A stretch of DNA of 64,000 bases from Betaproteobacteria bacterium (GTDB taxonomy: Bacteria; Bdellovibrionota_B; Oligoflexia; Silvanigrellales; Silvanigrellaceae): contig VGHE01000004.1 of assembly GCA_016868315.1 (NCBI GenBank), forward strand, positions 62,001 through 126,000, in the 5' to 3' direction. Made by a program: the position numbers and the translations under genes. Positions 1 to 64,000 of this stretch are shown piece by piece (the first letter of the stretch is position 1; each line of letters starts with the position of its first letter). The notes under the pieces are model-generated. The model searched no databases, was not told the DNA's origin, and worked only from the letters and a program-made list of their open reading frames with translations.

Positions 1-290
1 AGAAGAACTGGGGCCATGCAACTGCCCGAAGTGGTGCGGAAATTGCTGCCATGGCGGAGGTTAAGGCGTTTGGCCTATTTCACCACGATCCCGACTCCAC
101 CGATGCGATTTTACAGAGCAAACTTCTGCCAGAGGCGCTAGCATATTTCCCATTATCCTTTCTTTGCAAAGAGGGTCAGACGATCAGCCTAGCGAGTCAG
201 ATGCCCGATGAGCAGCTACCGATGGTCGTGGGTGGTGGCAGCCCGATCCGCAGAACTCTCCTCAGCAAACGCAGGAAAATCAGCGGTTGA
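1..290 (+). CDS. MBL-fold metallo-hydrolase, C-terminal fragment (cut by window start)
   Basis: Reading in the frame of codon 3-5, the open frame runs from the window edge to the TGA at 288-290. It shows the end of a metallo-beta-lactamase-fold hydrolase: a conserved His in the stretch GHATARSGAEIAA, then the strand and motif LFHHDPDSTD, which matches the final metal-site region (LFHHDP) of this family, often fused or linked to signalling proteins. The reading frame is open upstream of the first ATG at 51 and the conserved His lies before it, so the gene starts outside the window. Substrate cannot be told from this fragment. The remaining 45 residues after the motif are not recognisable. Confidence 0.7.
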   Translation, partial: KNWGHATARSGAEIAAMAEVKAFGLFHHDPDSTDAILQSKLLPEALAYFPLSFLCKEGQTISLASQMPDEQLPMVVGGGSPIRRTLLSKRRKISG

Positions 291-356
291 CCCTATCGAG
301 AGATTATGGGAAGCGTCACGGTGGTCTGAACCCCATCGTGATGAGGATTTTGCGCA

Positions 357-2345
357 TTGACCATCGACCATGAGCGGCATCGCCCCAAAGCACTGGAACA
401 ACAGCGGCGCCATCCGGGAGTCCGTCCATCGGAACGCAGACCCTTACAGTCACCAACACCCTTGACTCTGCGTCCGGCATGGCTCAGCCGCGCACCCAAA
501 AACGTTCAATTTGTATTCTTCGATCTTGAGACCACTGGGGGCAACCCTAGTAACAGCGAGGTCATCGAGATTGCTGCTATCAAAGAACGCGATGGACAGG
601 AGATTGGCCGCTTTCAGACTCTCGTTAATCCACGTCGCCATATCCCACGCCCCGTAAGAGAGATCACTGGAATCGACCAGTCGATGGTCAAAGATGCTCC
701 TGTGATTGAAGACGTGATAGATGACCTTCTCAACTTCATCGGCGACAGTGTGCTCGTATCGCATGGTGTGCTCAACGACTTCTCGTTTGTCGCGCATTAC
801 GCGCGTAAGCTGAGAGCAAAAGAGCTACCGAACTTCTATGTTTGTACACACCTTTTGGTTTCGAACTATCTTCCCAATGTGCCGGTCAAGAGTCTCTCGG
901 GGGTCGCCAACTACTTTGGGTTGCCCGTCGGTAATGCACACCGTGCTATGGCCGATGCTGAGATGACACGAGATGTCTTTTGGGAAATCAACAACGTGTG
1001 CGAGAAGAACGGCTTCAAGTCTGTTGAAGACCTTCTCAAGATTCAGGCAGACAACCAAACGCTCAACCGACTCGGACCTGGCCTGCTCTCACATCACGTC
1101 GACAAAGCACCTAGCACACCAGGTCTTCTGTATTTGTTCAATTCCTCGCGTGAAGTCACCTACATGTCGGCAACGCCGAACATGCGAAAGTCGCTTATGA
1201 ATGTCACTGAGTTGAGTGATGAACGCGATTTCAATCGACTTCTTGTCGATGTCACCGACTACAAATTCGAACGCACGGCACATTTTTTGGGTGCACTGCT
1301 GCAAGAGAAAAAGGAACTCAAGAAGCTCGAACTCGCTGTTGACCCGCGCAAATTCGAAGGCCGAGCCGACAACACAATTCAAATTCTGATTCCCGATGAC
1401 CTGCTCGAGTATTGGGAAAACAATCCGTCGGCACTGCCGTTCGCTCTCCCACACCACTCGCAACGTGTCATGGATCAGGGCTTTTTGCTGCCTGCAGCGG
1501 AAGATGCGGAAGAGAACTCAAGCGCCGACAAAAACCGGCTTCCCGAGCATGAACGAAATCAGTACGTCTACGCTCATCTGCACAGTCAGCCGAGCGAGAA
1601 TCTAAAAGTCCCGATCCGCAAGACCAAGCGCCTGGTCAATGCGGTAAAAAATCCGAAGTACAAGCTCAACCGATTTGCCGAAGCAAAAAAATCGTGTGTC
1701 CATATGGGTCACCTTATTGCGGGAACAGGTTGGTTCCTAGGTCCGGTGGAGCAACCCAAACTGACCAAGCGGCGGCTAGACGACCTCATTACACTTTGGC
1801 CATTCCACGATCAGTCCCTGGCTCTCGACCAACGTGCCGAACTTCTGTCGCATTTTATGTGCGCCTTATTAGGAAAGTATGATGAGGAAATCGAGCGCCT
1901 CGTTAAACAGAAAAATGCGGTCAAGAACATTTTCAATCCATTGGTGCGTCACAGACTCAACCAGAAAATCGATCTGATGAAGGCTCTGCGCGCCGAACAG
2001 TATGCGCTACCGCAACAAAACCTGCCGAAAACAGGACTTGCGGTGGTGACCAACACCGACACCAAAGAACTCGATGTCGCAGTGGTTGTGCATGGACGCA
2101 TCCGCCTGCAACTCAAACTGCCTGTCGAAGACGGGGATAAACTCCGTTCCAGCCGTTTCTTTACCCGCCTTATGGCTCCCTACCACACCGAACTCAAGCG
2201 CGATGACCAGTGCATTGAATTTACTGAAGACGTTTGCAACGATTTGGAATTGTTTTCTCATTGGTTCAGCCGTCGTAGAGGCGAAGGTGATTGGGTTGAT
2301 TTCGCGCTGCTTGAGCCGCTGTACAACCCGCAAGTCTCAGAATAG
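357..2345 (+). CDS. DEDDh 3'-5' exonuclease fused to a degenerate UvrC-type GIY-YIG domain
   Basis: A 662-residue protein. Residues about 50-215 are a DnaQ/epsilon-type exonuclease with all DEDDh residues visible: Asp56 and Glu58 in FDLETT, Asp141 in LNDFSF, and His195 and Asp200 in NAHRAMADAE. From about residue 240 follows a region laid out like the UvrC/Cho GIY-YIG nuclease domain, but the two signature triplets read LLY (257-259) and TYM (268-270), and the usual YVGKAKN is TYMSATPN, so nuclease activity there is doubtful. Known DnaQ-UvrC fusions act in DNA repair. The C-terminal 350 residues are unrecognised. The start is a TTG at 357 with GAGG about 10 bases upstream; the first 49 residues look unstructured, so a later start (for example TTG 462) is possible. 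Confidence 0.75.
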   Translation: MTIDHERHRPKALEQQRRHPGVRPSERRPLQSPTPLTLRPAWLSRAPKNVQFVFFDLETTGGNPSNSEVIEIAAIKERDGQEIGRFQTLVNPRRHIPRPVREITGIDQSMVKDAPVIEDVIDDLLNFIGDSVLVSHGVLNDFSFVAHYARKLRAKELPNFYVCTHLLVSNYLPNVPVKSLSGVANYFGLPVGNAHRAMADAEMTRDVFWEINNVCEKNGFKSVEDLLKIQADNQTLNRLGPGLLSHHVDKAPSTPGLLYLFNSSREVTYMSATPNMRKSLMNVTELSDERDFNRLLVDVTDYKFERTAHFLGALLQEKKELKKLELAVDPRKFEGRADNTIQILIPDDLLEYWENNPSALPFALPHHSQRVMDQGFLLPAAEDAEENSSADKNRLPEHERNQYVYAHLHSQPSENLKVPIRKTKRLVNAVKNPKYKLNRFAEAKKSCVHMGHLIAGTGWFLGPVEQPKLTKRRLDDLITLWPFHDQSLALDQRAELLSHFMCALLGKYDEEIERLVKQKNAVKNIFNPLVRHRLNQKIDLMKALRAEQYALPQQNLPKTGLAVVTNTDTKELDVAVVVHGRIRLQLKLPVEDGDKLRSSRFFTRLMAPYHTELKRDDQCIEFTEDVCNDLELFSHWFSRRRGEGDWVDFALLEPLYNPQVSE

Positions 2346-2362
2346 ACTCCCCCCCGATGTCG

Positions 2363-2391
2363 CGCAGAACACAGTCCACGATCGTTCTGCG
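2363..2391 (+). repeat. Inverted repeat just upstream of the SurA-like gene
   Basis: Perfect 8-base arms CGCAGAAC (2363-2370) and GTTCTGCG (2384-2391) flank a 13-base loop. There is no T-run after the right arm, so it is not a classical terminator. It ends about 10 bases before the ribosome binding site of the next gene, so it could be a leader hairpin or an operator. Confidence 0.45.
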
Positions 2392-2408
2392 GGTTGAAAG
2401 GGGCACCC

Positions 2409-3518
2409 ATGCAAATCATCCATTCCTCAAGAATCGCTCTTTTTTCCCTCTGGCTTGCCCTTCTCGCGCCGATGACTGCCTTTGATTCAGCTCAGGCCGA
2501 GTCTATTCTGACCAGGAACCCGGCACAGTTGGGCGCTCTCACAAGCAATGTGAAGCCGAAGGCAGAGCAGATTATGAACACCAACACCATCGACGGCATC
2601 ATCGTCACGGTGGCTGACGAAGCTGTGCTCCTCAGTGAGCTGCAGAGTGCCGTAGCGAGCGAATCCATGCGCATCAAACGCAAGCTGACCCAAGTCATTC
2701 CACAGGGCAAGCTTGTCGGTGGAGACCTGAGCGTTGAAGAAGCAGAAAATATTCTCGACCAACTCATCAATCAGAAAATTCTCTCGATCCGCATCCGCGA
2801 GCTTGGCCTGAATGTCGCAGACGATGAGCTCGACGGTGAAGTAAAATCCTACCTTCAATCTGAAGGAATAACTGAGGCGCGTTTCCCTGAAATGCTCAAA
2901 TCTTCAGGACTCACGGAAAACTCTTTCCGCGAAGATTTTCGGAGGCGGATTGAAACGCAACGCTTCATTGGTCGTATCATTCGCCCACTTGTATCAGTCA
3001 CAGAAGACCAAGTCCGCGGATATTACCTCGCAAAGAATGCTGACAAAAGCAAAGCGATGCTTGTCAAATTGCGCAGCCTTATGATTGAGATTCCAGCAGG
3101 TCTTTCCAACGAAGAGCGTCAGGCCAAAAAGAGAAACATTGAGACGGTTCGAAAGGAACTCGATGCTGGGCGACCTTTTGTTGAGCTCGTGCGGATGTAC
3201 TCCGACGCAAAGGATGCCATCAAGACCGAGGGTCTGCTGCCCCCCCGCCCTCTCAGCGAACTGCCTCCAAAACTCAGCGCGTTGCTGAAGGGTAAGACCG
3301 CTCCGCTCGTGATTGGTCCCATTGAAATTGGTTTGACCTTTTTCTTCTTTGAATATCTCGGAAACGAAATGGGTGACCAAAAGCAGTATGAAAAAGAGCG
3401 CTCGCGTTACGAAGCGGAGCTGCTCGATTTCAAGTTTAAAGAAAGACTCGATGAGTACCTCAAGAACGAGCGCCTGAAATTCAAGGTGAATCGGCGCAAC
3501 TTCAACATCTCGCGCTGA
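2409..3518 (+). CDS. SurA-like periplasmic chaperone / peptidyl-prolyl isomerase
   Basis: A 369-residue exported protein. The N-terminus is a signal peptide (hydrophobic core IALFSLWLALLAPMTA, likely cleavage after SAQA). A SurA_N-type helical chaperone domain follows: DGIIVTVADEAVLLSEL, a helix with LDQLINQKIL, and the paired helices around FREDFRRRIETQRFIGR. A single parvulin-like region spans about residues 210-310 (KLRSLMIEIP ... FVELVRMYSDA ... GPIEIGLTFFFFEYLG). Such proteins escort outer-membrane proteins through the periplasm. E. coli SurA has two parvulin domains; this protein has one. ATG 2409 is preceded by AAAGGGG at good spacing, so I prefer it to the in-frame TTG at 2394. Confidence 0.8.
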   Translation: MQIIHSSRIALFSLWLALLAPMTAFDSAQAESILTRNPAQLGALTSNVKPKAEQIMNTNTIDGIIVTVADEAVLLSELQSAVASESMRIKRKLTQVIPQGKLVGGDLSVEEAENILDQLINQKILSIRIRELGLNVADDELDGEVKSYLQSEGITEARFPEMLKSSGLTENSFREDFRRRIETQRFIGRIIRPLVSVTEDQVRGYYLAKNADKSKAMLVKLRSLMIEIPAGLSNEERQAKKRNIETVRKELDAGRPFVELVRMYSDAKDAIKTEGLLPPRPLSELPPKLSALLKGKTAPLVIGPIEIGLTFFFFEYLGNEMGDQKQYEKERSRYEAELLDFKFKERLDEYLKNERLKFKVNRRNFNISR

Positions 3519-3530
3519 ATAAAAGCAAAT

Positions 3531-4640
3531 CTATGAGCTGCGCTGCTTGTCCTTGGAAGAATCTTCGGGGTCAGCGTCTTCATCTTCGTGTTTGGAAATA
3601 ATCTTCCACTGTTGCCGAAGGGCTGATGGCGCAGAGTTCTCGTCAACGACCTGACTCAAAGGGATACTCTGCGGTGGTGACGAAAGGTCGCTTTCTAAGA
3701 ATGCTGGCTCTACAAAATCCGACGCATTGCTTTTGTTTGCTTGCTGCTGAGCATCAAAGAGAATCTGCGGCACCTCGCTCTTTGGATGCGCAGACTCATC
3801 AAAATCGAGCGCACCAGAAGCTGAATCGTACTGGCTTGAAGGAGCCGTGCTGAGCTGCGACGCAGGAATGCGCTTGCGCCGTACTGGAGAGAACTCGTCA
3901 CGCTGTGAGCGGCGCATTCTCGCTACAAGCCCAACCAACGCGCCCGCCACAATGACACCCACCCCCCACAGCAACAGGTCTTTTGATAGACCAGCTAAGA
4001 GGTCTTTGCTCGGTGGTACCTGAAATGCAATCGAGACCATGTACGGATAGTAGAGCTCGAGATTGCGATCGAAATTGACTTTGTGATCGGAGAGCGTAAT
4101 GCGATACCGTGCTCCCTGATGACCTGTCATGAGAACTGCCTGTGCCACTTCCGCAGCATCAGTTTTAAAGGAAATATAATAAAGAAGTCCTTTGCGTCCG
4201 CTCGACAAGTCCTCAACAATATTCTTTTGAAAAATTTGAAAATTGGTACCAGAACCATTTGCCTTGATGAAGCGGTCTTCGATCTCTGCAGCATTCTTTT
4301 CCAGGCTGGTGTTATCAAACTCTATTGGCTTTTTTGAGGCGGCGATCGTGATGGTTGGGTCAGCAACCATCCCTCCGGGCAGTTTGAGACGCGGCGCCTT
4401 AGTCGAGGGCTTCAGCACGGCTGCATATCCAGCCGTACCCTCTTCCACGACCCACAGTGGAGGAACCTGAATCGTGAACTCGAGTCCGGGCTCACCGAAA
4501 CTGAATTGACCGGGCGCGACAGCGCTACTGCTGCGTCCGGCCGAATTCTGTGCTTGGGCGGTTGTCAAAAACAAGTTGAAAAGAGCCACAATAAGGATGC
4601 GGCTCAAGACAATTTTTGACATTGTAAGTTCAAACGGCAT
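3531..4640 (-). CDS. Exported membrane-anchored protein of unknown function
   Basis: A 369-residue protein I do not recognise. It has an N-terminal signal peptide (IVLSRILIVALFNLFLTTAQAQ), an extracytoplasmic domain of about 180 residues, one transmembrane segment near residue 225 (LLLWGVGVIVAGALVGLVA), an Arg-rich stop-transfer MRRSQR, and a cytoplasmic tail of about 130 residues that is Ser/Asp/Glu/Gln-rich and probably disordered. This gives a type I topology. The ATG at 4640 overlaps the stop of the upstream TPR gene by 11 bases (ATGCCGTTTGA), which suggests translational coupling. An in-frame ATG at 4622 is an alternative start. The gene converges on the SurA-like gene with only 12 bases between the stops. 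Confidence 0.7.
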   Translation of the reverse strand: MPFELTMSKIVLSRILIVALFNLFLTTAQAQNSAGRSSSAVAPGQFSFGEPGLEFTIQVPPLWVVEEGTAGYAAVLKPSTKAPRLKLPGGMVADPTITIAASKKPIEFDNTSLEKNAAEIEDRFIKANGSGTNFQIFQKNIVEDLSSGRKGLLYYISFKTDAAEVAQAVLMTGHQGARYRITLSDHKVNFDRNLELYYPYMVSIAFQVPPSKDLLAGLSKDLLLWGVGVIVAGALVGLVARMRRSQRDEFSPVRRKRIPASQLSTAPSSQYDSASGALDFDESAHPKSEVPQILFDAQQQANKSNASDFVEPAFLESDLSSPPQSIPLSQVVDENSAPSALRQQWKIISKHEDEDADPEDSSKDKQRSS

Positions 4641-6192
4641 GCTGGTCAGCCTCGAAGGGTCGAACCAATCTGAGTGAGCGCTCTACTGCACGTACCACCT
4701 CTTCGCTGGTCTTGGGGTCAGCGTCCAAAAAGAAGACGGGTGACTGCGCAGAAAAATTCTCACAACCATAGAAATCAAGCATTGCTGTGGTTTCTCGACC
4801 AAGTTGCAAATCAAGAGGAGTCTCGAGCTCCTGGAATCGACCAACGCAAACGGCATATCCATAGCGAGCATCGGGCGTCACATCACTCAATGCGCCCATC
4901 ACGCCAACGATCTGCTGCTGTCCCTCACGCCAATCGTTGCTTCCAAAACGACGCGCGACAAGAACAAGATCACCCTTGCGCACAGTACCCGGGCTTCTCA
5001 TCAACAGTGTTGAGTGCTTCTTGAGGTGACCCACGTCGTTGTCATCGAGTGAGAGAATCCAAGCCCGTGGGCTGGGCGTTTGCAAGGTCTTGTCGGAGCT
5101 CGAAAGATCGCGCGCCTTCACGGAGCGTTTTTCTGCGAAATGCTTCTGCGCTCCGAGTTCACTCAAAGCGACATGCAACGATGCTTCGGAGAGACCCAAC
5201 TTCTGAGCAGAGGCAACGGCCTGAGCAAAGCTTCTAATGGCCTCATCACGATACTCGTCCATACCATAGCGAGCGTAAAGGCTCTTGTTGAGGGTACCAA
5301 GAGTTGCACTGAAGTCGTAGTCATTCTCCTCGAATAATTCCCGCGAGGAGGTTAGGATATCGCGCGCTGCGAGCAGATCTCCGGTTTTTTCCATGCAACT
5401 CGCCAGAGCGATGAGGGCATCGGTGTTGTCCGGATGATCGGCAACGAGCTCTTGAAGAACCCGCACTGCTTCGCTCCAATGCCCGTGCGCAACTGCGAGT
5501 CGAGCGGCGCCCCAGTAGGGCTCAGGGCATCGGGGAAAACGATCGTGAATGAGTTCGAATGCGCGTGAAGCCTCTTCGAGATAGTCATTTTCCAGCGAGT
5601 ACACCAAATAGTTTCGCGCAAGAAAGTAGTTGGCCTTGTTGTTTACATTGAGTGCCTGCAGATACTGCAAGCCCTTTTCCCGACGATCGCGGCGAGGAGA
5701 CTCGGCACAATAAACTGCAAATGCTTCAACATGTGTAATCGATTTGCGAACACTCTTTGCGTTCATGGATTTCAGAATCAGAGCACTGAAGCGTCGCTCA
5801 CCTGTATACGCAAGAGCCATAGCTGCAAGTGGAAGAAACTGGGCAGAGGAGTGACGCAGGGAGAGTAGATGTCTTCCGACCCATTTGAGGCCACTGAAGT
5901 TGTACTCCGAACGAAGAGCTTCCATCCAGAAGCGGTAAAGCCGAAATGTGGCTCGGTAGCCACAGCCAGTCGCAATGACCTGCGAGGCGAGGTCTTGAAC
6001 CTGTGCCCAGTCGCCCTTCCAGTAGAGAAGCTCGCAACACCTGAGAGCCGCCTTGATCTCGACAACACTGAGGTTGCCTCTTGCGATGCCCTGACCGGTG
6101 GTCTCACGCAGCTTGCGAATCTCAGGATTAAAAGTTCCTGAGTCGCTCAGGTTTGCATGAGGATAAAATCTGTTGCCGCGACGCTCACCCAT
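4630..6192 (-). CDS. Tetratricopeptide-repeat protein with an unrecognised C-terminal domain
   Basis: A 520-residue cytoplasmic protein with no signal peptide. The first 330 residues are helical repeats of TPR type, clearest at RFPRCPEPYWGAARLAVAHG, SEAVRVLQELVADHPDNTDAL and IALASCMEKTGDLLAARDIL. After about residue 370 a different, beta-rich part begins (WILSLDDNDVGHLKKHS, GDLVLVARRFGSNDW, GYAVCVGRF) that I cannot assign. ATG 6192 is chosen because AAGGAG stands 7 bases before it. It is coupled by an 11-base overlap to the membrane-anchored protein downstream, so the two probably act together as scaffold and membrane partner (inference). Confidence 0.7.
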   Translation of the reverse strand: MGERRGNRFYPHANLSDSGTFNPEIRKLRETTGQGIARGNLSVVEIKAALRCCELLYWKGDWAQVQDLASQVIATGCGYRATFRLYRFWMEALRSEYNFSGLKWVGRHLLSLRHSSAQFLPLAAMALAYTGERRFSALILKSMNAKSVRKSITHVEAFAVYCAESPRRDRREKGLQYLQALNVNNKANYFLARNYLVYSLENDYLEEASRAFELIHDRFPRCPEPYWGAARLAVAHGHWSEAVRVLQELVADHPDNTDALIALASCMEKTGDLLAARDILTSSRELFEENDYDFSATLGTLNKSLYARYGMDEYRDEAIRSFAQAVASAQKLGLSEASLHVALSELGAQKHFAEKRSVKARDLSSSDKTLQTPSPRAWILSLDDNDVGHLKKHSTLLMRSPGTVRKGDLVLVARRFGSNDWREGQQQIVGVMGALSDVTPDARYGYAVCVGRFQELETPLDLQLGRETTAMLDFYGCENFSAQSPVFFLDADPKTSEEVVRAVERSLRLVRPFEADQHAV

Positions 6193-6325
6193 GTTACCAC
6201 TCCTTCCGGCTGCCTTCTCAAAATAACAACCGTGGGTGGGTATCGGTGAGAGACAAAACTTCACTGAGCAGGCTCACGTCAAAGCGCAGTGTGGGCGGAA
6301 AATCGGGGTCGGCAAAAACTTTCGC

Positions 6326-8794
6326 TTAAAACTCAACAACCTGATCTGCAAAGCGAAGGAACTCTTCTCGGTTCTCAAGCAGGACAAAGCTTGCACCCCG
6401 CGAAACCATCATCCGCAACAAACGACCTAGCGTTGCAATGTCAGGGGTGTGCAATCCTGTGCCTGGATGCATCAGTAGGAACCATGCTCCTTCCAGCTGA
6501 GACCTGCGCAGCTCAAGGGTCAAGGTGAGCCTCTGCAGTTCGCCGCCGCTCAATGAATCCATGCCCTGTCCGAGGGTGATATAACCGAGACCAAACTCCA
6601 GTGCCGATGCCAGCCGATTTTCAATCAAACGCACATGCGCAAAAAATTGGTGTGCCTCGTCAAGAGAGAGGTTCATAATTTCTGCAAGATTGAGACCCTT
6701 GAAGCGTGGTACAAGACTGCGTTGCGAAAGCTTTGTGCCAAGACACTCCTCGCAACTGACCTCAACTGGCGGACCGAAGCGTTGAGGAATCTCGATATAT
6801 CCTCTTCCTTCACAGCTAGGACAGCGCCCCTGCTTTGAGTTCCAAGAGAAGTGCGATGGCGTCAGACCCATAATTTGACTCTGCGGCAACTGGGCAAAAA
6901 TCTCCCGAATGGGCACAAGAATATCGAGTGCCGCAGCCACTGTGCGGCGTGAGGTACGCACAAGACTTCCGGGACGCACATCGTGCAGCGAATTGACCGT
7001 GACGTGTCCTTCTGGGCGGACGCGACAAAAAGGAAAAGATCGGGTCGCAATCCGTTCCTCTTCAATGAAATGCTCCAGTGACGGCCAGATACAATGCTCA
7101 ATGAAAGAGCCCTTACCATGACCGGCGTTGCCCCTCACAATGGTGAGACTCGCCTGTGGAATTCGCAGCGATGGTATCTTCAAATTTCTGACCTCAACGC
7201 CCTCAAAAATCAGCGCACCTGGCTTTGCTGGGGTTTCGGTTGCATCGGCTTCCGGTGTGTTCTTGCGCCGACGTGGCAGTCTGTCTGCTGCAGGAAGACC
7301 CTTTGTGCGGGTCAAGGGCATCATCTGCTTTTCAAGCAGTGCTGCCTCTTTAGCCAACAGCATTGTGGCAACCTGTGCACTGCCTGTGAAGCGCTCAACG
7401 ACCTGCCCTCCGAGTCGTCCTGCACCTGGCCCCATCAGAAAAACGTCGTCACATTCCCTGAGAAATTCTGGATGATGTTCTACAACGACAACCGAAGAGC
7501 CTCGTTGAACGAGTTCACGCAGAACACCAACAAGTCGTCTTACCTCTGAGCCAGTGAGTCCTTGGCAGGGCTCATCCATGATGTAGAGTGCACCACGCAG
7601 CTGGTTGGAGATCATTGAGGCCAAACGAATACGCTGCAGATCTCCTGGCGCAAGACTCGCGCCCGAGCGATTCAGATTCAAATGCTCGAGTCCAAGTTTA
7701 CACATCGTTTCAACCAAGCGCAGCGCCTCGGACAAAACTTGTGTGCGTGCACGCAGCTGTCCCGCATCAGGAACAAAACTGGTGCGCAGATGATGAAGCA
7801 ACTCTGACATGGGAACGCGATGGAGAATTTCGAAGGTCAGTGTTTGAACACGGACAATGGGGCGGTTGCTTGTGAGCCGTGTACCCGAACACTTCTTGCA
7901 TGGGTAGAGGTCAGATGGGAGATCTTCATCCTCTGCACCAGTTCCATTGCAGTGGGTGCACTGTGCAAGCGATGAATGACTAAAGTAACGCGGATCAAGG
8001 CGTGGCGCGCTCTCGCCGCACTGGGGACAGGCCGATTTTGTGTTGAATTTCTGCTGCCCGCTTTTCTCTTCAATTTTAATGACGCCCTGCCCGTATTCCA
8101 AGGCCTGCCCGAGCGCACGCTCAAGACGTGCACGACGTTCGGGTTGGATTTGGACGACATCGACAAGCACTTCAATTGTGTTGAGCTTCTTTGCATCAAT
8201 TACAATTTTTTCATTCTCATCCTGCAACGAATAGGAGTCGCCATTGACCCGAATCTTCGAAAAACCAAGCTGACGAAATTTCTCAATCTCGTCTTTGAAA
8301 CCACCTTTGCGCTTCTCGACGATGGGAGCCACGATGGTGATTTTCTGACCTGTATAACTCTGCTCTATCTGCTCTAGAAGTTCGCGAAATGGCGTAGCGC
8401 GCAGGGGGATGTCGCAGTGGCGACAATGCACATCACCAAATGCTGCGAAGTATACTCGCAGGAGATCGCTCACACCAGAAATCGTTCCCACGGTTGAAAG
8501 TTTGCCAGCCACGCCTTGCCTCTGGGACAAACCCAGTGCGGGAGGCAAACCTCGGATGGACTGAAATTTTGGACGTGCAGTGCGCGACCAGAAGGAATGC
8601 CCCATCAGCTGAACCGGGGCGTGACTGGCATCTGCGAAGCGGCGAAACGCCTCAACATAAAGCGTATCGAAGATGAGGCTCGATTTGCCCGAGCCGCTGA
8701 CTCCGGTGAAGGCCACCAATTTGTTCTTTGGGATGTCGACATCCACAGACTGCAAATTGTGCTCATGTGCACCTTTTACCTGGATCGTCTGCAT
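6326..8794 (-). CDS. UvrA paralogue with a degenerate second ATPase site
   Basis: An 822-residue UvrA-family ABC ATPase. NBD1 has an intact Walker A (GVSGSGKSS, residues 31-39) and Walker B (LYIMDEPCQGL), but its signature reads LAPGDLQRIRLA instead of LSGGE-type. Zinc-finger cysteines are present in both halves (CPQCGES...CTHC...CKKC; CPSC...CEEC). In NBD2 the signature is normal (LSGGELQRLTL), but Walker A is GNAGHGKGS, lacking the usual Ser/Thr after Lys, and Walker B is LLMHPGTGLH, with the Asp and Glu replaced by Met and His. Because NBD1 Walker motifs pair with the NBD2 signature, one composite site looks functional and the other dead. This is a paralogue, not the repair UvrA. Its role (drug resistance, regulation or specialised repair) is open. 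AAGGA lies about 10 bases before the ATG. Confidence 0.85.
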   Translation of the reverse strand: MQTIQVKGAHEHNLQSVDVDIPKNKLVAFTGVSGSGKSSLIFDTLYVEAFRRFADASHAPVQLMGHSFWSRTARPKFQSIRGLPPALGLSQRQGVAGKLSTVGTISGVSDLLRVYFAAFGDVHCRHCDIPLRATPFRELLEQIEQSYTGQKITIVAPIVEKRKGGFKDEIEKFRQLGFSKIRVNGDSYSLQDENEKIVIDAKKLNTIEVLVDVVQIQPERRARLERALGQALEYGQGVIKIEEKSGQQKFNTKSACPQCGESAPRLDPRYFSHSSLAQCTHCNGTGAEDEDLPSDLYPCKKCSGTRLTSNRPIVRVQTLTFEILHRVPMSELLHHLRTSFVPDAGQLRARTQVLSEALRLVETMCKLGLEHLNLNRSGASLAPGDLQRIRLASMISNQLRGALYIMDEPCQGLTGSEVRRLVGVLRELVQRGSSVVVVEHHPEFLRECDDVFLMGPGAGRLGGQVVERFTGSAQVATMLLAKEAALLEKQMMPLTRTKGLPAADRLPRRRKNTPEADATETPAKPGALIFEGVEVRNLKIPSLRIPQASLTIVRGNAGHGKGSFIEHCIWPSLEHFIEEERIATRSFPFCRVRPEGHVTVNSLHDVRPGSLVRTSRRTVAAALDILVPIREIFAQLPQSQIMGLTPSHFSWNSKQGRCPSCEGRGYIEIPQRFGPPVEVSCEECLGTKLSQRSLVPRFKGLNLAEIMNLSLDEAHQFFAHVRLIENRLASALEFGLGYITLGQGMDSLSGGELQRLTLTLELRRSQLEGAWFLLMHPGTGLHTPDIATLGRLLRMMVSRGASFVLLENREEFLRFADQVVEF

Positions 8795-8836
8795 TTTGCC
8801 CCATTCCTTCTGAGTGTGAACTTTGACGCGATGCGC

Positions 8837-8845
8837 ACTATATCA
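8837..8845 (-). promoter_or_regulatory. Extended -10 promoter element for the UvrA-like gene
   Basis: On the minus strand the sequence TGATATAGT forms an extended -10 (TGnTATAGT) about 45 bases upstream of the ATG at 8794. No good -35 is visible, as is usual for extended -10 promoters. Confidence 0.4.
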
Positions 8846-8893
8846 GAGTCAGGTACGATTGGATCGGCTTTTACTCCGATTTCGGCATGAATC

Positions 8894-8920
8894 GTTGACT
8901 TGCTTACGGGGCAGGTCAAC
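8894..8920 (+). repeat. Inverted repeat upstream of amgK
   Basis: Arms GTTGACTTGC (8894-8903) and GCAGGTCAAC (8911-8920) pair over 10 positions (one G-T) around a 7-base loop TTACGGG. It lies in the divergent region between the UvrA-like gene and amgK, 18 bases before the preferred amgK start. It could be an operator or an mRNA leader hairpin. No T-run follows. Confidence 0.45.
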
Positions 8921-8938
8921 TCTAGGCGGATGTTTGCT

Positions 8939-10102
8939 ATGATGAACAAAGAATCTGGGATGGTGAGTCCTGACGTGAACCCTCAAATCAACTTTCAGGC
9001 ACTAATACAAGCATACGAGAGCGGAGTTGCGTCGAGCGAAGGAACACTTTCGCTGATTGCCGGAGATGCCAGTGATCGCAAGTTCTACCGCCTGGAGTCG
9101 CCAAAACTGAACGCCATCTGCATGAAGTTCCCGAAGTGGGAAGGTGGCTACGGTGGTGATCCGATGAGCTGGCTCGGTATGCAGTCGGCTCTCGTGGGCA
9201 TCGGTATCCCTGTGCCGCGTATTCTATTTGTTGATGAGAAAAACTCTTGTATTTGGACTGAAGATTTTGGTGATAATTTCCTCAATTTTAGACTGGGAAA
9301 TCGCACCCTCGACGAGAATGATCCCGAGTGTAAAACAACTCTGAATCTGTACCGGGATGCGCTCGAGCTTCTTGTGCAGGTGCAATATCCGCGCTCGCAC
9401 CTGCTCAACCATCCTGCTCAAGACAGAGCCTTTGATTTTGAGAAGCTCTTTTTTGAAATGAACTTTTTTGTTACCCACTTCATCAAGGGGTGGTTGGCAC
9501 TTCCATTTTCGCAGGAAGACAAACTGTGCCAGGAAATCGTGCGAGAGCTGGAATCACTCTGCACTCTTCTGCATGGTTGTGAGAGAGTCCTTTGCCACCG
9601 TGACTACCATGTGCGCAATGTTATGGTTGTTGGTGGAAACGTGCGCTGGATTGATTTCCAAGATGCTCGCATGGGACCTCACACCTACGATGTAGTCAGC
9701 TTGTTAAGAGACAGCTACATACGCATCACACCAGGCACGCGTGATTCTCTTTTGAAGTTTTACGGTGGCAAACTTAATGAAGTCCGGAAACGGGAAGGGA
9801 AAGCCCCCTGGAGCAACGAAGCACTCTTCCATGAGGCATCCTTGATGGGATTGCAGCGCAACATCAAAGCGCTGGGAAGCTTTGGTTACTTGGCAACTCA
9901 AAAACAAAAAACGGGGTACTTAAAATACGTGCGGCACACGATTGACACGATTCTCGCCGATGATTTTGCACGCGCATCTGGGATGCGCATTGCCGATGCC
10001 TTTCCTGCCACAATCAGCTTCCTGAAAGATCTTGTTGAAGGTGGAGGCCAGGACAAACTGACGTCCAGACTCCGTGCATTCGGGGTGCTGGACGCATTTT
10101 GA
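8939..10102 (+). CDS. amgK: Aminoglycoside-phosphotransferase-fold kinase, likely N-acetylmuramate/N-acetylglucosamine 1-kinase AmgK
   Basis: A 387-residue kinase of the APH fold. Visible motifs are the nucleotide region (LIAGDASDRKFYRLE), the catalytic loop CHRDYHVRNVMV with HRD and Asn, and the Mg-binding WIDFQDARMGPHTYDVVSLLRD. The pattern DASDRKFYR ... WIDFQDARxGPxxYDxxSLLRDSY is that of AmgK, which phosphorylates MurNAc/GlcNAc at the anomeric position in the recycling route that bypasses de novo UDP-MurNAc synthesis. A MurU-type nucleotidyltransferase, its partner enzyme, lies 1.8 kb downstream on the same strand. The frame is open from TTG 8900; ATG 8939 is preferred because AGGCGG lies 9 bases before it. 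Confidence 0.8.
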   Translation: MMNKESGMVSPDVNPQINFQALIQAYESGVASSEGTLSLIAGDASDRKFYRLESPKLNAICMKFPKWEGGYGGDPMSWLGMQSALVGIGIPVPRILFVDEKNSCIWTEDFGDNFLNFRLGNRTLDENDPECKTTLNLYRDALELLVQVQYPRSHLLNHPAQDRAFDFEKLFFEMNFFVTHFIKGWLALPFSQEDKLCQEIVRELESLCTLLHGCERVLCHRDYHVRNVMVVGGNVRWIDFQDARMGPHTYDVVSLLRDSYIRITPGTRDSLLKFYGGKLNEVRKREGKAPWSNEALFHEASLMGLQRNIKALGSFGYLATQKQKTGYLKYVRHTIDTILADDFARASGMRIADAFPATISFLKDLVEGGGQDKLTSRLRAFGVLDAF

Positions 10103-10124
10103 TGACGCTTGAGGATGCTGATTT

Positions 10125-10472
10125 TCAGCGGCTCAGCTGCTGAATGGAAACGGTTTCGTAGCGTCCTTGTTCACGATCGATGAGAATGGTTACAGTCCCT
10201 GATAGTCTATCGACCATGTAGGGATACTCAGCTCGCTCCGTGCCGAAGCGAGAGTCCAGCCAAAGCTTCACCCGTGCACTGACTTGAAGATCGGTTTCAG
10301 TCAGTTCCGTTTCGAACGTTTGTCCGTCTTCGACGATGCTTAGCTTCTTGGGCTGAGGCTGGGGTGGATTGTTGATCACGATACTTCCAGCAAAGGCAGA
10401 AAGACTCACGGCTCCCTGCAAAACAACGAGGCTAAGCAACACGACGCGGGGCAAAAATTTATGCTTTGTCAT
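10125..10472 (-). CDS. Small exported protein of unknown function
   Basis: A 115-residue protein with a clear signal peptide (FLPRVVLLSLVVLQGAVSLSAFA, cleavage likely after AFA) and a compact mature part of about 85 residues with no recognisable motif and no cysteines. It is probably periplasmic. ATG 10472 has GGGAGG about 10 bases upstream and overlaps the end of the preceding gene by 14 bases (ATGACAAAGCATAA), so the two genes are translationally coupled. It converges on amgK with 22 bases between the stops. Confidence 0.6.
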   Translation of the reverse strand: MTKHKFLPRVVLLSLVVLQGAVSLSAFAGSIVINNPPQPQPKKLSIVEDGQTFETELTETDLQVSARVKLWLDSRFGTERAEYPYMVDRLSGTVTILIDREQGRYETVSIQQLSR

Positions 10473-11025
10473 GACGCGTGATCCTCCCAGAAATAACAAG
10501 ATCAAAGGCGGTGTGTTCTTGACCCGGCTCCGCCGCTCCCGGATTTTCTGCATGCTTCAAAATCAGTTGACGGATGGCATCGAGCAGAGATTCCGACGCG
10601 CGCACATTCTCACCCAGGCCGTGGTAATAGCAGTACAAGCTGTTCTGAGAGTCATCCTTGATAGATGCAACTTTCGACAAAGCCATAGCCCGGTCGGCAG
10701 CCACCTGTGCGGCCGACAACGAGTCGTGCCCCGAAAAGTCGAGTCCGGAATAAAGAGCTTCGTAACCACATTTTGATTTTTGAGAGGTCTTCACTGCCTC
10801 ATGCTGAAGCAAAAGTGGGAGGTGAAGATTCTCGATGTAGAGTTGCACGATCTCAGGTTCGCCGGACTGAGCCAGCAAAACACCGGTGCACAAAGGACGA
10901 TCCGCAACGATATTGTGAAAAACCTCGATGAGCTCAGGATGGTGCCGCAAAAATCGGTAGAGTTGCGGGTGCGCCTTTTCGTTCACGAGCATTCTTGGCA
11001 AGCTGGTTGTCACACGTCCCCCCAT
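10459..11025 (-). CDS. Unknown cytoplasmic protein
   Basis: A 188-residue protein with no signal peptide or membrane segment that I do not recognise. It is rich in His, Leu and Glu, with a middle part KCGYEALYSGLDFSGHDSLS and a helical C-terminal segment (ASESLLDAIRQLILKHAEN). It follows the XRE regulator gene on the same strand and is coupled to the small exported protein by a 14-base overlap, so the three may form one unit. The start is uncertain: ATG 11025 or GTG 11013; neither has a good ribosome binding site. Confidence 0.55.
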   Translation of the reverse strand: MGGRVTTSLPRMLVNEKAHPQLYRFLRHHPELIEVFHNIVADRPLCTGVLLAQSGEPEIVQLYIENLHLPLLLQHEAVKTSQKSKCGYEALYSGLDFSGHDSLSAAQVAADRAMALSKVASIKDDSQNSLYCYYHGLGENVRASESLLDAIRQLILKHAENPGAAEPGQEHTAFDLVISGRITRHDKA

Positions 11026-11116
11026 GCATCCGGGCGATTAATTGGCCGGTCGACCAAACATGTAACACGGACAATTTGGCGCTGCAAGTTTTGCCTCCAA
11101 AGTTTTGGACGAGGCT

Positions 11117-11767
11117 TCAGCGGCGCATCAAATCGAAGTGGGTGAAGTAGTGCTTGAGCAGCTCTCGCAAGCGTTCGATAATCTGGTGTGACTGCGGATC
11201 TTCACCCTTGAGCTTCTTGAAGTCGATGTAATCCTCGAGGACTTGGCGCTCGAAACGCAGCCTTGAATCGTAGGGCAGCTGACAAAGAAGTGCACCGAGG
11301 CGCACCCACCAGCGCACACGCCGAGGCATCAGCGGTTCTTGGGTTTCATCGGTCCGACGCCCACTCAGCTGCCGCGCCCTCTCATCTGGAAGTGTTGGAT
11401 TTTCAAGTACTTGAAGAAACAGGTCGCGCTCTTCAATAGACAGCTCGGAAAAATGCATCAGCACTTTCTCCTGCCAGGGTTCGAGTCCCACTCCCAACTC
11501 AGCCGGGGTGCCACCTCGGATTCTGCCGAGGAAGCCTGGCAAGTCGAGGTTCTCTAGATCCGCGATTTTGAGCAGGAGATCGAGTGCCACGCCCTTGGAG
11601 TTGTCGGTCGTGTTTTGCTCGTATTCACGGTAGCGGTTCAAAGACAGCCCGAGGCGAATAGCCATTTCATTTTGTGTGAGACCTTCACGCGCCCGAAAAC
11701 TCGACAAGAACCGCGCCACACCCTCGAGGTACTCGGCCAACAGTGGATGTGAGGTGGATGACGACAT
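11117..11767 (-). CDS. XRE-family helix-turn-helix regulator
   Basis: A 216-residue protein. Residues about 15-75 form a Cro/C1-type HTH (FRAREGLTQNEMAIRLGLSLNRYREYEQ ends with the typical YREYE recognition segment). The remaining 140 residues are helical and charged and contain a possible dimerisation or sensing region (WWVRLGALLCQLPYDSRLRFE). No enzyme motif is seen. A perfect 12-base palindrome and a repeated decamer lie just upstream (11786-11868) and are candidate operator sites for autoregulation or control of the divergent murU. Confidence 0.75.
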   Translation of the reverse strand: MSSSTSHPLLAEYLEGVARFLSSFRAREGLTQNEMAIRLGLSLNRYREYEQNTTDNSKGVALDLLLKIADLENLDLPGFLGRIRGGTPAELGVGLEPWQEKVLMHFSELSIEERDLFLQVLENPTLPDERARQLSGRRTDETQEPLMPRRVRWWVRLGALLCQLPYDSRLRFERQVLEDYIDFKKLKGEDPQSHQIIERLRELLKHYFTHFDLMRR

Positions 11768-11797
11768 GGGTTCTCTTCTCGAAGAAAGACTCTCGAT

Positions 11798-11809
11798 TCA
11801 ATGCATTGA
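11798..11809. promoter_or_regulatory. 12-bp perfect palindrome, candidate operator
   Basis: TCAATGCATTGA is fully palindromic and sits 31 bases before the XRE regulator start in the divergent xre-murU intergenic region. A candidate -35 TGGACA for the regulator lies further upstream on the minus strand. A self-binding site for the XRE protein is plausible but unproven. Confidence 0.4.
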
Positions 11810-11849
11810 TCTCTGACAGGTTTAATCATGCACATTCTGTACTGTCCAG

Positions 11850-11868
11850 CAAGACTCTCGTAGTCTTG
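11850..11868. repeat. Inverted repeat with a duplicated decamer upstream of murU
   Basis: Arms CAAGACT (11850-11856) and AGTCTTG (11862-11868) flank CTCGT. The decamer AAGACTCTCG inside it (11851-11860) occurs a second time at 11786-11795, 65 bases away on the other side of the palindrome. The arrangement resembles a multi-site operator region. Confidence 0.4.
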
Positions 11869-11944
11869 ATTAGGCATGCTTTGGCTCGACGGGGCGCAAG
11901 ACTCAGCCTTCCGGGGGAGACTTTCATTGGTGTTGACGCAAAAA

Positions 11945-13243
11945 ATGAATGGTTTGGTTCTTTGTGCGGGCTTCGGAACTCGACTGCGCCCACTGACAAG
12001 CGTCATCCCCAAGCCTGCCGTGCCTGTCGGTGCGCTTCCTGCGGCACTTCGTAACGTCGAACAACTCCTCGATGCTGGCTTTGAGCGCATCCACTGCAAC
12101 ACGCATTACCTAGCAGACGAGCTCGAACGGCAAATGCGGGCAGCGGCCCAGTCGCGAGGTTGGCCCCTGGAAAGGATCTGCTTCTGGAATGAACCCGAAA
12201 TCCTCGAAACGGGGGGCGGCATCGCGCGGATTGTCAAAGCTCACAGCGCTGCGCTCGGTCTCTCAAACATCTGGGATACCTTGGTTGTCTCAGGCGACAT
12301 AGTGGCTGACATTCCCTTAAAACCGATGTTGGCCAGCTGGGCTCAGCGGAGTCCGGACGAGACTTCATTGATGGCTAGCCTGCCTCTCAAAACGGCTCGG
12401 AAAGATGTGACCTGGGTCGACCCGACACTGAAATATGTTCAGGGATTCGGTGCCGACGCGAGCTCCGAAAGCGCTGCGGCGCAGGGTTGGCATGCTCGTA
12501 TTTTTTCGAACCACCAAATCCTCGCAGGTCAGGTTCTCGAGCGCTGCACTATCGAAAAGCGCTCGAGTATCGACCTTTTCTACAGGCATGCACTGAAGCA
12601 ACAGGAGAAAATTCTTCACATCGCACTGGATGACTCCGACGTGTGGTTTGATATTGGAACTCCTGATTCTTACTTCGACTGCTTAGGCAAACTTGATCTG
12701 CGCAGCCCGCAGCGCTCAGAGTGGTCACAATCTGTTCTGAATATTTGTCTAGGCACTCACCCCATGGACGCTCCGCCTGATCACCTGAGCGCAAGCGTGA
12801 CTCATCATGATCAATCAAACACAAACAAAGACGATCAGGTACAGGCTTGCCTGAACACAATTCTCTCTTCGCATTGGTGTTGGCTGGGGCATCTGCATGC
12901 CTTTCCAGAAGCTCTGCAGCAGCGCCTCGTTGAACTCATTTCGGTCTTGGAAAAAAATAAAGGCCTGCTCGAACAAAGTTCAGGGCTAACAATTGAAAGG
13001 CTGGAGGGTACTTTCCTTGCCAGTTCCCATCTGCCATCCGCAGATGCTTCCTCGGCACTCGGCGCCACTTCAAGCGCTCGGAGAGGCTACATCGATGTTC
13101 CTCTCCCTCATCATCTCGGGTCTCATCCCCTCTGCCAAAGGCCGCTTCTCATCTCACTCGGCCTTTTACTCGATTCCACTTCCACTCAGGCCTCTTCGCC
13201 CGAAGACCCATTCTGGTTTCTTCTCACTCGACCGCAGCCGTAA
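11945..13243 (+). CDS. murU: MurU-type nucleotidyltransferase with a long C-terminal extension
   Basis: A 432-residue protein. Residues 1-235 are a sugar-phosphate nucleotidyltransferase: MNGLVLCAGFGTRLRPLTS with the nucleotide-binding GxGTRxRPLT, KPAVPVG, the region EPEILETGGGI, the metal-site Asp in VVSGDIVADI, and VWFDIGTPDSYFDC near the end of the domain. MurU makes UDP-MurNAc from MurNAc-1-P, the product of AmgK. The family is normally about 220-240 residues; the extra 190 residues here are unrecognised, Ser/Leu-rich and partly helical. ATG 11945 gives the canonical N-terminus, but TTG 11927 or GTG 11930, with GGGGGAG upstream, may be used. The 3' end overlaps the convergent LysM gene by 20 bases. 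Confidence 0.75.
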   Translation: MNGLVLCAGFGTRLRPLTSVIPKPAVPVGALPAALRNVEQLLDAGFERIHCNTHYLADELERQMRAAAQSRGWPLERICFWNEPEILETGGGIARIVKAHSAALGLSNIWDTLVVSGDIVADIPLKPMLASWAQRSPDETSLMASLPLKTARKDVTWVDPTLKYVQGFGADASSESAAAQGWHARIFSNHQILAGQVLERCTIEKRSSIDLFYRHALKQQEKILHIALDDSDVWFDIGTPDSYFDCLGKLDLRSPQRSEWSQSVLNICLGTHPMDAPPDHLSASVTHHDQSNTNKDDQVQACLNTILSSHWCWLGHLHAFPEALQQRLVELISVLEKNKGLLEQSSGLTIERLEGTFLASSHLPSADASSALGATSSARRGYIDVPLPHHLGSHPLCQRPLLISLGLLLDSTSTQASSPEDPFWFLLTRPQP

Positions 13244-14408
13244 GAACCTCAACAGATTCTTCGTCCTGGTCGTTACTCACAGATTCATCGGTTGAGACTT
13301 CGAGTTCTGCTTCTTCGTCATCCTTGAGAGCGACTTTGTTTGCAGCACGGTAGGTCAGGGTCATGCCAACACGGATGCGGTCGGGGTTGAGAACCTGGGG
13401 ATTCTCCTTCCAGAGAATGCGCCACGCACCCTGTGTACCGTAAAACTTCGCAGCGATTCCTGAGAGTGTGTCGCCTTTGCTGACCGTGTAAGCCTGGCGG
13501 TCACCCTTCTCATATTTCTCAGCGAATGCTTTAGAGGCTTCGCTCAGAGTGTAGTAAATCACGTCGCCAGGATAAATCTTGTTAGCATCGGCCAAACCAT
13601 TTTCAGCCTGGAGTGACTTCCATCGGCCACGTGATCCGTAGATCTTTTGTGAAATTCCGCCGAGGGTATCGCCACGCATCACGTAGTAGGCCATCTTGGA
13701 GCCCATTTCAGGAAGTGAAGTGGGACCGCTAACAACTGCAGTTGAACCTTCGCCTTCCTCTGCACCTGCATCGGGAGCTGGCGCTGGAGCGGCGTTCGCA
13801 GGGGGAGCATCCGAATCACCGAGTGCAGGAGCTGCGCCCGCGTCAGGAGCAGGTGCGGCATTGGCACCAGCGGCAAAAGGATTTGTCGTGTTTGCATCGG
13901 TCGCGCCTGCGACAGGGGCAGCAGCAGCATCGGGAGCCGGAGCAGCGCCTTCCATTGCAAGAGCGTTCAGCGCATTGCCAGAGCCATCAGCATTGAGAGC
14001 GCCCGCATCAGCGGCGCCTCCATTTTCTTCTGGAGCTGTGTTGGCATTGTTCGCTGCAGCAGCCTGCGTTCCAGCTGCATCAGCGCCTTCTCCACCAATA
14101 GCGTTGTTCAGCTCATTGCCAATCGGATTGTTGCTCGCAGCGGCCTCGCCTTCAGGCTTGGCTGTGTTTGCGGACTCCGTGTTTGCATTGGCGTTGGCAT
14201 TCTCGCCCGCTGCAGCATTGTTGCTGGCTGCGTTGTTCGCCGCATTCCCATTCTCGGATGCTTCGCCCGAGGCAGCAGCATCAAGAGCGGGGGTAGGTTC
14301 GCCCTCGCCTGTCGAGCTACAAGCAATTGGCCCGACAGCAAGGACAATTGCCGCAACTGCGGGAAGCAGATAACTTCTCAACATAGAGAACGAACGGTTA
14401 CGCATCAT
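13224..14408 (-). CDS. LysM-domain lipoprotein with an Ala/Asn-rich linker
   Basis: A 394-residue protein. Signal peptide LLPAVAAIVLAVGPIAC ends in a lipobox-like PIAC, so Cys is probably lipidated. About 210 residues of low-complexity Ala/Asn/Gly/Pro/Glu sequence follow and likely form an extended acidic linker across the periplasm. Two LysM peptidoglycan-binding domains lie near residues 235-290 (YYVMRGDTLGGISQKIYG) and 305-355 (YTVSKGDTLSGIAAKFYG). The C-terminus is acidic. No catalytic domain is present, so it probably tethers the membrane to the cell wall. It is transcribed divergently from the dcw cluster. Confidence 0.85.
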   Translation of the reverse strand: MMRNRSFSMLRSYLLPAVAAIVLAVGPIACSSTGEGEPTPALDAAASGEASENGNAANNAASNNAAAGENANANANTESANTAKPEGEAAASNNPIGNELNNAIGGEGADAAGTQAAAANNANTAPEENGGAADAGALNADGSGNALNALAMEGAAPAPDAAAAPVAGATDANTTNPFAAGANAAPAPDAGAAPALGDSDAPPANAAPAPAPDAGAEEGEGSTAVVSGPTSLPEMGSKMAYYVMRGDTLGGISQKIYGSRGRWKSLQAENGLADANKIYPGDVIYYTLSEASKAFAEKYEKGDRQAYTVSKGDTLSGIAAKFYGTQGAWRILWKENPQVLNPDRIRVGMTLTYRAANKVALKDDEEAELEVSTDESVSNDQDEESVEVLTAAVE

Positions 14409-14570
14409 CGCTGGAGACCCTCAAGCAGGAAATCCAATTTGAGACCTGAATCTCAATTCACTGACGTTGAATCGGAGCTGCTCTCAAAAGCTTTAAACGG
14501 CTTGCGTAATTTTTTGGCACATCAAATTGCAGCTGCGTCAAAAGGATGACATCTGCTTCGAGGGAACTGC

Positions 14571-15647
14571 ATGACGACCTTTGCTCACACCACTGTTCTT
14601 CTCAACGAAACAGTGGAACTCACACTCCGCGGAGTGTCTCGTCATCCCGGTGCGAACCGCTACACTTTTGCCGACTGCACGCTTGGAGGAGCGGGTCACT
14701 CGCTCCATCTTCTCGAAACCTTCAGCACCCAAATGCATCAATCCGGCAGAACAGACTTCATTTTCGAAATCCTCTGCTGCGATCAAGATCCAGTTGCTCT
14801 CGGTGTTGCACGCGAGCGCCTGAGCAATTGGAAAATGCAACGCGAACAGACTCGAGAAAATTTCGAGCTGACACTCCTGCCCATCAATTTTCGAGAGCTT
14901 CCCGAGTGGTTGAAAACAAATCGCCCACAAACGCGCCTGTGTGGCCTATTAGCTGACCTCGGTGTGAGCTCACCCCAGCTCGATGAAGCTGACAGAGGAT
15001 TTTCATTTCTCCGCGAGGGTCCTCTCGACATGCGTATGAACCAACACGACGGACTGACAGCACGAGACCTGTTGCTCAACATGAGCGAGAAAGAGCTTGC
15101 CACCATTTTCCACGAATACGGCGAAGAGCCTCGCGCCCGCGTGTTGGCAAAAGCCATTGTCAAAGATCGCCAAAATCAGACGCTCCCACTGTCAAATACA
15201 ACGGCATTTGCGCAATACGCCGCGCGTGTCCTGGGCTATCATCAGAGTCGAGTGCACCCGGCCACACGAGTTTTTCAGGCACTCCGCATAGCCGTCAACG
15301 AAGAGCTCGGTGCCATTGAAGAACTGCTCCAAGGTCTTCCGGAAATCATGGACGAAGACAGCTGGGCGGCAGTCATAAGCTTCCATTCTTTGGAAGACCG
15401 GCTGGTGAAACGATACTTTAGAGCCTGGGAGTCCGGCAGTATGAATCCTGACCAGAAGAAAGCAAATGACAAGCAACAGTGGCTTGAATTGCAAATGGGA
15501 CTTATGGGCAACGCAACATCAACAAAGACCTCATTGGGACACGAAGATCCGCGCGGAGGGACAACTGCCAGCGAGGAAGAAATCAAAAGCAACCCACGTT
15601 CACGTTCGGCGAGGCTGCGTGGATTTCACTTTGAAAGAAGGCAGTGA
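14571..15647 (+). CDS. rsmH: 16S rRNA (cytosine1402-N4)-methyltransferase RsmH (MraW)
   Basis: A 358-residue SAM-dependent methyltransferase that acts on C1402 in the ribosomal P site. Motifs include HTTVLLNETV at the start, the SAM-binding DCTLGGAGHS, LADLGVSSPQLDEADRGFSF, PLDMRMN, and AVISFHSLEDRLVKRYF near the end. It is the first gene of the dcw cluster here; no mraZ precedes it. GAGGG stands 8 bases before the ATG. The last 70 residues hold an insertion (EEEIKSNPRSRSARLR) rich in charged residues. Confidence 0.95.
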   Translation: MTTFAHTTVLLNETVELTLRGVSRHPGANRYTFADCTLGGAGHSLHLLETFSTQMHQSGRTDFIFEILCCDQDPVALGVARERLSNWKMQREQTRENFELTLLPINFRELPEWLKTNRPQTRLCGLLADLGVSSPQLDEADRGFSFLREGPLDMRMNQHDGLTARDLLLNMSEKELATIFHEYGEEPRARVLAKAIVKDRQNQTLPLSNTTAFAQYAARVLGYHQSRVHPATRVFQALRIAVNEELGAIEELLQGLPEIMDEDSWAAVISFHSLEDRLVKRYFRAWESGSMNPDQKKANDKQQWLELQMGLMGNATSTKTSLGHEDPRGGTTASEEEIKSNPRSRSARLRGFHFERRQ

Positions 15648-15701
15648 GACACAAAACTGATTCGGTTTTGATCACATGTTCACGGGAGAGGATTTCGACT
15701 C

Positions 15702-16028
15702 ATGAATATAAAAAGGATCGATGCCAGTCTGCTGTGCTTCGCACTCGTTGTCATTGCTGCAATTCCTGTAGCTGCACTGCGCACAAAGACCTATGCTATC
15801 GGATATGAACTCGGGCGTCTTAAATCAGAGGAACGCCAGTTGCGACAAAAGAATACGGAACTGCAAGGGCAACTTGCTTCCGTCCAACGGTCGGTGCGCG
15901 ATGCGAAATTGAAAAATACAAACAATGAAAATGAGGCGCAGCTCAAGCTCCCAGCGAAGACAAACGTCCTTCGACCACAAAATGTTTCCGATGGATTGGA
16001 GAACACTGGCGTTGAAAAGAATCCTTAA
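15702..16028 (+). CDS. ftsL: Cell division protein FtsL
   Basis: A 108-residue bitopic protein: short cytoplasmic N-terminus, one membrane segment (LLCFALVVIAAIPVAAL), then a periplasmic coiled coil (YELGRLKSEERQLRQKNTELQGQL) typical of FtsL. Sequence is poorly conserved in this family, so the call rests on topology plus position between rsmH and ftsI. The tail after residue 75 is polar and its coding sequence overlaps the start of ftsI. A good SD (GGGAGAGG) lies about 14 bases before the ATG. Confidence 0.8.
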   Translation: MNIKRIDASLLCFALVVIAAIPVAALRTKTYAIGYELGRLKSEERQLRQKNTELQGQLASVQRSVRDAKLKNTNNENEAQLKLPAKTNVLRPQNVSDGLENTGVEKNP

Positions 16029-17838
16029 GACAAAAAGGAACCATGGATGGTTCACCTTGAGGTCGCAAAATGACATCCGGTTTCGGATCAACGTCTTTGC
16101 GGGCGCTATTGCTATTGCTGGCACTATCATGATCATGCGCTACGCGCAGCTTGCCGTTTTTCCCACTCAACTGAATGAAAAGCTGCGAAACCAAGCAAGC
16201 CGACAATTCGAATCTGAAGTGAAGCTCCTTCCACCACGTGCAAAAATTGTTGACCGCAGCGGTAGAACGTTAGCCGTCAGCGTGCTTCATCCGAGTATAT
16301 TTGCGATTCCAAAGCGACTCCCAAAGGACAATGAGACTCTCGATAAAATCGCCAAGACGCTCAAGATTCCAAAGCAGATTCTTCTCGATATGCGTAAGAC
16401 TCGAAAAGGATTTGCCTGGCTTCGTCGGCATATTCCACCGAGCGAATTTGCACACATGGGTGACCTACAGCAGTGGCGCGAGTTCATCGGCGTGGCGGAA
16501 GAACCCAAGCGCATATATCCGGAGAAAGAGGCTGCAGCGCATCTGATTGGATTTGTGGGGCGTGACAACATTGGTCTCGAAGGTGTCGAATCCGTTTTCA
16601 ACTCCGTGCTCAACGGTACACCTCAGGTCGCCAAGGTCACCCGCGATGCGCGCGGGCACATTACGCTCATCACACCAAATGGAGCAGTCCAGCCGGAGCA
16701 TGAAAGCGCACCCCTGCAGCTTTCCATTGATCTCTCCATTCAAGCCACGGCAGAGTCTGCTCTTCGAGATGGTATCCTCAAATCCAAGGCACGGGCAGGT
16801 TCTGCGGTTGTCATGGACGTACAAACCGGAGAACTGTTGGCAATTGCAAGCTACCCAACCTATGACCTCAACACCCCACCCTCCAATCAACCTGAGGCAC
16901 GGCGCTTCCGGCCACTCATGGATGCACTCGAACTGGGGTCAGTTGTAAAGCCACTGTTCATTGCACGCGCCATCGACAAAAAGAAAATCAATCCGAATGA
17001 AAAGTTCAATTGCGAAAACGGTTCCATGCCGGTACCGGGGGGGAAAATTCGCGATACACATCCTCACGGTATGATCGACTCATCTGAGATCATCAAAGTC
17101 AGCAGTAATATTTGCACCTATAAAATCGCTCAGCGACTGGGGCGCACGGGACTTTACGATGCCCTCGGTGCGTTTGGTTTGATTCGTCCACCCGGCACGG
17201 GACTTCCTGGTGAATGGGGCGGACGTGTGGCGCGGCCGGACAGCTGGAAGGAGATGCGCTTTGCCAACATCTCTTTTGGCCAGGGGATTGCCATCAGTAC
17301 GCTGCAAATGACGCGAGCGATGGCCATTCTCACGGGCAACGGAACAGACCCTGGCATTCGAGTTCTCGCCCTCGGAGAAGAACGGGACTCCCTGCAGCCA
17401 GAACTTCCCCCGCTCCGTGTCATCTCGGAGGACACGAGCCGATTAGTAACGAATATGATGCGGGGCGTTGTCGAAGAAGAGGGTGGAACGGGACGACTCG
17501 CCTCAATCTCCGGTCTGACTGTCGCAGGAAAAACAGGAACGGCTCAGAAATATGACCCGAAGACACGCTCTTACAGCGAGCGTATCGCAACATTTACCGG
17601 AGTAGTGCCTGCAGAAAAGCCAAGACTCGCAATCACAGTTGTGATTGACGAACCACAAGTCAGACCCGCCTACGGTGGTGTTCTCGCAGGACCCGTTTTC
17701 TCAGAGATCGGACAAAAGGCAATCAACTATCTCAATTCGCGTGGTCTCATTCAGCTCGACTCAACACAGAGCCCTCCACCGCTTTCGCCTTTGGCAAAGC
17801 GTGGCGGAAACGGAGACAAGGCGCATGATAGGCACTGA
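15991..17838 (+). CDS. ftsI: Septal peptidoglycan transpeptidase FtsI (PBP3)
   Basis: A class B penicillin-binding protein of about 615 residues. One membrane segment (INVFAGAIAIAGTIMIMRYAQL) is followed by the PBP dimerisation domain (PPRAKIVDRSGRTLAVSV) and the transpeptidase domain with SVVK (active-site Ser in LELGSVVKP), SSN (KVSSNICTYK) and KTGTAQ. No PASTA domains are present. It cross-links septal wall together with FtsW. The start is uncertain: ATG 15991 overlaps ftsL by 38 bases, while TTG 16012 has GGAG 9 bases upstream and overlaps by 17. The 3' end overlaps murE by 14 bases. Confidence 0.92.
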   Translation: MDWRTLALKRILKTKRNHGWFTLRSQNDIRFRINVFAGAIAIAGTIMIMRYAQLAVFPTQLNEKLRNQASRQFESEVKLLPPRAKIVDRSGRTLAVSVLHPSIFAIPKRLPKDNETLDKIAKTLKIPKQILLDMRKTRKGFAWLRRHIPPSEFAHMGDLQQWREFIGVAEEPKRIYPEKEAAAHLIGFVGRDNIGLEGVESVFNSVLNGTPQVAKVTRDARGHITLITPNGAVQPEHESAPLQLSIDLSIQATAESALRDGILKSKARAGSAVVMDVQTGELLAIASYPTYDLNTPPSNQPEARRFRPLMDALELGSVVKPLFIARAIDKKKINPNEKFNCENGSMPVPGGKIRDTHPHGMIDSSEIIKVSSNICTYKIAQRLGRTGLYDALGAFGLIRPPGTGLPGEWGGRVARPDSWKEMRFANISFGQGIAISTLQMTRAMAILTGNGTDPGIRVLALGEERDSLQPELPPLRVISEDTSRLVTNMMRGVVEEEGGTGRLASISGLTVAGKTGTAQKYDPKTRSYSERIATFTGVVPAEKPRLAITVVIDEPQVRPAYGGVLAGPVFSEIGQKAINYLNSRGLIQLDSTQSPPPLSPLAKRGGNGDKAHDRH

Positions 17839-19516
17839 GCTCGACCAAAATTTCTACATCCAACCCGGCAAGGCTTTGCTTCTGCTCGAGGTAGAAAGTC
17901 TTCTTGCCGAGACTCCCCCTGAGGCTTCGCCACTGCGCAGAACTGATACAAACCAGGATCTACCGTTGGTCTGGGACAGCCGAAGACTTTCTGAGCACAC
18001 TGGCTTGGTCGTTTTTATTGCCCGTAAAACCTCTCGGCACGACACACACAATCTGGTTGAGCAGCTTCTCAGTGCAGGACATGTTGTTGTTGCCGAGGAG
18101 CAATCTCTGGAAAAATTAGCTTATGAGTTGCACGGTGCAAAAGCGGCATGGTTCGATGAAATAAAAAAACATCCTCACCTTATTCTCTGCACAAACTCTG
18201 AGCGAGCCCGTGATCTTCTCGTCAAGGACTGTAGCAAGCTGAATACCGAACAATGGACAACCATTGCCATCACCGGAACCAATGGGAAGACAAGCACAAC
18301 ACAAATGACGGCGACATTACTTGAGGAACTCAGTCGGCAGCCTGTGTTGCGGCTGGGAACTTTAGGCATACAAGTAGGCTCGCATATGTGGGATAACCCT
18401 TTTCCCACCATGCCTGACTATCCTGGCCTTCTCTCGGCGCTACGCGCTGCAAAGAACGATTTTGAGTGCCGCCAAGTTGTGATGGAGGCAACGAGTATTG
18501 GTCTAGATGAAAACCGACTCGGTGACTGGCCAGTGCACTGTGCTGCGTATCTGAATTTGAGCCAGGATCATCTCGACTATCACGGCACGATGGAGCTCTA
18601 TCTTGAGGCCAAACTGAATCTCTTCAAACGCTGTCTAAGCCACGATGGACAGGCGATCATCAATTGCATGGACGCCTATTGGCAGAGTGCAGTTGCCGCT
18701 GCAAAAGGAAAGAATCGATTTTGTGTCGGTTTCGGGACTGCTGCCGAGAAAAACAATTTCTTCCGCGAGGCGCGGCCGCATTTCGCAGGCTGCAGATTTC
18801 TTGAGGTCAGCCACCGCCGCAGCACAACATCCGGAATTTCTGGTCAATGGACACTTTGGCTCGATCCGCACAACCATTCCGGAGAGTGTCAGTATCACGT
18901 CCAGCTGCTCGGCGAAGTGCAGCACGAAAATCTCGCTGCATCGGCTGCCATGATGATCTCTCTTGGCTATCCCCTCTCTCAGATTTCGCAGGTCACCGGA
19001 AGCGTGCGTTCCATCCCTGGCCGCCTCGAACCCGTGGCTTCCGCGGGAGTCGGAACGAACCTACCCTGTGTCTTGGTTGACTATGCTCACTCTCCTGATG
19101 CGCTTGAGAAGACAATTAAAACCTGTCGTGCACTTTTGCCCCCGGAGGGCAAACTCATTTGTGTCTTCGGATGTGGCGGTGACAGGGATCCAGGCAAACG
19201 CCCCAAGATGGGACAAATAGCGTCCAACCTTGCCGACAAGGTCTGGTGCACCTCAGACAATCCGCGTACGGAGGATCCCGAGAGAATCCTCCGCGATATT
19301 GAGCTCGGAGTCCTGCCCGCCCGCAAGGCGATTTGCAACACCCAGGTCGACCGCGCACAAGCCATCTCCGAAGCCATCAGCGCGGCACAGCCACAGGATC
19401 TTGTTCTTGTTGCAGGAAAAGGTCACGAGGATTACCAGATTATCGGAACAACAAAGTATCCGTTCTCTGACTCCGAGGTTGCTCGACGAGCTCTAGCAGC
19501 AAAAAATAGAAATTGA
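17825..19516 (+). CDS. murE: UDP-MurNAc-tripeptide synthetase MurE, diaminopimelate type
   Basis: A 563-residue Mur ligase that adds the third stem residue. It has the P-loop GTNGKTSTT, the central substrate region with LSQDHLDYHG, and the C-terminal motif CTSDNPRTEDP; DNPR is the family signature for meso-diaminopimelate selection. About 60 residues longer than typical MurE, mainly in the N-terminal domain. ATG 17825 has GGAG 9 bases upstream and overlaps ftsI by 14 bases (ATGATAGGCACTGA). murF, normally next, is absent: mraY begins 24 bases after the stop. Confidence 0.95.
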   Translation: MIGTELDQNFYIQPGKALLLLEVESLLAETPPEASPLRRTDTNQDLPLVWDSRRLSEHTGLVVFIARKTSRHDTHNLVEQLLSAGHVVVAEEQSLEKLAYELHGAKAAWFDEIKKHPHLILCTNSERARDLLVKDCSKLNTEQWTTIAITGTNGKTSTTQMTATLLEELSRQPVLRLGTLGIQVGSHMWDNPFPTMPDYPGLLSALRAAKNDFECRQVVMEATSIGLDENRLGDWPVHCAAYLNLSQDHLDYHGTMELYLEAKLNLFKRCLSHDGQAIINCMDAYWQSAVAAAKGKNRFCVGFGTAAEKNNFFREARPHFAGCRFLEVSHRRSTTSGISGQWTLWLDPHNHSGECQYHVQLLGEVQHENLAASAAMMISLGYPLSQISQVTGSVRSIPGRLEPVASAGVGTNLPCVLVDYAHSPDALEKTIKTCRALLPPEGKLICVFGCGGDRDPGKRPKMGQIASNLADKVWCTSDNPRTEDPERILRDIELGVLPARKAICNTQVDRAQAISEAISAAQPQDLVLVAGKGHEDYQIIGTTKYPFSDSEVARRALAAKNRN

Positions 19517-19540
19517 GATCATAAAGAGGGCCAGCGTCAC

Positions 19541-20647
19541 ATGCTTTTGCTTCTGATCCATCACCTGACACAGTTTGAGCGAAAGCTAAACGCTCTTTCA
19601 TATTTGTCGAGCCGAGCCATTCTGGCTCTCATGACCTCCATTTTAATTTCGCTCATACTTTACCCGCCGTTAATTCGGCGCCTGCGTGCTCTCAAACTGG
19701 GTCAGCCGATCCGCGAATTAGGACCGGAAACTCACTTTGAAAAAAAAGGCACACCGACAATGGGTGGTGTGGTGATCATATTCGCAACACTGCTGAGTGC
19801 CTTTCTTTGGATGGATCTCAATAACCATCACCTCTGGACTCTCACGCTCGTGACGTTGACCTTCGGCGGCGTTGGCTTTTTAGATGACTATCTTAAAATA
19901 TCGAAGAAGAATCCGAAGGGCTTGGCGAGTCGCTACAAGTATCTCGGTCTATCGGTTGGAGCGTGCATTGCGCTAGCGTGGCATCTTAATCAGTCGGGAG
20001 TGCCGGGCCCTGGTGGCGCGATAGGTTCATCGCTCACAAACGTTCAAATACCTTTTCTCAAAGAGGCTGCTCTCAATCTGGGGTGGCTTTATCTTCCGTT
20101 CGCCTATTTCGTGCTCGTGGGCTCGAGTAACGCAGTGAACCTGACCGATGGTCTTGATGGTCTCGTTATTGGTCCAGTGATCACATGCTCTATTGCACTT
20201 TTGGTTTTGAGCTACGTCACTGGGAACGTCGTTGTGGCCAAATATCTCTACTATCATACAGTGCCTGGTTCCGGCGAGATTACCGTATTTCTTGCCGCGC
20301 TCATCGGAAGTTCGATTGGCTTCCTCTGGTACAATGCATGGCCCGCGCAGGTTTTCATGGGCGACTCAGGTGCTCTCCCGCTGGGAGGAATCCTAGGTGC
20401 AGTGGCCATGATCACTGGTCACGAAATTCTTCTCGTGATCATGGGTGGCGTTTTTGTTGTGGAAGCACTGTCGGTGATCATCCAAGTCGGGTCATTCAAG
20501 ATGCGCCAGAAACGAGTGTTCCGGATGGCTCCGATTCACCATCATTTCGAAAAAGGTGGTTGGCCTGAACAGAAAATCACCGTGCGTGCCTGGATTATCA
20601 GTTTCATGCTCGCACTTCTCAGCATTCTGAGCCTCAAGTTGAGGTAA
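19541..20647 (+). CDS. mraY: Phospho-MurNAc-pentapeptide transferase MraY
   Basis: A 368-residue integral membrane enzyme that makes lipid I from UDP-MurNAc-pentapeptide and undecaprenyl phosphate. Key motifs: KKGTPTMGGVVI, the Asp pair in FLDDYLKI, NLTDGLDGL, WYNAWPAQVFMGDSGALPLGG, and APIHHHFEKGGWPE with the conserved triple His. About ten membrane segments are visible. It stands directly after murE and is separated from murD by 5 bases. Confidence 0.96.
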   Translation: MLLLLIHHLTQFERKLNALSYLSSRAILALMTSILISLILYPPLIRRLRALKLGQPIRELGPETHFEKKGTPTMGGVVIIFATLLSAFLWMDLNNHHLWTLTLVTLTFGGVGFLDDYLKISKKNPKGLASRYKYLGLSVGACIALAWHLNQSGVPGPGGAIGSSLTNVQIPFLKEAALNLGWLYLPFAYFVLVGSSNAVNLTDGLDGLVIGPVITCSIALLVLSYVTGNVVVAKYLYYHTVPGSGEITVFLAALIGSSIGFLWYNAWPAQVFMGDSGALPLGGILGAVAMITGHEILLVIMGGVFVVEALSVIIQVGSFKMRQKRVFRMAPIHHHFEKGGWPEQKITVRAWIISFMLALLSILSLKLR

Positions 20648-20652
20648 GCTAA

Positions 20653-22239
20653 ATGGAAGTCAAAGGAAAAAAGATCTGGATCGTCGGCGCTGCAAAAAGC
20701 GGAGTCGCTGCTGCTCAACTCCTTCATGCGCAGGGCGCGAGGTTGTTTGTCACAGATGCTGCAGAAATCGAGTCCTCTTCAAAAGCCGTTCTCAATGGCT
20801 TGGGCATTGAATTCGAAGAAGGCGGGCATTCGATTGAGAAATTATTGTCCGACGCAGATTTTGTTGTGCTCTCACCTAGCATTCCGCTCGACAAACCACT
20901 TCCCATGTCCGCACGCCAGGCAGGAATTCCCATGGTCAGCGAAATCGAGGTTGCGAGCTGGTTCCTTCCTGAATCCTCATTCGTTGTTGGCATTACCGGG
21001 ACAAACGGCAAAAGCACGACCACGCACTATGCTGCACAACTGCTGACTTTGGGTCAGCTCACCGCGGTTCCCTGCGGCAACTACGGGCGCGCGTTTTGCG
21101 ACACGTTGCTCGATCCGGCGAAATTCAACGCCTATGCCGTCGAAGTGAGCAGCTATCAACTCGAGACAACACTCACCTTTCGACCAAACGTCAGTGTGTT
21201 CCTGAATCTGCAGAACGATCACCTTGCACGCTATGGAACCCTGGATGAATACCTCAAGGCCAAATGGCGGCTCGTGTTGTTGACCCAAAGAAGTGGTCTT
21301 GCCGTTGTCGACAACAACGTCTTCCTTCATGCGCTGCGTCTGGGTCTTGCGCTGCCCGAGTGTCCCGTCGTGATCAGTTATGGATTCCTCAGCAAGAGCG
21401 AAGCAACGGTGGTTATGGACACACACAAAGCCGTTGTTACAAAGAGGAAAAGTTTAGGCCTTTGCTCAGACCAAAGTCTACCACAAGCGAGTTATGGAGC
21501 GTTGGCAAGCCTAGCACTGCCAGTGCTCTCTGAACACAAAATGGCACACGTCTGGTGCACCCGCGGTGACGACGACGAGGGCTCGTTTGAAGTGCACATC
21601 CTTTCTGGGGAAGGTGTACTCAAGGATATAACCTTCAACATCAACGAGCCGGTGTTGCCAGGCGACCACAATCAGCTGAATATTCTGGCGGCATCACTTG
21701 CGGCTCTGCATCTCGGCATGCATCCGAATATCATACGTGCACAATGGCAAAGTAAAACAAGTGTGTATCGGCACCTTGCGCATAGGCTCGAAGATGTCGC
21801 CAAGCACCAAACTCTTCGAGCTTCATCCGGCCGGTCGGTACATGCGCGCATTGTTAACGACTCAAAAGCCACTAATGTTGAAAGCATGCTCGTGGCAGTG
21901 CGCAGCTTCCCACAAGGCTTAAGGCTATTGCTTGGGGGGGAGCCCAAAGGTGACTCGTACGCGGTTTTGGCGCCATTTATCGGAAGCAATGTGATCAAAG
22001 TCTATCCCTTTGGCAAGGCCGCCCCACTCATCTGCCAGCAACTTGCAGGCCTCGGAGATGCGATTGCTAAACCATCTAGGTCAATGCTCGACGCCGCTCA
22101 ATTGGCGCTCGATGAGTGCAGCGATGGCGATGTGGTTCTATTGAGTCCTGCATGTGCCAGTTTTGATGAGTTCAAAAACTTCGAGCACCGCGGCGATTCA
22201 TTTCGCAACTGGGCTTTGCAAAGAGTGATCAACATCTGA
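20653..22239 (+). CDS. murD: UDP-MurNAc-L-alanine:D-glutamate ligase MurD
   Basis: A 528-residue Mur ligase that adds D-glutamate. It begins with an N-terminal Rossmann domain (IWIVGAAKSGVAAAQLLHAQG), the typical MurD start. The P-loop is GITGTNGKSTTTHY, the central domain shows EVSSYQLETT and NLQNDHLARYGTLDEYLKAK, and the C-terminal domain has the phosphate-binding VNDSKATN and LLLGGEPKGDSY, ending with LLSPACASFDEFKNFEHRGDSF. It is about 80 residues longer than most MurD proteins, with extra sequence between residues 255 and 325. Follows mraY by 5 bases. Confidence 0.95.
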   Translation: MEVKGKKIWIVGAAKSGVAAAQLLHAQGARLFVTDAAEIESSSKAVLNGLGIEFEEGGHSIEKLLSDADFVVLSPSIPLDKPLPMSARQAGIPMVSEIEVASWFLPESSFVVGITGTNGKSTTTHYAAQLLTLGQLTAVPCGNYGRAFCDTLLDPAKFNAYAVEVSSYQLETTLTFRPNVSVFLNLQNDHLARYGTLDEYLKAKWRLVLLTQRSGLAVVDNNVFLHALRLGLALPECPVVISYGFLSKSEATVVMDTHKAVVTKRKSLGLCSDQSLPQASYGALASLALPVLSEHKMAHVWCTRGDDDEGSFEVHILSGEGVLKDITFNINEPVLPGDHNQLNILAASLAALHLGMHPNIIRAQWQSKTSVYRHLAHRLEDVAKHQTLRASSGRSVHARIVNDSKATNVESMLVAVRSFPQGLRLLLGGEPKGDSYAVLAPFIGSNVIKVYPFGKAAPLICQQLAGLGDAIAKPSRSMLDAAQLALDECSDGDVVLLSPACASFDEFKNFEHRGDSFRNWALQRVINI

Positions 22240-22283
22240 AACAATGGTGTTGTGGTTGATGATGAACGACGCAGGAGTCATGG

Positions 22284-23435
22284 ATGACGGGCGATCAAAA
22301 ATCGAATGCGACAGCAACAATAAGCGGCTTTGATGCATACGGTGGCCAAACCCTCTGGTTTCCCGTGGTCGCGCTGCTTTCGTTCGGTCTTCTTTTTGTT
22401 TACAGCGCTTCGAGCGTCTATGCAGGGCAAAAATACGGCGACGAATTTCTCTTTGCCAAAAAGCAATTGCTCTACATTCTTCCGGGAGCTCTGGCAGCCG
22501 TTGCAGGAGCGAAGATACCACTTGAAAAAATCCAACGCTGGTCTATTTGGCTGATGTTGGGTGCACTGGCTCTTATGACACTCACCTTGACACCTTTCCT
22601 GGGTAAGAAAATTCTCGGTGCTTCACGCTGGATTTCACTCCACGGTTTCCAATTTCAACCAAGTGAATTTCTCAAGGTCGCCACCGTCATCCACCTCTCT
22701 GCATGCCTTTCAGAAAAGAAAGTGCAGTGGAAGAAGATTCTTCCCATCGGTTTCGGATTCGCTATTCTGCTGCGACAGCCAGACTTTGGTACTGTCGTTA
22801 TCTTGCTTGTGGGACTCTCCTCCATTCTCTTTTTTCACGGCATACCCAAGAGATATTTCTTAGGGGGACTCGCCGCTCTGCTCCCTCTGTTGGCAATACT
22901 AGCAATTGCTGCGCCCTACAGGCTCAAGCGTATTGTGACGTTTCTCGATCCGTTTGCGGATCCACTCGGCTCAGGGTTTCAGGTCATTCAATCTTTTGTG
23001 GCTATTGCGAGCGGCGGGTTCTTTGGCAAAGGTCTAGGTGGAAGTCAGCAAAAGTTATTTTTTCTCCCGGAAGCACACACCGACTTTATTCTCTCGGTGA
23101 TCGGAGAAGAGATGGGATTTGTTGGAATTCTAATCATCTTCCTGATTTACATCATGCTTTTCTATTCCCTTTTGCAGCTTCTTGTCGCTGTAACTGAACC
23201 TTTCCACAGAATGGTGACGGCCGGCTTGTTAGCCATGCTGGCCGCCTCGACACTCGTCAACATGGGTGTGTGTGCGGGTATGCTTCCCACGAAAGGCCTC
23301 ACCCTGCCCTTTATTTCATCTGGTGGTTCATCGCTTGTCGCAAATCTTTTTGCCATGGGACTGCTGGCACAAATTCACGCCAGGGCATACATCCGCCAGA
23401 CAGGAGGCTCTGCGGGACATGTTCAAGGCAATTGA
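22284..23435 (+). CDS. ftsW: Septal peptidoglycan glycosyltransferase FtsW
   Basis: A 383-residue SEDS polymerase with about ten membrane helices. Conserved features are YSASSVYA near the N-terminus, GASRWISLHGFQFQPSEFLK, the loop LLRQPDFGT with the catalytic Asp, EAHTDFILSVIGEEMGF and LPFISSGGSSL. It polymerises lipid II at the septum together with FtsI. AGGAG stands 8 bases before the ATG. Its end overlaps murC by 17 bases, and murG, usually between ftsW and murC, is absent. Confidence 0.95.
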   Translation: MTGDQKSNATATISGFDAYGGQTLWFPVVALLSFGLLFVYSASSVYAGQKYGDEFLFAKKQLLYILPGALAAVAGAKIPLEKIQRWSIWLMLGALALMTLTLTPFLGKKILGASRWISLHGFQFQPSEFLKVATVIHLSACLSEKKVQWKKILPIGFGFAILLRQPDFGTVVILLVGLSSILFFHGIPKRYFLGGLAALLPLLAILAIAAPYRLKRIVTFLDPFADPLGSGFQVIQSFVAIASGGFFGKGLGGSQQKLFFLPEAHTDFILSVIGEEMGFVGILIIFLIYIMLFYSLLQLLVAVTEPFHRMVTAGLLAMLAASTLVNMGVCAGMLPTKGLTLPFISSGGSSLVANLFAMGLLAQIHARAYIRQTGGSAGHVQGN

Positions 23436-24834
23436 CAGTATTCACTTCATTGGAGTTGGTGGGAGCGGGATGTCCGGTCTCGCAGAGGTCTTGCTCAATC
23501 TGGGATACAAGGTGAGCGGCAGCGACATCAAACGCTCTGCAACCATCGAACGGCTCGAAAAACTAGGCGCTAGGATCTTTCCTTTTCACGAGGCAGAGAA
23601 CATTGTCGGAGTGCAGGTTGTTGTCGTGAGTAGCGCAATTCAGAGCCACAATCCCGAAATTAAAGCAGCGCAGTCCGCTCGTATTCCTATCATTCACCGC
23701 TCCGAAATGCTCGCCGAACTGATGCGTCTTAAGTATGGGGTGGTGGTTGCCGGCACACACGGTAAGACAACAACGACAAGCATCCTGGCTCATGTCCTGC
23801 ACGCAGCCCAGCTCGATCCCACTGTGGTTATTGGTGGCATTCTCAATTCAACCGATTCAAATGCCCAGCTTGGGCGGGGAGATTGGTTTCTCGCTGAGGC
23901 CGACGAAAGCGATGGAAGCTTCCTCAGGCTGAGCCCAACGATCGCAGTTGTGACCAACATCGACAAAGATCACATGGATCACTATTCGAGTTACGATGAA
24001 ATCCTCGATGCATTCCGCTCATTTCTCGACAAAGTCCCATTTTATGGCGCCATTTGTGCTTGCATTGATGACCCTGGAGTGCGTCGCGTTCTTCCCGACG
24101 TGCGCCGCAAGTGCATTACTTTTGGACTCTCTGCAGAGGCTGACGTGACGGCTGTGGACATCAAGCCCAACGGCCCAACCACGCAATTCACACCGGTCAT
24201 CTTTGGGGAAAAAGGAACTCCCATAACCTTGAAGATGCCGGGTCGCTACAATGTTCAAAACGCCCTGGCGAGTGTTGCGGTCGGTGTGATTCTCGAATTG
24301 AAGGAACAGAATGTAAGCAACGCTATCTCGGGCTTTCAGGGCGTGCTGCACCGCTTCACAGCGCTCGGTACTGTGAAGCGGATAACGGTTGTCGATGACT
24401 ACGCCCATAACCCCAAAAAAATCAGCACCGTGCTTAATGGTATTCGAGAGAGCTGGCCAAACCACAAGGTCTGTGCCGTGTTTCAGCCCCACCGTTACAG
24501 CCGCGTCAAGCATTTGGCGGACGAGTTCTCGGAGTCGTTTGCCAGTGCTGATTGTGTCATCGTGACGCCCGTTTACTCTGCGGGTGAAAAACCCATGGAA
24601 GGCTGTGATCACGAGAGTTTGGCCGCCCTCATCAGAAGCCGACACCCAAACCACGACAGTGCCGCAATTCTGACCTGTCAAAACCTCGAACAGGCCGTAT
24701 CCCTCGCCAAAGCGTTCGCGTGCAAACATGATGGAGATGCAAAAGGTTGCACCGGCGTACTGGTCATCACCCTCGGCGCAGGAGATGTTCAGCGCGTCGG
24801 CACTCACCTTTTGGATGCATTACAAACGCCATAA
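23419..24834 (+). CDS. murC: UDP-MurNAc:L-alanine ligase MurC
   Basis: A 471-residue Mur ligase that attaches the first amino acid, L-Ala. The N-terminus reads IHFIGVGGSGMSGLAEVLLN, typical of MurC. The P-loop is GTHGKTTTTS, followed by EADESDGSFL, NIDKDHMDHY, and the C-terminal VDDYAHNPKKI and FQPHRYSR. ATG 23419 is inside the end of ftsW; GGAGG lies 11 bases upstream. An upstream in-frame extension to 23266 is only the ftsW sequence read in another frame. ftsQ starts 8 bases after the stop; murB and ddl are not present. Confidence 0.96.
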   Translation: MFKAIDSIHFIGVGGSGMSGLAEVLLNLGYKVSGSDIKRSATIERLEKLGARIFPFHEAENIVGVQVVVVSSAIQSHNPEIKAAQSARIPIIHRSEMLAELMRLKYGVVVAGTHGKTTTTSILAHVLHAAQLDPTVVIGGILNSTDSNAQLGRGDWFLAEADESDGSFLRLSPTIAVVTNIDKDHMDHYSSYDEILDAFRSFLDKVPFYGAICACIDDPGVRRVLPDVRRKCITFGLSAEADVTAVDIKPNGPTTQFTPVIFGEKGTPITLKMPGRYNVQNALASVAVGVILELKEQNVSNAISGFQGVLHRFTALGTVKRITVVDDYAHNPKKISTVLNGIRESWPNHKVCAVFQPHRYSRVKHLADEFSESFASADCVIVTPVYSAGEKPMEGCDHESLAALIRSRHPNHDSAAILTCQNLEQAVSLAKAFACKHDGDAKGCTGVLVITLGAGDVQRVGTHLLDALQTP

Positions 24835-24842
24835 GGGGATCT

Positions 24843-25946
24843 ATGTCCCAACTCAAAAAACAGGATGTGGTCGGACGTAAACCCGTTCGACGCAAAGCAC
24901 CAACGAGCTCGTCTGCTGCGAAGCCCAAAAGCGCTTCGTTGTGGGGCACGGGTCTACGCGCCTGCAGGACTGCCTTTCATTGGATTTCGGTTCCATTCCA
25001 GATGTCGCTCAAGCGCTGGCCCAAGGCAACGCTTATCGTGACTCTTGGTGCCTCGGCGACCGCTGCTTTGGGTTATGGAATTTTTCTCGCTATGGATTCG
25101 CTCACAAGCGCTCTGCCAGAGCGTCTCGAAATCAACAGTCCCCGCCCCGATCTCCACGCCGCAATTTCCACATTGGCCTCGGATACTCTCCAGACTGCAC
25201 GCCGTGAGCAGTGGACACGTTCCGCACTGACCGACAAACTCCTCTCACGCATCTCGATGGTGGACGGAGTCGATGAAGTCTCGGTGCGTGCTGGAATCGA
25301 TCGCAAGATGCGCATCAATGTTGTTGCTCAAGCGCCACTTCTTGTGCTCGAAGGCAAAGGTAATGAGCGAATTCTTATCGGAAGCAAGTTTAAGATTATT
25401 GCTCGTGGACTTGGAGCAACCGACTACGCTCATCTACCTCAACTTGAGGCTCCTGAGCTGAATTTGAACATCCGCGCTTCGCGTGAAAAGAAGAAAACAC
25501 AAACTGGTCTCTTTCTGAAACCAAATTCCTTTTCGAGTGCAAACGTGCGCTGGCTTAGTCAGCAATCAATTCGTATAAATTCGCTTTTTGAGAGCGAAAA
25601 AATTCCCGTTGACGTTGAGAAAATTCTTTACCGCAACGGCTCGGGATTTTCTGCGCTGGTCAAGCACCGCGAGACGTTGGGGCAAGTCGTTGCCGAGCCT
25701 GTTCAAACAAATCCACGTGCTGCAACTGCACCGACAGCCGTGAGCACGACTCCCAATGTTCACAAATTCACAATCATTTTGGGTGAGAATCAATTTCAAG
25801 AAAAGTTTTCTAGGCTTCAACAAATCATCCAGGATCTCCGGCTAAAGAGATCACCTGTGGATCAAATTGACCTCGCTTTTTCGGACAAAGCCATCATCCG
25901 CATGAGCGAGCAATTGACTGATGTCAAACGAGGAGGTTTGCAATGA
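24843..25946 (+). CDS. ftsQ: Cell division protein FtsQ
   Basis: A 367-residue bitopic protein: a basic cytoplasmic N-terminus of about 65 residues, one membrane segment (ATLIVTLGASATAALGYGIFLAM), then a POTRA-like region (SALTDKLLSRISMVDGVDEVSVRAGIDRKMRINVVAQAPLL) with the typical VDEVSV...V.V pattern of FtsQ/DivIB. The C-terminal half is weakly conserved. FtsQ links early and late divisome proteins. AAGGGG precedes ATG 24843. The stop overlaps the ftsA start by 4 bases (ATGA). Confidence 0.88.
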   Translation: MSQLKKQDVVGRKPVRRKAPTSSSAAKPKSASLWGTGLRACRTAFHWISVPFQMSLKRWPKATLIVTLGASATAALGYGIFLAMDSLTSALPERLEINSPRPDLHAAISTLASDTLQTARREQWTRSALTDKLLSRISMVDGVDEVSVRAGIDRKMRINVVAQAPLLVLEGKGNERILIGSKFKIIARGLGATDYAHLPQLEAPELNLNIRASREKKKTQTGLFLKPNSFSSANVRWLSQQSIRINSLFESEKIPVDVEKILYRNGSGFSALVKHRETLGQVVAEPVQTNPRAATAPTAVSTTPNVHKFTIILGENQFQEKFSRLQQIIQDLRLKRSPVDQIDLAFSDKAIIRMSEQLTDVKRGGLQ

Positions 25947-27283
25947 TCGATCAAAACGAACCACCCAAATTCACCGTGGGTTTGAACATCGGTGGTTCGC
26001 AGACGCGCATTGTGGTCGGACATGCGAATCTCGACAAAAGCGATATTCTCTCGGGTTTTTCTCAGCATGGCGGATACGCCTTCGCCGATGAGGAAGATCC
26101 TGCCGCTGGCCACCATTCGAACAGATCATTCCACATCCTAGCTGCAGCACAGACACCCCACAATGGTGTGCGCCGCGGCGCGATCGTCGACCTTGAATCT
26201 ATCAGTCAGTCTATCCAGGAAGCTGTGGACGAGGTTGAACGCCAGTCCGGTTTGGAACTGAGTTCTGCGCGCGTCAGTTTTTCGAGCATCAATGCATTAT
26301 CTGAAAATTTCACTGAATCGATTGCGCTGAAGTCAACTGAAATTCGTTCTCTCGACCGCGACAAACTGCAAAGCCTAGCCAAGGCACATGTGCTGCAGGC
26401 CGGTTTTGAGCAGATTGCGACACTCACGGGTCATTATCTCGTCGATGGACGGCCGGGAATTTTAAATCCTGTGGGTATGTATGGAAACTCACTCGGCGCA
26501 TTGTTTCACCGCATTGCTGCGCCTGAGGCAGAACTTCAAAATGTTATTCGTGCTGTGAATCATGCCGGATTGCGCGTTGAAACCGTTGGCTTTGAAAGCC
26601 TTGCAGCAGCGGAGTCTGTGCTCGATTTCGATGAGAGAGAAATGGGCTCGGTGTGCATCAATTTCGGGACGTATCTGACACATGTTGTTGTTTATTCATC
26701 TGGCACACCGATCTTCAGTAAAGACTTTCCTTTTGGTTCCAACCACATCACCAAAGATATTGCCATCGGGCTGCGAACAACCCAGACTGAGGCTGAGAAA
26801 ATCAAGAGAGATTTCGCGCAAGCCTATTTCAACACACAGGATGCGCACGAATCATTCACCGTTCAAACTGCGGAACATTTGGGTGGACATCGGCAGTTCA
26901 CACGCGGTCAGCTCATGCATATTGTTGAACCTCGCGTGCGTGAGATCTTTGGCTTCATTCACAGCGAGCTCAAGCGCCTTAAGGTCACTCAGTTCATTAC
27001 CAAAGGTGTTATCCTGACTGGCGGCGGCTCTTTGATGCCCGGACTGTGTTGGGTTGCCGAGGATGTCTTCGGAACCAGCGCCCGAGTCGGTTATCCGCTC
27101 AATCTCACGGGTGTAACCGAGGGACTCAGGTCACCGCTCTGCACGACCGCAGTGGGTCTGCTTTCCCCCCTCTTCGACAGCCCAGAGGATCAGGAATCGT
27201 CCTCATGGCGCTTGCCGCAAGGAGGCCTCGTGGCTTGGGCACGTTCGGTTTGGGATCGACTCAAGGAACCCAACGAAATCTGA
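25943..27283 (+). CDS. ftsA: Cell division protein FtsA
   Basis: A 446-residue actin-fold ATPase that anchors FtsZ at the membrane. Visible are the phosphate-1 region (VGLNIGGSQTRIVVG), the SHS2/1C insert (GVRRGAIVDLESISQSIQEAV), GSVCINFGTYLTHVVVYSSG, and the phosphate-2 type motif GVILTGGGSLMPGL. The C-terminal end (PQGGLVAWARSVWDRLKEP) looks like the amphipathic membrane-targeting helix. Note Asn-Phe-Gly where most FtsA have Asp-Leu/Ile-Gly. GAGGAGG gives a strong ribosome binding site. A terminator follows at 27339. Confidence 0.93.
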   Translation: MIDQNEPPKFTVGLNIGGSQTRIVVGHANLDKSDILSGFSQHGGYAFADEEDPAAGHHSNRSFHILAAAQTPHNGVRRGAIVDLESISQSIQEAVDEVERQSGLELSSARVSFSSINALSENFTESIALKSTEIRSLDRDKLQSLAKAHVLQAGFEQIATLTGHYLVDGRPGILNPVGMYGNSLGALFHRIAAPEAELQNVIRAVNHAGLRVETVGFESLAAAESVLDFDEREMGSVCINFGTYLTHVVVYSSGTPIFSKDFPFGSNHITKDIAIGLRTTQTEAEKIKRDFAQAYFNTQDAHESFTVQTAEHLGGHRQFTRGQLMHIVEPRVREIFGFIHSELKRLKVTQFITKGVILTGGGSLMPGLCWVAEDVFGTSARVGYPLNLTGVTEGLRSPLCTTAVGLLSPLFDSPEDQESSSWRLPQGGLVAWARSVWDRLKEPNEI

Positions 27284-27338
27284 GGGATTTAAACTTTTTT
27301 TGGGGAGCGCCGATAAGAAGGGGTCTCTCCGGAGTCGG

Positions 27339-27370
27339 GTCGGGCTATTGCTTTAGCTCGACTTTTTTTT
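27339..27370 (+). terminator. Intrinsic terminator between ftsA and ftsZ
   Basis: Arms GTCGGGCTA (27339-27347) and TAGCTCGAC (27354-27362) form a 9-bp stem with one G-T pair and a 6-base loop, followed by eight T. It lies 56 bases after the ftsA stop and upstream of the ftsZ promoter. Confidence 0.7.
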
Positions 27371-27430
27371 CGCCAGAAAATTGACGGAGTCAAATTTCAC
27401 ACCTCTTTGCCAAGGTTTACAGAGGCAAAC

Positions 27431-27460
27431 TTTACACACCAATTCAGCCCCTTCTATACT
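27431..27460 (+). promoter_or_regulatory. Sigma70-type promoter of ftsZ
   Basis: TTTACA (27431-27436) and TATACT (27455-27460) are separated by 18 bases. The expected start near 27467 gives a leader of about 50 bases before ATG 27519. The element lies between the ftsA terminator and ftsZ. Confidence 0.55.
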
Positions 27461-27518
27461 TCAAGACATTCCGCTGAAACAGACGTCACGCCTTCACGGC
27501 ACAAGGGAGCGAACCACC

Positions 27519-29333
27519 ATGGTTGAACGTGAAAAATTCTCTTCAAATGCAGTCATCAAAGTCATTGGTGTCGGTGGAGCCGGAGGCAACGCAATCAACA
27601 CGATGATCGAGCAAGGATTGTCGGGTGTGGAATTTATTGCTGCCAATACCGACGTTCAGGCACTGCAGTCAAACCTCGCTCCGGTGAAAATTCAACTCGG
27701 ACGCGAACTGACAAAGGGTCTCGGTGCAGGTGCAAATCCAGAAGTCGGTCGTGATGCCGCTCTCGAAGACAAAGCTATTATCCAAGAAGTTCTCTCGGGT
27801 GCTGACATGGTTTTTGTGACCGCGGGAACGGGCGGCGGTACAGGTACAGGTGCAGCGCCAATCATTGCACAGGTCGCACGCGAGCTGGGTGCGTTGACAG
27901 TGGGTGTAGTCACAAAGCCTTTTTCATTCGAGGGCAAGCGCCGCAAGATTCATTCCGAGCAGGGAATTCAGTCTCTCAAGGCAAGCGTTGACACCCTGAT
28001 CACTATCCCGAACCAACGCCTCCTGAGCATTGCACCGCCGCAAATGTCTATGCTCGACGGTTTCAAACTGGCTGATGAAGTTCTCCTGAATGCTGTCAAA
28101 GGCATTTCCGACATCATCAACATTCCAGGCCGAGTCAACGTCGACTTTGCTGACGTGCGCACCATCATGTCAGAAATGGGAATGGCGCTTATGGGAATCG
28201 GAACCGCATCCGGACAAAACCGTGCAGTGGAAGCTGCACGTGCAGCCATCAACTCGCCGCTGCTCGAAGATGTTGACATCGAAGGTGCAACCGGAATTCT
28301 TATCAACATCACCGGCAGCAGTGAAATGACGCTTCATGAAATCAGTGAAGCATCCACTCTGATTCAGGAAGCCGTGCATGAAGATGCCAACATCATCTTT
28401 GGGTCGGTTGTCGACGAGAGCATGGGCGATACTCTGCGCGTGACGGTCATTGCCACAGGCTTTGATCACGCACGCGTCTCGCTCCCTGAGTCACATTCGA
28501 AAATGTATCCGACAGCCGGAAGTGGTTACGGTTATCAGACCCCTGCCAGCGTCAACACGAACAACAACCCAGGTTATGGGCTCGGAAACCAAGGCATGGG
28601 TCAGCGTAATGCACCCAACAACTTCGGTTATGGACAACCCACACAAGACCCTCGTGCACACAACAACGGCGGCATGAACCAAAATATGCGTCAGGATATG
28701 GGAATGAACCGGAGCATGAACAACCAGGCTTCACAGGCACCTGTGGCTGCTGGCTTATCGCTCCGTCCTTCGCACGAGGTGGGACAGCCCATCACCAATG
28801 CTCGCCGTGCAGAAGGCCATTTCGCCGAAGCCAACGCACAAATGCAGCTGCGCAACATGCAGGCAAACAATCCTAACAACCACCCTCAAGCGGGATTTGG
28901 CGGCGGATACAACACACAACCTAGCCATGGGAACTTTGGTACCGCGCGCACGGCCTCGATCCCAAACACGAGTCAATCTAACAACGCTGGCGTTCACACA
29001 AGCCAACTCGACAATGATGCGGCCCTTGAGAACCAAATGCGTACGCAGGCTCTGAGCTCCAAGAACGAATTCGAGGAGTTGACCCAGTGGACGTTGGAAC
29101 TCTCACGTCAGTCAAACAACACAGCCGGAGAGCAAAGCACTGACACCTTGGAAACAGAGGACGTATCTACGCTCGCAGGATTGAACGGTTCCAACCTGGC
29201 CTCGGACGAATCCGAGAACGAAAAAGCGCTCCGCTTGGCACGTGAGTTGGCTGACATCACACCCGATGAAGGAGACTTTGAAACGCCTGCGTTTCTGCGC
29301 CGCAAGGATGAGGCCTCCAACCGCCTCATGTAA
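27519..29333 (+). CDS. ftsZ: Tubulin-like cell division GTPase FtsZ with an extended Gln/Asn-rich tail
   Basis: A 604-residue FtsZ, far longer than the usual 380-400. Residues 1-320 are the GTPase: [17 protein letters not shown], the tubulin signature [20 protein letters not shown], and the T7 synergy loop [11 protein letters not shown]. Residues about 325-580 are a Gln/Asn/Gly/Met-rich, probably disordered linker. The C-terminus has the conserved FtsA/ZipA-binding peptide as [18 protein letters not shown] stands 9 bases before ATG 27519. The frame is open 46 codons upstream but that stretch contains the promoter. Own promoter and flanking terminators suggest separate expression from the rest of the dcw cluster. 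Confidence 0.96.
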
Positions 29334-29339
29334 TCCATA

Positions 29340-29362
29340 GGTTCGGATCAACTTTCCGAACC
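29340..29362 (+). repeat. Hairpin downstream of ftsZ
   Basis: Perfect 8-base arms GGTTCGGA and TCCGAACC with a 7-base loop begin 6 bases after the ftsZ stop codon. No T-run follows. It stands immediately before the terminator and may protect the mRNA 3' end. Confidence 0.5.
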
Positions 29363-29363
29363 C

Positions 29364-29407
29364 AAGAAAAAGAGGAGGCGCAGAAACACTGCACCTCCTC
29401 TTTTTTT
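29364..29407. terminator. Bidirectional intrinsic terminator after ftsZ
   Basis: The stem GAGGAGG(C)GCAG / CTGC(A)CCTCCTC has a 5-base loop AAACA, a run of T after it (29401-29407) and a run of A before it (29367-29371). It can therefore stop transcription from ftsZ and from the convergent operon ending at 29440. Confidence 0.8.
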
Positions 29408-29439
29408 CGCTTTTAGGGCTCAGCCCGAAAAAAAATCAC

Positions 29440-30546
29440 TCAACTCATCACGGTTTCGTCGAGGTTATCATGAGTAACGGGCTGATAAATGGAAGGGAAA
29501 GTGGACTGCGCAGCTGAGGTTTGGCCGCGCTTGATTTGACCCTGCGGTGCGCTCTGTTCGAGTGTGCCAAGCAGATGCAGCCAGGCCGCGGCTTCAGGCG
29601 ATGGAAAGTTCATAACGCCCGTCCGGCTCTGGGCTGCCGGAGGAATAGCCCAGAAAGGTCGTTTTCCAGCCTCCAGGCGCACGTAACGATCCCACCTACA
29701 CGACATAGTCAGCAGACCCTGTTCGAGCGATGGTGTACGGCTTTGAACGCCCGCTGCAATCAGCTCGGGTGACAACCGTGCAAATGAACTGCGCCCCTCG
29801 CCTTGGGGTTGAACAGGGCCATAAAGAATATCCGCATCCACAGGACAAACCCAAGGAGCAACGCCATCACGGTCGACCTTCTCCCCCGGAGCAGGGATTG
29901 GCAGATTCAAAAAGCTGAGTACCTCATGGGTCAATTTGGCAACACTCGTGAAACGAGCCGCCTGATTTCGACACTCCTTGGGCAAAAGATGAATTCCCAA
30001 GACCTTGCGCGGTGCGAGGCCCACCTGTCCGGTCACGAGCTCCATAAGTTCGAATGTTGGCGCAGACTGCACGCAATAGATCTCTGGACCATCGGTGTTC
30101 CAAAGAACCTCGAAAGCACCGACAAGGCGATTGGAAAAGAAATTCATCTCTTGCCGCAAGGAGCGAGACAACCCCATAGAAACGGGTGATTCTTCCCACT
30201 GACCTAGCCACGTTTTCGGCATTAAAATAAGAGTGCGGCGCGCAAGATTGAACGCAGGGCGAAGATCCTGCATCAGCTTCAAGACATTTTCAGCAAACAA
30301 AAAGCCCCACAAATCGAGAACCAACAACGCAGGCTCGCGCCGCTCTACAAGCTTTCTCTCGAGCGCATCAAAGCTGAACGCATTTTCACGGATCACTTCA
30401 TCGAGGTAAGGCGAGCTGAATTCAGTCGCCTTCACGGCAGGATCAACCTGAATACAAATCTGCAGCTTGCGCGTCCCGTTGCTCAATTCATTCACAACCG
30501 ACTCAACAACTTTAGGTAGCATCCTGCCCCAGAAAATCACTCTCAT
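29440..30546 (-). CDS. Unknown protein coupled to a glycosyltransferase
   Basis: A 368-residue protein that I do not recognise. The N-terminal 180 residues alternate beta strands and helices (MRVIFWGRMLPKVVESVVN, PALLVLDLWGFLFAENVLKL, RRTLILMPKTW), suggesting a Rossmann-like fold. The last 100 residues are Pro/Ser/Gln-rich and probably unstructured. No signal peptide or membrane segment is visible. Its start overlaps the stop of the glycosyltransferase gene by four bases (ATGA), so the two are translationally coupled and probably act in the same glycan pathway. It ends at the bidirectional terminator after ftsZ. Confidence 0.6.
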   Translation of the reverse strand: MRVIFWGRMLPKVVESVVNELSNGTRKLQICIQVDPAVKATEFSSPYLDEVIRENAFSFDALERKLVERREPALLVLDLWGFLFAENVLKLMQDLRPAFNLARRTLILMPKTWLGQWEESPVSMGLSRSLRQEMNFFSNRLVGAFEVLWNTDGPEIYCVQSAPTFELMELVTGQVGLAPRKVLGIHLLPKECRNQAARFTSVAKLTHEVLSFLNLPIPAPGEKVDRDGVAPWVCPVDADILYGPVQPQGEGRSSFARLSPELIAAGVQSRTPSLEQGLLTMSCRWDRYVRLEAGKRPFWAIPPAAQSRTGVMNFPSPEAAAWLHLLGTLEQSAPQGQIKRGQTSAAQSTFPSIYQPVTHDNLDETVMS

Positions 30547-32006
30547 GATTGAGATTCTCCCACGGCCGCAACCTCTTCCTGTTTAGGACGAAACAGCGTG
30601 TTGAGAAGACTTTCTGCTGCTCTGCCCCATCGGAAATCCTGTCCACCGCCGCGCTGACAGATGAAAGCACGCGGATGAACTGCGAGATGCATCTCATCGA
30701 AGAAACCATCGAGGCCGGAACGATTACGCAGAACACCAAGAAGGGCATTGCGCCATTCACCCGGAGAATCGGAATCGATCCTTTGCCAGAATTGCGGGTG
30801 AAAGGAGTGACCTTGAAAATGCCCGTCAACGGCTGTGCCGGCGCGGAAAATCACAGGCAGTCCCGAAAGTGCAGCCTCAACGGGCGGGAAGCCAAAACCT
30901 TCGGCCTGGCTCGGATGAACAAGCACATCTGAGCAGCGATACAGCTGAGCCAAAAGATCGTCAGCGAGCGACTCGATATTCATGGAACCTGAATTGTTCA
31001 GTCGTACCAACAACTGCTGCGCAGACGAACCAACCTGCTGAGTCGACCTCGAGGAACGCTGTGCAGACTGAGAGTGACTGCTTTGTCCATCCTCATCGCC
31101 TCCGATGCGAATGAAGACCACTCCTTCGGACAGGTCGCTATTGAGTTGCTGGACTGCCTCTTCTGCAACTTCCCAACCTTTGTATTTTTGAGAACGCCCC
31201 ACACCGACAACCCATCGTTTGCGGGTCAGAGCATCCATCTCCTCCGAACTCAACTGAGCAAAGCCGCTTTCACTTTCGGATATGGCTTGGGAACGCAGTC
31301 GGTCGAGAAATTGGTGCCTTGCGGATGCCAATTCAGAAACAGATCGAAAGCGCGGCAGCGCACCAAAAATAGATTCAATTCCGCTTGGCAGAATGTGAAT
31401 CGGGAGGGTTCGACGCGGCGCAAGCTTTGACAAACGTGCAGCAGAGTCTTCAGAAACTGTGAATACAAATGGGAGACGTGCAAGCGTACGCCGCACCAAA
31501 ATCGAAAACTGCATCCGGAATAAGAAGCCCATCGAACGCGAATGATCGAGGGGAATAGTATCGTGAATAACCTGCACAATGTTTGAACGGAGAGCTCTTG
31601 GCAAAAGGAAAGCACTCAACACTGGCCGATCAAAATTCCCAGGAGCAATCCAGAAAAAACGTCCCCCTGACCATCTCATAATCCAACGCAGCACTCTGCT
31701 GGACCAAAGATATTGAGGCTTGTCCCAGGACTGATGAAGAGCTCCCGGGCCACCACTCCAGAAGGAAATGAGCGCAGGGTATTCCTGAATTAATTCAATT
31801 GCCCATTTGGGTGGCTCTGACTTCGCCACGAGCAAGACTTTGACGTTTTCTGTCTGCGGGTCATTTTGCGAGCGACGCGCAGAGAGCGCCTCTCCCAGAG
31901 CCTGCGATAGGCCGATGACGAATCGCGCCAAACCGGAGTACCTATCCGAAGCAGCACTGCGGATGTCGACCACCAACCAAAACGGACGAACTTCAGAGCT
32001 CGCCAT
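30543..32006 (-). CDS. Glycosyltransferase, GT4-like (GT-B fold)
   Basis: A 487-residue protein. The C-terminal half carries the GT4 signature: VVGVGRSQKYKGWEVAEEAVQ, then LYRCSDVLVHPSQAEGFGFPPVEAALSGLPVI, including the E-x7-E-type donor-binding motif (EGFGFPPVEA). The N-terminal half has the acceptor-domain pattern VQVIHDTIPLDH and FVFTVSEDSAARL. A Ser/Gln-rich insertion (GQSSHSQSAQRSSRSTQQ) interrupts the C-terminal domain near residue 315. The sugar and acceptor are unknown; a surface polysaccharide or lipopolysaccharide role is likely by family. Coupled to the unknown gene that follows. Confidence 0.8.
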   Translation of the reverse strand: MASSEVRPFWLVVDIRSAASDRYSGLARFVIGLSQALGEALSARRSQNDPQTENVKVLLVAKSEPPKWAIELIQEYPALISFWSGGPGALHQSWDKPQYLWSSRVLRWIMRWSGGRFFWIAPGNFDRPVLSAFLLPRALRSNIVQVIHDTIPLDHSRSMGFLFRMQFSILVRRTLARLPFVFTVSEDSAARLSKLAPRRTLPIHILPSGIESIFGALPRFRSVSELASARHQFLDRLRSQAISESESGFAQLSSEEMDALTRKRWVVGVGRSQKYKGWEVAEEAVQQLNSDLSEGVVFIRIGGDEDGQSSHSQSAQRSSRSTQQVGSSAQQLLVRLNNSGSMNIESLADDLLAQLYRCSDVLVHPSQAEGFGFPPVEAALSGLPVIFRAGTAVDGHFQGHSFHPQFWQRIDSDSPGEWRNALLGVLRNRSGLDGFFDEMHLAVHPRAFICQRGGGQDFRWGRAAESLLNTLFRPKQEEVAAVGESQS

Positions 32007-32023
32007 AAACGTGCACTCCCAGC

Positions 32024-32056
32024 AAAAAAGGGGGGGGATTTCATTCCCCCCCAGTT
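32024..32056 (-). terminator. Intrinsic terminator of the atp operon
   Basis: Read on the minus strand, seven G, a short loop (about AATGAAAT), a run of C and then six T form a very GC-rich hairpin with T-run, 35 bases after the atpC stop. Confidence 0.85.
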
Positions 32057-32090
32057 TAGCACAGAGATTCAGATTTTAACCGACAGACTG

Positions 32091-32531
32091 TCAGCGGCCA
32101 GCCGAATGCAGCGTTGCTGCCTCAATTCGCGCCAAAGCGCGGTTTTCGGCTGACATAGCTTCGTGCACATCATCAACCGACTTGATTTCACCCTTGCCTA
32201 CAAGGCGCTCACGCGCACGCTCCAAAGCACGCTGCGCGCGCGCTACGTCGATACTCGCAGCCTCCTCAGCAACGTCAGCCAACAACGTCACGGACTTGCC
32301 CGTGACCTGTGCAACGCCCCCAGAGATGGTCAAAAAAGTTGTGGTGTTATCAGTGTCAAAATAAACAATACCGGTTCCGAGAGCACACACGAGGTCGGCA
32401 TGATCGGGCAAAATGCCAAGAATGCCGCGGCTGCTGGGAAAATGCACAGCCTTGCATCCGACACCATCAATCAGACGCCGTGTCGGAGTCAGAACGGTGA
32501 GCCGCAAAGGATGTTGGTTTGTCGTCTGCAT
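32091..32531 (-). CDS. atpC: ATP synthase epsilon subunit
   Basis: A 146-residue central-stalk subunit of F1. It shows the N-terminal beta-sandwich (LRLTVLTPTRRLIDG, SSRGILGILPDHADLV, FLTISGGVAQV, VTLLADVAE) and the two C-terminal regulatory helices (ARAQRALERARERLV; ENRALARIEAATL). Last gene of the atp operon, with a strong terminator directly after it. Confidence 0.95.
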   Translation of the reverse strand: MQTTNQHPLRLTVLTPTRRLIDGVGCKAVHFPSSRGILGILPDHADLVCALGTGIVYFDTDNTTTFLTISGGVAQVTGKSVTLLADVAEEAASIDVARAQRALERARERLVGKGEIKSVDDVHEAMSAENRALARIEAATLHSAGR

Positions 32532-32558
32532 GAACTAATCCTTTTCCAACAAGCAATT

Positions 32559-33983
<1,425 letters not shown>

Positions 33984-33998
33984 CTATTTCGGCCGCTC

Positions 33999-34943
33999 TC
34001 AAAGAGCCTCGGCGCCGCTGATGATCTCAATAAGTTCACGTGTAATTGCTGCCTGACGAGCACGTTGATAAGTGATCTGCAGACGGCGCTCCATGTCTTT
34101 TGCATTGCGAGTTGCGTTGTCCATGGCGGTCATGCGTGCGCCGTGCTCGCTGGCAATAGCTTCCAGGGTCAACTGATAGAATCGAGTCGCCAGGTAACGA
34201 GGAAGCACTGCGTTGGCCAGTTCAGACCACGATGGCTCAAGAATAACGTCTGCACCAGCTTCAACTTCGTCCGCCCCAGAAGAGAGTGGTAACAACTTCT
34301 CAAAAACTGGGATTTGGGTCATTGCCGACTGGAATTGGTTATAGACGCAATGGACTTCACCCACGGCACCTGCACCGAATGCTGTCTCAACTGCGCTCGC
34401 GATCGACTGAGCGAACTCAAAATTAGGTCGATCGAAAACCACACCCAGTTGAACAACACCATTGGCATTTTCGCTTAAAAACTTTGCGGGGTTGCTTGTG
34501 AACTCTTGCAACGAGACCTGCTTGTTACCTTTTACACCACCAGGCAAGGGCTTGCGCGAGAGCACTTGAAATGCCTTCTTACCGACGCAAAGTACAACTG
34601 GCTTTTTTCCTGCTGCAACAAGTTCATCGACCGCACGCACAGCGGCTTTGATTGTGTTGGAGTTGTATCCACCACAGAGCCCACGCTCAGAGGAAATAAC
34701 AAGCAGCAACGCTGTGTCGTTTTCCTTAGCCTGAAGCAAAGCGTGCGTATCTGATTCGCGACTCGTGCGCACCAGGTTCAGAACAAGCTTCTCAAGCGCA
34801 CGCGCATAAGGGCGTGCCTGCAGAACGTTGTTCTGCGCTCGACCGAACTTGGCAGCTGACACAAGCTTCATTGCCTTGGTGATCTGCTGCGTGTTCTTGA
34901 CACTTTTTATACGTGTCCGAAGGTCTTTGAGGTTAGCCGGCAT
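33999..34943 (-). CDS. atpG: ATP synthase gamma subunit
   Basis: A 314-residue rotor subunit. The start [32 protein letters not shown] matches the conserved N-terminal coiled coil in its usual form, and the C-terminal signature [20 protein letters not shown] is present. ATG 34943 overlaps the atpA stop by 11 bases (ATGCCGGCTAA), suggesting coupled translation. About 25 residues longer than E. coli gamma, mainly in the middle Rossmann-like part. Confidence 0.97.
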
Positions 34944-36453
34944 TTGGATCGAACCTCTTCGCAAATGTCTCAAGACCAGATTTAACCTTGGTCTGGAGAT
35001 CGTTGCTCATCTTCTTGCCGTTGCCGATTTCGTCGAGCTCAGCACGGTGATTCTTTTCAAAGTACTCAAGCATTTGGGTTTCAAATTTACCCACGCTGCG
35101 GACTTCAACTTCATCCATGTAACCATTCGTTGCAGCGAAAATCACGAGAATTTGCTTTTCAACGGACATAGGATTGTACTGAGCCTGCTTGAGCAACTCC
35201 ATGAGCCGCTGTCCGCGGTTCAACTGACGCTTGGTTACAGCATCCAGGTCGGAACCGAACTGAGCAAACGCCGCAAGCTCGCGGTACTGGGCAAGTTCAA
35301 GACGCAGACTACCCGCCACTTGCTTCATCGCACCAATCTGTGCCGAACCACCCACGCGCGATACCGAAAGACCGGCGTTCACAGCCGGGCGCAGACCCGA
35401 GTTGAACAGGTCGGCTTCAAGGTAGATTTGACCGTCAGTAATCGAAATCACGTTGGTCGGAATGTAGGCTGAAACGTCACCCGCCTGGGTCTCGATGATG
35501 GGGAATGCAGTCAAACTGCCTGCACCGAGATCATCGTTCAGCTTACAAGCGCGCTCGAGTAGACGGCTGTGGAGATAGAATACGTCACCAGGATAAGCCT
35601 CGCGGCCTGGGGGACGACGGAGCAGCAGTGACAATTCGCGGTAAGCCTGCGCGTGTTTGGTCAAGTCATCATAGAAGATAACGGCGTGCTGACCGTTGTC
35701 ACGGAAGTATTCACCCATCGTGCAGCCGGAGTATGGCGCGAGGAACTGTAGTGGCGCAGGATCGGAGGCACCGGCAACCACAACGATGGTGTACTCGAGA
35801 GCGCCGGACTTGCGGAGCTTCTCAACCACCTGAGCAACCGTCGAGGCCTTTTGGCCAATAGCAACGTAAATACAGACAACACCCTTGCCCTTTTGGTTGA
35901 TGATGGTGTCGATGGCAACAGCGGTTTTGCCGGTCTGACGGTCGCCAATGATGAGCTCGCGCTGACCGCGACCAATTGGAATCATCGCATCAATAGACTT
36001 CAAGCCAGTCTGGAGTGGTTCATGAACGCTCTTACGAGCCATGATGCCGGGAGCCTTCACTTCAACAACCGATGTAGCTTCTGACTTAATTGCACCAAGG
36101 CCATCGATTGCCTCGCCCATAGCGTTAACAACGCGTCCGAGAAGGCCACGGCCGACAGGAACGCGATTGATTTCGCTGGTGCGCTTGACGGTCATACCTT
36201 CGCGAATCTTGTCAGCTTCACCGAAGATCGCCACACCAACGTTGTCTTCTTCGAGGTTCAAAACCAAACCTTTGGTACCGTTTTCGAAAACAACCGTCTC
36301 CGAGGTCATGGCTTTATCAAGGCCATAAACACGGGCAATACCGTCAGCAACAGAGACGACCGTGCCTGTTTCGGATACTTCAGCAGACTGCCCCAGTGCC
36401 TGGATTTTTTGTTTGAGCAGCTGGCTGATCTCATCAATGCGGATCTGTTCCAT
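34933..36453 (-). CDS. atpA: ATP synthase alpha subunit
   Basis: A 506-residue non-catalytic nucleotide-binding F1 subunit. Walker A is [14 protein letters not shown], with the conserved [12 protein letters not shown]; other motifs are [45 protein letters not shown] and [17 protein letters not shown]. Length and motifs are standard. Preceded by atpH with a 3-base gap. Confidence 0.98.
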
Positions 36454-36456
36454 GTT

Positions 36457-37002
36457 TTAAACTCCCTGACTCAAGAATTCTTTAAGGTTTGAAAGACGTG
36501 TTTTAAGACTCGAGTCGATTTGGCGAGTCCCAATTTTTACAACCATGCCGGCACGCAATTGCGGATCGGTTTCACATTCAACAACAACGGATTGTCCGGT
36601 TGTCTGCGACAACATTTTCTCGAGTTCAGACAAATCGGCTGGATTCAGAGTGGTCGCTGTTTTGACCTGAGCGCGCAGCACCTTCTTGTGTGCGTCGGAC
36701 AGCGCCAAAACCTTCTTGAAGATAGGCTTGATGTGGTGCAGGCGATTGTTCTGCGACATGAGCTGTAGGGCACGCGCTGTTTGCTCAGAGAGTTTGATCT
36801 TTTCAATCAAGAGAGCAACAACCTGATCCTTTTCGGTCGTCGTGCGTGCCTGACTTGCAAAGAACTGTTCTAACTCCGGCGTGATGACGCTCAGTAGCGC
36901 TTCGGATTCGCGTGCAAGAGCGTCGGTAGTCTTGGACTCAACCGCACTCTCAAAAAGTGCTGTGGCATATCGCCGAGCCAATTGTCCTGTGCTGACTTTC
37001 AT
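36457..37002 (-). CDS. atpH: ATP synthase delta subunit
   Basis: A 181-residue peripheral stalk subunit connecting alpha3beta3 to the b dimer. It starts with QLARRYATALFESAVE, the family N-terminal motif, and ends with the beta-strand region VVECETDPQLRAGMVVKIGTRQIDSSLKTRLSNL, also typical. It stands between the fused b'b gene and atpA. Confidence 0.95.
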   Translation of the reverse strand: MKVSTGQLARRYATALFESAVESKTTDALARESEALLSVITPELEQFFASQARTTTEKDQVVALLIEKIKLSEQTARALQLMSQNNRLHHIKPIFKKVLALSDAHKKVLRAQVKTATTLNPADLSELEKMLSQTTGQSVVVECETDPQLRAGMVVKIGTRQIDSSLKTRLSNLKEFLSQGV

Positions 37003-37022
37003 ATTTTCCTCTTTACCTCAGG

Positions 37023-38021
37023 TCAGTGAGTCGGAGTTTGTTGAGCAGAGGTCTTCAATCCTGCAAGGGCACTTTTCTTCAAGGCATCATCAACCTTGCC
37101 AAGGGTCTCGCCCTTGAGCTTTTGGTCGAGGGTCGCGAGAACCTGCTCGAAGATTTCACGCTTGAGTTCCGCGCGGCTCTCGAAAATGAGCTGCTGACCT
37201 ACTCGCTCGCTGTCACGCATAATTTGCGATGCTGTGTTCTTTGCCTCAGTAATCAATTTATCGCGTTGCAACACACCATCCTCAGCGTATTCGCGTCGCA
37301 GAGCGTCAAGCTCAGTCTGAAGATTTTTTAGCTTTGCCTCGTACTCATCGGTGCGACGCTGAGCAAGAAGAGTGGCCTCACGCGCTTCAGAGAGGCGGGT
37401 GCGAAGAGCGTCGCGACGTCCATCGAGCATCTTCGTTATAGGTTTTCGCGCAAAGAATGTGAGCGCAGCAACGAACACAATAAACTGGAAGTAAGGCCAG
37501 AGGATTCCATACATTGGATCCACAGCGCCATCAGCTGCGTGCGCATCAGCGAAAAAAATTGAACCGAAAGCAGTTCCGACGAGCAATGCTGCACGTGTCA
37601 GCTTTGAGAGAACAGCGTCCGACAATTCACCAACGAGAGTTGGTATTTTCGCTCGGTCATCCGCCATTTGTGTTGTCAGCTTCTCGCGCGCCTCGCTCAA
37701 CTTATTCTTCGCTTGCTCATTCGCGGTGCTAAGAATACTTTGCGCCTCGGCCTGACCCGCAAGAATTTCCGCGTTACGGAGATCGCGAGCTTCACTCACA
37801 GCAGATGCAAGCGCGGTTGTGTAGGATTTTTCAAGTTTCTCAATCTTTGCTTCCATGTCCCTGGCGGAATCAACCGCCCCCGCAGTGCGCTTGCGCCGCT
37901 CCGCGGTCAAACCAAGTAACGGTTTAATCAAAAGAAAATGCGCGCTTGCAAGTGCAGCGAGGTAGAAGCCCCCTTGGATGACCATTGGGAGCAATTCTGG
38001 TTTTAGCTTTAATTCCGCCAT
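37023..38021 (-). CDS. ATP synthase b' and b subunits fused in one reading frame
   Basis: A 332-residue protein in place of separate b' and b stator subunits. Residues 1-140 are a complete b'-type subunit: membrane segment at 13-34 (MVIQGGFYLAALASAHFLLI), then an amphipathic helix. Residues 168-332 are a complete b subunit: membrane segment 172-192 (GILWPYFQFIVFVAALTFFA) followed by RKPITKMLDGRRDALRTRLSEAR, a classical b sequence. Between them, residues 141-162 are hydrophobic and end in ADAHA-AD, just like a signal peptide with an Ala-x-Ala cleavage site. That segment would bring the chain back out so both halves share the N-out topology, or would be cut to release two subunits. No in-frame ATG or GTG with a ribosome binding site marks a second start. 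No genes for subunits a or c precede it. Confidence 0.85.
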   Translation of the reverse strand: MAELKLKPELLPMVIQGGFYLAALASAHFLLIKPLLGLTAERRKRTAGAVDSARDMEAKIEKLEKSYTTALASAVSEARDLRNAEILAGQAEAQSILSTANEQAKNKLSEAREKLTTQMADDRAKIPTLVGELSDAVLSKLTRAALLVGTAFGSIFFADAHAADGAVDPMYGILWPYFQFIVFVAALTFFARKPITKMLDGRRDALRTRLSEAREATLLAQRRTDEYEAKLKNLQTELDALRREYAEDGVLQRDKLITEAKNTASQIMRDSERVGQQLIFESRAELKREIFEQVLATLDQKLKGETLGKVDDALKKSALAGLKTSAQQTPTH

Positions 38022-38189
38022 GATAATTCCCTATCCAAATGGGACGGATCCACCGCGGGTCTTGAACCCGGAAGGCCAACGCGGGCTTTACTTACTGTTA
38101 AGTTTTGGAGAGTGCAAGGGTGCTCCGGGTATAGTGAATTGAATAGTTTTCGCGATTTTTATGGACGGATGGCCAGTTCTGGAGATGGG

Positions 38190-39047
38190 TCAGGCGTGCG
38201 CCCTGACCGTTCCAAAATAGGCTGCGACTTTGAGGCGTTCAGCGAGTTGTAGGTGAGACTGCAGGGTAGATCGCGAGACCTTCAAGATCCGACTCGCCTC
38301 AGCCTGGGTCACGCGGCGACGGTGGAAAACGTAGTGTGCGAGTGCGGCTTTGAGAGTGTCATGCGGGTCAGGTAATTCAATCAGTTGCTCAAATAGTTTC
38401 TCTAAAGATGTCGGCGTCTTCTGTTCACGCTCGGAATTTTGTGCGGGCGTGTCTGGCTGCTTCGCAAGGATGCTTTCAAGGTAGACCGTTGCATGCTGGT
38501 CGTCTCCCCGAAATCCGACGATATAAGCCACTTGAATAACGGCATCAAAGAAGTCGTCGATACCCCGTCTCTCAATGACACGCTTGAGCTGGGTCAACTT
38601 CTGTGAGTCAAAAGCATCAATAAAGCGATCCAGGCCAACCGCTTCGAGAAGCATGGTTATCATTGTTGCCGCTCCGGGGAGCAGCGCCTCAAGTTGCTGG
38701 AGCTCGAAGACCACCGCCGCACACCCCCGAGGCAGGTGTTGTGCTGTGACGTAGATGACTCGCTCATGGGTCGCAGAGATATCGCCCTTGCGACCCGAAA
38801 GAGGCAACCCTTGGAGTGTGTTCTCGGCTCCGTAAGGTAGGTCGGGTGTTGGGGATATGATTCGAACATGGGCTTGCAGGTGGGGCTGTGAGCTGAGGTA
38901 ATCAGCCACGAGCCCTTGGAGTTCCAGGGTCGGGCAGAGAATAAGAACATCAAAGTTTTGCTTCAACGCACCTTTCCAACTTTGAATCTCCAGTTCAAAC
39001 CTGCGTTTTAAGAGTTGACCAAGAATCGCGCGGCGTTTTTCTAGCAT
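38190..39047 (-). CDS. Unknown protein with a C-terminal Fis-like HTH, next to parS
   Basis: A 285-residue protein I do not recognise as a whole. Residues 33-75 (FDVLILCPTLELQGLVADYL...) begin with a strand-helix pattern that resembles a receiver-like alpha/beta domain, without clear phosphoacceptor residues. The middle is helical. The last 45 residues form a Fis/NtrC-type helix-turn-helix (VTQAEASRILKVSRSTLQSHLQLAERL). ATG 39047 is chosen because AAGGAGG stands about 6 bases upstream; the open frame before it runs through the parS sites and is probably chance. Placed head to head with parA, it may regulate or assist segregation (inference). Confidence 0.65.
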   Translation of the reverse strand: MLEKRRAILGQLLKRRFELEIQSWKGALKQNFDVLILCPTLELQGLVADYLSSQPHLQAHVRIISPTPDLPYGAENTLQGLPLSGRKGDISATHERVIYVTAQHLPRGCAAVVFELQQLEALLPGAATMITMLLEAVGLDRFIDAFDSQKLTQLKRVIERRGIDDFFDAVIQVAYIVGFRGDDQHATVYLESILAKQPDTPAQNSEREQKTPTSLEKLFEQLIELPDPHDTLKAALAHYVFHRRRVTQAEASRILKVSRSTLQSHLQLAERLKVAAYFGTVRAHA

Positions 39048-39134
39048 TTTGTGCCTCCTTGGAACGGAGGTTAAAGTGCGGCGCATAGGAATTCGAGGGA
39101 CATTTTTGACTGAAATATGGTCAAGAAATTGAAA

Positions 39135-39150
39135 TGTTTCACGTGAAACA
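39135..39150. promoter_or_regulatory. parS: parS site 1 (perfect)
   Basis: TGTTTCACGTGAAACA is the exact 16-base consensus palindrome bound by chromosomal ParB. It is 200 bases upstream of parA. Confidence 0.95.
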
Positions 39151-39170
39151 AGATCTGCATAATCGCTGAG

Positions 39171-39186
39171 CGTTTCACGTGGAACA
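39171..39186. promoter_or_regulatory. parS: parS site 2 (two mismatches)
   Basis: CGTTTCACGTGGAACA differs from the consensus at positions 1 and 12. It begins 36 bases after the first site in the same intergenic region. Confidence 0.85.
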
Positions 39187-39349
39187 CTGTCAACCTTTTG
39201 TCTGGAACCGCGACGGGATAAAAAGTCGACCAGAGGCCACTCGCCCCTTGCGGCAGACACGACGTCCGATGTAAGACGAGCAGAGTAGTCGAACAAGAAT
39301 CTTTACTCATCAATGCCAAATGCCAAGCGGGCGACAGGGAGACCACCAC

Positions 39350-40183
39350 ATGGCAGAATCACGCATTATCGCATTCTCGAACCAGAAGGGCGGAGTCGGT
39401 AAAACCACCTCGGCAGTCAACATGGCTGCGTCACTCGCAGCCGCCGAATACCGGGTTTTACTGGTGGACTTCGACCCTCAGGGAAACGCCTCGAGTGCAC
39501 TTGGAATAGAATCACGCGACCAGAAGCCCAGCAGCTACGAGATGCTTATTCAGGAAGCTCAGCCGGCAGACTGCATAGTCAAGACTGAACTTAGCTATCT
39601 GAATCTAATCCCCGCCAATCAAGAACTAATTGGAGCCGAGATCGAACTTGTCTCGGCACTCGGACGCGAGCATAGGCTAAAAGATGCTCTCAATCTTGTA
39701 AAAAAAGATTACGACTACATTCTCATTGATTGCCCACCCGCACTCGGACTGTTGACCGTCAACGCCCTTGTCGCTGCGCATGGCGTCTTGGTTCCCCTGC
39801 AGTGCGAGTATTTCGCACTCGAAGGACTCTCGCAGCTCATGAAAACAGTGGATCTGGTTAAAAAGTTCCTCAACCCCCAACTCGAGATCGAGGGAATCTT
39901 GCTGACCATGTTCGACCGGCGCAACAATCTCTCTCACCAGGTCGAAACTGATGTACGCGAACACTTCAAAGAACTCGTCTTGAGCAGTAAAATCCCAAGA
40001 AATGTGAAACTCGGAGAGGCTCCCTCACACGGCAAGCCCATCATTCTCTATGATATCTCGAGTCCCGGCGCCCTGGCTTACATGGAAGCTGCACAGGAAC
40101 TGCTGGCACGCACACAGCTCAAACAGCCCACGAAACAACACAACAGACTGTCAACGCACTCAACAACTGAAGCACATCCATAA
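39350..40183 (+). CDS. parA: Chromosome partitioning ATPase ParA (Soj)
   Basis: A 277-residue ParA/MinD-type ATPase that drives segregation of ParB-parS complexes. It has the deviant Walker A QKGGVGKTTSAVN, the A' motif VDFDPQGNAS and the Walker B IDCPPALGLLTVNAL, plus the ParA signature MFDRRNNLSHQV. No N-terminal HTH, so it is the chromosomal Soj type. ATG 39350 (MAESRII) has AGGGAG about 8 bases upstream. parB starts 15 bases after the stop. Confidence 0.97.
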   Translation: MAESRIIAFSNQKGGVGKTTSAVNMAASLAAAEYRVLLVDFDPQGNASSALGIESRDQKPSSYEMLIQEAQPADCIVKTELSYLNLIPANQELIGAEIELVSALGREHRLKDALNLVKKDYDYILIDCPPALGLLTVNALVAAHGVLVPLQCEYFALEGLSQLMKTVDLVKKFLNPQLEIEGILLTMFDRRNNLSHQVETDVREHFKELVLSSKIPRNVKLGEAPSHGKPIILYDISSPGALAYMEAAQELLARTQLKQPTKQHNRLSTHSTTEAHP

Positions 40184-40198
40184 CCAGGGAGGTGATGT

Positions 40199-41284
40199 AT
40201 GCAAAAGAAACCGAATGGACTCGGCCGAGGACTCGGAGCACTCCTCAACCCTGAGTTGCTCAACACACAACCAGCAGCGGTAAACACCGCCGCACTCAAC
40301 GACCAGAGCGCAAAGCAAGACGAAACAACATTGAGGCCAATTCTTAAAAGTCCGAACCTGCACCGGCCGCCGGAAAGCAGAAAAGCAGCTGCCGCCCCCG
40401 CAGCAGCCCTACCCACACTGGACAATCTCAAAACACAGGATCTAGTCGTCCAAGACACACATCCTGAGCAAAGAGTGTTGAACCTCAACGTAACTAACCT
40501 GCGTCCGCTGCGTGACCAGCCTCGTACGGAATTTTACAGCAGCACTCTCGACGAACTTGCAACGAGCATTAAGAATTATGGTATTTTGCAGCCCCTCGTG
40601 GTGACTCAAACCGAGCCAGGAGGCCACTACACAATCATCGCAGGCGAACGCCGCTGGCGTGCGGCACAGATCGCAGGTCTTGAAACTGTGCCGTGCGTTA
40701 TGCGTCAGCCACGCGAGCACAGTGCATTGGAACTGGCACTCATTGAGAACATACAGCGCGAAGAACTCAGCGCTCTCGACGAAGCCCGCGCTTTCTCACG
40801 CTTGCTCGATGAATACTCGTATACGCAAGACACTCTCGCATCGAAGGTCGGCAAAGATCGCGCGACAATCGCGAACAGCCTGCGCCTCTTGAGTCTTCCC
40901 CCTGAAATTCTCGCAGATATTCAGTCCAGAGCTATAACCGCCGGACACGCGCGCGCGCTCTGTTCACTGGATGAGAAAAAATTGCAGCTCAAAGTTCGCG
41001 ACATGATTGTTTCAAAGAAACTTTCTGTCCGGCAAACTGAAGACATAGTGAAAGAACTCAAAAAAGATCGAGATGCGGCCGACGCTCCTGCGAAAACACA
41101 ATTGTCCCCTGACCTGCGTTATCTCTGTGACCAGTTCAAAGGACACTTGGGAACAAAAGTTCGCATTACGGGCGACGCCGATCGCGGGAAAATTGAGATC
41201 TCCTACTATACGTTTGAAGACTTGGAGCGCATTGCGGAGCTCATGTTGTCGAAGGGATTGAACCCGAGACGCCCCGTGGGTTGA
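40199..41284 (+). CDS. parB: Chromosome partitioning protein ParB (Spo0J)
   Basis: A 361-residue ParB CTPase and parS-binding clamp. The N-terminus is KKPNGLGRGLGALLN, the typical ParA-stimulating basic peptide. An Ala/Pro-rich linker of about 75 residues follows. The CTP-binding core has NLRPLRDQPRTEF, GILQPLVV and the box IIAGERRWRAAQIAGL; ALIENIQREELSALDEARAF precedes the HTH (YTQDTLASKVGKDRATIANSLRLLSLP). The C-terminal dimerisation domain ends the protein. GGGAGG is directly upstream of the start. Confidence 0.97.
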   Translation: MQKKPNGLGRGLGALLNPELLNTQPAAVNTAALNDQSAKQDETTLRPILKSPNLHRPPESRKAAAAPAAALPTLDNLKTQDLVVQDTHPEQRVLNLNVTNLRPLRDQPRTEFYSSTLDELATSIKNYGILQPLVVTQTEPGGHYTIIAGERRWRAAQIAGLETVPCVMRQPREHSALELALIENIQREELSALDEARAFSRLLDEYSYTQDTLASKVGKDRATIANSLRLLSLPPEILADIQSRAITAGHARALCSLDEKKLQLKVRDMIVSKKLSVRQTEDIVKELKKDRDAADAPAKTQLSPDLRYLCDQFKGHLGTKVRITGDADRGKIEISYYTFEDLERIAELMLSKGLNPRRPVG

Positions 41285-41333
41285 GGCAACTCTCCGCAAA
41301 CGACACGAGCGAGCAGAGTAGAGGCGGACCTTC

Positions 41334-41738
41334 ATGAAAAAAGCCGAGCCGAGCTACAACGACCGCGAAATCAGAGCCTTCCTCGAAGAGGGTTGTGAAT
41401 TCGACGGAAAACTCAATTTCTCAGGTGTTGTTCGCCTGAACGGTCGATTTCACGGCGACATCGATTCGGAAGACACTCTGATTATCGGCGAAACCGCGAC
41501 CATTGAAGGAAATATTCGGGTTGGATTTGCCATAGTTGGTGGCAAAGTTATCGGCGACATCATGACAAAACACTGCACCGAGATCCTGGCAACAGGAATC
41601 ATCGAAGGCTCTGTCACATCCCCCGCTCTTATTAGCCACGAGGGCGCACAACTTCACGGCCACATGAACGTGCGCCGTGAAATGCCCAATCTCAGCCTTG
41701 TTGCTTCAGCTAATGGGAACCAGTCCGTTAGCCTGTAA
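41334..41738 (+). CDS. Bactofilin
   Basis: A 134-residue bactofilin-domain (DUF583) protein: a short polar N-terminal tail, then a right-handed beta-helix core with repeating turns (GCEFDGKLNFSGVVRLNGRFHGDIDSEDTLIIGETATIEGNIRVGFAIVGGKVIGDI in overlapping repeats of about 18 residues) and a short C-terminal tail. Bactofilins polymerise into filaments without nucleotide. In Myxococcus xanthus a bactofilin gene family works with ParAB as a scaffold for segregation, and the position directly after parB supports such a role here. Confidence 0.92.
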   Translation: MKKAEPSYNDREIRAFLEEGCEFDGKLNFSGVVRLNGRFHGDIDSEDTLIIGETATIEGNIRVGFAIVGGKVIGDIMTKHCTEILATGIIEGSVTSPALISHEGAQLHGHMNVRREMPNLSLVASANGNQSVSL

Positions 41739-41755
41739 ATGAAGAGACGAGACTT

Positions 41756-42592
41756 TCAGGGCACAAAGTAAAGCAACAGAGCTGCCACAATAATTCTATA
41801 ATAAGCAAAGATCGTCAGAGGAAAGCGACGAAGAAAGACAAGAAAAGACTTCACGCAGACGTAGGCCGTAAACCAGGCCACAACAATTCCCACGAGCAAC
41901 TGATTGCGCAGCTGCTCATCGATGAGTTGCCAAGACTCCTTCATCTCGTAGAGCGCCGTTCCGCAGAGCGTTGGAAGACCCACAAGAAAGCTCACCTCAG
42001 CCGCTGCAGTTCTCGAAAAGCCACGCCATCGACCAACAATTATGGTCGCGGCAGAACGGCTGAAACCAGGCCACAGAGCACAACATTGACCTAAACCCAC
42101 AACCACTGCGTCTAGAAACCCAAACGACTCAAGAGAGCGCTCCTTGCCGCGTCGCCGACGAGACAAAAACCACTCATCAACCAGGATCAGCAGTCCGCCT
42201 GCAAGAAGCGCGTACGCAACGACACGAACGTCAAAAAGAGACTTAATAAAATCTCGGTTGAAATATCCAACAACCGCGAACGGAATAACAGAAAAAGCAA
42301 AAAACAAAGACTGAGCTCTATCAGCAATAACGGATGCGTGGCTGCGCTCACGCTGCCCAGGCATCACAAAAGCAAACCAAGCTCTCGCCCAACGGAAGAA
42401 CGTAGGCCAAAACACAGTCAACACCGCGAGAATGGCACCGGCCTGAACAATCACAAGAAAAGCCTTGACCGCCTCACTCTCCTCAATCCCAAGAAAATGC
42501 TGGGTGAGAATCATGTGTCCCGTGGAACTCACGGGCAAAAACTCAGTCACGCCCTCAACGACGGAAAGCAAAATAGAATCGAGAAAATCCAT
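41756..42592 (-). CDS. uppP: Undecaprenyl-diphosphatase UppP (BacA)
   Basis: A 278-residue membrane phosphatase that regenerates undecaprenyl phosphate, the lipid carrier for cell wall and surface glycans. Conserved motifs are SVVEGVTEFLPVSSTGHMIL near the N-terminus and PGFSRSAATIIVGRWRGFSR with the catalytic Arg/Ser region. Eight membrane helices are visible. It is convergent with the bactofilin gene, 17 bases away, and follows the PIN-PhoH gene on the same strand. Confidence 0.95.
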   Translation of the reverse strand: MDFLDSILLSVVEGVTEFLPVSSTGHMILTQHFLGIEESEAVKAFLVIVQAGAILAVLTVFWPTFFRWARAWFAFVMPGQRERSHASVIADRAQSLFFAFSVIPFAVVGYFNRDFIKSLFDVRVVAYALLAGGLLILVDEWFLSRRRRGKERSLESFGFLDAVVVGLGQCCALWPGFSRSAATIIVGRWRGFSRTAAAEVSFLVGLPTLCGTALYEMKESWQLIDEQLRNQLLVGIVVAWFTAYVCVKSFLVFLRRFPLTIFAYYRIIVAALLLYFVP

Positions 42593-42624
42593 GAATCAGC
42601 GCTCCATTGGTCAGCCAACTTCGC

Positions 42625-43953
42625 TCACAAAAGATTGGCAGCGATGGTTGCAAGTGCCGAGCGCTCGCCCTTGACCAGAGTCACATGACCACCGATAGCT
42701 TCACGACGGAAACGTTCAACGACGTAGGTCAAGCCATTGGATGAAGCATCCACATAGGGATTGTCGATCTGGTAGGGGTCACCCGTGAGAATGACCTTGG
42801 TGTTGTCACCCGCACGCGTCAGAATCGTTTTGATTTCGTGGGGAGTCAGGTTCTGAGCCTCATCGACGATGAAAAACTGATTGGGAATCGAACGACCACG
42901 AATATACGTGAGCGGCTCGACCTCGAGAATCCCCTGAGAAATGAGCTCATGGTAGCTCTGGGACAATCTCTTGCCCCGACCTTGGCCATGACCGCCCAGC
43001 AACAATTCCAGATTATCAAAGATGGGCTGCATCCATGGGTTCAACTTTTCTTCAAGTGTGCCGGGCAAAAAGCCCACATCCCGCCCCAGCGGGAAGATAG
43101 GACGACTCACCAACAACTTCTGATAACGAGCCTCATCAGTCGTCTTTTCAAGCCCAGCAGCAATCGCAAGAAGTGTCTTGCCGGTACCCGCGGTTCCCAC
43201 TAGAGTGACCATCTTGATCTCATCATCAAGAAGAAGATCGAGCGCAAAACTCTGCTCAAGATTGCGCGGATAAATGCCCCACACGTAATCCTTGCCGCCG
43301 AAACTCAATGGTCGCAAACTTCCGGTAACATGATCGAACTTACCATATACAAACTGAGCTGACTGCTCGGCATCACGCAGAATGACGTACTGATTCGGCA
43401 TCAATTCGTAGCCGTCGAGAGAAACGGAACCGTTTGCGAGAAAATCACGCAACAATCTTCCATCAACCTCAAACTCCGCGATACCGGTATAGAGTTCGTC
43501 AATGTTGACTTTATCTGCCTCGAAGTCCTCAACAGCCACACCCAACGCATCGGCCTTGATGCGCAAGTTGGAATCCTTAGTGATAAGAACAACAGGAAGG
43601 GTCGACTTTGACTTCAACATCAAAGCGACTGAGAGAATCAGGTTGTCTGCTTTTCGCTCAAAATAAGACGGCAACAACGCCATGTCAGAATCGAGAGTCA
43701 CAAAAACATGACCACTGTCAGCTCGATCGGGAAAAAGAGGAATCCCAGTGCTCAACGAACCGCGCGAGCGCAAATCATCCATAATCCTTGAAAGATGTCT
43801 GGCGTTTCTACCAGTCTCGCTCAAACCCTTCTTGAACGTGTCGAGCTCCTCGATCACGGATATGGGAATGTAAACATCATTGTCCTCAAATGAGAAAATC
43901 GCATTTGGATTGGACAACAAAACGTTGGTGTCGAGCACAAACTTCTTTTTCAA
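42625..43953 (-). CDS. PIN-domain and PhoH-type ATPase fusion (PhoH2/YlaK family)
   Basis: A 442-residue protein. Residues 1-150 are a PIN ribonuclease domain: KFVLDTNVLLSNP with the first acidic residue, IPISVIEELDTFKKG, and VFVTLDSDMALL. Residues about 215-440 are a PhoH ATPase: Walker A GTAGTGKTLLAIAAGL, then YQKLLVSRPIFPLGRDVGFLPG, Walker B QFFIVDEAQNLTPHEIK and TKVILTGDPYQIDNPY. Known members are RNA helicase/RNase proteins, some forming toxin modules. Translation starts at a TTG (43953) with GAGG about 10 bases upstream. Confidence 0.93.
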   Translation of the reverse strand: MKKKFVLDTNVLLSNPNAIFSFEDNDVYIPISVIEELDTFKKGLSETGRNARHLSRIMDDLRSRGSLSTGIPLFPDRADSGHVFVTLDSDMALLPSYFERKADNLILSVALMLKSKSTLPVVLITKDSNLRIKADALGVAVEDFEADKVNIDELYTGIAEFEVDGRLLRDFLANGSVSLDGYELMPNQYVILRDAEQSAQFVYGKFDHVTGSLRPLSFGGKDYVWGIYPRNLEQSFALDLLLDDEIKMVTLVGTAGTGKTLLAIAAGLEKTTDEARYQKLLVSRPIFPLGRDVGFLPGTLEEKLNPWMQPIFDNLELLLGGHGQGRGKRLSQSYHELISQGILEVEPLTYIRGRSIPNQFFIVDEAQNLTPHEIKTILTRAGDNTKVILTGDPYQIDNPYVDASSNGLTYVVERFRREAIGGHVTLVKGERSALATIAANLL

Positions 43954-44071
43954 ATTCCAACACCTCGTATCAGCTCGTTTGGCACTATGCGCTTACCTTG
44001 CCGAAGATAATAAACTATCATCCACAGAGAACAAGAGAGCGGCGCAAGACTTTCACAGCTAGGACTCAATC

Positions 44072-46324
44072 ATGGCAAAAACCACCTCCTCGAGAGAACT
44101 CCTCGAAACGATGACCACCGAATCGAAACGAGATTTCAAGGAGAAGAACTTTCTCCTCTCGTTTGAGGAATATCTCGACCTCGTGCAGCAAAAGCCCAAC
44201 AAAATGCTCCGCTCGGCTGCACAATATATGAAGGATATGATTGACTCTTTTGGGATTGAAGAGATCGAAATCGGTCACGAAGGAAAGCGCCGTCACTTCA
44301 GCCTATTCGAAAGATACCGCGGCAAGCATCGGCCACCGATTGTCGGCCAACACGAAGCACATGAACAAATCTATCGAATCCTCGAACAGTTTGTGAGGCA
44401 AGGCCGCGTTGACAAACTCATTCTGCTGCACGGACCCAATGGATCCTCAAAATCCTCAACAGCCGAAGCGCTTGCTCAAGCTCTAGAAGAGTATTCACGC
44501 ACTGACGATGGTGCAATCTACCGCTTCAATTGGGTCTTCCCCAACGACAAAATTGGCCACGAGGGACTCAGCAACACCGATACAGCAAAGAAAATTGGCT
44601 TTGGTGATTATCAAGGTCAACGCAACTCCAAGGGCAGCTTCGCACACCTCACAGACGATGAGCTGCTGTGCAAGATTGTGAGTGAACTGAAAGAGAACCC
44701 GATCTTTCTGTTGCCCCCCACGAAGCGGAACAACATCATCAAAGATTTCCTGCACACCAAAGAAAACGAACTCCCGAGCTCCCTGACCGAGAGTGACCTG
44801 AGCACTAAAAACAAGAAAATTTTTGAGGCACTTCTGATTGCATACCATGGTGATCTCGAAAAAGTCATGCGCCATGTTCAAGTTGAACGGTTTTTCTTCA
44901 GCTCGCGCTACAGAAACGGAATTGCCACTGTAGAACCCCAGATGACAATCGATGCTCAAGACAAGCAGATCACCATGGAACGACACATGCAGAACATTCC
45001 ACCGGTGTTGCAGAACATCCGCTTCTTCGAACCATCAGGTGACCTGGTGGATGCCAGCAGAGGTTTCATTGAATTCGCAGATCTTCTCAAACGACCACTC
45101 GAGGCATTCAAATACCTTCTCACAACTGTTGAAAAGATGAGTATCAACCTCTCATCAGGCATGGCAGACTTGGATCTCATCATGATGGCAAGCGCCAATG
45201 AAAAGCACCTCGATGCCTTCAAAGCATCGCCCGACTGGCCATCGTTCAAAGGCCGATTTGAACTCGTGCGCGTTCCCTACCTGCTTTCTTCGCAACAAGA
45301 GGCAAAGATCTACGAAGAAGACGTGAAAACCATTTCGCGCAACCGACCCATTGCTCCACATGCATTAGACCTTCTCGCGAAATGGGCGGTGCTGACACGG
45401 CTCCGTCCACCCGATCCGGAATTCTTCGACTTCAACTGCCGCAATCTGATTGCACGAATCGATCCTTTTGAGAAATTGGCGCTTTACGATGGTCTTGAAC
45501 CCGCCCTGCATTTCTCGGATGCGGAAAAAAGCCAACTAAAAAAACTGGTTCGCGAGATTCGCCGCGAATCACAATCATCACATTTCTACGAAGGAAGGTT
45601 TGGTGCATCACCGCGCGAAATGAAGATGCTCCTCTACTTCGCCTCACAACACCCCACGCGCGATCAAGTCAGCGCCCTTGCGATCTTCGATGAAATCGAA
45701 AATCTGATGCGCGACCGCTCGGTCTACGACTATCTTCAATTCGAGCCAAGGAACGGCTACCACGACTTTCGTGAATTCCATAAATACATCCGCGTAACGT
45801 ATGCGCAGATGTTCCAGCGCGAATTCCTCATCTCGCTTAACCTCTTCGATGAAAATCAATACGACCGCGCCTTCCAGAACTATCTCAAACACGTGGTCGC
45901 CTTCATTAAAAAGGAAAGCGTCCAAAACGAGATCACCCAGAAGCTCGAATCCCCGAACGAAAACGTCATGGACGAAATGGAAAACCTGCTCGGTCTCTCG
46001 GGCGACAAGCGCGAAATTCGTGAGTCTTTGGTCGCCAAAATAGCGTCTTGGAGAGTTGAGAATCCGGGCGAGGAATTGAATATCAAACGTGTTTTCAAAA
46101 CTGAGCTTGAGATGGTGGAACAGCGCATCTACGACAGCAAGCGCGACGTCATTGAGAAAATCAAATCTGCAATGGTCACATACGGGACAGAGGACTACGC
46201 CAAACTGCCCAGCGATGTGCACAAAGCCTGCGAGCAAACTTTTGAGAATCTCAGGACTCGATTCAACTACTCAGCAAACACCACCTGGGAGAGCTTGGTC
46301 TTTTTGCGTTCTCAAGGTATTTAA
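44072..46324 (+). CDS. prkA: PrkA-type serine protein kinase / AAA protein
   Basis: A 750-residue member of the PrkA (YeaG) family, AAA-fold proteins described as serine kinases or proteases in stress and sporulation. It shows RYRGKHRPPIVGQHEAHEQIYRILE, the Walker A LLHGPNGSSKSSTAEALAQAL, KDFLHTKENEL, RGFIEFADLLKRPLEAFKYLL in the AAA core, and the family C-terminal part with REFHKYIRVTYAQMF. About 100 residues longer than E. coli YeaG. The usual neighbours yeaH and spoVR are not present here. AGGA stands 8 bases before the ATG. Confidence 0.9.
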   Translation: MAKTTSSRELLETMTTESKRDFKEKNFLLSFEEYLDLVQQKPNKMLRSAAQYMKDMIDSFGIEEIEIGHEGKRRHFSLFERYRGKHRPPIVGQHEAHEQIYRILEQFVRQGRVDKLILLHGPNGSSKSSTAEALAQALEEYSRTDDGAIYRFNWVFPNDKIGHEGLSNTDTAKKIGFGDYQGQRNSKGSFAHLTDDELLCKIVSELKENPIFLLPPTKRNNIIKDFLHTKENELPSSLTESDLSTKNKKIFEALLIAYHGDLEKVMRHVQVERFFFSSRYRNGIATVEPQMTIDAQDKQITMERHMQNIPPVLQNIRFFEPSGDLVDASRGFIEFADLLKRPLEAFKYLLTTVEKMSINLSSGMADLDLIMMASANEKHLDAFKASPDWPSFKGRFELVRVPYLLSSQQEAKIYEEDVKTISRNRPIAPHALDLLAKWAVLTRLRPPDPEFFDFNCRNLIARIDPFEKLALYDGLEPALHFSDAEKSQLKKLVREIRRESQSSHFYEGRFGASPREMKMLLYFASQHPTRDQVSALAIFDEIENLMRDRSVYDYLQFEPRNGYHDFREFHKYIRVTYAQMFQREFLISLNLFDENQYDRAFQNYLKHVVAFIKKESVQNEITQKLESPNENVMDEMENLLGLSGDKREIRESLVAKIASWRVENPGEELNIKRVFKTELEMVEQRIYDSKRDVIEKIKSAMVTYGTEDYAKLPSDVHKACEQTFENLRTRFNYSANTTWESLVFLRSQGI

Positions 46325-46347
46325 TTCCCAAACTTGGGAGAAATACC

Positions 46348-47625
46348 ATGAAGAAGCTGCACGCGGGTAGGCGACTTCCCGTTATTCTGTCTGTTGCCTT
46401 TTGCCAAATTCCCTCTTTTTCATTTGCTCAGGATGTGACCAATGCAGACTTCGTTGCCCAGCAACGAATGATCCTAAACGTCCCAAAGCCCGGCTATCTC
46501 AACATTGCGAACCATCCGGCCAACGGAGCTGCCCGACTTCTCGTGTCCAGCTTCAAAATGTTTGGCGAGGATAGTCTCTTAGCCATCTCAAACTGGCATC
46601 AGGGAGTACAAGCCCCCCAACAACTGCACACAGAGCAACTGACCGAAAACATCACCTGGCCCAATGAAGCGCGCAGCGTTTCGCGTGAACTCTTTAATGA
46701 AGAGGGAATCCTTGTTTCTGGGGGATTCCTGGTTCCAGGAAAGTCAACGGGAGCCATCACGTTTGTGCCCTGGTCGAATCCTAAAAATCAACAGGAACTC
46801 ACAACTCCACGCAAAGGATGGTTCTACCACCGCACAGAAGAATGGGATGTGAATGGTGATGGATATCTCGACATCATCACAGCCCGCGCATACAAGCCGA
46901 TGATAGGACGCCACGACGGTGAGCTTCTCTGGCTTGAAAATCCAGGTCATGCTCTGCAGTCAGGAAAAGCCTGGAAGGAGCACCTCATTGGTCGTGGGCC
47001 GGATGTGCACTTCCGCATTCTACCCAGCAGCCCGTCATATCCGCTGACAATCATCTCAACCGAATTCTCAGCCAAGAAGATGAGCGCCTACCGCCTTAAT
47101 AAGAGCGGAGAGTTTGACTACACCGTTCTCGACGACAGTTTGGGATCTGCCTTTGATGTTCAAATCGACGATCTCAACCGCGATGGTCAATTGGATTTGC
47201 TCGTCACCAACCACGAGGGCGACCTGAAAGCCTCGGTATTTGCCTACGAGTTTGACCCCATCAGCCTCAAAATCCATATGAGACACACGCTATTGACTGG
47301 AATTGAAACCCGTCAGAAGGCAATCAAATCAGCATCACCCGGTCCCGTGATGACCTTTTATCCAAGCACAACAGAGGGACTCACACCCCACAAGCCCTGG
47401 ATCCTCGTCTCCGGAGATGGCTCACAGAAAGCACACATCCTCGTTCCCCGTGCAGACAGGGATTCCAAAGACTGGCAATATCAGGAACACGTGCTGTGGA
47501 ATCCGACCTCAACGGTTGGACAAAGTGCAGTGGCAGACATCGATGGCGATGGCCGCGTCGAGATTTTCATTCCCGCCTATGATGCCAACCAAGTTTCAGT
47601 GTTTACACTCGAGCCTAAGCTCTAA
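46348..47625 (+). CDS. Exported FG-GAP/VCBS-like beta-propeller protein
   Basis: A 425-residue exported protein. Signal peptide RLPVILSVAFCQIPSFSFAQD. The mature part has repeats with calcium-binding DxNxDGxxD loops: WDVNGDGYLDIITA, DDLNRDGQLDLLVT and ADIDGDGRVEIFIP, spaced in the manner of FG-GAP/VCBS propellers. Function is unknown; such proteins bind surface ligands or glycans. The gene begins 23 bases after prkA. Its ribosome binding site (GGGAGA) overlaps a short inverted repeat CCCAA-AC-TTGGG that could hide it. Confidence 0.75.
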   Translation: MKKLHAGRRLPVILSVAFCQIPSFSFAQDVTNADFVAQQRMILNVPKPGYLNIANHPANGAARLLVSSFKMFGEDSLLAISNWHQGVQAPQQLHTEQLTENITWPNEARSVSRELFNEEGILVSGGFLVPGKSTGAITFVPWSNPKNQQELTTPRKGWFYHRTEEWDVNGDGYLDIITARAYKPMIGRHDGELLWLENPGHALQSGKAWKEHLIGRGPDVHFRILPSSPSYPLTIISTEFSAKKMSAYRLNKSGEFDYTVLDDSLGSAFDVQIDDLNRDGQLDLLVTNHEGDLKASVFAYEFDPISLKIHMRHTLLTGIETRQKAIKSASPGPVMTFYPSTTEGLTPHKPWILVSGDGSQKAHILVPRADRDSKDWQYQEHVLWNPTSTVGQSAVADIDGDGRVEIFIPAYDANQVSVFTLEPKL

Positions 47626-47650
47626 ATCACCCTTCACGGCGTGCGCGCGT

Positions 47651-50602
47651 TCACCAAGGAACAAGCGGAATGTCGCGCAGCTCATCTTGCGTGCGCATTG
47701 GAAACACGCCCTCGTCATTGACCCAAAGCAAAGGCGCAGAGGCGAGAACATCCCCCGAGGCTGTACGCACCACACCCCCCACAATGCCGGCAAAACCAAG
47801 CCCTGACTGCATCACAGGGCTCAATTTCAATTCCGTCTCACCGATATACTGGCCTTCTGAAAGACGCTGCAGCGGGACAACATCAGAGACCACCTTCAAT
47901 CGCGAATCCATAAGCGGTGCAATGAGCACTTCAAACCCCCGAAGCGCAGAGGCAGCGCTGCCTCCTCCACCCTGTCCTTCAGCCAAAACATCGGACGCGC
48001 GAGAAAACTGGATCTGAAGAAAATTTTGGCCACCTCGGGCAATCAAATGTCCCTCAAGCTTGCCGTGTCGCCGCGCAAGGGGGGGAATATGCAATGTACC
48101 CAAATTCAACCCATCATCGCGTAATCGCCATTTCACCTGCCCCACCACCGTCGGTTGGTAACCCATGGTTCCAACACCCGAGAGATACGTTCGCACAGCC
48201 TTTGGCAGGACTACCGAGGCGACCAACAGGCCATCACTCGCCCTGACAAACCGTGCAGGCAACCAAACCGTAGGTCCATCGTGCAAATCATCCAAACGCA
48301 AGCCCAAAAGGGCGGAAGGCAAAGCACTCTTACCACCAGCCTTCAAATCATTCGCAGCGACCGAGAGCATCAGTTGGAGATCGGACGGCCATGCAAAAAT
48401 AGATTTCGCGGACATCGACACACGACCGGTCGGTGCCTGCGAGCCCTTGCTCTCTGCCGGATTCGCAATCCCAAACCAGCTCAGGAAATCACGCAGTCCC
48501 CCAATGTTTGATAGAGCCTCGCGCCTGCCGACCAAAACATCACCATTCGACCACGAAAGATTCATACGGCTGCGACCCAACGCAGGCGCGGCTTTCTCAT
48601 CCATGCCCAAAGAATCAAAGAATGATCTAAAAACGCTTAGCCCAGGAGATTTATCGAACGAATCATAGGCCTCGCGGAAATACTGAACCTCATTATCGGA
48701 AATTTTTCTATGAGCATCTTTCAACTGACGCTCACTAAAGACAAACGATGACGTTCTGTTCCCATAAAGCAAAGTACCGAGATTGATACCAACACGCGCA
48801 ACAGGGTCATCCTCAAGGCGCAGGAGGGCTTGTGTGTTGTCTCCAAGTGGATATGCGAAATGAATTGGTCTGAGTGCATCGATAACGTTACCCTCAGGCC
48901 GCAAGTATGCCCACATGGTTGTCGACAAATGACTGAAGGCATCGAGCAAACTCATCTTTCCCTTGGTTGGGTTGGAGAGATGAGAGGTTAGGTGTTCCTC
49001 ACGATCAATCTCACTGCTCCCAGACATCCAAAGATACCCATCGCGTGGCTGAACCAATTTAATATTCACATGTGGCTCAACACCAATTCCCTGAAGACTA
49101 CGACCTCGAGGTGTGAAATAATGCGCGACCGTCAGCTTCAATGCAGTGCCTGTGGAGAGCTCAAATAAACTCTGCACACTGCCCTTACCGAACGTACGCT
49201 CGCCCACAAGCAAAGCACGCCCATGATCTTTGAGCGCACCCGCAACAATCTCACTCGCACTCGCCGAGGATGAATTCATGAGCACAACAACGGGGAGATC
49301 GATTTTAACACCGCGTGTCGCCTGCTCAATCTGCTCTTCGTAACGCGACCGCGTAGACACAATTTGTCCGCTTTTCAAAAAAAGATCGCTCAGCTGAATC
49401 GCCTGATCGAGCAAACCGCCGGGGTTGCCACGCAAATCAAGCACAAAGAGCCGCAACCGACCACGTGCGAGTAATTGCGCACTTTCATAAAGAGAATAGA
49501 CATCTTCAGCCGTGTGATTAGAGAAGCCCGTGACCCGCACATGAAGCACATCGGGACGACCAGCCACTGTTCGCAATTCGGCACTGCGGGTCGGAATTTC
49601 CTCACGCGCGAGAAAAGCACGATAAACTCTACGGCTCATGGGACGATAAAACCAAACGGGGGTGGCCGAATCCACTGAAAGCTCGCGGATGGTGCGCAGA
49701 ACCGTGTCCAACGGATGAAATGCACACAAGCGCTGGCCAACCTTGAGCAGCACGTCTCCCGGACGGACGCCCGCCATGTGCGCAGGACTGTTGGGTACGA
49801 CTTCACGAATCACAGGAAGCTCCTGTGATTCATCGATCACAATACCCACTCCGCCAAACTGACCGCGGGTACCGCTCCGCAACTCGCGGTACTCTTCTTG
49901 CGTCATGTATGAACTGTGCGGATCAAGCTCATCAAGAAGACCATTGAGATAGCTGTGTGTTACCTGACTCAGTGGTTGACGCTTAAAACGAGCGTATTCT
50001 GCAAGGATGAAACGACCCACCAGATCGAGAGCCCTCAGGCTGCCATCATTAGACATGGGCACGGAAAAGACCCTGAGCCCCACGCGCACTAAAGCAACGC
50101 TGCTGGCCAGGCCCTGTCGCGCAAGCGAAGTAACCAGAGCGGGGTCAGAACAGAGCTCGGCCTGTGGGTGTTGTGCTGCAGGACAAAGCCGCACCGTTCG
50201 CTGCGACATGAGCGCCTGTGCGAGAGCTGGATCGTTCTGCAAGAACACAACCTGAAGGTCGCCTCCAAAATCACGCGCTACACTCCGAAGACCTGCCTCA
50301 AGCATTTTGCCAAGACGAAGTTTCTCTTTCTGAACATAATGCTGCTCGATAATACGAAGTGCATGACGCACGACATCGGAATCAGGATCGGTCTGCAATC
50401 CGGCGAAAATCTCCTCAACCGGAACGTGCATGTAGCCATCAGTAAAATCACCCTTAGGGTGCAGACCCAAAGCCAATAAGTTCCGCGAAAAATCGATTGA
50501 CGTTGGAGCTAGAGAAAACGCAAGCACGAGAACGCAAACCAGAGCACGTCTGTTCTGCTGTGCGAATGCAACAATTCTTTTTAGGATCTGCAAGCGACTC
50601 AA
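47651..50602 (-). CDS. C-terminal processing (S41) protease with PDZ domain and long C-terminal extension
   Basis: A 983-residue exported protease, about twice the length of CtpA. One N-terminal membrane segment (ALVCVLVLAFSLAPTS). About residues 215-230 hold LDELDPHSSYMTQEEY; a PDZ domain follows (GGVGIVIDESQ ... NSPAHMAGVRPGDVLLKVG). The S41 core has FVLDLRGNPGGLLDQAI, the nucleophile Ser in NSSSASASEIVAGALKD and the base Lys in VGERTFGKGSVQSL. The C-terminal 400 residues are unrecognised and may be a substrate-binding or surface domain. Translation starts at TTG 50602, supported by GGGGGAG 7 bases upstream. Confidence 0.88.
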   Translation of the reverse strand: MSRLQILKRIVAFAQQNRRALVCVLVLAFSLAPTSIDFSRNLLALGLHPKGDFTDGYMHVPVEEIFAGLQTDPDSDVVRHALRIIEQHYVQKEKLRLGKMLEAGLRSVARDFGGDLQVVFLQNDPALAQALMSQRTVRLCPAAQHPQAELCSDPALVTSLARQGLASSVALVRVGLRVFSVPMSNDGSLRALDLVGRFILAEYARFKRQPLSQVTHSYLNGLLDELDPHSSYMTQEEYRELRSGTRGQFGGVGIVIDESQELPVIREVVPNSPAHMAGVRPGDVLLKVGQRLCAFHPLDTVLRTIRELSVDSATPVWFYRPMSRRVYRAFLAREEIPTRSAELRTVAGRPDVLHVRVTGFSNHTAEDVYSLYESAQLLARGRLRLFVLDLRGNPGGLLDQAIQLSDLFLKSGQIVSTRSRYEEQIEQATRGVKIDLPVVVLMNSSSASASEIVAGALKDHGRALLVGERTFGKGSVQSLFELSTGTALKLTVAHYFTPRGRSLQGIGVEPHVNIKLVQPRDGYLWMSGSSEIDREEHLTSHLSNPTKGKMSLLDAFSHLSTTMWAYLRPEGNVIDALRPIHFAYPLGDNTQALLRLEDDPVARVGINLGTLLYGNRTSSFVFSERQLKDAHRKISDNEVQYFREAYDSFDKSPGLSVFRSFFDSLGMDEKAAPALGRSRMNLSWSNGDVLVGRREALSNIGGLRDFLSWFGIANPAESKGSQAPTGRVSMSAKSIFAWPSDLQLMLSVAANDLKAGGKSALPSALLGLRLDDLHDGPTVWLPARFVRASDGLLVASVVLPKAVRTYLSGVGTMGYQPTVVGQVKWRLRDDGLNLGTLHIPPLARRHGKLEGHLIARGGQNFLQIQFSRASDVLAEGQGGGGSAASALRGFEVLIAPLMDSRLKVVSDVVPLQRLSEGQYIGETELKLSPVMQSGLGFAGIVGGVVRTASGDVLASAPLLWVNDEGVFPMRTQDELRDIPLVPW

Positions 50603-50703
50603 GCGTCGTCTCCCCCAAGGGAAAGACTAACAGAGGGGCTCTCTTGCCAAACGACAATAGGACGGGTGCATGGGCAAGACTTACCGGGAAATGAGCAATA
50701 AGC

Positions 50704-52551
50704 TCACTCGACGGTCACGCTCTTGGCGAGATTCCGGGGCTGGTCAACATCCGTGCCCTTGCGCACCGCAATCCAGTAAGCCAACAGATGCAGCGGCACA
50801 GCGGTCACGAACGGTAGAACGGTCTCAGAACACTCAGGAATTCCAATAAAATCATCGGCAAGTTGCAGCAGCTGGGAATCATTTTCCTGCCCCACGGCAA
50901 GGATACGCCCACCACGCGCTTTAATTTCCTCGATGTTTGAGAGGGTCTTCTCATAGTACGCATCGCGTGGCGCAAGGCACACCACGTGCATGTTTTCATC
51001 AATCAGCGCAATTGGCCCATGCTTCAGCTCACCCGCTGCGTAGGCCTCAGCGTGGATATAAGACAATTCCTTCAACTTGAGTGAACCCTCAAGTGCAATG
51101 GGCCACTGTGGGCCGCGTCCAATGAAAAGCAAACTTGAAAGATGATGATAACGATTTGCCAAACGCTCGATGGAATCCGAAAGACCCAAAGACCTTTCGA
51201 CAAGACTCGGAATCTTCACCAACTCATCGACATAAAAGCGCAGCTGGGCGTCATTGAGGCTCTGCCGCTCTTGAGCCAATGCAAGACCCAATAAATAAAG
51301 CGCGGTAAGCTGTGCAGCAAAGGCCTTGGTGCTGGCCACTCCAATTTCAGGCCCCGCCTTGGTGAGAGATTCCGCGTGGCACATGTGCGCAATTGTACTA
51401 CCCGGCACATTGACCACAGCTAGAGTCTGCGCACCATTCGCACGCGCCGCTTTAATGGCTTGCAGCGTATCAGCTGTCTCGCCGCTTTGTGAAACAGCAA
51501 CGACGAGCGTCTTTGAATCCACCGTCGAAGCGCGGTACCGATATTCGCTCGCAAGATCGACTTCCACTGGAATACGAGCCGTAGCCTCAATAAAATACTT
51601 ACTCAAACAAGCCGCGTAGTAACTGGTACCGCAGGCAATAATTTGCAATCGGCTCAGCGTCTTCAAGGGAAGCTTTGCAACACCCAAATCAGTGAGATTG
51701 ATGGTGCCAGAATCACGCTGAACACGACCGTTGAGTGTCTGCGCAATAGCAATGGGATGCTCGTGAATTTCTTTGAGCATAAAATGCCGGTAGCCACCTT
51801 TTTCCATCATGGCGACCGACCACTCCACGCGCTGAAAAGGCCGCGTGACAGGCTGGCCGTCGAAGGTTTCAATTTCAACACTCTCGGGCTTGAGAACAAC
51901 AATCTCATGATCTTCAACAACCATGAACTGCCGAGTGTGCTCGACCAAAGCAGTGATTCCCGAAGCCATGAAGGTTTCACCCTCAGCCTGACCAACAACC
52001 AGCGGACTGCCCAGCTTCGCAGAATAGAGAACTTCGGGAGTATCGAGACACAGAATACCGAACGCAAACGCACCCTTGAGCTGACCCACAACTGAACGCA
52101 ACGCAGAGCGCATACGCGCTTCAGGTGTTCCACTGGTCAACTTCTTGTACTCGTCGTGCAGAAGGTGTGCTGCAACTTCGGTATCGGTTTCACTCAAAAA
52201 CTGATAGCCCCGAGCCACCAGTCTTTCCTTCAACTGTCGATAGTTTTCGATGATGCCATTGTGGAGCAGCACAATAGGCCCTGAACGATGAGGATGCGCG
52301 TTGTTCTCGGTGGGCTTGCCATGCGTCGCCCAGCGGGTGTGTCCAATGCCGACTTTGGCTTTTGCGGGCAGTTGATCGAGCTTGCGTTCGAGCTGTGAGA
52401 GCTTGCCTTCGGCGCGCTGAATCGCAACCCCATCTGCAGTCAGCATAGCGATTCCGGCAGAGTCGTATCCGCGGTATTCAAGACGACGCAGTGCGTTGAG
52501 AAAAAACGAGGGAGATGCTCCTGCACCAACATAACCAATGACACCGCACAT
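50704..52551 (-). CDS. glmS: Glutamine-fructose-6-phosphate aminotransferase GlmS
   Basis: A 615-residue enzyme that makes glucosamine-6-phosphate, the first step to UDP-GlcNAc. The N-terminal glutaminase starts MCGVIGYVG with catalytic Cys2, with GHTRWATHGKPTENNAHPH. Two SIS domains follow (ACGTSYYAACLSKYFIE; VAVSQSGETADTL; ELKHGPIALIDENM). The C-terminus is LAKSVTVE, as in the family. It follows the GlmU-like gene on the same strand (12-base gap). I see no glmS-ribozyme fold in the short space before it. Confidence 0.97.
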   Translation of the reverse strand: MCGVIGYVGAGASPSFFLNALRRLEYRGYDSAGIAMLTADGVAIQRAEGKLSQLERKLDQLPAKAKVGIGHTRWATHGKPTENNAHPHRSGPIVLLHNGIIENYRQLKERLVARGYQFLSETDTEVAAHLLHDEYKKLTSGTPEARMRSALRSVVGQLKGAFAFGILCLDTPEVLYSAKLGSPLVVGQAEGETFMASGITALVEHTRQFMVVEDHEIVVLKPESVEIETFDGQPVTRPFQRVEWSVAMMEKGGYRHFMLKEIHEHPIAIAQTLNGRVQRDSGTINLTDLGVAKLPLKTLSRLQIIACGTSYYAACLSKYFIEATARIPVEVDLASEYRYRASTVDSKTLVVAVSQSGETADTLQAIKAARANGAQTLAVVNVPGSTIAHMCHAESLTKAGPEIGVASTKAFAAQLTALYLLGLALAQERQSLNDAQLRFYVDELVKIPSLVERSLGLSDSIERLANRYHHLSSLLFIGRGPQWPIALEGSLKLKELSYIHAEAYAAGELKHGPIALIDENMHVVCLAPRDAYYEKTLSNIEEIKARGGRILAVGQENDSQLLQLADDFIGIPECSETVLPFVTAVPLHLLAYWIAVRKGTDVDQPRNLAKSVTVE

Positions 52552-52563
52552 ATCTGCCCCCTT

Positions 52564-53544
52564 TTATAAACGAACGTCGGCTTGTTTTGTCCAACGGGAA
52601 AATGCTGGAACCCTCGCCTCATCGGGAATCTGCAACTGACCCGCGAGTGAAACAAAGGGTTCGACGATCACGTTCTGCCCAAAAACGACAGAGTCCTCAA
52701 TATAAACGTGTTCGGGATTCAATATCTGCACCCCGGCCGCCATGAGTTGCTGCACAATTCTGCGTTGCATGCGCGCAGCTACATCCGCAAGCTGGTGTTG
52801 TGAGTTGATCCCCAAAACGGTTTCTTCCGGAACCCCTTCGTATGCAGTAACCCTACGCCCCGCTCCTGTCAGAAGCACGGGAAGATCTGTTAGGTAGAAT
52901 TCACGGGCTGCATTTTCTGGCTTTATTTGCGGCAGAAAATCACACAAAGTCTGAAAATCTCCTGCAAAAAAACCACTGTTACAGGAGCGAATGAGACGCT
53001 GTTCTGCAGAGCAATCCTTCTCCTCTTGAATCCGATAGACCTGGCCATCCATGGTTTTCAAAACACGGCCATAGCCAGTCGGATTTTCGGCATCAAAAGC
53101 AAGAACAGTCAGGGCGCCGCGATCGGTCTCTAGACGTGTGAGAAGACCATCGAGGATCTCGGGCAGAACACCGGGAACATCACCGAGTCCGATAAGAGCA
53201 GTGCCGGTTCTCACACCCTGCGATTCCAATGCGCGTACACCACACAAAGCAGCATGCCCCGTGCCCAAGGCAACATCCTGAAAGACGTGCCGCACGCGGC
53301 AACGGTTGGCCACTTTTTGAGCAAACCTCTCGACTATCGCATGCACATCGGGCTGTGAAGGAGAGACAACGACGCTGAGATCAGCAACTCCAGCATCAAC
53401 AAAATGGCTCATCGACCACTCAATCAGAGGACGCCCAAGAAGGGTGTGTGCAACCTTGGGACGGGTGGTCTTCATGCGCTTGCCCTGACCCGCCGCTAAA
53501 ATTATCCCGACCACATCTTGCTTTTTCATGTGCTTCTCTGACAC
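52564..53544 (-). CDS. GlmU-like N-acetylglucosamine-1-phosphate uridyltransferase without the acetyltransferase domain
   Basis: A 326-residue protein. The N-terminal pyrophosphorylase is complete: IILAAGQGKRMKTTRPKVAHTLLG with the nucleotide motif, DVALGTGHA, ENPTGYGRVLK, EEKDCSAEQRLIRSCNSG, and EFYLTDLPVLL. The GlmU linker follows (VLGINSQHQLADVAARMQRRI) and then NPEHVYIEDSVVFGQNVIVEPFVSL, the first coils of the left-handed beta-helix. There it stops, about 130 residues short of bifunctional GlmU, so the GlcN-1-P acetyltransferase is missing. It lies immediately upstream of glmS. Start ATG 53544 (AGAGG nearby) or ATG 53529 (GAGAAG nearby). Confidence 0.88.
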   Translation of the reverse strand: MSEKHMKKQDVVGIILAAGQGKRMKTTRPKVAHTLLGRPLIEWSMSHFVDAGVADLSVVVSPSQPDVHAIVERFAQKVANRCRVRHVFQDVALGTGHAALCGVRALESQGVRTGTALIGLGDVPGVLPEILDGLLTRLETDRGALTVLAFDAENPTGYGRVLKTMDGQVYRIQEEKDCSAEQRLIRSCNSGFFAGDFQTLCDFLPQIKPENAAREFYLTDLPVLLTGAGRRVTAYEGVPEETVLGINSQHQLADVAARMQRRIVQQLMAAGVQILNPEHVYIEDSVVFGQNVIVEPFVSLAGQLQIPDEARVPAFSRWTKQADVRL

Positions 53545-53606
53545 TCATAACCTCTGTAGTATGTCGAAACCGTAAAGAGCAGTACACCTATCCGAAAGGA
53601 CAAACC

Positions 53607-54680
53607 ATGGCAGGAACGTCCTCAGTTGCGGCACCCTTGGCCAGCTGCACCGCCCAAGCTCCCACCCGTATTGATATGGCCGGGGGCACCTTAGACATTT
53701 GGCCTTTGGCTGCAATTCTACAGGAAAAATTCGACCTGTGGAACGCTCCCATTGAAACCGTCAACCTGGCGATTGAACTCCGTGCCGAGGCTAAGGTGAG
53801 CCTCCGTCCGGCACAAAGCTTCTCCTGGGAATTCGAAGATAAATCGCTTGGACGCAGCACTGCTGGCACAACCCTTCTACAAAACGACGCCGCCGATTTT
53901 GTTCTCCACCGCGCTGTCGCAAGGCTATACAAAAACGAATTGCTGAACAAAGGTTATGGACACGTTACTATCGAGACCAATGCCAAAGCACCCCGTGGCT
54001 CAGGTCTCGGTGGTTCGAGCTCGCTGGTTATCGCCCTGCTTGCAGCCTTCAATAAACTGCTGGGCAAACAGGTCGAAGGCACTGAATTGTGCCGCACAGC
54101 ACAAACACTCGAAGCGGGAATTTTGGGTAACCTCGCAGGCAACCAAGATCACTTCGCAGCCTTCTTTGGTGGATTGCGAAGCGTTCACCATACGGCCTTT
54201 GGCAGCACGACCACTCAGGTGAGCAGTGACCTAGACACCCTCGCCAAGCATCTTGTACTCGCTCACAGCGGACAACAGCACTTCAGTGCATTCAACAATT
54301 GGTTGGTGCTCGAGAAAGTTCTTACCTCCGACACCGCCGTTCTCGAGCGCTGTGCGGCAATTGCCAAAATCGTCCCTGATATGAAACGCGAACTGCAAAA
54401 CAAAAACTGGCACGCCGTTGCCCGTCTCCTCAGCGCGGAATGGGATATCCGCCGCACGCTCGCACCTGGAATAGTCACACCTATGCTCGAGTCACTCTAC
54501 GCCACCGCAATCAAAGCTGGAGCAACAGGTGGAAAAGTCTGTGGCGCAGGTGGTGGCGGCGTTCTTGTGATGATGGTGGATAACCCCGCACAAAAGAGCG
54601 CTGTTGAAGTCGCGCTGCGTTCTGCTGGTGGAGAAGTTCTGGATTGCCAGCCCGCACACCGTGGTGTCGTTTATTCCTGA
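53607..54680 (+). CDS. GHMP-family sugar kinase
   Basis: A 357-residue kinase. It starts with APTRIDMAGGTLDIWPL, the substrate-binding motif of the GHMP group, followed by the ATP-binding APRGSGLGGSSSLVIALLAAF (PxxxGLGSSAA type) and the C-terminal KVCGAGGGGVLVMMV. The arrangement resembles heptose-7-phosphate or galactose/fucose-type kinases; the substrate cannot be told. AAAGGA lies 7 bases before ATG 53607. Transcribed divergently from glmU-glmS, suggesting a link with activated sugars. The stop overlaps the convergent tadA by 10 bases. Confidence 0.85.
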   Translation: MAGTSSVAAPLASCTAQAPTRIDMAGGTLDIWPLAAILQEKFDLWNAPIETVNLAIELRAEAKVSLRPAQSFSWEFEDKSLGRSTAGTTLLQNDAADFVLHRAVARLYKNELLNKGYGHVTIETNAKAPRGSGLGGSSSLVIALLAAFNKLLGKQVEGTELCRTAQTLEAGILGNLAGNQDHFAAFFGGLRSVHHTAFGSTTTQVSSDLDTLAKHLVLAHSGQQHFSAFNNWLVLEKVLTSDTAVLERCAAIAKIVPDMKRELQNKNWHAVARLLSAEWDIRRTLAPGIVTPMLESLYATAIKAGATGGKVCGAGGGGVLVMMVDNPAQKSAVEVALRSAGGEVLDCQPAHRGVVYS

Positions 54681-55159
54681 ATAGTTTTCTTGCGCCGTGC
54701 TCTGAAAAAACTCTTAAGTTGCTCGCGCGCGGGTTCTTCGAGAACCCCGCGTGTCCATTCGCAACGATGATTCAGCCGCTCGTCACTCAGCAGATTTGCC
54801 AAACTCTCACATGCGCCGGCTTTTGCATCAGTGGCTGCGTAAACAACACGCCTCACACGCGCATTCACAAGCGCGCCGGCACACATAAAACAAGGCTCCA
54901 GAGTTACATAAATCGTACAGTCGGAGAGACGCCAACGGCGCAGATTTTGCGACGCTTGCCGCAAGGCGAGTACTTCAGCATGAGCCGTTGGATCTTGCTC
55001 TGCCTCACGCTTGTTGTAGGCGGAGGCCACCAGACCAAGCTCCGGATGCACAACAACACAACCCACAGGCACATCGCCCTCCAGCTCAGCCCGTTGCGCA
55101 GCCTCGAGTGCTTTGAACATCCAACGTTCATCGTCAGGCAAAAGAGTGTGTGAGCTCAT
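54671..55159 (-). CDS. tadA: tRNA-specific adenosine deaminase TadA
   Basis: A 162-residue zinc deaminase that converts A34 of tRNA-Arg(ACG) to inosine. The motifs are HAEVLALR, with Zn-ligand His and catalytic Glu, and LEPCFMCAGALVNARVRRVVY with PCxxC. The N-terminus DERWMFKALEAAQRAELEGDVPVGCVVV is typical. ATG 55159 is preferred; the frame extends further upstream only because it runs through tRNA-Ser. No clear ribosome binding site is seen. It lies 30 bases after the tRNA terminator, downstream of tRNA-Arg(ACG), its substrate. Confidence 0.93.
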   Translation of the reverse strand: MSSHTLLPDDERWMFKALEAAQRAELEGDVPVGCVVVHPELGLVASAYNKREAEQDPTAHAEVLALRQASQNLRRWRLSDCTIYVTLEPCFMCAGALVNARVRRVVYAATDAKAGACESLANLLSDERLNHRCEWTRGVLEEPAREQLKSFFRARRKKTIQE

Positions 55160-55188
55160 GGAAGGAAGTGAACCACTGGCTAAAAGAC

Positions 55189-55228
55189 AAAAAAAATTGC
55201 GGAGCCCTCTCGCGAGTGACTCCGCAAT
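55189..55228 (-). terminator. Intrinsic terminator after tRNA-Ser
   Basis: On the minus strand TTGCGGAG ... CTCCGCAA with inner CTCGCGAG is followed by eight T. It sits directly after the tRNA-Ser CCA end and before tadA. Confidence 0.8.
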
Positions 55229-55230
55229 GG

Positions 55231-55320
55231 TGGCGGAGCGAGAGGGATTCGAACCCTCGGTAGAGTTACCCCTACGCATCCTTAGCAAGGATGTGGTTTC
55301 AGCCACTCACCCATCGCTCC
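55231..55320 (-). tRNA. tRNA-Ser (anticodon GCU)
   Basis: A 90-base class II tRNA with a variable arm and encoded CCA. Acceptor GGAGCGA pairs with TCGCTCC; the anticodon loop is TTGCTAA, giving GCT (GCU); the T-arm is GGGTTCGAATCCC. It reads serine AGU/AGC codons. Same strand as the tRNA-Arg 44 bases upstream, so probably one transcript. Confidence 0.95.
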
Positions 55321-55364
55321 AGCGCGGCTCGAAACAGCTTACCGAATATTCAGCAAAAAAAAAA

Positions 55365-55441
55365 TGGCGCGCGGTAAGCGATTCGAACGCCTGACCGCCA
55401 GATTCGTAGTCTGGTGCTCTATCCAGCTGAGCTAACCGCGC
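55365..55441 (-). tRNA. tRNA-Arg (anticodon ACG)
   Basis: A 77-base tRNA with encoded CCA. Acceptor GCGCGGT pairs with ACCGCGC; the D-arm is AGCTCAGCTGGATAGAGC; the anticodon loop is CTACGAA, giving ACG, the only bacterial tRNA normally edited to inosine by TadA. The T-arm is GGCGTTCGAATCGCT. A run of ten T follows directly on the minus strand (55355-55364). Confidence 0.95.
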
Positions 55442-55499
55442 ACACCCAGACCGCAAGGATGACCTTGGATTTGGTGAAACGTGGACTAGCCTAGCCCTC

Positions 55500-56231
55500 C
55501 TAGCGAGTCAAGCCCTTTTCCAAAAAAAGCCTCTCGACCAGAGCCTCTGGAAAGGTTTCACGCCGATCCTCTACAAAAACCATCCGGCCGTGCTCCATGC
55601 CGCACCAACAATCAACCAAGTCGCCGACTTCAGTAATGCGATGGAGAGCCACCACAACAGTTGCGCCGCGGCTCATACGCTGAGCCAAAGCCGCCCAAAG
55701 AACCTTTCGCCAGGCCGCATCGAGTGCCGTATCTGGCTCGTCCAGGAGGAGCAGCGTTGCCTCACGCCCGAGCGCGCGAGCAAGCCGAACACGCTGCCAT
55801 TGGCCCCCGCTCAGAGCTGACAAGCGCCGATCCAAGAGCGGGATCACTCCAAACTCGTCCGCAGCCGCCGGCACGTCCTCCCCAGGTTGGCTGCGCAGCT
55901 GTTGAACGACCGACTGCAATGCGAGGAATTCACGAACAGTGAGATCCTCAGAAAACCCTAGGCTTTGAGGTAACCAGCTGAGCGATACGCGCGCCTCTTC
56001 GTGTGCGTTGGAATGAATCTGCAGCAGCCCGAATTTTTCCCAAGGCGGCTGCAACACACCAGCCATGGCTTTCAACAGAGATGATTTACCGGCGCCGTTG
56101 CCGCCGAGCACGACACAAAAAGAACCCCGCCGCACACTCAACGAGACATTGCGCAGAACCCACTGCGACCCGCCCCACAGTGAAAAACTCCCAAGCGATA
56201 CCAGAGTGTCTGCGCACAGAGAGGATCTCAC
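55500..56231 (-). CDS. ABC transporter ATPase, BtuD/FhuC type
   Basis: A 243-residue ATPase. Walker A is LGGNGAGKSSLLKAMAG, the Q-loop LPQSLGF, the signature LSALSGGQWQRVRLARAL, Walker B LLLLDEPDTALDA and the H-loop Val-Ala-Leu-His. It energises import by the permease encoded directly upstream. GTG 56231 is chosen because it overlaps the permease stop as GTGA; the open frame before it is the permease read in another frame. Confidence 0.9.
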   Translation of the reverse strand: MRSSLCADTLVSLGSFSLWGGSQWVLRNVSLSVRRGSFCVVLGGNGAGKSSLLKAMAGVLQPPWEKFGLLQIHSNAHEEARVSLSWLPQSLGFSEDLTVREFLALQSVVQQLRSQPGEDVPAAADEFGVIPLLDRRLSALSGGQWQRVRLARALGREATLLLLDEPDTALDAAWRKVLWAALAQRMSRGATVVVALHRITEVGDLVDCWCGMEHGRMVFVEDRRETFPEALVERLFLEKGLTR

Positions 56232-57244
56232 TTGGCAACCCCCGACCGCACCATCACTAACAACAGGAAAGGCGATGCTAGGAGTGCTGTGTAGACCCCC
56301 ACGGGAAGCTCGAGTGGTGAGGTGAGCGTGCGCGATGCAAAATCTGCAACAACAACGAGAACAGCACCAGCAATGGCATTCAACCAAGGTCTCGCACCCG
56401 CCAATGCATCGGCGCCGAAAAAACGACGCGTGAAGTGGGGAACAAGCAAGCCAACGAAACCAACCGACCCTGCGGCACAGACCGTGCTCGCGCTGAGAAA
56501 CATAAGACTCAAAAGCAAAATCCGGCGCACACGCACAACATCCACCCGTTCGGCCGAGGCAAACTCCGCGCCAAATGAAAGGAGTTTCAATGATGCGTCC
56601 AGACGAATGAGCTGCACTCCAGCACCAACCATGAGTGGCACGAGCAAAGCTGTTGCGGTCAGACTATGTCCTTGAATTGCACCAAGCGTCCAAGCCTGCA
56701 CCTGGCTCAACGCCGCCGGACTCAGCCGCGCAAAAATAACCATCAACGCCGCAGCGCAGACAGCATTGACAAGCAAACCCACAAGCGCAAGCGATGCAAC
56801 GCCCCAGCGCCGCAATGTAGTTCGATAAAGAAATTGAAGAACCACAAGAGAAAGAACCGCGCCCAGAAATGCGGGTATCCACACGGAGGGAACAACATCA
56901 AACAAATAAGAGTTCGCAAACTCGGGGAAAAATAAGAACGACACCAGCACAGCTGAAGTGCTGCCAGCGGACAAACCCGTCACATGCGGATCCGCGAGTG
57001 GATTTTGCAAATAGAGCTGCATAGCACGCCCACCGCTGGCGAGAGCAAACCCCACAGCCACGGCCAGTAAAACATGAACGAGCCGCAACTCAAAAACAGC
57101 TGCATTCTGAACCCAAAAATCCTCAGCCGCCACAGAACCCATGAGAACTTGAGCGACATCTGACCACGGCGTTGCGGGTCCAGACAACAACGACAGTGCG
57201 CAAAGCGAGGTCAGCAGCAAGGATAAAAACAACACCGCCCTCAC
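56228..57244 (-). CDS. FecCD/BtuC-type ABC transporter permease
   Basis: A 338-residue permease with about nine to ten membrane helices. It shows GGRAMQLYLQNPLADPHVTGLSAGS, the classical coupling motif of cobalamin, siderophore and heme permeases (NPLAxPxxLGxxxGA type), and SVGFVGLLVPHFTRRFFGAD, the second family motif. The GTG start overlaps the binding-protein stop (GTGA), and its own stop overlaps the ATPase start, so F, C and D are tightly coupled. Confidence 0.92.
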   Translation of the reverse strand: MRAVLFLSLLLTSLCALSLLSGPATPWSDVAQVLMGSVAAEDFWVQNAAVFELRLVHVLLAVAVGFALASGGRAMQLYLQNPLADPHVTGLSAGSTSAVLVSFLFFPEFANSYLFDVVPSVWIPAFLGAVLSLVVLQFLYRTTLRRWGVASLALVGLLVNAVCAAALMVIFARLSPAALSQVQAWTLGAIQGHSLTATALLVPLMVGAGVQLIRLDASLKLLSFGAEFASAERVDVVRVRRILLLSLMFLSASTVCAAGSVGFVGLLVPHFTRRFFGADALAGARPWLNAIAGAVLVVVADFASRTLTSPLELPVGVYTALLASPFLLLVMVRSGVAK

Positions 57245-58110
57245 AACCCTAGACTCCGCAGCTGAGCCAACGCTTCGAGCAATCGAGGGCCAGGACGCTG
57301 AAAAACGTCAGCAGAAACGACGCGAATATCAGGCTGCCAACGACGCGAAAATCTCTGGCTCAACAAAAGAAGCCTGTTCCTCTGACTCGCTTTCATAGGC
57401 TCGCTCTCACCAAATCCAAACCAAATCTGCGCATCAATCTGCGCGAGTACCTCGAGGGAAACACGCGGGAAGGCATCCCTGGCACGCGCATCAGTGAATG
57501 CATTCTCAAAACCAGACAACTTAAACAGGTCACTTAGCCATTGTGAATGACCAACAAGATAAACGGGGTCAACACTGACAAACATTAACGATCGCCGCGG
57601 CTTAATTTTTGATTTCAAAACTTCTTGAGAGCTCAATTGAGCGGCAGCGCGAAATTTCTCACTCCAACTTTCTGCGGCCTGTGGCACACCGAGGGCAACT
57701 CCCAATTCACGAATACGCATTGGAAAATCATCGAAGCGCTGAGGTGCAAATACATGCACACGCACGCCAGCCGCTTCAAGGCGGCGCCTCAATATTTCTG
57801 GTAGAGCATCTGCAGTCACCACATCAGTCGCACGCAGCGCAAGAATTCGCTCGAAACTTGCGCGCATATACGAACCAACTTTTTGTCGATTGCGAATGTG
57901 GGGAGGAAAATCACACTGCTCAGTGATACCTTGAAGGCGCCCCTCAAGACCCAACGCGACAATCCACTCCGTCGCACTAGGAGCAAGGCTGACTAAGCGT
58001 CGCTCTTGCTGACCAGGTTGTGTTGCAAATGACACTGCGCCCCAAAAGCACAAACACAACGCCAAAACCACCAAGCGCAATACCGACAAAGAAAAACACT
58101 CAGCCCTCAT
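57241..58110 (-). CDS. BtuF/FepB-type periplasmic substrate-binding protein
   Basis: A 289-residue exported binding protein. The signal peptide is LRLVVLALCLCFWGAVSFA. The mature part starts with RRLVSLAPSATEWIVALGLEGRLQGITEQCDFPP, the BtuF-like pattern, with KVGSYMRASFERILALRATDVVT and SLMFVSVDPVYLVGHSQWLSDLFKLSGFENAF following. Cobalamin is the most likely substrate by family; heme and siderophores are possible. ATG 58110 overlaps the sigma factor stop by 11 bases (ATGAGGGCTGA). No cobalamin riboswitch is seen, and none would fit because the gene starts inside another. Confidence 0.85.
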   Translation of the reverse strand: MRAECFSLSVLRLVVLALCLCFWGAVSFATQPGQQERRLVSLAPSATEWIVALGLEGRLQGITEQCDFPPHIRNRQKVGSYMRASFERILALRATDVVTADALPEILRRRLEAAGVRVHVFAPQRFDDFPMRIRELGVALGVPQAAESWSEKFRAAAQLSSQEVLKSKIKPRRSLMFVSVDPVYLVGHSQWLSDLFKLSGFENAFTDARARDAFPRVSLEVLAQIDAQIWFGFGESEPMKASQRNRLLLLSQRFSRRWQPDIRVVSADVFQRPGPRLLEALAQLRSLGL

Positions 58111-59281
58111 CGATTCCAGCTTCCTCAAGACGCTCACGAATCTTGCGCACAACTCTTGCCTCAAGCTGTCGCGCTCGCTCGCGGGTGATTCCAAATTTAT
58201 CACCAACATCCTGAAGGGTGATGGGCTCTTCTGCTAAAATACGATTGCGGAAAATGTAGAGATCACGCTCGTTCAATTCTTTTTCAATCAGCTCGGCCTG
58301 CTCCCGGAGGATTGCCAAAAGCTGCTCATGAGCCATCCGCTCATCAACAGCAAGGTCTTCATCTTCCAACAAATCAACCTGACGCGTTCCTGCCTGATCA
58401 TCGTAGACAGGTGCATCGAGAGAGACATCGCCCTTCGAGAGACGCTGATTCATCTCGACCACCTCAGATTCCTTGACGCCAATTTTCTCGGCCAAGAGAC
58501 GTGCATCAAACCGCTGCGTGAGGGCGTACATCTTCTCGGCTTCGGCACGCAGGCGGAAAAACAGCTTACGCTGCGCGTCAGTTGTGCCAATACGCACCAG
58601 GCTCTTATTGTCCATGAGGAATTTGAGAATATAGGCGCGGATCCACCATGCGCTGTAGGTCGACAATTTTACACCACGGTACGGGTTGAAGCGATTGACC
58701 GCTTGCACCAGACCCGCGTTCCCCTCCTGAATGAGATCCAGCATCTGCGCATAGGCACGCCTGTACTCCATCGCAATTTTAACGACGAGGCGTAGGTTCG
58801 CTGTCACGAGACGCTGGCGCGCTTCAACACTGTCTTTTTCATAGGCTTCGGTCGCAAGACGGCGCTCTTCTTCAATGGTCAGAAGTGGATAGCGACGCAG
58901 CTCAGCGAGATAACGCGACAACGCTGAAGAGGGAACAAGGCTGGTTGACGAATCGAGATCAAAGGCATCGGCATCGTAATCATCTTCGACTTCAGCCTCA
59001 GAGCCCGTGTACGGCTTGAGTGCCTGCGACGGCTCTGCATCAGTCCACCCTCCGTCGATTGGATCGGAATCGAGAACTTCAACCGATCGCTCGGAGTCGG
59101 AATCATCAACGACTTCAGCATCAAGAACCTCCGGCTCGTGTGCCTCACCAGCGGGGTGTTTCTGTGTGGGCTTGCTCTTGGAGCGTGCAATACGCACAAA
59201 AGACTTCTTCTTTTGAGCGCGGTTCTCCGGATCGCTTGCTTTCGCATTGCTTGGTGGCAAACTCTCACCGCGACGACCCAT
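58100..59281 (-). CDS. RpoH-like (sigma-32 type) RNA polymerase sigma factor
   Basis: A 393-residue sigma-70-family factor. A disordered acidic N-terminal extension of about 110 residues precedes region 1.2 (SALSRYLAELRRYPLLTIEEERRLA). Region 2 is LVTANLRLVVKIAMEYRRAYAQMLDLIQEGNAGLVQAV with 2.4 STYSAWWIRAYILKFLM. The RpoH box RIGTTDAQRKLFFRLR marks the heat-shock class. Region 4 is EEPITLQDVGDKFGITRERARQLEARVVRKI. It lies upstream of the btuFCD-like genes in the same unit. ATG 59281 is preferred over GTG 59290. Confidence 0.9.
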   Translation of the reverse strand: MGRRGESLPPSNAKASDPENRAQKKKSFVRIARSKSKPTQKHPAGEAHEPEVLDAEVVDDSDSERSVEVLDSDPIDGGWTDAEPSQALKPYTGSEAEVEDDYDADAFDLDSSTSLVPSSALSRYLAELRRYPLLTIEEERRLATEAYEKDSVEARQRLVTANLRLVVKIAMEYRRAYAQMLDLIQEGNAGLVQAVNRFNPYRGVKLSTYSAWWIRAYILKFLMDNKSLVRIGTTDAQRKLFFRLRAEAEKMYALTQRFDARLLAEKIGVKESEVVEMNQRLSKGDVSLDAPVYDDQAGTRQVDLLEDEDLAVDERMAHEQLLAILREQAELIEKELNERDLYIFRNRILAEEPITLQDVGDKFGITRERARQLEARVVRKIRERLEEAGIDEG

Positions 59282-59310
59282 GACTTTCACCCCAAACGGA
59301 ACACTCTTGC

Positions 59311-60276
59311 ATGCCAGGATTAGGAATCATTTCCAACCCGTTCGCGAAGATAAATAAGCGCGATCCAGAGCACAATACCCTGATGTGGTACATTCTTGGC
59401 AACCGTGGCCAATTCGAAGTGACCAATTCACTCCATGATCTTTCACGCGTTTGCGAAGAATTTTGTGCTCGCGGACTCGACACTGTGGGCGTGGTTGGGG
59501 GCGACGGCACAATCAGCCTCACCCTCTCCGCACTCGCGCAGGCTTATCCACCCGACAAACTCCCACGGATTCTCATCCTGCGCGGCGGCACGGTCAATGT
59601 TTTAGCGTCGAATTTGGGGATTTTTGGCAGTCCCAAGGATGTCTTTGCAGACGCCCTTGAGGCCTATCACACACCCAATGGCCTCGCCGAAATGTCGTTG
59701 CAAACACTCAAGGTCAATGGCCGGCTAGGCTTCATTTTCGCAGACGGAGTGGCAGCTCGGTTTCTCAGCGAATTTTACAAAAACAAGTCGTCGACTTTCG
59801 GGGCAGGACTTTTTCTTGGAAAAGTGCTTGCCGATGGTGCAGCGGGAGGGCGCTTGGGGGGTGCCTACCGGAATCTTTACTTACGCGAAAAGGTTAAAAT
59901 CGATTGTCTGCCGCGCCCTTGGCCACACGCCAACCCCATTGAACCCGTGATGCTGGTAGCCTCGACCATTCCTAAAATGCCCTTTGGAATTCGCCTCTTC
60001 AAAGCGCTCAACACGCACCACCAAGAGGGCGAAATTCTAGCCATTTCAGCGAGCGAAAAGGCTCTCCCATTCGAAGTCTTGCGCACACTCCTGACCGGTG
60101 GGCGTGGCAGCAGCGCGGTCATCCAAAGACACATTTTCGAAGATGTTGTTTTGCATCCTTCAACCGAAATTGAATATTCCCTCGATGGCGACCTTATCGG
60201 TTCAACATGCGAGCCCATTCACATTTGCCTCGGACCACGCTTTGTTTTCTGCTCACCCTATGGCAACGTGCTGTGA
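59311..60276 (+). CDS. Diacylglycerol/sphingosine-kinase-family lipid kinase
   Basis: A 321-residue member of the DAGK catalytic-domain family. It starts GLGIISNPFAKINK (NPxAG-like), with the nucleotide motif VGVVGGDGTISLTLSAL (GGDGT) and ILRGGTVNVLASNLGIFGSP, which corresponds to the family's GTxNxxAxxLG. The C-terminal domain ends with EIEYSLDGDLIGST, a typical region. It probably phosphorylates a membrane lipid; the substrate is not known. Only 29 bases separate its start from the divergent sigma factor start. Confidence 0.85.
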   Translation: MPGLGIISNPFAKINKRDPEHNTLMWYILGNRGQFEVTNSLHDLSRVCEEFCARGLDTVGVVGGDGTISLTLSALAQAYPPDKLPRILILRGGTVNVLASNLGIFGSPKDVFADALEAYHTPNGLAEMSLQTLKVNGRLGFIFADGVAARFLSEFYKNKSSTFGAGLFLGKVLADGAAGGRLGGAYRNLYLREKVKIDCLPRPWPHANPIEPVMLVASTIPKMPFGIRLFKALNTHHQEGEILAISASEKALPFEVLRTLLTGGRGSSAVIQRHIFEDVVLHPSTEIEYSLDGDLIGSTCEPIHICLGPRFVFCSPYGNVL

Positions 60277-60306
60277 ATTCTAGAGCCCCATAACGCAGGG
60301 TTGGGC

Positions 60307-61374
60307 ATGGTCGGTGCATTCGATGAAATCCTTCTCAATCACGATGACGGCGACATCACCGTTGAACATGGGATTTTGTCACTTGATGCCGATATCGCCG
60401 GACACATAAATTTTCTCTCTAGCGCCCTGCCCGCATTCAACACAGGAAAAGCGGGCGGAAAGCAGCTCCTGGTTAGCCATGAAGCACACAGAATTCTTGC
60501 GGGTAAAATGCCAAAATCGGCATTTCTGCCCTGCACCTACTTTCGACCCATTAGCCTCGGACACCTGCAGGTGGAATTGCTTCCTAGCGGACACAGCCCC
60601 GGCTCAAGTTTTTTGCGCGTCGAGAAAAAGAACGACTCACTTCTCTACGCATCACACTGGTCTAACCGCCCAACCACAATGCTTCGCCGTGCAGCATTTC
60701 GCCCAGCGAACACCCTGTTGCTGAAATTGCATAAAGATCCTTCTGCTCTTTTTGCCACTTCTGCGCGCAGAGAGCAGGAGCGCCTCGGTGAATTCTGCGG
60801 AAAATTATTGCGGGCGGGAGAACGCGTGATCGTCGTAGCCGACTCTGCCGGCACAGCACACCACATCGTCGGTCTGCTCACCGAGCTGCGACTGCCTGTT
60901 GCACTCGACAAACACCTTCAAATTCTTATGGAAACTGAGTCGGAGCTGCACCCATCGGTTGCTGCTATCCAGGTGGGCAGCACCACCTCGCAACCTCCCA
61001 GCGGACGCTGGAACCAAGGTGCACGCACTCAGTGGGTTGATCCGCAGTCCACCCAGCCTGCGGTTCTAATTCTTTCCAAAGACCATCTTCTTGCACGTCG
61101 ACAACGCAGCCTTCCACAGGGGATTTGGGTCTGGACGGGTCTTGATGCTCACTTGATTAGCCAGTGTGCCTGGCTTGCACACCTGACTTTTGCAGAACAC
61201 TTCGCCATTCAATTTGCACCAGATCTGAGCGAAGTTGAAGAACTCGTGCGCGACACGCAGCCACGCCATGTGCTGGTCTGCGGCGAAGGAGCGCAAACCT
61301 GTGTCCACCATCTGACACGGAGGGGGATTGACGCGCAGGTCTTTGCACCCCCACGATTGGAGACATTGTTTTAA
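60307..61374 (+). CDS. Degenerate MBL/beta-CASP-like exonuclease homologue
   Basis: A 355-residue protein. The layout recalls the DNA-ligase-associated or RNA-processing exonucleases of the metallo-beta-lactamase fold: HGILSLDADIAGHINFLSSA at the start, PSGHSPGSSFLRVEKKNDSLLYASHWS like the family's GHxxGSAxxxxxxxxxxxYTGD, and an alpha/beta C-terminal part with VIVVADSAGTAHHIVGLL. The usual HxHxDH metal motif is not visible, so it may be inactive. It lies 30 bases after the lipid kinase gene and before the GNAT gene. ATG 60307 preferred over TTG 60301. Confidence 0.55.
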   Translation: MVGAFDEILLNHDDGDITVEHGILSLDADIAGHINFLSSALPAFNTGKAGGKQLLVSHEAHRILAGKMPKSAFLPCTYFRPISLGHLQVELLPSGHSPGSSFLRVEKKNDSLLYASHWSNRPTTMLRRAAFRPANTLLLKLHKDPSALFATSARREQERLGEFCGKLLRAGERVIVVADSAGTAHHIVGLLTELRLPVALDKHLQILMETESELHPSVAAIQVGSTTSQPPSGRWNQGARTQWVDPQSTQPAVLILSKDHLLARRQRSLPQGIWVWTGLDAHLISQCAWLAHLTFAEHFAIQFAPDLSEVEELVRDTQPRHVLVCGEGAQTCVHHLTRRGIDAQVFAPPRLETLF

Positions 61375-61438
61375 TACCACGAATTCTGGTCGACCGGCTG
61401 GGCCAGGATTCCGCTGCTGCGGGAGAGCTCGTTCGCTT

Positions 61439-62158
61439 ATGGCTCAAGACAAACGCGACAACAATTCACTTCAGATGAGTGCCCAACGCCGTTCGTTTAG
61501 TGTCCGCACCATGGAGATCGAAGATCTCGCTGAGGTCTACCAACTCGGTGCGATGAATTTCAAAGCCGACCTCTGGCCGATGCTTTACCGCAGCTGGGAC
61601 GAATACGAAGTCACAACCTTGTTCAACACCGATGGCGATTACTGTCTCGTTGCTGAGAACGACGACTGGGTTTCCGGATCAAAAGACCAGAGAATTGTTG
61701 GCTTTGTACTAGGGACTGTGATCTCCAAACCCGGATCAGCCTGGAGTTATGGTTACGTCCTGTGGCTCTGCTCGCACGATGATTGGGCGCGAGAAGGTGT
61801 GGCGGGTAAGCTCGTGGACAAACTCGTGGAAATCATGGTCGAAGAAGATGGCATCCGCATCATTATGGCCGACACCGATCCTGACAATCACCGTGCCGTG
61901 CGCTTCTTCGCAAAAAAAGGTTTCACCGACACCAAACCACACCTTTACCTGAGCAGCAATTTGGAGCACAACCCACACTACGCTCCTCTTCTGAAAAAAT
62001 CCCGTGCCGCCGCGCAGACGGCTGAGCGCAAAAAGAAGAAGAAACGAAGGGACGCTCCGGCGCGATTGAGCAGCATGGGAACCGATGAAAAGAAGCGGCT
62101 GAAAAAGAAAAAACTAAAGAAGCGCAAAAAGAAAAAGAAAAAATCAGGAAAAGTATAA
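61439..62158 (+). CDS. GNAT-family acetyltransferase with a lysine-rich tail
   Basis: A 239-residue protein. The first 175 residues are a GNAT domain: VRTMEIEDLAEVYQLGAMNF, VGFVLGTVI, WLCSHDDWAREGVAGKLVDKLVE with the acetyl-CoA-binding R/Q-x-x-G-x-G/A loop (REGVAGKL), and MADTDPDNHRAVRFFAKKGF. The last 60 residues are extremely basic, with runs of Lys and Arg such as KKRLKKKKLKKRKKKKKK, and may bind RNA or ribosomes. It resembles ribosomal-protein acetyltransferases (RimI-like) in layout. It precedes the helicase gene by only 3 bases. Start ATG 61439 (GGGAGAG upstream) or 61474. Confidence 0.78.
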   Translation: MAQDKRDNNSLQMSAQRRSFSVRTMEIEDLAEVYQLGAMNFKADLWPMLYRSWDEYEVTTLFNTDGDYCLVAENDDWVSGSKDQRIVGFVLGTVISKPGSAWSYGYVLWLCSHDDWAREGVAGKLVDKLVEIMVEEDGIRIIMADTDPDNHRAVRFFAKKGFTDTKPHLYLSSNLEHNPHYAPLLKKSRAAAQTAERKKKKKRRDAPARLSSMGTDEKKRLKKKKLKKRKKKKKKSGKV

Positions 62159-62161
62159 GCC

Positions 62162-64000
62162 ATGACTGACGCCCGCATCGACTCCACCGCCCGACTCAAT
62201 CCAGCTCAACAAACGGCGGTCGAGACCCTTGCAGGGCCCTTGGTTGTTTATGCCGGCGCTGGAAGTGGCAAAACCCGTGTGATTTGTCACCGCATTGCAG
62301 CGCTTATCGATCGTGGTGTCCCACCAAGCTCAATTCTCGCGGTGACGTTCACAAATAAAGCAGCAAAAGAAATGCGTGAGCGTGTTGAGCATATTGTGGG
62401 CGGACGAGCCCGCAGCATGGTTGTCTCAACCTTCCACTCTGCCTGTGCGCGCTTTCTGCGAATCTTTGCAAGAGAGGCTGGTTACAACGAATCGTTCAGC
62501 ATTCTCGATGACGACGACCAAAAAGCACTCATCAAAGAAGTTTCGCAGTCTCTGAATGTTCCCGACAAACTGCTGAGCGTTGCGACAATCAAAAACAAGA
62601 TCGACAGACTCAAAAACGCAGGCATCTCGCCTGACGATTACGCCAAACAAATCCGCGACCTTGCCATCGACGCTTTACATGCAGCACGTGAGCGGCTGCG
62701 CAGATATGGTGAAGATGAAAACGCAGAACTCATCCAAAAATGTTATGCGCTTTACCAGTATCGTCTGAAGTCCCAGAATGCCATGGACTTTAACGACCTT
62801 TTGCTCGTGATGGTTAATCTTCTGCAATCCAACAAAGGTGTGCTGCAACAGCTCCAAAATCGCTTTCAATATTTTCTGGTCGACGAGTTCCAGGACACAA
62901 ACCCAATCCAATTCCGGCTCATCCAGACACTTGCATCACACACCGAAAATCTTTGCATTGTGGGCGATGATGATCAATCAATTTACTCGTGGCGCGGCGC
63001 GGAGCCATCGTTCATTCTGGACTTTCAGAAATATTACCCGCAGGCTCAAATCATCAAACTCGAGCAGAATTACCGAAGCTCAGGAAACATTGTTAAGGCG
63101 GCAACTCATCTGATTGCGCACAACCTGCGTCGAGCACCCAAGACCCTCTGGACAGACGCACAAGCAGGCGACGACGTTACATGCCGCAGCGCAACCGACC
63201 CCTACGAAGAGGCGCAGTACATTTGTTCTGAACTGCTCAAAAAGTACGAACAAAGAAAACGCTTTGCAGACTTTGCAATACTCTACAGAACCAACGCGCA
63301 AAGCCGTGTTCTCGAGGATGAGCTGCGGCGCCGCATGCTGCCTTATATCATTTACGGATCGGTGCGATTCTATGAGCGTGCGGAAATCAAAACGCTATTG
63401 TCTTACCTCAGACTCATTGTGAATCCCGACGACAACAGTGCGTTCTCACGCGCCATTGGCACACCACGTCGAGGCTTCGGCGACAAAGCCCTCGAAAAAC
63501 TTAAAGAGGTTGCCGCGCAGAAAAATCAGTCTCTCTTGCGTGTGGCTTGCGCACTTGCGCGCAATGAATACACCGCTGATATTGGCCGCGGTCTCTCAGC
63601 GCTCAAAACTTTCGAACGCCTCTATTCTAAAGCGCGCAGCTCACTCGATTTAACAGGCAGACCCTCGGCCGTGCTGCGTGATATCCTCAGTGAAATTCAA
63701 TTCGAAGATTTCCTACGCAGCGCTTATCCCGAGGATTTCGACGACCGCTGGCTTAACGTTGTAGAACTTCAAAACGCTCTCGTAGAAACCGAGAATCGTC
63801 CTGAAGATGCAAATCTGGATGAACTTGAAATGGCTCTGCGTGCACCCACGGATATCTTCAGCGGCAGCAGCGCCGACAGTCCGGGCGCTAAAATCTTGAG
63901 CCGCTTTCTTGAGCAGGCTCTGCTCACTGTTGAGCCCACAGTTCAAAGCGTTCAAGCAGGACAATCCGATGCAATAACGCTCATGACCATCCACTCATCT
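62162..64000 (+). CDS. UvrD/PcrA/Rep-type superfamily 1 DNA helicase (cut by window end)
   Basis: The first 613 residues of a helicase that continues beyond the window. Motifs: LNPAQQTAVE (Q motif), Walker A YAGAGSGKTRVICHRIA, TFTNKAAKEMRERV (Ia), STFHSACARFLR, Walker B LLVDEFQDTNPIQFRLIQ, CIVGDDDQSIYSWRGAEPSFI (III), LEQNYRSSGNIV (IV) and RFYERAEIKTLLSYLRL. It unwinds DNA in repair and replication restart. ATG 62162 is preceded by AGGAAAAG. The stop of the GNAT gene is 3 bases before. Confidence 0.96.
   Translation, partial: MTDARIDSTARLNPAQQTAVETLAGPLVVYAGAGSGKTRVICHRIAALIDRGVPPSSILAVTFTNKAAKEMRERVEHIVGGRARSMVVSTFHSACARFLRIFAREAGYNESFSILDDDDQKALIKEVSQSLNVPDKLLSVATIKNKIDRLKNAGISPDDYAKQIRDLAIDALHAARERLRRYGEDENAELIQKCYALYQYRLKSQNAMDFNDLLLVMVNLLQSNKGVLQQLQNRFQYFLVDEFQDTNPIQFRLIQTLASHTENLCIVGDDDQSIYSWRGAEPSFILDFQKYYPQAQIIKLEQNYRSSGNIVKAATHLIAHNLRRAPKTLWTDAQAGDDVTCRSATDPYEEAQYICSELLKKYEQRKRFADFAILYRTNAQSRVLEDELRRRMLPYIIYGSVRFYERAEIKTLLSYLRLIVNPDDNSAFSRAIGTPRRGFGDKALEKLKEVAAQKNQSLLRVACALARNEYTADIGRGLSALKTFERLYSKARSSLDLTGRPSAVLRDILSEIQFEDFLRSAYPEDFDDRWLNVVELQNALVETENRPEDANLDELEMALRAPTDIFSGSSADSPGAKILSRFLEQALLTVEPTVQSVQAGQSDAITLMTIHSS

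Follow-up and report, generated by a model that had tools for sequence, protein, structure and literature searches.

Fused ATP synthase b' and b subunits with an internal signal-peptide-like segment throughout the Silvanigrellales, a polyprotein that is likely cut

In chloroplasts and cyanobacteria, the heterodimeric b/b' peripheral stalk of the ATP synthase is made from separate genes. The same two subunits are encoded in the stretch of DNA analysed here (64,000 nucleotides of contig VGHE01000004.1, hereafter the window), where they share one reading frame. This raises the question of whether the chain stays whole or is cut into b' and b. The frame at 37023-38021 on the minus strand has 332 codons, begins with ATG and contains no stop codon inside; it encodes b', a hydrophobic segment and b. 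The claim of an initial annotation that two complete stator subunits stand in one frame is borne out by a genome search with the Pfam family ATP-synt_B (PF00430, cut-off 28), in which both halves matched over the cut-off, the b half with 46.4 bits and the b' half with 28.5 bits, and the whole fusion protein scored 62.9 bits. These two matches are the only ones in the whole genome, with no further b or b' gene found. Each half has a membrane helix and a long helical stalk, with model helices at residues 8-137 and 182-304 and hydrophobic peaks that agree with them.

The b' moiety (residues 1-141; 37599..38021, minus strand, as are all parts of the fusion) ends in the alignment at the point where the split b' proteins of relatives stop. 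Its membrane helix, placed via alignment with b chains, spans residues 13-33 (37923..37985; Kyte-Doolittle 1.79). The b' half of the fusion profile aligns without gaps to the b chains of Bacillus PS3, up to residue 140, and of E. coli, up to residue 135. The C-terminal part, residues 119-141 (37599..37667), is aligned to these chains as well and, with its function taken from known structures, presumably corresponds to the region of b found near delta at the top of F1. In the b half, the Pfam match covers residues 173-300, and the membrane helix with its WPYFQF motif (residues 173-192; 37446..37505) forms invariant columns across the order. The fusion gene is the first of the atp operon and is directly followed by the delta subunit gene atpH (36457..37002; OSCP/delta, 5.5e-39) and then by atpA for alpha (34933..36453), atpG for gamma (33999..34943), atpD for beta (32559..33971) and atpC for epsilon (32091..32531), all on the minus strand and the last two recognised from their translations.

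A search of the genomes of the phylum, in which 54 of 58 gave a match, revealed the unbroken fusion in all 15 genomes that came from the order Silvanigrellales, a member of the class Oligoflexia (PMC12321486). These genomes represent two families and six genera, and their proteins are 24-69% identical to that of the window; the closest named contig, with 69% identity, is labelled 'uncultured Silvanigrella sp.', which puts the host of the window near Silvanigrella. A stop codon ending b' was found in none of the 15 genomes. In the genomes searched from other families of the class, the fusion is absent and b' and b are encoded by separate genes, and no b'-b fusion match was obtained in a search of plasmids. 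The order-wide b'-b polyprotein with its internal signal-peptide-like segment is thus real. Cultured members of the order exist, for example Silvanigrella aquatica.

The initial annotation had considered that separate b' and b genes might be present in all close relatives and that a sequencing error might hide a stop codon. Neither was found: every close relative carries the fusion (15/15), and the same frame is unbroken in 15 assemblies, two of which consist of a single contig. As the fusion is shared by all of these assemblies, a sequencing or assembly error that deleted the b' stop codon cannot explain its absence, and this candidate explanation, to which we assign next to no probability, was ruled out. 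It is also opposed by the substitution pattern at the junction. The junction is the fastest-evolving part of the protein (pN 0.24-0.43 versus 0.01-0.30 elsewhere), but pN is below pS in all five pairs compared, with a pN/pS of 0.4-0.55 in four of them and 0.8 in the pair G006-G008.

The class relatives share the gene order b', b, delta with the Silvanigrellales but differ from them in having two genes, with no signal-peptide-like segment before b. Their split b' proteins that were compared are 143-145 amino acids long and end right at the position at which the fusion enters its hydrophobic segment, and the b' and b genes that were read overlap or are separated by a few to about 65 bases. Split b proteins in the set compared have a short tail of 10-17 residues ahead of the PY motif, and the split b genes of the class that were read code for no signal peptide and no hydrophobic segment ahead of the membrane helix. 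Inheritance of the signal peptide from one of the separate b genes therefore finds no support in those that were read; the segment either arose with the fusion or was lost in the sister families. In a tree of the halves, b and b' are clearly apart (100/100), and the tree is compatible with a single or a multiple origin of the fused b' halves. Some split relatives have features of their own. In G022 (L023:1466-1974, minus strand), b' and b are separate but in the same frame, with only a TAA stop and one further codon between them, which leaves this pair one substitution short of a fusion, yet without a hydrophobic joining segment. The separate b of G029 (L070:155-751, minus strand) carries a long hydrophilic N-terminal tail of about 45 residues that is rich in His, Ala and Thr and has no signal peptide. 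In G027 (L068:576-622), the b frame, listed from its first start codon, begins within the end of b', and the actual start may lie further downstream.

What, then, is the segment that joins the two subunits? Residues 144-158 (AALLVGTAFGSIFFA; 37548..37592), which are preceded by K140 and R143, resemble the h-region of a signal peptide, with a mean Kyte-Doolittle value of 1.97, compared with 2.04 for the b membrane helix and a maximum of 0.71 in the b' stalk. They are followed by D-AHA|ADG, in which the bar marks the predicted cut. The earlier description of a hydrophobic segment that ends like a signal peptide agrees with both this hydropathy and the AHA|AD sequence. Signal peptidase I follows the rule that Ala or another small residue stands at positions -3 and -1. 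The motif A160-H161-A162 (37536..37544), corresponding to columns 169-171 of alignment A1, is the predicted signal peptidase I site, with the cut before A163. With one genome (G010) taken out as a duplicate, Ala is found in 12/14 sequences at column 169 (-3) and in 11/14 at column 171 (-1), whereas column 170 (-2) is variable (H, V, A, R, Q, Y, L, S, F or M). One or two Lys or Arg residues stand just ahead of the hydrophobic segment in 15/15 genomes. A strict AXA motif is present in 11/15 genomes (10/14 without the duplicate), and the remaining four each have a permissive site, namely GQA or QAS in G002, AQG in G004, LLA in G013 and AFS in G014. Under this permissive rule, a positive n-region, an h-region and small residues at -3/-1 are found in 15/15 genomes. 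Within the last 22 residues before WPY, AXA occurs in 10/14 sequences versus 4.6 in shuffles (P = 6e-4, a value that treats the sequences as independent and ignores their shared ancestry).

The lengths of the putative products can be compared with those of the split subunits. A cut at AXA would leave about 11-15 residues ahead of WPY (12 in the window), compared with the 10-17 residues before PY in split b, and the predicted mature b would comprise residues 163-332 (37023..37535 including the stop codon), with an N-terminus similar in length to that of split b. When a point is set 36 residues ahead of WPY, 127-142 residues precede it in the fusions (138 in the window). Segment 140-162 fits a conserved signal peptidase I pattern with a predicted site after A162. 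Signal peptidase I is also known to leave some internal hydrophobic segments with AXA uncut.

Two separate chains could also be obtained without any protease if b were made, additionally or exclusively, from an internal start, with separate initiation of b' and b. The initial annotation had judged this unlikely and had stated that no ATG or GTG marks a separate start. The second statement does not hold, as the window has an in-frame GTG (V167) and ATG (M170) just past AHA, in addition to TTG codons before it, and some in-frame TTG, GTG or ATG codons are found near the junction in several genomes. The judgement itself stands: these codons are not conserved and their Shine-Dalgarno sequences are poor. 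Their positions vary by genome, no internal start codon is common to the whole order, and G006 has no in-frame ATG, GTG or TTG in the 60 codons ahead of WPYFQF. Shine-Dalgarno matches at the candidate starts reach at most 5 of 6 positions, mostly 2-4, and b' lacks a terminating stop in 15/15 genomes. We therefore consider separate initiation highly improbable.

A single uncut chain with three membrane passages was the first of the two options left by the initial annotation, the second being a polyprotein cut by signal peptidase. The topology of the uncut chain works, with b' ending inside, residues 144-158 crossing outward and b crossing inward again, and a single fused molecule would also secure 1:1 pairing. 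The difficulty lies in the distances. In solved enzymes, the b dimer extends between the membrane and the top of F1, where delta is its binding partner (PMC12229609). The b' moiety is of full normal length and can be aligned gap-free with such straight b chains, and AlphaFold2, run with two input sequences, predicted b' as one unbroken helix from residue 8 to 137 with no hairpin break (block-mean pLDDT 81-95 over residues 51-130, with low confidence at residues 140-192). Counted from about residue 34, where it leaves the membrane, this helix has about 103 residues, equivalent to about 150 Å, and by this model the C-terminal end of b' should be more than 100 Å away from the membrane. Only about six residues lie between the end of the helix and the hydrophobic segment, and the stretch 138-171, if fully extended, covers by simple arithmetic at most about 119 Å, too short to descend along the predicted helix and cross the membrane. 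Since b' is full-length and predicted to be one helix, the comparison of about 150 Å with about 119 Å makes an uncut chain incompatible with a normal stalk. To remain uncut, the protein would need a hairpin in b' or another stalk geometry that returns its C-terminal end, with AXA being incidental, and the conservation of Ala at -3 and -1 would be unneeded. We regard this option as improbable, and the geometry gives a sharp prediction, that the chain has to be cut.

From the two options, a cut polyprotein is thus favoured, based on Ala at -3/-1, the length of mature b, the lack of a conserved start and the geometry of b', and cleavage of the b'-b chain is likely as judged from sequence patterns and the model. 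We propose, with good though not complete confidence, that the b'-b chain is a polyprotein that is cut by signal peptidase I and from which the leftover signal peptide is then removed, plausibly by RseP. In this scheme, b' would insert so that its N-terminus faces outward and its long helix extends into the cytoplasm. A translocating segment is needed in such a chain because b' ends inside while b must begin outside, and segment 140-162, as an internal signal peptide in N-in, C-out orientation, could bring the N-terminus of b to the outer side of the membrane. Signal peptidase I would cut after A162 and free b, whose N-terminal tail would then have about the same length as in split relatives. 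Signal peptidase I alone, however, leaves the C-terminus of b' anchored via the signal peptide, and a second cut, which is missing from the scheme of the initial annotation, is therefore needed. The leftover signal peptide on b' would most plausibly be removed by the site-2 protease RseP, and the trimmed b' could then pair with b and extend up to delta on top of F1. RseP cuts and degrades membrane-spanning signal peptides (PMC9360617). Both signal peptidase I (TIGR02227) and RseP (TIGR00054) are encoded in the genome, with matches over the cut-off. The benefit of this route would be a 1:1 supply of b' and b. More tentatively, and with somewhat less than even confidence, one might speculate that two successive cuts, by signal peptidase I and then by RseP, occur throughout the order and that intramembrane proteolysis is obligatory for the assembly of this F-type ATP synthase.

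A different protease, either cytoplasmic or in the membrane and FtsH-like, could instead cut between the b' helix and the hydrophobic segment, which would be retained as an N-terminal helix of b. One such cut would free b' and make the removal of a signal peptide unnecessary. The alignment of the order, however, has no conserved cytoplasmic cleavage motif, and neither the retention of AXA nor the lack of an extra helix in split b would be explained. We consider this reading unlikely, and cleavage by signal peptidase I followed by clearance of the leftover peptide remains the preferred one.

A precedent for such a polyprotein is FbcH of Bradyrhizobium japonicum, in which the signal peptide of the second subunit links cytochrome b to cytochrome c1 of the bc1 complex and the two are separated after insertion. 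The b'-b chain likewise unites, within one frame, two subunits that belong to the same energy-converting membrane complex, with a signal-peptide-type joint and no conserved internal start, and would be cleaved in a similar manner, but the complex is the ATP synthase and not bc1. The leftover signal sequence of FbcH adjoins the membrane helices of cytochrome b and its removal is not required, whereas the leftover peptide of the b'-b chain would act as a tether on a rod that has to extend over more than 100 Å. A natural fusion of F-type ATP synthase stator subunits is also known from mycobacteria, where b-delta is one stable chain with a structured linker (PMC8617483). Cleavage of b-delta is unnecessary because its two parts meet at the top of F1, whereas in the b'-b chain the subunits are connected head to tail across the membrane. 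No natural b'-b fusion was found in the open-access literature searched.

Both stator rods are required in a 1:1 ratio and have to pair, and a polyprotein would give an equal supply and co-localised synthesis. If the chain is cut, it would represent a new way of building a universal enzyme, and ATP synthase assembly would depend on signal peptidase and probably also on a signal-peptide-clearing protease. None of the open-access papers searched describes such a protease dependence for an F-type ATP synthase.

The surroundings of the operon also differ between genomes. Directly upstream of the fusion, an open reading frame of 368 amino acids (38190-39296, minus strand) codes for a protein with a C-terminal helix-turn-helix (HTH_psq, weakly over the cut-off). 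In G014 (L019:2497-3243, minus strand) and G010 (L010:392-1234), similar frames lie 5' of the fusion. The spot before b' and b is taken by parB instead of this helix-turn-helix frame in many split relatives. In the window, parA, parB and a bactofilin gene (39320-41738, plus strand) stand divergently beside the atp operon, and in many of the split class relatives parA and parB are likewise neighbours of atp genes.
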